Shown one piece after another: positions 1-14,192 of a stretch of DNA of 14,192 bases (the stretch's first letter is position 1; each line of letters opens with the position of its first letter). The stretch is from an uncultured Acidimicrobiaceae bacterium (GTDB lineage Bacteria > Actinomycetota > Acidimicrobiia > Acidimicrobiales > Microtrichaceae), in assembly GCA_937868025.1 (NCBI GenBank), contig CALMLJ010000196.1:1-14192 (forward strand). The letters run 5' to 3'. The notes beneath the pieces are model-generated. The model was not told the DNA's origin. It saw nothing but the letters and a program-made list of their open reading frames with translations, and searched no databases. The position numbers and the translations under genes are program-made.

Positions 1-998
1 AGCTTGCGGTCGTTGAGCCCGGGGCGATCGACGGGGTCGCCGCCGAGTGCGAACGTGGCGAACGAGTCGACGGCCAGCAGGAGGTCGCGCAGGTTGCGTG
101 GCGGCGGGAAGTACTCGTCCTCGTCGGTCGTGCGGACCTCCTCGACCCCGTTCGCCGGCGCCAGACGGGCGATGACCGCCTCGACGAGGTCCTCGGGTGC
201 CGAGGCCCCAGCGGTGACCCCGACGATTCCCGACAGCTCGTCGGGCAGTTCGTCGGCGTCGTTGATGCGGAACACCTGTGGGCATCCGGCCTCGCGGGCC
301 AGCTTCTCGAGGGCGAGGGTGTTGGACGAGTTGGCGGAACCGACGACCACCATCGCGTCGCACCGGGGTGCGATGTTCATGAGGGCCGTCTGCCGGTTGG
401 TCGTGGCGAAGCACAGGTCGCTGCGCCCGGGGACCCACATGTCGGGGAAGCGTTCCTTGGTGGCGTCGAGGACGTCCTTCCAGTCGCGGTGGCTGAGCGT
501 CGTCTGGGCGAGCAGCGCGACGGGCGTCTCGAAGGCTGGGAGCGCCGCGACCTCGGCGATGGACTCGACGCGGTGTGTCGACTCGGGGGCGACGGCCATG
601 GTGCCGACCGCCTCCTCGTGGCCCTCGTGGCCGACGTAGACGATCTGGTACCCCTTGCCGGCCCGCACCTTCACCTCGTGGTGGACCTTGGTGACGAGCG
701 GACACACCGAATCGACGACGTACCCGCCGCGGGCCATCGCCTCGGCGACCACCTCGGGGGCCGAGCCATGCGCCGACAACATGATCGGGGCACCCTCGGG
801 CACCTCGGCGATGTCGTCGACGAAGACCACCCCGAGATCACGGAAACGCTGCACGACCCGCTGATTGTGGACGATCTCGTGGTAGCAGTAGACGGGCGGC
901 TCGAAGGCCCGCACCATCCACGCCAACGCCTTGATGGCCATCTCCACGCCGGCGCAGAACCCCCGCGGCGCAGCCAGCAGCACTCGATCGACAGCCAT
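1..998 (-). CDS. ispH: 4-hydroxy-3-methylbut-2-enyl diphosphate reductase (IspH/LytB), 3' end cut by window edge
   Basis: Last enzyme of the MEP isoprenoid pathway: a cytosolic [4Fe-4S] enzyme reducing HMBPP to IPP and DMAPP. The ATG at 998-996 gives 332 codons before the window edge, already near full family length (about 310-340), so little is missing. Family landmarks are all present: GFCAGV with cluster Cys15; CPLVTKVH with Cys99; LCFATTNRQ with Cys196; the GHEGHEEAVGT segment carrying the catalytic Glu region; the TQTTLS segment; and SANSSNT, which binds the diphosphate. The C-terminus, with DEYFPPPRNLRDLL, is longer than in E. coli IspH. No clear Shine-Dalgarno precedes the ATG. The gene lies 36 bases downstream of the hydrolase on the same strand with a hairpin between, so co-transcription is possible but uncertain. 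Identification is firm. Confidence 0.96.
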   Translation of the reverse strand, partial: MAVDRVLLAAPRGFCAGVEMAIKALAWMVRAFEPPVYCYHEIVHNQRVVQRFRDLGVVFVDDIAEVPEGAPIMLSAHGSAPEVVAEAMARGGYVVDSVCPLVTKVHHEVKVRAGKGYQIVYVGHEGHEEAVGTMAVAPESTHRVESIAEVAALPAFETPVALLAQTTLSHRDWKDVLDATKERFPDMWVPGRSDLCFATTNRQTALMNIAPRCDAMVVVGSANSSNTLALEKLAREAGCPQVFRINDADELPDELSGIVGVTAGASAPEDLVEAVIARLAPANGVEEVRTTDEDEYFPPPRNLRDLLLAVDSFATFALGGDPVDRPGLNDRK

Positions 999-1010
999 GC
1001 GCTCAGTCTA

Positions 1011-1028
1011 CGGGCGGTGCCCCGCCCG
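1011..1028 (-). terminator. GC-rich hairpin between hydrolase and ispH
   Basis: Perfect 7-bp inverted repeat CGGGCGG (1011-1017) / CCGCCCG (1022-1028) with a 4-base loop, lying wholly in the 36-base gap between the hydrolase stop and the ispH start. No T-run follows on the minus strand, so it is not a classical intrinsic terminator. It could act as a U-less actinobacterial terminator, an mRNA-stabilising 3' hairpin, or an attenuator in the ispH leader. Structure is seen; role is inferred. Confidence 0.4.
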
Positions 1029-1034
1029 CCGGTC

Positions 1035-2225
1035 TCAGGGGCGGTGCAGGTAGGTGGACGGTGCCGGGCCGAACTCGCCGACGACCTGGCTCCCGAGACC
1101 GACCGGTTCGGGGTCGAGTCCGGCGTGGAAGCGGAGCGCAGCGGTGACGAAGTGGCGGGTGATCGGCCACACGGTCGGGCCCTCGAATGCCGGCGGCGAC
1201 ACACAGCCGTCACGGCCGAGGGTGATGACGAGGTCGGGGAGCGGCAACCCGGCGTTGATGGCGAGGGTCACGATGCCGCCCTCGTCGCGGGCGATCTCGC
1301 AGATGTCGGTGAACGCGTTGTTGTGGCCCGATCCGGGGATGACAACGAGGGCGTCGGGGCCGGCGGTGTAGTCGTAGCCCGACTGGACCCGGGACAGCGC
1401 GGCGACCTGATCGTTCTGTCCGCCCATCCACATGATCGACTTCGACGTGTCGGACAGCACGGCGGGTACGGCGCCGGAGTCGGGGTTCGCGCCGGCCGCC
1501 ATGGGGATCGCGAAGCTGACGTCGGGGCGTGACAGCAACGAGATCGAGGTGCCGCCGCCGGCCGAGTGACCGATGGGGAAGAACCGGTTGGTCTCGGCGA
1601 AGCCCTGGAAGGGGCCCGGAGTCGTCGACATCGACCGCACCTTGGTGATCGCGAGATCTGCGACCTGGGTGTCGGGGCGGGCCGGGGCAGGCGGATCTCC
1701 GAGGAGCGACGTCAGGCCACGCTCGAAGTAGTCGGGCGACACGACGACGAAGCCCCACTGTGCGAGGTGGGTCGTGAGGAACGTGGACTGGAGCCGGAAC
1801 GATGCGGCGCCGTGGCTGAACAGCACCACGGGGAACGGACCGTCCTCGGACACGGGGAGGCCGCGGAACGCGTCGGTCTCGAACGGCGGATCGATGTCGG
1901 GAGGCAGGAGGAACTGCAGGAACGGGCTCAGGAACGAGCGGATCTTGTACACGTCCTTGCTCACGCCGGCGGCGGACGCCGGTGCGGCGGGATACCAGAC
2001 CTCGGCCTGGCGCCCGGGCTCGATCTCGACGGTGGTGACACCGGCGACGTAGGGGCCCGGCTCCACATAGGCGGCGTCGCCGGCCCGCGGCGCCAGGTCG
2101 GGGTTGGTGCCGCCGGTGTAGGGGGTCGGCAGCGGCGGGCGCGGCTGGGGCGGTGGGGTGCACGCCGTGAAAGCGGTGAGTGCGGCCACAGCGACCGCGC
2201 CGATCAGTCTGATCCGACGTTGCAT
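1035..2225 (-). CDS. Secreted lipoprotein alpha/beta hydrolase (PAF-acetylhydrolase / dienelactone hydrolase-like)
   Basis: 396 residues. The N-terminus MQRRIRLIGAVAVAALTAFTAC is a lipoprotein signal with candidate lipid-modified Cys22 (FTAC; Phe at -3 is slightly unusual), followed by a Pro-rich linker (about 24-35) typical of exported actinobacterial lipoproteins. The hydrolase fold shows the oxyanion region PVVLFSHGA, the nucleophile elbow IGHSAGG with Ser221, a candidate Asp272 in MGGQND and the catalytic His301 in GSGHNNAF. Family and triad spacing fit PAF-acetylhydrolase/PET-hydrolase-like esterases; the substrate cannot be read, but an extracellular ester is likely. The start is supported by a strong Shine-Dalgarno 7 bases upstream. 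It is transcribed divergently from the radical SAM gene and lies just upstream of ispH. No pathway link to IspH is evident. Confidence 0.88.
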   Translation of the reverse strand: MQRRIRLIGAVAVAALTAFTACTPPPQPRPPLPTPYTGGTNPDLAPRAGDAAYVEPGPYVAGVTTVEIEPGRQAEVWYPAAPASAAGVSKDVYKIRSFLSPFLQFLLPPDIDPPFETDAFRGLPVSEDGPFPVVLFSHGAASFRLQSTFLTTHLAQWGFVVVSPDYFERGLTSLLGDPPAPARPDTQVADLAITKVRSMSTTPGPFQGFAETNRFFPIGHSAGGGTSISLLSRPDVSFAIPMAAGANPDSGAVPAVLSDTSKSIMWMGGQNDQVAALSRVQSGYDYTAGPDALVVIPGSGHNNAFTDICEIARDEGGIVTLAINAGLPLPDLVITLGRDGCVSPPAFEGPTVWPITRHFVTAALRFHAGLDPEPVGLGSQVVGEFGPAPSTYLHRP

Positions 2226-2231
2226 TTCGTG

Positions 2232-2242
2232 TCTCCCCCTTG
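2232..2242 (-). promoter_or_regulatory. Strong ribosome binding site of the lipoprotein hydrolase
   Basis: On the minus strand this reads CAAGGGGGAGA, with the GGGGGAG core 7 bases before the ATG at 2225. It fixes the start, and it is the strongest Shine-Dalgarno in a window where most genes have weak ones. Confidence 0.75.
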
Positions 2243-2243
2243 C

Positions 2244-2260
2244 CGAGCGATCACCGCTCG
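2244..2260. promoter_or_regulatory. Inverted repeat in divergent promoter region (candidate operator)
   Basis: Perfect CGAGCG (2244-2249) / CGCTCG (2255-2260) with a 5-base spacer, in the 119-base gap between the divergent hydrolase and radical SAM genes. On the minus strand a TACAGT box (plus-strand 2272-2277) is a possible -10 element for the hydrolase, which would put the repeat around or just after the start site. A second repeat, CTGCCC (2295-2300) / GGGCAG (2310-2315), lies further right. An operator or leader hairpin is inference; no regulator is encoded nearby. Confidence 0.3.
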
Positions 2261-2330
2261 CACCTGTCGGGACTGTACGCCGCGATGGCGCGGTCTGCCC
2301 ACCCTCGGCGGGCAGGTCCCCGCTTCCCGG

Positions 2331-2336
2331 TAGCCT
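2331..2336 (+). promoter_or_regulatory. Possible -10 box for a leaderless radical SAM transcript
   Basis: TAGCCT fits the actinobacterial TANNNT -10 pattern. It ends 8 bases before the ATG at 2345, the spacing expected for a leaderless mRNA, and no Shine-Dalgarno precedes that ATG. No convincing -35 is visible. Confidence 0.35.
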
Positions 2337-2344
2337 GGATCCCC

Positions 2345-3751
2345 ATGTCCACTGCCCGAGTCGTTGCGGTCGCTCCCGGTAGCCCCGCCGACGGCGGGGG
2401 TGTCGCGGTCGGCGATCTGCTCACCGCCGTCAACGGCCAGCCGATCCGAGACGTCATCGAGTACCGCGTCCTGACCGACGATGCCGAGGTGAGCCTGTCG
2501 ATCGACCGGGGCGGCCTGGCGATCGACATCGACATCGAGAAGGACGACGGTGAACCGCTCGGCATCGAGGTCGACTCGGCGGTGTTCGACCGGGTGCGGA
2601 CCTGCGACAACCACTGCGAGTTCTGCTTCATCTACCAGCTGCCCAAGGGCATGCGGAAGAGCCTGTACCTGAAGGACGACGACTATCGACTCTCGTTCCT
2701 CTACGGCAACTTCACGACGCTCACCCGCTTCACCGAGGCCGATCTGGAACGGGTGATCACCGAGAACCTGTCGCCGCTGTACGTGTCGATCCACGCGACC
2801 GACCCGCTCACCCGCAACGAGATGCTGCGTAACAAGCGGGGCGCCATGAGCCTGCGGTGGTTGCGGGCGCTGCTCGACCACGGCATCGAGGTCCACGGCC
2901 AGATCGTCGTCTGTCCCGGCCTCAACGACGGCGACATCCTCGAGGACACGCTGTGTGGGGTGCTCGACGAGTACCCCGAACTCGCCGACGTCGCCGTGGT
3001 GCCCCTGGGGTTGTCGAAGTTCAACAAGGAGCCCCGTATGCGGCTCCACACCGCCGAGGAGGCGAAGGCCGTCGTCGACCTCGTCGACGAGTGGCAGGAG
3101 ATCTTCCGCCAACACCTCGGCCATCGCATGGTCTACGCCGCCGACGAGTACTACCTCATCGCCGGCAAGCCGTTCCCCGAGCCGGGCGCGTACGACGGAT
3201 TCTCGATGCACGAGGACGGCATCGGCATGGCGCGAGCCTTCGAGCTCGAGTTCACCGGGGCGACCGACGAGGCCATCGGCGTGCAGACGGGGTTCTTCAA
3301 CTGGGTCGACGGTGCCCCCGCCGAGGGCTACCGGGCCCCCCGAATGCCGGAGGGAGCCGAGCCGGGGAGCGTGCTCCTGCGGCCGCGCCCGCCCAAGGCC
3401 GACGCACCGATCGGCATCCTGACCGGGTCGTACGGCAAGTCGGTCCTCGCCCCACTGATCGCGAGCCTCGGGCGCGACGACGTACGTCTGATCGAGGTCG
3501 AGGCACGGTTCTTCGGCGGCAACGTCGGCGTCGCCGGACTCATGGTGGGGGAGGACCTCCAGCGGGTGCTTTCGTCGGAACCGGCCGGTCACCGCTATCT
3601 TCTTCCTGACGTGTGTCTGTCCGGTGGCCGATTTCTCGACGGCCTCACCCCCGAGGACCTTCCCCGACCCGTCGACATCATCCCCACCGACGGCGTCGCG
3701 CTGCGGCGGGCGTTAGGACTCGCAATGACTGAGATCGCACGCAATGACTGA
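2345..3751 (+). CDS. PDZ / radical SAM / DUF512 protein (TIGR03279-like), function unknown
   Basis: 468 residues from the ATG at 2345, chosen because the protein then begins directly with a PDZ-like domain (VAPGSPADGGGVAVGDLLTA, about 5-60). The radical SAM cluster motif CxxxCxxC is CDNHCEFC (Cys87, Cys91, Cys94), followed by the family signature FIYQLPKGMRKSLYLKDDDY and FLYGNFTTLTR. The C-terminal DUF512 region (about 230-440) includes ILTGSYGKSVLAPLI and EARFFGGNVGVAGL. The reaction is unknown; the fold predicts a [4Fe-4S]/SAM radical enzyme in the cytosol. It overlaps der by 8 bases. From memory, DUF512 proteins also sit next to der in many Firmicutes and near ispH, so a translation-linked role is plausible but inferred. 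A TTG start at 2240 would add 35 residues unlike the family and was not used. Confidence 0.9.
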   Translation: MSTARVVAVAPGSPADGGGVAVGDLLTAVNGQPIRDVIEYRVLTDDAEVSLSIDRGGLAIDIDIEKDDGEPLGIEVDSAVFDRVRTCDNHCEFCFIYQLPKGMRKSLYLKDDDYRLSFLYGNFTTLTRFTEADLERVITENLSPLYVSIHATDPLTRNEMLRNKRGAMSLRWLRALLDHGIEVHGQIVVCPGLNDGDILEDTLCGVLDEYPELADVAVVPLGLSKFNKEPRMRLHTAEEAKAVVDLVDEWQEIFRQHLGHRMVYAADEYYLIAGKPFPEPGAYDGFSMHEDGIGMARAFELEFTGATDEAIGVQTGFFNWVDGAPAEGYRAPRMPEGAEPGSVLLRPRPPKADAPIGILTGSYGKSVLAPLIASLGRDDVRLIEVEARFFGGNVGVAGLMVGEDLQRVLSSEPAGHRYLLPDVCLSGGRFLDGLTPEDLPRPVDIIPTDGVALRRALGLAMTEIARND

Positions 3752-3758
3752 CATCGAA
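3721..3758 (+). repeat. 19-bp imperfect tandem duplication across the radical SAM/der junction
   Basis: Units 3721-3739 and 3740-3758 match at 17 of 19 bases and share CGCAATGACTGA. Each unit carries an ATG: the first is in the radical SAM frame, the second is the der start. Because 19 is not a multiple of 3, the second copy shifts frame, and its TGA (3749-3751) ends the radical SAM gene. Confidence 0.8.
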
Positions 3759-5075
3759 ACGTTCCCCGAATTGCCCACCGTGGCGATCGTCGGCCGGCCC
3801 AACGTGGGCAAGTCCACGTTGATGAACCGCATCATCGGTCGCCGCGAGGCGATCGTGCAGGAGCTGCCCGGGGTGACCCGCGACCGCAAGGTCGTGCCGG
3901 CCAACTGGAACGGCCGCGATTTCATGCTGGTCGACACCGGCGGCTGGATGAGTGGTGGTTCGGCACTCGACAAGAAGGTGTCGAAACAGTCCGAGAAGGC
4001 CATCTCCGAGGCCGACGTCGTGCTCTTCGTCGTCGACGCCAACGTCGGCGTCACCGACGACGACCTCGAGGTCGCCCGCCTGATGCAGCGCATCGACCGA
4101 CCGGTGATGGTCATCGCCAACAAGGTCGACGACACCCGCCACGAGGCCAACATCTGGGACCTGCTCTCCCTCGGTCTCGGCGATCCGTACCCCGTCAGCG
4201 CGCTGCACGGCCGGGGCACCGGCGACTTCCTCGACGTGGTCGTCAGCCACTTCCCGCCCGAGATCGAAGAGCCCGAGTTCGACATGGACGCCGACGAGAT
4301 GCCGGCGCTGTTCTCGGTCGCCCTCGTCGGCCGGCCCAACGTCGGCAAGTCGACGCTCTTCAACCGGCTCATCGGCGAGGACCGCTCGGTGGTCCACGAC
4401 ATGCCCGGCACGACCCGCGACTCGGTCGACACGGTCGTCGAGACCGAGCACGGGTCCATCAAGTTCATCGACACGGCCGGGATGCGCCGCAAGAGCCGCA
4501 TCGACGACGGCACCGAGTACTTCTCGATGGTGCGGGCGCTGCAGTCGGTCGACGAGGCCGACGCCGCGCTCCTCGTGATCGACGCGACCGAAGGCATCAC
4601 CCACCAGGACCAACGGCTCGCCGAGCGCATCGACGCGTCGGGCAGCCCGATCGTGGTGCTCCTCAACAAGTGGGAGCTGATGAACGAGGACCAGCGCAAC
4701 GAGGTCCTCTACCAGATGACCCAGAAGCTGCACTTCCTGGGCGATTCGGCGGTACTGCGCATCTCGGCGCTCACCGGTCGCGGTGTGCACCGGCTGGTGC
4801 CCGCGCTCGAGACGGCGATCGACGCCTACCACCGCCGGGTTCCCACCCGGAAGGTCAACGACGTCATCCGACGGGCCCAGCAGGCGCAGCCGGGGCCGCA
4901 CGGTGTGCGGGTCATGTATGCGACGCAGGGTGCGACCGATCCGCCCACGTTCACGCTGTTCGCCAACAAGGTGGTCCCGCCCCACTACCTCCGCTACCTC
5001 GAGCGGATGCTCCGCGAGGCGTTCGACCTCGGAGCGACCCCCATCAAGATGCGCGTCCGGAAGCGCAGCGAGTAG
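3744..5075 (+). CDS. der: Ribosome biogenesis GTPase Der (EngA)
   Basis: Tandem-GTPase essential for 50S subunit assembly. 443 residues, the usual length. G domain 1 has GRPNVGKST from residue 17, DTGG and NKVD. G domain 2 has GRPNVGKST from residue 196, the switch DTAG with the Der-typical GMRRK after it, and NKWE. A C-terminal KH-like domain (about 350-443) ends in IKMRVRKRSE. All nucleotide-binding motifs are intact in both domains. The ATG at 3744 overlaps the end of the radical SAM gene by 8 bases and has no clear Shine-Dalgarno, so translational coupling is likely. The SpoIIE-type phosphatase begins 16 bases downstream, and the three genes probably form one operon. Confidence 0.98.
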   Translation: MTDIETFPELPTVAIVGRPNVGKSTLMNRIIGRREAIVQELPGVTRDRKVVPANWNGRDFMLVDTGGWMSGGSALDKKVSKQSEKAISEADVVLFVVDANVGVTDDDLEVARLMQRIDRPVMVIANKVDDTRHEANIWDLLSLGLGDPYPVSALHGRGTGDFLDVVVSHFPPEIEEPEFDMDADEMPALFSVALVGRPNVGKSTLFNRLIGEDRSVVHDMPGTTRDSVDTVVETEHGSIKFIDTAGMRRKSRIDDGTEYFSMVRALQSVDEADAALLVIDATEGITHQDQRLAERIDASGSPIVVLLNKWELMNEDQRNEVLYQMTQKLHFLGDSAVLRISALTGRGVHRLVPALETAIDAYHRRVPTRKVNDVIRRAQQAQPGPHGVRVMYATQGATDPPTFTLFANKVVPPHYLRYLERMLREAFDLGATPIKMRVRKRSE

Positions 5076-5091
5076 AGCCGGCGACAGCGTC

Positions 5092-6168
5092 ATGATCGAA
5101 CGCTGGTTCCTCGTCGCCACCGCCGCCGTTGCGCTGGTCGGCGGGCTCGTCTGGGGCCGAGCCGCGTACGTGCGATACCGAACGGTCCGCAAGATCGACG
5201 CGTCGGCGACCGACCTGCTGCAGATCGCCGGGGGAGCGATCTCCCACGACCTCCACACCGCAGGGTTGTACCTCGCCGTGGCGTTGGCAGTGGGGCTCGT
5301 CGCGCTCACGAAGGACGCCACCGGCTGGTACTTCATCGGCGTGATCGCGCTGCCGGTCGTCGTCAGCCTGTGGCTCGCCCGGTACGTACGGCGCGATGCG
5401 CGCCTCACCGAGCAGCGGATGCGCGTCGAGCAACGTGCCCTCGAGATGTTGGCCCAGACCGACACGGCACCGGCTCGCTGGGCCGAGCGCCTCGCCCCCG
5501 TCGAGATGCCCGCGACGCCGGGGTACGAGGTCGGCACGGTGCACGAGGCGGTGTCGGGGGTGATGTCGGGCGATCTGGTCGACGTGTTCCACCTGCCGTC
5601 GGGCCGCTTGTGCTGTGTCGTCGGCGACGTGTCGGGTCACGATGTCGAGGCGTCGATCACGGCGCTGCAGACCAAGTACCTCCTCCGGTCGTACCTGCGT
5701 CGGTTCCGTGACCCGGGCCAGGCGCTCGAGGAGCTCAATCGCCAGGTGTCGGACTACGAGCGCCCCGAGGAGTTCGTGTCGCTCTGTGTGCTGATCTTCG
5801 ACAGCGAGGCCGGCACGCTGCGATACGCGTCGGCCGGGCACCCGCCGGCGTGGTTCAGCCACGAGCGCGAGCTCAAGCCGTTGAAGGCGACCGGTCCTGT
5901 CCTGATGATGGATCCGGCGGCGAAGTTCCTGTCCCGCGAGGTCTCGTTCGAGCCAGGCGACATCGTCGTCGCGCTGTCCGACGGCGTGGCGGAGGCCCGA
6001 TCGGGCAGCCAGTTCTTCGGTGACGAGCGAATCGCCGCGGTGGTGCGCCGGTTCGACGACTCGCCCGCACAGACGATGTGCCACGAGCTGGTGAACGCCG
6101 CCCAGGAGTTCGCGTCGGGCCCGGTGACCGACGACATCACGGTGCTCGCCGTGCGTCGCACCCCCTGA
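5092..6168 (+). CDS. Membrane-anchored SpoIIE/RsbU-type PP2C serine phosphatase
   Basis: 358 residues. The N-terminus carries about three hydrophobic segments (about 5-22, 57-72 and 77-93) with no PAS, GAF or HAMP domain recognisable. A short, probably helical linker (DARLTEQRMRVEQRALEMLAQ, split here at residues about 100-120) leads to the phosphatase domain (about 135-358). Metal-site motifs of the family are intact: SGDLVDVF (Asp161, Asp164), VGDVSGHD (Asp179), LSDGVAEAR (Asp297) and DDITVLAVR (Asp347, Asp348). Such enzymes dephosphorylate anti-sigma-factor antagonists in partner-switching pathways, but no STAS or anti-sigma partner is in the window. The ATG at 5092 follows the der stop by 16 bases, with only a weak Shine-Dalgarno. 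It lies just before the polysaccharide cluster, yet a promoter separates them, so a regulatory link is speculation. Confidence 0.9.
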   Translation: MIERWFLVATAAVALVGGLVWGRAAYVRYRTVRKIDASATDLLQIAGGAISHDLHTAGLYLAVALAVGLVALTKDATGWYFIGVIALPVVVSLWLARYVRRDARLTEQRMRVEQRALEMLAQTDTAPARWAERLAPVEMPATPGYEVGTVHEAVSGVMSGDLVDVFHLPSGRLCCVVGDVSGHDVEASITALQTKYLLRSYLRRFRDPGQALEELNRQVSDYERPEEFVSLCVLIFDSEAGTLRYASAGHPPAWFSHERELKPLKATGPVLMMDPAAKFLSREVSFEPGDIVVALSDGVAEARSGSQFFGDERIAAVVRRFDDSPAQTMCHELVNAAQEFASGPVTDDITVLAVRRTP

Positions 6169-6193
6169 ACGAGGCGATCTCGACGGATCCAAA

Positions 6194-6210
6194 CGGCATC
6201 AAGTGAGCCG
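6194..6210 (+). other. Small hairpin-forming segment upstream of the polysaccharide promoter
   Basis: CGGC (6194-6197) can pair with GCCG (6207-6210). Overlapping it is GCC-GAAA-GGC (6207-6216), a short stem capped by a GNRA-type tetraloop and followed by CCTTT. It could be a weak terminator for the phosphatase operon or part of an upstream control element. The stems are only 3-4 bp, so support is weak. Confidence 0.25.
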
Positions 6211-6219
6211 AAAGGCCCT

Positions 6220-6249
6220 TTGACTGCTTCAGAATCGGGCCGTTAGGGT
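6220..6249 (+). promoter_or_regulatory. Sigma70-type promoter for the polysaccharide cluster
   Basis: TTGACT (6220-6225) and TAGGGT (6244-6249) are separated by 18 bases, a good match to TTGAC-/TANNNT promoters. Transcription would start near 6256, giving a leader of about 93 bases before the ATG at 6349. It lies 52 bases after the phosphatase stop. This is the best promoter candidate in the window. Confidence 0.55.
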
Positions 6250-6256
6250 GCTTCTC

Positions 6257-6278
6257 GGGCCGACCGGCGAATCGGCCC
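6257..6278 (+). promoter_or_regulatory. Leader hairpin at predicted transcript start
   Basis: Perfect 7-bp inverted repeat GGGCCGA (6257-6263) / TCGGCCC (6272-6278) with an 8-base loop, right at the predicted 5' end of the polysaccharide mRNA. It could be a stabilising 5' hairpin or an operator overlapping +1. Confidence 0.4.
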
Positions 6279-6298
6279 ATGGGACGAGGCATCGGTGG

Positions 6299-6314
6299 TC
6301 GGTCGCATGACCGA
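6299..6314 (+). promoter_or_regulatory. Second leader hairpin
   Basis: TCGGTC (6299-6304) / GACCGA (6309-6314) with a GCAT loop. The stem extends by a G-T wobble and a G-C pair on the outside. It lies in the untranslated leader upstream of the ribosome binding site. No known riboswitch consensus was recognised by eye. Confidence 0.35.
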
Positions 6315-6335
6315 TCCGGTGTCCACACGCTGTGC

Positions 6336-6340
6336 GAGGA
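6336..6340 (+). promoter_or_regulatory. Ribosome binding site deciding the start of the small membrane protein
   Basis: GAGGA sits 8 bases before the ATG at 6349. The in-frame ATG at 6307 and GTG at 6295 have no comparable site, and the 6307 ATG falls in the loop of the leader hairpin. Confidence 0.5.
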
Positions 6341-6348
6341 CGAATTCG

Positions 6349-6552
6349 ATGTACATCTCCATGACACCTGTGGCGGCCGCGGGCGCGTCCGTGCTTGGGG
6401 TCGAACTGATCAGCTCCTCCACGGAGCGCAACCCGGGCGTCGCCGCGACGTTGACCGGGGCCAACTCACCGCTGCTCACCGCGGCGGGGTTCCTGCTCAT
6501 CGCGCTCGCCCTCGTGGCCGTGGCGTGGACGGCGAAGCACCCACGTCGATGA
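6349..6552 (+). CDS. Small single-TM protein with LPXTG-like C-terminal tail
   Basis: 67 residues, not recognised as a named family. Ala/Val/Ser-rich first half, then LTGANSPLLTAAG leading into a hydrophobic helix (about 44-61, FLLIALALVAVAW) and a basic end KHPRR. The order Thr-Gly, polar spacer, hydrophobic helix, basic tail is that of a sortase signal, but the pentapeptide is ATLTG rather than LPXTG or LAXTG, so it may instead be a plain tail-anchored protein. The start at 6349 is chosen for its GAGGA site. Its stop overlaps the glycosyltransferase start as ATGA, so the two are translationally coupled. By position it resembles the small partner subunits of polysaccharide synthases (for example PgaD), though no sequence likeness is claimed. 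Confidence 0.65.
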   Translation: MYISMTPVAAAGASVLGVELISSSTERNPGVAATLTGANSPLLTAAGFLLIALALVAVAWTAKHPRR

Positions 6553-8045
6553 TCCAGACCGCCATCGTCGTGGCGACCGCCCTGATCGTCGCGTACACGT
6601 TGGCGATGTACGTGAAGGGCCGGGGCAAGTCCGACGCGGACAGCGGCGCCGCCGACGGTTCGCCGTCCCCGGACCTGTCGTTCGTCTTCATGGTGCCGTG
6701 CCTCAACGAAGAGCTGGTGCTCGGCCGCACCATCGACCGCCTTCTGGCGATCGAGAGCGACCACCGCTTCGCCGTGATGGTGATCGACGACGGGTCGACC
6801 GACGGAACCGCGGCGGTCACCGAGTCGTACGACCCCGACCGTGTGTGGCTCTTCCAGCGGGTTGCGCCCAACGCCCGGCAGGGCAAGGGCGAGGCGCTCA
6901 ACGCCGCGTATCGCCACCTCCGCCAGCACGTGCTGACCGCCGGGCAATCGCCCGACGACGTCGTGGTCGCGGTCATGGACGCCGACGGCCGGCTCGACCC
7001 GCGGGCGCTCGACCTCGTCGCACCCCACTTCGCCGATCCTCGCCGGGCGTCGGTGCAGATCGGCGTCCGGATCCACAACGCGTCCGACCACGTCGTCGCA
7101 CGTCTCCAGGACATGGAGTTCGCGAGCTACACGGAGCTCTTCCAACGTGGCCGCTCCGCGCTGGGGTCGGCGGGGCTCGGCGGCAACGGCCAGTTCGCCC
7201 GGCTCAGCGCCCTCATGTCCCTCGGTGACGCGCCGTGGTCCGACTGCCTCACCGAGGACCTCGAGCTCGGCATCGAGTTCCTCCTGGGCGGTTGGACGAA
7301 CCGGTTCTGCCACGAGACCCACGTCAGCCAGCAGGGCATCGTCGAGATGCGACCGCTGATCAAGCAGCGGACGCGCTGGTTCCAGGGCCACCTGCAGTGC
7401 ACCCGGTTCATCGGCCGGATCCTGCGCTCGGACCTGCGTCCGTGGCCGAAGTTCGACCTGGCGTTCCACCTGGTGAACCCGCTCCTGATGCTGCTCTTGC
7501 AGACTGCGTCGTTGGTCTGGCTGGCGCGACTCGGCTGGTTGGTGGCCACCCAGCCCGCCGCCGACACGGTGATGATGTTCTCCGGCGTCCGTCCGGTGCT
7601 GCTGTACCTGCTGGCGTTCGGCCTCGCGCCCGTCGTCACCTTCGTGTACCTGCGCGCCGAGCCCAAGCTCGGCATCGGGGCCGGCATCGCGTTCGCCCAC
7701 CTCTACATCTTCTACGGGTACATGTGGTACTTCGCCGGCGTGCGGGCGACGGTGCGTCACTTCAGCCGGCGCCGCGGGTGGGCCAAGACCGCACGCACCA
7801 CCGGGACCGGCGACGAGGCTCGCCCGACCGGGTTCGACGTGTTGCCCTACCTCCCGGCATCGGTCCGCTGGTTCGCCCGGATCGCCGAGCCGCCGCCGAC
7901 ACCTGTGGCCCGTCGGACCGACGCCCTCATCGAGCTGGTGACGCTCGACGGCGACCCCATCGGTCGACTCGACGAACTGCTCGCCCACCGCCCGGCGGAA
8001 CTCCCCGCCGGACTTCCCGCCGAACGAGTCGGAGCGCTCCGATGA
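6549..8045 (+). CDS. Membrane glycosyltransferase family 2 (processive polysaccharide synthase-like, BcsA/PgaC type)
   Basis: 498 residues. TM helix 1 (about 4-22), then a cytosolic GT-A domain with MVPCLNEE, the nucleotide-binding DDGSTDGT (Asp80, Asp81), DADGR (Asp144, Asp146; metal/UDP-sugar), the catalytic base TED (Asp237) and the QRTRW acceptor motif (Gln273-Trp277, the QxxRW of processive synthases). Three or more C-terminal TM helices follow (about 310-415), then a roughly 85-residue cytosolic tail without a visible PilZ domain. It probably builds a beta-linked polymer from a nucleotide sugar and moves it across the membrane; the sugar is unknown. It starts in an ATGA overlap with the small TM protein and ends in another ATGA (8042-8045). 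GlcNAc is a guess based on the neighbouring deacetylase-fold proteins. Confidence 0.9.
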   Translation: MIQTAIVVATALIVAYTLAMYVKGRGKSDADSGAADGSPSPDLSFVFMVPCLNEELVLGRTIDRLLAIESDHRFAVMVIDDGSTDGTAAVTESYDPDRVWLFQRVAPNARQGKGEALNAAYRHLRQHVLTAGQSPDDVVVAVMDADGRLDPRALDLVAPHFADPRRASVQIGVRIHNASDHVVARLQDMEFASYTELFQRGRSALGSAGLGGNGQFARLSALMSLGDAPWSDCLTEDLELGIEFLLGGWTNRFCHETHVSQQGIVEMRPLIKQRTRWFQGHLQCTRFIGRILRSDLRPWPKFDLAFHLVNPLLMLLLQTASLVWLARLGWLVATQPAADTVMMFSGVRPVLLYLLAFGLAPVVTFVYLRAEPKLGIGAGIAFAHLYIFYGYMWYFAGVRATVRHFSRRRGWAKTARTTGTGDEARPTGFDVLPYLPASVRWFARIAEPPPTPVARRTDALIELVTLDGDPIGRLDELLAHRPAELPAGLPAERVGALR

Positions 8046-8083
8046 CCACACACCCCGAAACCCGATCCACGACCACCGAGACC

Positions 8084-8088
8084 AGGAG
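8084..8088 (+). promoter_or_regulatory. Ribosome binding site deciding the start of the first DUF2334 gene
   Basis: AGGAG lies 7 bases before the ATG at 8096. It favours this start over the in-frame ATG at 8042, which overlaps the glycosyltransferase stop and would add 18 Thr/Ser-rich residues ahead of the signal peptide. Confidence 0.6.
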
Positions 8089-8095
8089 TCCCGCA

Positions 8096-9709
8096 ATGAC
8101 GAATCAACCTCGGACCGTTCGGCCTCGAAAGATGGTGCGCCGCTCGATTCTGCTCGCACTGGCCGTCATCACCGCGACGTTCGGGATCGGACTCGCCGAG
8201 CCCGAGGCCGAGCGTGTCGCCGATGCGGCACCCCAGGCTGCCGCGCCGGCGGTGACGACGCTCGTGTTGTACGACTCGACGGGGCCGTACGCCTGGCTGG
8301 GCGACATCTACGCCGTGCAGACCGCCAACCTCGCCGGCCACTTCGGGACCGTGACCCGCAAGAAGGTCACCGCGTACACCAAGGGCGACATCGCCAAGTA
8401 CACCGCCACGATCTACGTCGGCTCGACTTACGACGAGCCGTTGCCCGCAGCGTTCCTGTCGGACGTGACGTCGGCCACGAAGCCGGTCATCTGGGTCGCT
8501 GACAACATCTGGCAACTGACCGCAGCGACCCCGACGTTCGCCGCCGACTACGGCTGGATGTGGTCCGGATACGACACCCGCCCGGTGTCGAAGGTCGCCT
8601 ACAAGGGCACGACCCTGACCCGCTCGCCGCTCAACAACGCCGGAATCATGAACTCGGTCGTCTACGACACCGCCAAGGCCAACGTGGTGGCGACTGCCGT
8701 CGCCGACGACGGCACCCAGTTCCCGTGGGCGATCCGCTCGAAGCGCCTCACCTACGTCGGCGAGAACCCCTACAGCTACATCAACGAGACCGACCGCTAC
8801 CTGGCCTGGTCGGACCTGCTGTTCGACGCCCTTGCCCCGCAGACTGCGGAGCGGCATCGGGCGATGATCCGCATCGAGGACGTCGGCCCGACGACCGATC
8901 CCACCCAGCTCCGCCAGATCGTCGACTACCTCTACAGCAAGAAGATCAAGTTCACGCTCGCCACCTACAGCTGGTACCGCGACCCGCGGGGCGTCAACAA
9001 CGGCGGCAAGGCCGTGAGCACGTACCTGTACCAGTCGCCGCAGCTGACGGCGGCCCTCCGGTACGCCCAGGCCCGCGGTGGCACGGTCATCCAGCACGGC
9101 CGGACCCACCAGCTCGACTCGCTGATCAACCCCTACGACGGCGTGTCGGCCAACGATTTCGAGTTCTACCGCGCCCATGTCGACGCAGCGACCGACGCCG
9201 TGGTCCTCGACGGGCCGGTCGCCAACGACTCGACCGCCAACGCGAAGGCGCGGATCCAGTCGGGCCGTACCGACTTCGCCCTCGCCCTCGTGTCGGTGTC
9301 GAACATCTTCGAGTTCCCGCACTACGCGGCGTCGGAGGCCGACTACCAGGCGGTGAAAGCGCTGAACCTGACGGCGTACGATCGGCGTCTGTACTTCCCC
9401 CGCAACGCCGCCGGGAAGGCCGACACGACCCGTCCGACCGGCCAGTTCTTCCCGTACGTCGTCACCGACGTGTACGGCACCAAGGTCATCCCGGAGAACA
9501 TGGGCAACTACGAGCCGGAGGCGTACAACCAGCACCCGGCGGTGCAGATCCCCGAGCTGGTGCAACGGGCCCGCACATCGCTCGTGGTCCGTGACGGCTT
9601 CGCGAGCTACTTCTACCACCCGTTCCTGGGCGTCGAACCGCTCAAGCAGCTCGTCGAGGGCGTGAACGCGATCGGGCGGTACACCTGGGTCGGGCCGAAC
9701 GACGTCTGA
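8096..9709 (+). CDS. Secreted DUF2334 polysaccharide deacetylase-like protein (copy A)
   Basis: 537 residues. A basic N-terminus (RPRKMVRRS) and hydrophobic helix (about 17-34) form a Sec signal peptide, with possible cleavage in the Ala-rich VADAAPQAAAP. An N-terminal alpha/beta domain (about 55-245) begins TLVLYDSTG. The DUF2334 NodB-like barrel follows with RIEDVGP (Asp262), QHGRTHQ (His334, His338), NPYDGVSANDFEFYRAH and the HYAAS motif (His409). Asp plus HxxxH resembles the metal triad of carbohydrate esterase 4/18 enzymes. Activity is therefore inferred to be N- or O-deacetylation of an extracytoplasmic glycan. It is coupled to the synthase upstream and overlaps the GH113-like gene by one base (TGATG). 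It is a clear paralogue of copy B two genes on. The alternative start is 8042. Confidence 0.85.
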   Translation: MTNQPRTVRPRKMVRRSILLALAVITATFGIGLAEPEAERVADAAPQAAAPAVTTLVLYDSTGPYAWLGDIYAVQTANLAGHFGTVTRKKVTAYTKGDIAKYTATIYVGSTYDEPLPAAFLSDVTSATKPVIWVADNIWQLTAATPTFAADYGWMWSGYDTRPVSKVAYKGTTLTRSPLNNAGIMNSVVYDTAKANVVATAVADDGTQFPWAIRSKRLTYVGENPYSYINETDRYLAWSDLLFDALAPQTAERHRAMIRIEDVGPTTDPTQLRQIVDYLYSKKIKFTLATYSWYRDPRGVNNGGKAVSTYLYQSPQLTAALRYAQARGGTVIQHGRTHQLDSLINPYDGVSANDFEFYRAHVDAATDAVVLDGPVANDSTANAKARIQSGRTDFALALVSVSNIFEFPHYAASEADYQAVKALNLTAYDRRLYFPRNAAGKADTTRPTGQFFPYVVTDVYGTKVIPENMGNYEPEAYNQHPAVQIPELVQRARTSLVVRDGFASYFYHPFLGVEPLKQLVEGVNAIGRYTWVGPNDV

Positions 9710-10776
9710 TGCCGTCGACGGCTCCCCGCCTCGTCGCGTTGATGGTGGCGTTCCTGCTCGCGGGCTGTTCCGGGTCGGACGCGGTGTCCGATCCGGATCC
9801 GGGACCCGGGGCGGGGAGCGCTCGGTCGGCGGGCGCGGTGCGGGAGTGGGACGGCGTGGCGTACCCGGTGTGGGAGGCGGAGGCCTATGCCGGGGCCGAG
9901 GCGACGACGGCGCTGGGTGAGATCGCGGCCACCGGCGCGAGCGCGGTCACGATCATCCCGACCTGGTACGTCGACGACACGTCGACGTCGTTGCCCCATC
10001 GTGACCCCGAGCAGACGGCGAGCGACGGCAGCTTGCGCGCCGCGATCGTCGAGGCGCACCGTGTGGGTTTGCGGGTCATCCTCAAGCCGCATGTCGACGT
10101 CGAGGACGACACCGATCGTGCCGAGATCGTGCCCGTCGACCCCGCGGCCTGGTTCGATCGCTACCGCGACCTCATGGTCGGCTACGCGAACCTCGCCACC
10201 GAGACCGGGGTGGAGATGCTCAGCGTCGGCACCGAACTGGCCGGCACCATGGATCGGCCCGCCGAGTGGGCCGACGTGATCGCAGCGATCCGCGCGGTCT
10301 ACAGCGGGCCACTCACGTACGCCGCGAACTTCGACGGCTACGCCGACGTCCCGTTCTGGGATCGTCTCGACGACATCGGCGTCGACGCGTACTTCGAGCT
10401 GTCGACCGAACCCACGACCGACGTGGACCGACTGGTGACCGCCTGGGGCCCCGTGCTCGACGAACTCGACGCGTTCGCGGCCGGTCTCGGCAAGCCGGTG
10501 ATCTTCACGGAGGCCGGATACGCCAGCCAGGTGGGGTCGACCACCCAGCCGTGGAACTGGGAGATCAGCGAGGAACGGTCCGACGCCGAACAGGCCGCCG
10601 GATACGAGGCCTTGTTCACGGCCGTCGCCGACCGTTCGTGGATCGACGGTGTGCAGTGGTGGATGTGGGACGACCTGGCCGACACCGGGGAGGACCAGGC
10701 CCTCGACTACACCCCGCACGGCAAGGCGGCCGAGCGGGTGCTGCGCTCGCAGTGGGCGGTCGGTGACGAACGCTGA
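9709..10776 (+). CDS. Lipoprotein glycoside hydrolase, GH113-like TIM barrel
   Basis: 355 residues. Lipoprotein signal MPSTAPRLVALMVAFLLAGC with lipobox LAGC (Cys20), then a Gly/Pro/Asp-rich linker. The TIM-barrel domain (about 45-350) carries GH113 hallmarks: VTIIPTWYVDD, LKPHVDVEDD, the acid/base candidate Glu176 in SVGTELAG, the nucleophile candidate Glu268 in IFTEAGYASQ, and the aromatic QWWMWDD near the end. Known GH113 members are retaining beta-mannanases, but this protein is divergent and its substrate is probably the polymer made by the cluster. It would be anchored on the outer face of the membrane. It begins in a TGATG overlap and ends in another, so it is translated by coupling; no Shine-Dalgarno is evident. 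Role by analogy with PgaB or PelA: trimming nascent polymer. Confidence 0.82.
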   Translation: MPSTAPRLVALMVAFLLAGCSGSDAVSDPDPGPGAGSARSAGAVREWDGVAYPVWEAEAYAGAEATTALGEIAATGASAVTIIPTWYVDDTSTSLPHRDPEQTASDGSLRAAIVEAHRVGLRVILKPHVDVEDDTDRAEIVPVDPAAWFDRYRDLMVGYANLATETGVEMLSVGTELAGTMDRPAEWADVIAAIRAVYSGPLTYAANFDGYADVPFWDRLDDIGVDAYFELSTEPTTDVDRLVTAWGPVLDELDAFAAGLGKPVIFTEAGYASQVGSTTQPWNWEISEERSDAEQAAGYEALFTAVADRSWIDGVQWWMWDDLADTGEDQALDYTPHGKAAERVLRSQWAVGDER

Positions 10777-12500
10777 TGCGGCGCGTCACCACGATGGCGG
10801 CGGTCGGTGTCGTGGCGGTCGTCGCTGCCGTGGTGCTGGGCGTCGGTGGGGGAGCCGATCCCCTCGCTCCGTCGGACGGCTCGTCGGCAGTCGTGCCGGA
10901 GTCGGGGCCCGGGGCGGCGTCCGCGTCGGCGTCGGTGTCGCCGACGACCACCCGCCCGGAACGGGCGGCGCTGCCGATGTTGGTGCTGTACGACACGTCG
11001 GGGGAGTGGTCGACGGTCGGCCAGACCGACGCCATCCTGTCGGCGAATCTGCTCGGACACTTCGGCCCGGTCACCCGTCTGCCGATCGGTGACTACACCG
11101 CCGGTATGGCGGCGTCCTTCGGCGGTGTGCTCTACGTGGGGACGACGTTCGACGAGCCGATCCCCACGGCGTTCCTCGACGACGTCGTCGGCGGGGCCAC
11201 CCCGATCGTGTGGGCGGGTCTCAACATCTGGCAGCTCGGGGACCGGCTGACCGCCGGCGGGTACGGCTTCACTCCCGGACTCCTCGACGCGCGCCCGATG
11301 GTGAAGGTGCGCTACGAGGGTGCCGAGTTCGACCGCGCCGCGTCCGGCGACTCCAACGAGGTCGTGACGCTGACCGTCGACAACCCGGCGGTGGCGACGA
11401 CGCTCGGCACGATCGTCGCCGAGGACGGCACGGAGTTCCCGTGGGGCGTACGCGCCCGCAACCTGACCTACCTCGCGGAATCGCCCTACACGTTTCTCTC
11501 CGAACGCGACCGCTACGTCGCCTGGGCCGACGTCCTCCTCGACGCCTTCACACCCGGCACCCCCGAACGACACCGAGCCCTGGTCCGGCTCGAGGACATC
11601 GGACCGGCCAGCGATCCGGTCCTCCTGCGGGCATCCATCGACGTCCTGGTGAAACGGCGGATTCCCTTCACGATGGCGGTCTACCCGTTGTACGCGGACC
11701 CGGCCGGCGTGCACGGCACCAAGTACGGCTCGAAGGGCATCCCGACGCTTCGGCTCGACCAGCGACCGAAGGTGGTCGCCGCCATCACCTACGGCCTCGA
11801 GCACGGCGGCACGATCGTGAGCCACGGGCTGACCCACCAGTACGGCAAGGTCGACAACCCCTACGACGGGGTGAGCGCCAACGACTTCGAGTTCTTCCGT
11901 GCCCACGTGGACCCGGCGACCGATGACGTCGTCCTCGACGGCCCCGTCGAGGAGGATTCCGTCGAGTGGGCCGCCGACCGGCTGCGCACGGCGCGCACGA
12001 TGCTCGCGAAGGCAGGGATTCCGCTCGACGAGGTCCGGATGTTCGAACCGGCGCACTACACCGCCTCCGACGCCACCTATCGGGCCATCGGTGACGTCTA
12101 CGCGGGCCTCAACAGCGGCGGACCGGCAACGAGGTTCGACCGCGGGATGTACTTCGCCCCGGGCGAGTCGGGCGATCTCGACGCCGACCACCCGATCGGG
12201 CAATTCTTCCCCTTCGCGGTGCGTGACGTCTACGGGCACCTCGTCGTCCCCGAGAACCTCGGCAACGTCATCGAGGTCGGGTACAACAACAACGACCCTC
12301 GGACGCCCGAGGAGATCGTCGAGAACGCACGGCGCAGCCGCGTGGTCCGCGACAACGTCGTCGGCTTCTTCTTCCACCCGTACCTCGACGCAGATCTCTT
12401 GGCCGAGACCGTCGACGGCATCGTCGCAGCGGGGTACGAGTTCGTGCCGTCCACCTCGGTGACGACGGGGTGGGACATGCCGAGCAGTTCGCCGCCGTGA
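10776..12500 (+). CDS. Membrane-anchored DUF2334 polysaccharide deacetylase-like protein (copy B)
   Basis: 574 residues. The N-terminal hydrophobic helix (about 7-25, AAVGVVAVVAAVVLGVGGG) has no obvious signal peptidase site, so a membrane anchor is likely. A roughly 40-residue Ser/Ala/Pro/Thr linker (about 27-66) follows. The rest aligns along its length with copy A: MLVLYDTSG, VWAGLNIWQL, RLEDIGP (Asp274), SHGLTHQ (His350, His354), NPYDGVSANDFEFFRAH and HYTAS (His427). The putative metal residues are conserved in both copies, so neither looks dead. The start is in a TGATG overlap with the GH113-like gene. Two deacetylase-like enzymes, one exported and one tethered, flank the glycosidase; division of labour (for example membrane-proximal versus wall) is inference. 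Confidence 0.85.
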   Translation: MRRVTTMAAVGVVAVVAAVVLGVGGGADPLAPSDGSSAVVPESGPGAASASASVSPTTTRPERAALPMLVLYDTSGEWSTVGQTDAILSANLLGHFGPVTRLPIGDYTAGMAASFGGVLYVGTTFDEPIPTAFLDDVVGGATPIVWAGLNIWQLGDRLTAGGYGFTPGLLDARPMVKVRYEGAEFDRAASGDSNEVVTLTVDNPAVATTLGTIVAEDGTEFPWGVRARNLTYLAESPYTFLSERDRYVAWADVLLDAFTPGTPERHRALVRLEDIGPASDPVLLRASIDVLVKRRIPFTMAVYPLYADPAGVHGTKYGSKGIPTLRLDQRPKVVAAITYGLEHGGTIVSHGLTHQYGKVDNPYDGVSANDFEFFRAHVDPATDDVVLDGPVEEDSVEWAADRLRTARTMLAKAGIPLDEVRMFEPAHYTASDATYRAIGDVYAGLNSGGPATRFDRGMYFAPGESGDLDADHPIGQFFPFAVRDVYGHLVVPENLGNVIEVGYNNNDPRTPEEIVENARRSRVVRDNVVGFFFHPYLDADLLAETVDGIVAAGYEFVPSTSVTTGWDMPSSSPP

Positions 12501-12526
12501 CCCCCGAGCCGCCAAACTCGTACCCC

Positions 12527-14059
12527 ATGACCGACGCACCCGACGCCCCGCTCGCCGCCGCACTGGCCCGTGCTCCCCAGGGCAACCTCCACAAGGAGGC
12601 CGAGAAGCTGGCGCGCCAGAACAAGCTGTTCGTGCGGGAACGCATCGACCTCCTGTGCGACCCCGGGACCTTCGTCGAGGACGGCCTGCTCGCCAACGCG
12701 AGCGCCACCGACCTGCCGGCCGACGGCGTCGTCACCGGCGTCGGCGAGGTCGACGGCCGCGCCGCCGTCATCGTCGCCAACGACCCCACCGTGAAGGCGG
12801 GCTCGTGGGGCGCCCGCACCGTCGAGAAGATCGTGCGCATGACCGACATCGCCCTCCGCGACAACCTGCCGGTCTTCTGGCTGATCGACTCGGCCGGCGC
12901 CCGCATCACCGACCAGGTCGAGTTGTTCCCCGGTCGTCGGGGCGCCGGGCGGATCTTCTACAACCAGGTGCGGCTGTCGGGGAAGGTGCCCCAGATCTGC
13001 TGCCTGTTCGGCCCGTCCGCAGCCGGCGGGGCGTACATCCCGTCGTTCTGCGACATCGTGATCATGGTCGAGGGCAACGCCTCGATGTACCTCGGCTCAC
13101 CCCGCATGGCCGAGATGGTCATCGGTGAGATCGCCACCCTCGAGGAGACCGGCGGCGCACGGATGCACTGCTCGGTGTCGGGGTGCGGCGACAACCTGGC
13201 CCACGACGACGCCGACGCCATCGAGCAGGCCAAGGCGTACTTCACGTACATGCCGACCTACTGGCGCCACGACCCGCCCACGTACGAGGCCGTCGCTCCC
13301 GCCCACGACCTCGACGATTCGATCGTGCCCGCCGAGGACACCATGGGCTACGACATCCACCGGGTCATCGACTGTCTCGTGGACGCCGAGAGCTTCTTCG
13401 AGGTCAAGCCGTTGTTCGCGCCGGAGATGGTCGTCGGGTTCGGTCTGATGGACGGCTCACCGGTCGGGTTCGTGGCGAACAACCCCATGATCAAGGGTGG
13501 TGTGCTCTTCACCGACACCGCTGACAAGGCGGCCCGGTTCATCTGGTGCTGCGACGCGTTCAACATCCCGCTGATCTTCCTGGCGGACGTACCCGGATTC
13601 ATGATCGGCACCGAGGTGGAGCGCCAGGGGATCATTCGCCACGGAGCGAAGATGATCACCGCCGTGTCGGAGGCGACGGTGCCGAAGATCTCGGTGGTGC
13701 TCCGCAAGGCGTACGGCGCCGGTCTCTACGCCATGAGCGGACCGGCGTTCGAGCCGGAGGCGACGATCGCCTTGCCGACCGCCAAGATCGCCGTGATGGG
13801 CCCCGAGGCTGCCGTCAACGCCGTGTTCGCCAACAAGATCGCGGCGATCGAGGACCTCGACGAACGCGAGGCCTTCATCCTCGAGCAACGCCGGATCTAC
13901 GAGGAGGACGTCGACCTGCTGCGCCTCGGTTCGGAGCTCGTCATCGACGCCGTGGTGCAGTGGGGTGATCTGCGCACCGAGATCACCCGGCGCCTGACCC
14001 GTGCGGCCGGCAAGACCCGCGTCTTCACCGACCGTCGCCACGGCGTGCCGCCGGTCTGA
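12527..14059 (+). CDS. Acyl-CoA carboxylase carboxyltransferase (beta) subunit
   Basis: 510 residues, normal for the family (PccB/AccB/MccB type). It transfers the carboxyl group from carboxybiotin to an acyl-CoA. The N-terminal crotonase-like half has ERIDLLCDPG, GSWG, LIDSAGARI and the oxyanion loop GPSAAGGAYIP (Gly167-Gly168). The C-terminal half has VANNPMIKGG, FLADVPGFMIG (Gly357), RHGAKMI and TAKIAVMGPEAAVNAV. At the acyl-specificity position (Asp422 in Streptomyces PccB) there is Tyr401, in AYGAGLYAM, so propionyl-CoA is not assured. No biotin carboxylase or carrier subunit lies in the window. ATG 12527 is chosen; GTG 12497 and ATG 12470 are in-frame alternatives overlapping the DUF2334 gene. 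The 26-base gap may mean read-through from the polysaccharide cluster, without a functional link being evident. Confidence 0.93.
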   Translation: MTDAPDAPLAAALARAPQGNLHKEAEKLARQNKLFVRERIDLLCDPGTFVEDGLLANASATDLPADGVVTGVGEVDGRAAVIVANDPTVKAGSWGARTVEKIVRMTDIALRDNLPVFWLIDSAGARITDQVELFPGRRGAGRIFYNQVRLSGKVPQICCLFGPSAAGGAYIPSFCDIVIMVEGNASMYLGSPRMAEMVIGEIATLEETGGARMHCSVSGCGDNLAHDDADAIEQAKAYFTYMPTYWRHDPPTYEAVAPAHDLDDSIVPAEDTMGYDIHRVIDCLVDAESFFEVKPLFAPEMVVGFGLMDGSPVGFVANNPMIKGGVLFTDTADKAARFIWCCDAFNIPLIFLADVPGFMIGTEVERQGIIRHGAKMITAVSEATVPKISVVLRKAYGAGLYAMSGPAFEPEATIALPTAKIAVMGPEAAVNAVFANKIAAIEDLDEREAFILEQRRIYEEDVDLLRLGSELVIDAVVQWGDLRTEITRRLTRAAGKTRVFTDRRHGVPPV

Positions 14060-14080
14060 TCGCGTGCCGCCGGTCTAACG
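14043..14080 (+). repeat. 19-bp imperfect tandem duplication at the carboxyltransferase stop
   Basis: Units 14043-14061 and 14062-14080 share a perfect 15-base core (GCGTGCCGCCGGTCT). The first unit holds the last codons and the TGA; the second lies just after the stop. Confidence 0.75.
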
Positions 14081-14090
14081 GGCCGCGTTA
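14076..14090. terminator. Weak inverted repeat between convergent genes
   Basis: TAACG (14076-14080) / CGTTA (14086-14090) with loop GGCCG, overlapping the stop of the minus-strand gene. Its place between convergent genes suggests a bidirectional terminator, but the stem is 5 bp and there is no T-run. Confidence 0.25.
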
Positions 14091-14192
14091 CTGGGCGACG
14101 GCGTAGGTGGTGTCGACGCGGGGGTCGGGTTCGCCGGCGGTGAGGAGTGCTTCGACCCAGACGCTGCGGGCGTAGTTGGTGAGGGGCCAGTA
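14088..14192 (-). CDS. 3' end of an unrecognised minus-strand gene (5' part beyond window)
   Basis: 34 codons are open from the right edge to a TAA (plus-strand TTA at 14088-14090). The peptide begins YWPLTNYARSVWVEALL and ends VDTTYAVAQ. Nearly every codon ends in C or G (for example CCC, CTC, ACC, AAC, GCC), the coding pattern of this genome, which is the main support that it is real. The stop lies 28 bases after the carboxyltransferase stop, convergent with it. The fragment is too short to name a family. Confidence 0.6.
   Translation of the reverse strand, partial: YWPLTNYARSVWVEALLTAGEPDPRVDTTYAVAQ

What the first reader, a model, noticed from the sequence alone, without database searches (positions are those of the whole stretch)
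6349..12500. Five-gene coupled exopolysaccharide module: small TM protein, GT2 synthase, two DUF2334 proteins, GH113-like lipoprotein
Every junction is an overlap (ATGA at 6549 and 8042, TGATG at 9709 and 10776), so the gene products are probably needed together. The logic synthase + deacetylase-fold + glycoside hydrolase + small membrane partner matches PNAG (pga/ica) and Pel systems, but the families differ: DUF2334 in place of the usual CE4 enzyme, and a GH113-like barrel in place of GH153/GH166. I know of no characterised system with this composition. Motifs are seen; function is inferred from family and order.
Basis: partly seen in the sequence, partly recalled or inferred. Interest (0 to 1): 0.75.

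Follow-up and report, generated by a model that had tools for sequence, protein, structure and literature searches.

The report
Probable ManNAc exopolysaccharide gene module
Five tightly packed bacterial genes probably build, trim and de-acetylate a slime sugar polymer made of N-acetylmannosamine, a rarely studied kind of biofilm material, and they suggest a natural substrate for a group of enzymes that so far have none.

Summary
Five overlapping genes (6349-12500) encode a 67-aa membrane protein, a GT2 synthase, a DUF2334 protein, a GH113 lipoprotein and a second DUF2334 protein; all junctions check out. The arrangement is not unique to this genome. In the best 80 of 345 GT2 loci, DUF2334 lies within 5 kb in 69, a WecB-type UDP-GlcNAc 2-epimerase in 59 and GH113 in 17; GT2 and DUF2334 are fused in 7. 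A small membrane ORF precedes GT2 in 47 of 77 sources.

The epimerase points to UDP-ManNAc: in 5 of 9 genomes there is one copy, each time beside this GT2. My best reading is a ManNAc-based exopolysaccharide: GT2 polymerises it, DUF2334 de-N-acetylates it, GH113 cuts it. The window itself holds no epimerase, and with GH113 as bait the linkage is rare.

PNAG and Pel membership fail. The closest precedent is a C. difficile locus (GT2, BcsB, GH113, WecB, deacetylase) predicted in print to make a deacetylated ManNAc polymer (PMC7710045). So this is a new variant of a predicted, uncharacterised kind that would give orphan GH113 enzymes a candidate substrate. No biochemistry supports the sugar yet.

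The parts
6349..6552 (+). 67-aa single-TM protein, conserved partner directly upstream of the synthase
   Evidence: 4 related clusters, 63-99%; small TM ORF before GT2 in 47 of 77 sources, window included; 67 of 573 before other called genes; 99 of 1580 random places
6549..8045 (+). GT2 membrane synthase; D80D81, D144xD146, T235E236D237, Q273xxR276W277
   Evidence: predicted fold like hyaluronan and cellulose synthases and the mannosyltransferase PcManGT
8042..9709 (+). Secreted DUF2334 protein: deacetylase fold (about 270-555) with E279D280/H352/H356/H526, after an N-terminal half of uncertain fold (ThuA-like proteins are among the Foldseek hits)
9709..10776 (+). GH113 lipoprotein (LAGC lipobox), putative catalytic Glu176 and Glu268
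10776..12500 (+). Second DUF2334 protein, 45% identical to the first, not its closest relative

Best explanation
The five genes are an operon for a synthase-dependent exopolysaccharide whose backbone is probably N-acetylmannosamine (perhaps beta-1,4). The GT2 protein, with the small membrane protein as partner, polymerises UDP-ManNAc and pushes the chain through the membrane. The two secreted DUF2334 proteins remove some N-acetyl groups outside. The GH113 lipoprotein cuts the chain or sets its length. UDP-ManNAc comes from a WecB epimerase, encoded beside the synthase in most of the relatives fetched and, for this genome, presumably elsewhere. Shown: gene order, families, catalytic motifs, recurrent co-occurrence, fusion of GT2 with DUF2334 and epimerase linkage in relatives. 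Inferred: the sugar, the linkage, each enzyme's action, and the role of the small protein.
Confidence: 0.58

Rival explanations
1. The polymer is a beta-mannan made from GDP-mannose; GH113 is an ordinary mannanase and DUF2334 removes O-acetyl groups.
For: GH113 activities known so far are on beta-1,4-mannans, one clade-3 enzyme (Ca. Acetothermus) among them; VIA's best match of the GT2 model is a mannosyltransferase.
Against: The commonest neighbour besides DUF2334 is a WecB epimerase, which makes no mannan precursor; but only 7 of the 26 other recurrent neighbour clusters were scanned with Pfam, so mannose genes are not excluded. The one Streptomyces GH113 tested in PMC9032380 (clade 3) had no mannan activity.
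Confidence: 0.17
2. The polymer is PNAG-like: GT2 uses UDP-GlcNAc as in pga/ica.
For: TIGR03937 PgaC_IcaA is hit at 3.5e-20; same overall logic of synthase, deacetylase, hydrolase and small partner.
Against: 72.3 bits against a cut-off of 422.3; GH113 in place of a PNAG hydrolase; linked epimerase in relatives.
Confidence: 0.08
3. The GT2 is a non-processive transferase that makes a glycolipid or decorates a carrier; the other genes act on something else.
For: Some relatives are named 1,2-diacylglycerol 3-beta-glucosyltransferase by a source; PcManGT fold match.
Against: QxxRW signature and hyaluronan-synthase-like fold; one open frame with a polysaccharide-deacetylase-like domain in 7 of 80 loci.
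Confidence: 0.09
4. GH113 plus the second DUF2334 is a scavenging pair for foreign mannan, lately inserted next to a synthase-DUF2334 pair.
For: The second DUF2334 is not the sister of the first (long branch); GH113 is rare in the sampled class (1 of 296 over cut-off); GH113 often occurs without this synthase.
Against: Same overlapping gene row; GH113 lies with the synthase in 17 of 80 loci and on a Streptomyces plasmid; no sugar transporter or second hydrolase among the window ORFs scanned.
Confidence: 0.08

Closest known systems
C. difficile 630 BcsA/B-like locus with GH113, WecB and CE4-like deacetylase (predicted, PMC7710045)
   Same: GT2 synthase, GH113, deacetylase; ManNAc-rich, partly deacetylated polymer proposed by its authors
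   Different: It has a BcsB-like protein and WecB; the window has neither, but a small TM protein and two DUF2334 genes. Sequences were not compared here
B. subtilis ydaJKLMN exopolysaccharide operon
   Same: Relatives of P0002 are named YdaL by a source; YdaM is a putative glycosyltransferase; a secreted polysaccharide is made
   Different: YdaJ, a putative glycosyl hydrolase, where GH113 is here; c-di-GMP receptor YdaK; YdaN. Sequences were not compared
Listeria pssA-E (ManNAc-Gal polymer) with PssZ
   Same: Gram-positive ManNAc polymer with its own hydrolase
   Different: Hydrolase is GH126/GH8-like; c-di-GMP receptor; gene-level homology not tested
E. coli NfrB-NfrA-YbcH with WecB (N4 glycan receptor)
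   Same: GT2 with DxD/TED/QxxRW and WecB dependence; one related cluster carries DUF2334
   Different: P0001 only distantly similar to NfrB; no MshEN domain in P0001, no NfrA
pga/ica PNAG systems
   Same: Logic: synthase, small partner, deacetylase, hydrolase
   Different: Synthase below the equivalog cut-off; DUF2334 and GH113 in place of the usual families
Pel (PelA)
   Same: PelA is the first Foldseek hit of the DUF2334 model (E 1.5e-10, TM 0.44)
   Different: GH113 instead of GH166; no PelF or PelG among the window ORFs scanned

Membership tests
GH113 (PF22612) | Pfam model over gathering score | tested here: met
   199.3 bits, cut-off 27
GH113 (PF22612) | Two catalytic glutamates | tested here: met
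   E176 and E268 align with Glu151 and Glu231 of 4cd6 (counted along) and both columns are Glu in 18 of 18; the roles of the 4cd6 residues are recalled
GH113 (PF22612) | Beta-1,4-mannan activity | not testable with these tools
   -
DUF2334 / CE4-like deacetylase fold | Metal-site motif Asp-His-His | tested here: met
   D280, H352, H356 invariant in 26 of 26 rows; deacetylase folds matched
DUF2334 / CE4-like deacetylase fold | Pfam DUF2334 over gathering score | tested here: met
   154.2 and 136.3 bits, cut-off 26
Processive GT2 synthase | DxD, TED, QxxRW | tested here: met
   invariant in 23 rows
PNAG pga/ica | PgaC/IcaA equivalog (TIGR03937) | tested here: not met
   72.3 bits, cut-off 422.3
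PNAG pga/ica | Deacetylase of Pfam's CE4 polysaccharide-deacetylase family and PgaB-type hydrolase | tested here: not met
   P0002 and P0004 match DUF2334 only, P0003 matches GH113 only, at E 0.1
Pel | PelA with its GH166 domain, with PelF and PelG in the same cluster | tested here: not met
   the module's proteins match GT2, DUF2334 and GH113; no such gene among the other window ORFs scanned
Nfr / N4 glycan receptor | NfrB-type synthase with MshEN | tested here: not met
   E 0.04 with NfrB; no MshEN in P0001
Predicted ManNAc locus of PMC7710045 | GT2 synthase, GH113 and CE4-like deacetylase together | tested here: met
Predicted ManNAc locus of PMC7710045 | WecB epimerase in the locus | tested here: not met
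   none found in the window; present in 59 of 80 relatives
ydaJKLMN / pss | Orthology of GT2 and DUF2334 to YdaM and YdaL | not tested
   Bacillus sequences were not fetched; only source names
XrtP-associated glycosyltransferase (NF053846) | Score over equivalog cut-off | tested here: not met
   302.4 bits, cut-off 520

The most novel reading that the evidence does not exclude
An unrecognised class of ManNAc exopolysaccharide machinery is spread across Actinomycetota, in which P0002-like DUF2334 proteins are the poly-ManNAc deacetylases, the synthase-linked Actinobacterial GH113 enzymes are poly-ManN(Ac) hydrolases rather than mannanases, and a 60-100 aa membrane protein is an obligate synthase partner.
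Probability: 0.38. Interest if true: 0.75.

Novelty: new variant of a known kind. Interest (0 to 1): 0.55.

Why it matters
ManNAc polymers are known from few bacteria and their enzymes are mostly uncharacterised. A widespread cluster with a linked epimerase, a deacetylase-fold family of unknown function and a hydrolase family with orphan members makes three functions testable at once. PMC9032380 found no activity for the one Streptomyces clade-3 GH113 it tested or for any of seven soluble clade-5 enzymes, and suggested biofilm building for clade 5 because of nearby GT2 genes. Poly-ManNAc is a concrete candidate substrate.

Tried and rejected
Thr before the acid/base (GTE, against Cys in 4cd6 and 7dv7) as a mark of polymer-linked GH113: present in 18 of 18 linked enzymes, but also in most Actinobacterial GH113 without the linkage, so it is a lineage mark, not evidence of substrate.

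GH113 as bait: 14 of 396 Actinomycetota genomes matched, 11 over cut-off. One of the 11 is the already known G004. Nine places were read at 12-20 kb and none has this family's GT2 or DUF2334; one (L134) has an epimerase. The two hits of G055 were seen only in about 3.7 kb. Other GT2 kinds were not looked for there.

DUF2334 as bait: 48 of 198 genomes matched, 29 over cut-off, 5 with full-length domain matches. Of those 5, three sit with GT2 and epimerase (G004, L167, L168) and two do not (L166, L169). Seven places with a partial domain match (L170-L176) showed no GT2 or epimerase, and my P0002-based profile did not find their DUF2334 at all (nor that of L169). So the linkage belongs to P0002-like proteins, not to the Pfam family as a whole. 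The other hits over cut-off were not read.

Recent local duplication of DUF2334: rejected, because the two copies fall in different parts of the tree (quick method, long branch, so the place of P0004 is unsure).

NfrB orthology of P0001: rejected. Viral contigs: no relatives. Rfam: no match at gathering score in the window. Sequence search of the PDB with P0001, P0002 or alignment A2: no relative. A first test for small upstream ORFs could not place 37 of 81 synthases and was replaced.

Literature: DUF2334 occurs in 1 paper of the library (listing only); DUF2334 with polysaccharide and glycosyltransferase in none; Listeria with PssA, PssB and PssC in none; XrtP with exosortase in none. GH113 with exopolysaccharide gave 10 papers, of which I opened PMC7710045 only. 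GH113 + deacetylase + 2-epimerase + glycosyltransferase gave 1, the same paper. Subscription papers are mostly absent from the library.

Full report
WHAT IS THERE. The window has five overlapping plus-strand genes. Frames and junctions were read directly: 6349-6552, 6549-8045, 8042-9709, 9709-10776, 10776-12500, with ATGA at 6549 and 8042 and TGATG at 9707 and 10774. Third-position GC is 0.87-0.92 in all five. Pfam gives GT2, DUF2334, GH113 and DUF2334 for the four large proteins, all over cut-off; the 67-aa protein has no family. That small protein is conserved: besides itself, four database clusters match it over its whole length at 99, 96, 72 and 63%. By eye, the first DUF2334 protein starts with a signal-peptide-like stretch, the second with a short hydrophobic start, and GH113 has a LAGC lipobox (sequences), so all three probably act outside the membrane. 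Upstream lie a radical-SAM/DUF512 protein, the GTPase Der and a SpoIIE phosphatase; downstream a carboxyl transferase. None of these belongs obviously to the module.

THE NEIGHBOURHOOD RECURS. A scan of one genome per species with the GT2 alignment confirmed 345 stretches; the best 80 were kept. Profile searches on their six-frame ORFs, counting only hits within 5 kb of the GT2, give DUF2334 in 69, WecB-type epimerase in 59 (PF02350 checked on two), a PF06439-like secreted protein in 53 (checked on one) and GH113 in 17 of 80; on the GT2's own strand 57, 53, 45 and 16. The full set of four occurs in 13, and DUF2334 + epimerase + GH113 without the PF06439 protein in 3. In 7 loci DUF2334 and GT2 share one open frame; Pfam places both domains in the one of L036. 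A Streptomyces plasmid has GT2, epimerase, PF06439-like protein, DUF2334 and GH113 together. A small single-TM ORF precedes the GT2 in 47 of 77 sources (80 loci and the window, 4 dropped because the predicted synthase start lay within 250 bases of the start of the stretch), against 67 of 573 before other called genes and 99 of 1580 random places. These loci were chosen with GT2 as bait. With GH113 or DUF2334 as bait the linkage is much weaker: GH113 at 0 of 9 further places read, DUF2334 at 3 of 5 full-length and 0 of 7 partial matches (details under Tried and rejected). In the class of G001 (the genome of L001, Microthrixaceae; that the window belongs to it is inferred from its nearest relatives) 16 of 296 genomes have DUF2334 over cut-off and 1 of 296 has GH113 over cut-off, so the window's combination is rare among its likely relatives.

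WHY MANNAC. WecB makes UDP-ManNAc from UDP-GlcNAc (stated in PMC8669469). In 9 genomes behind the loci the epimerase occurs 1-3 times. Five genomes (G001, G002, G003, G004, G662) have one copy, and by coordinates it lies beside this GT2 in all five; in G662 (locus L016) there is no DUF2334 nearby. In G008 two DUF2334 genes on different contigs each have an epimerase within 3 kb. Several of these genomes are MAGs and may be incomplete. A second, only distantly similar synthase supports the DUF2334-ManNAc link: on a Comamonadaceae plasmid DUF2334 lies between an NfrB relative (40% identical to E. coli NfrB) with a small protein, and an NfrA relative, with wecB upstream and a YbcH-family DUF4434 gene downstream. 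This is one example; of the two other plasmid hits, one is the Streptomyces cluster and one (Burkholderia vietnamiensis) shows DUF2334 without a synthase. The E. coli Nfr polymer is proposed to contain ManNAc because WecB, alone of the ECA pathway, is needed (PMC8669472, passages; PMC8669469, passages and section 11). The one earlier description of GT2 + GH113 + WecB + deacetylase that I found is the C. difficile locus in PMC7710045 (section 12 read), whose authors proposed a partially deacetylated ManNAc-rich polymer. Listeria makes beta-1,4-ManNAc decorated with galactose (PMC5422440 and PMC5039582, passages); its hydrolase PssZ is placed in GH126 (PMC7479077, passages).

HOW IT PROBABLY WORKS. 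UDP-ManNAc is polymerised and translocated by the GT2 with its small partner; DUF2334 de-N-acetylates the emerging chain (in 7 relatives as a fused domain, which suggests action at the exit); GH113, anchored as a lipoprotein, cuts the chain. Sugar, linkage and every catalytic step are inferred. The two DUF2334 copies are 45% identical and fall in different parts of the tree: P0002 with metagenome relatives and with L001 and L002, P0004 on a long branch elsewhere, weakly with L054, L056 and L062 (quick method). The GH113 joins a supported clade (97/96) of 17 polymer-linked and 2 other Actinobacterial enzymes, apart from the solved mannanases; two linked enzymes (L021, L056) fall outside that clade, so the linkage needs at least two changes on the tree. 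GH113 and the second DUF2334 may therefore have joined an older GT2-DUF2334 pair, possibly to handle differently acetylated chains.

KNOWN OR NEW. PNAG and Pel membership fail on tested features; NfrB orthology fails; yda and pss orthology were not tested. For the yda operon I saw passages of PMC5422440 and PMC13274460. The kind (ManNAc polymer synthase cluster with GH113) has been predicted in print once as far as my searches reach, and not characterised there. The Actinobacterial form, the small partner, the GT2-DUF2334 fusion, the tandem DUF2334 and the Nfr-DUF2334 cluster did not turn up in my searches. PMC9032380 (outline, passages, section 8 and part 1 of section 4) shows that the one tested Streptomyces clade-3 GH113 and all seven soluble clade-5 enzymes had no activity on the glycans tried, while another clade-3 enzyme (Ca. 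Acetothermus) is a mannanase. That fits an unusual substrate but does not show one. Which of those clades P0003 belongs to was not tested.

LIMITS. The window's genome is not held, so its epimerase could not be sought. Counts lean on the 80 best of 345 loci and include short contigs. Gene calls in the loci are stop-to-stop frames found by profiles built here. Only 7 of 26 other recurrent neighbour clusters were scanned with Pfam. Structure models show fold, not activity.

Noticed in passing
L117:3722-12746: Comamonadaceae plasmid CP099603.1: wecB, NfrB-like synthase, small protein, DUF2334, NfrA-like TPR protein, DUF4434 (YbcH family) in a row; links DUF2334 to the Nfr polysaccharide.
   Followed up: partly
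window:6349-6552; L002:1346-1600; L039:7352-7804; L014:7091-7357; P0010: Several of the small upstream proteins carry LPXTG/LAXTG-like words before the TM (LAFTG, LAATG, LPFTG, LATTG), as in sortase signals; the window's own has only a weak look-alike.
   Followed up: no
L134:8236-11515: A GH113 gene next to a WecB epimerase without the GT2 or DUF2334 of this family within the 20 kb read: perhaps another ManNAc cluster with a different synthase.
   Followed up: no
L013:12548-13261 and 52 other loci: A secreted about 240-aa PF06439-like (3-keto-disaccharide hydrolase / LamG-like) protein recurs beside the synthase; not found in the window.
   Followed up: partly
L001:14424-15611 (minus): A secreted about 395-aa protein without any Pfam match recurs in 9 of the 80 loci; it could fill the hydrolase slot there.
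   Followed up: no
L116:4477-15270: Burkholderia vietnamiensis plasmid with a long DUF2334 gene between diguanylate cyclase genes but no synthase annotated nearby.
   Followed up: no
window:6549-8045: Best NCBIfam match of the GT2 is the XrtP-associated glycosyltransferase (302 bits, cut-off 520): an exosortase-linked relative may exist.
   Followed up: no
window:1-2225 (minus): LytB/IspH (cut by the window's end) and an alpha/beta-hydrolase-like gene on the minus strand.
   Followed up: partly
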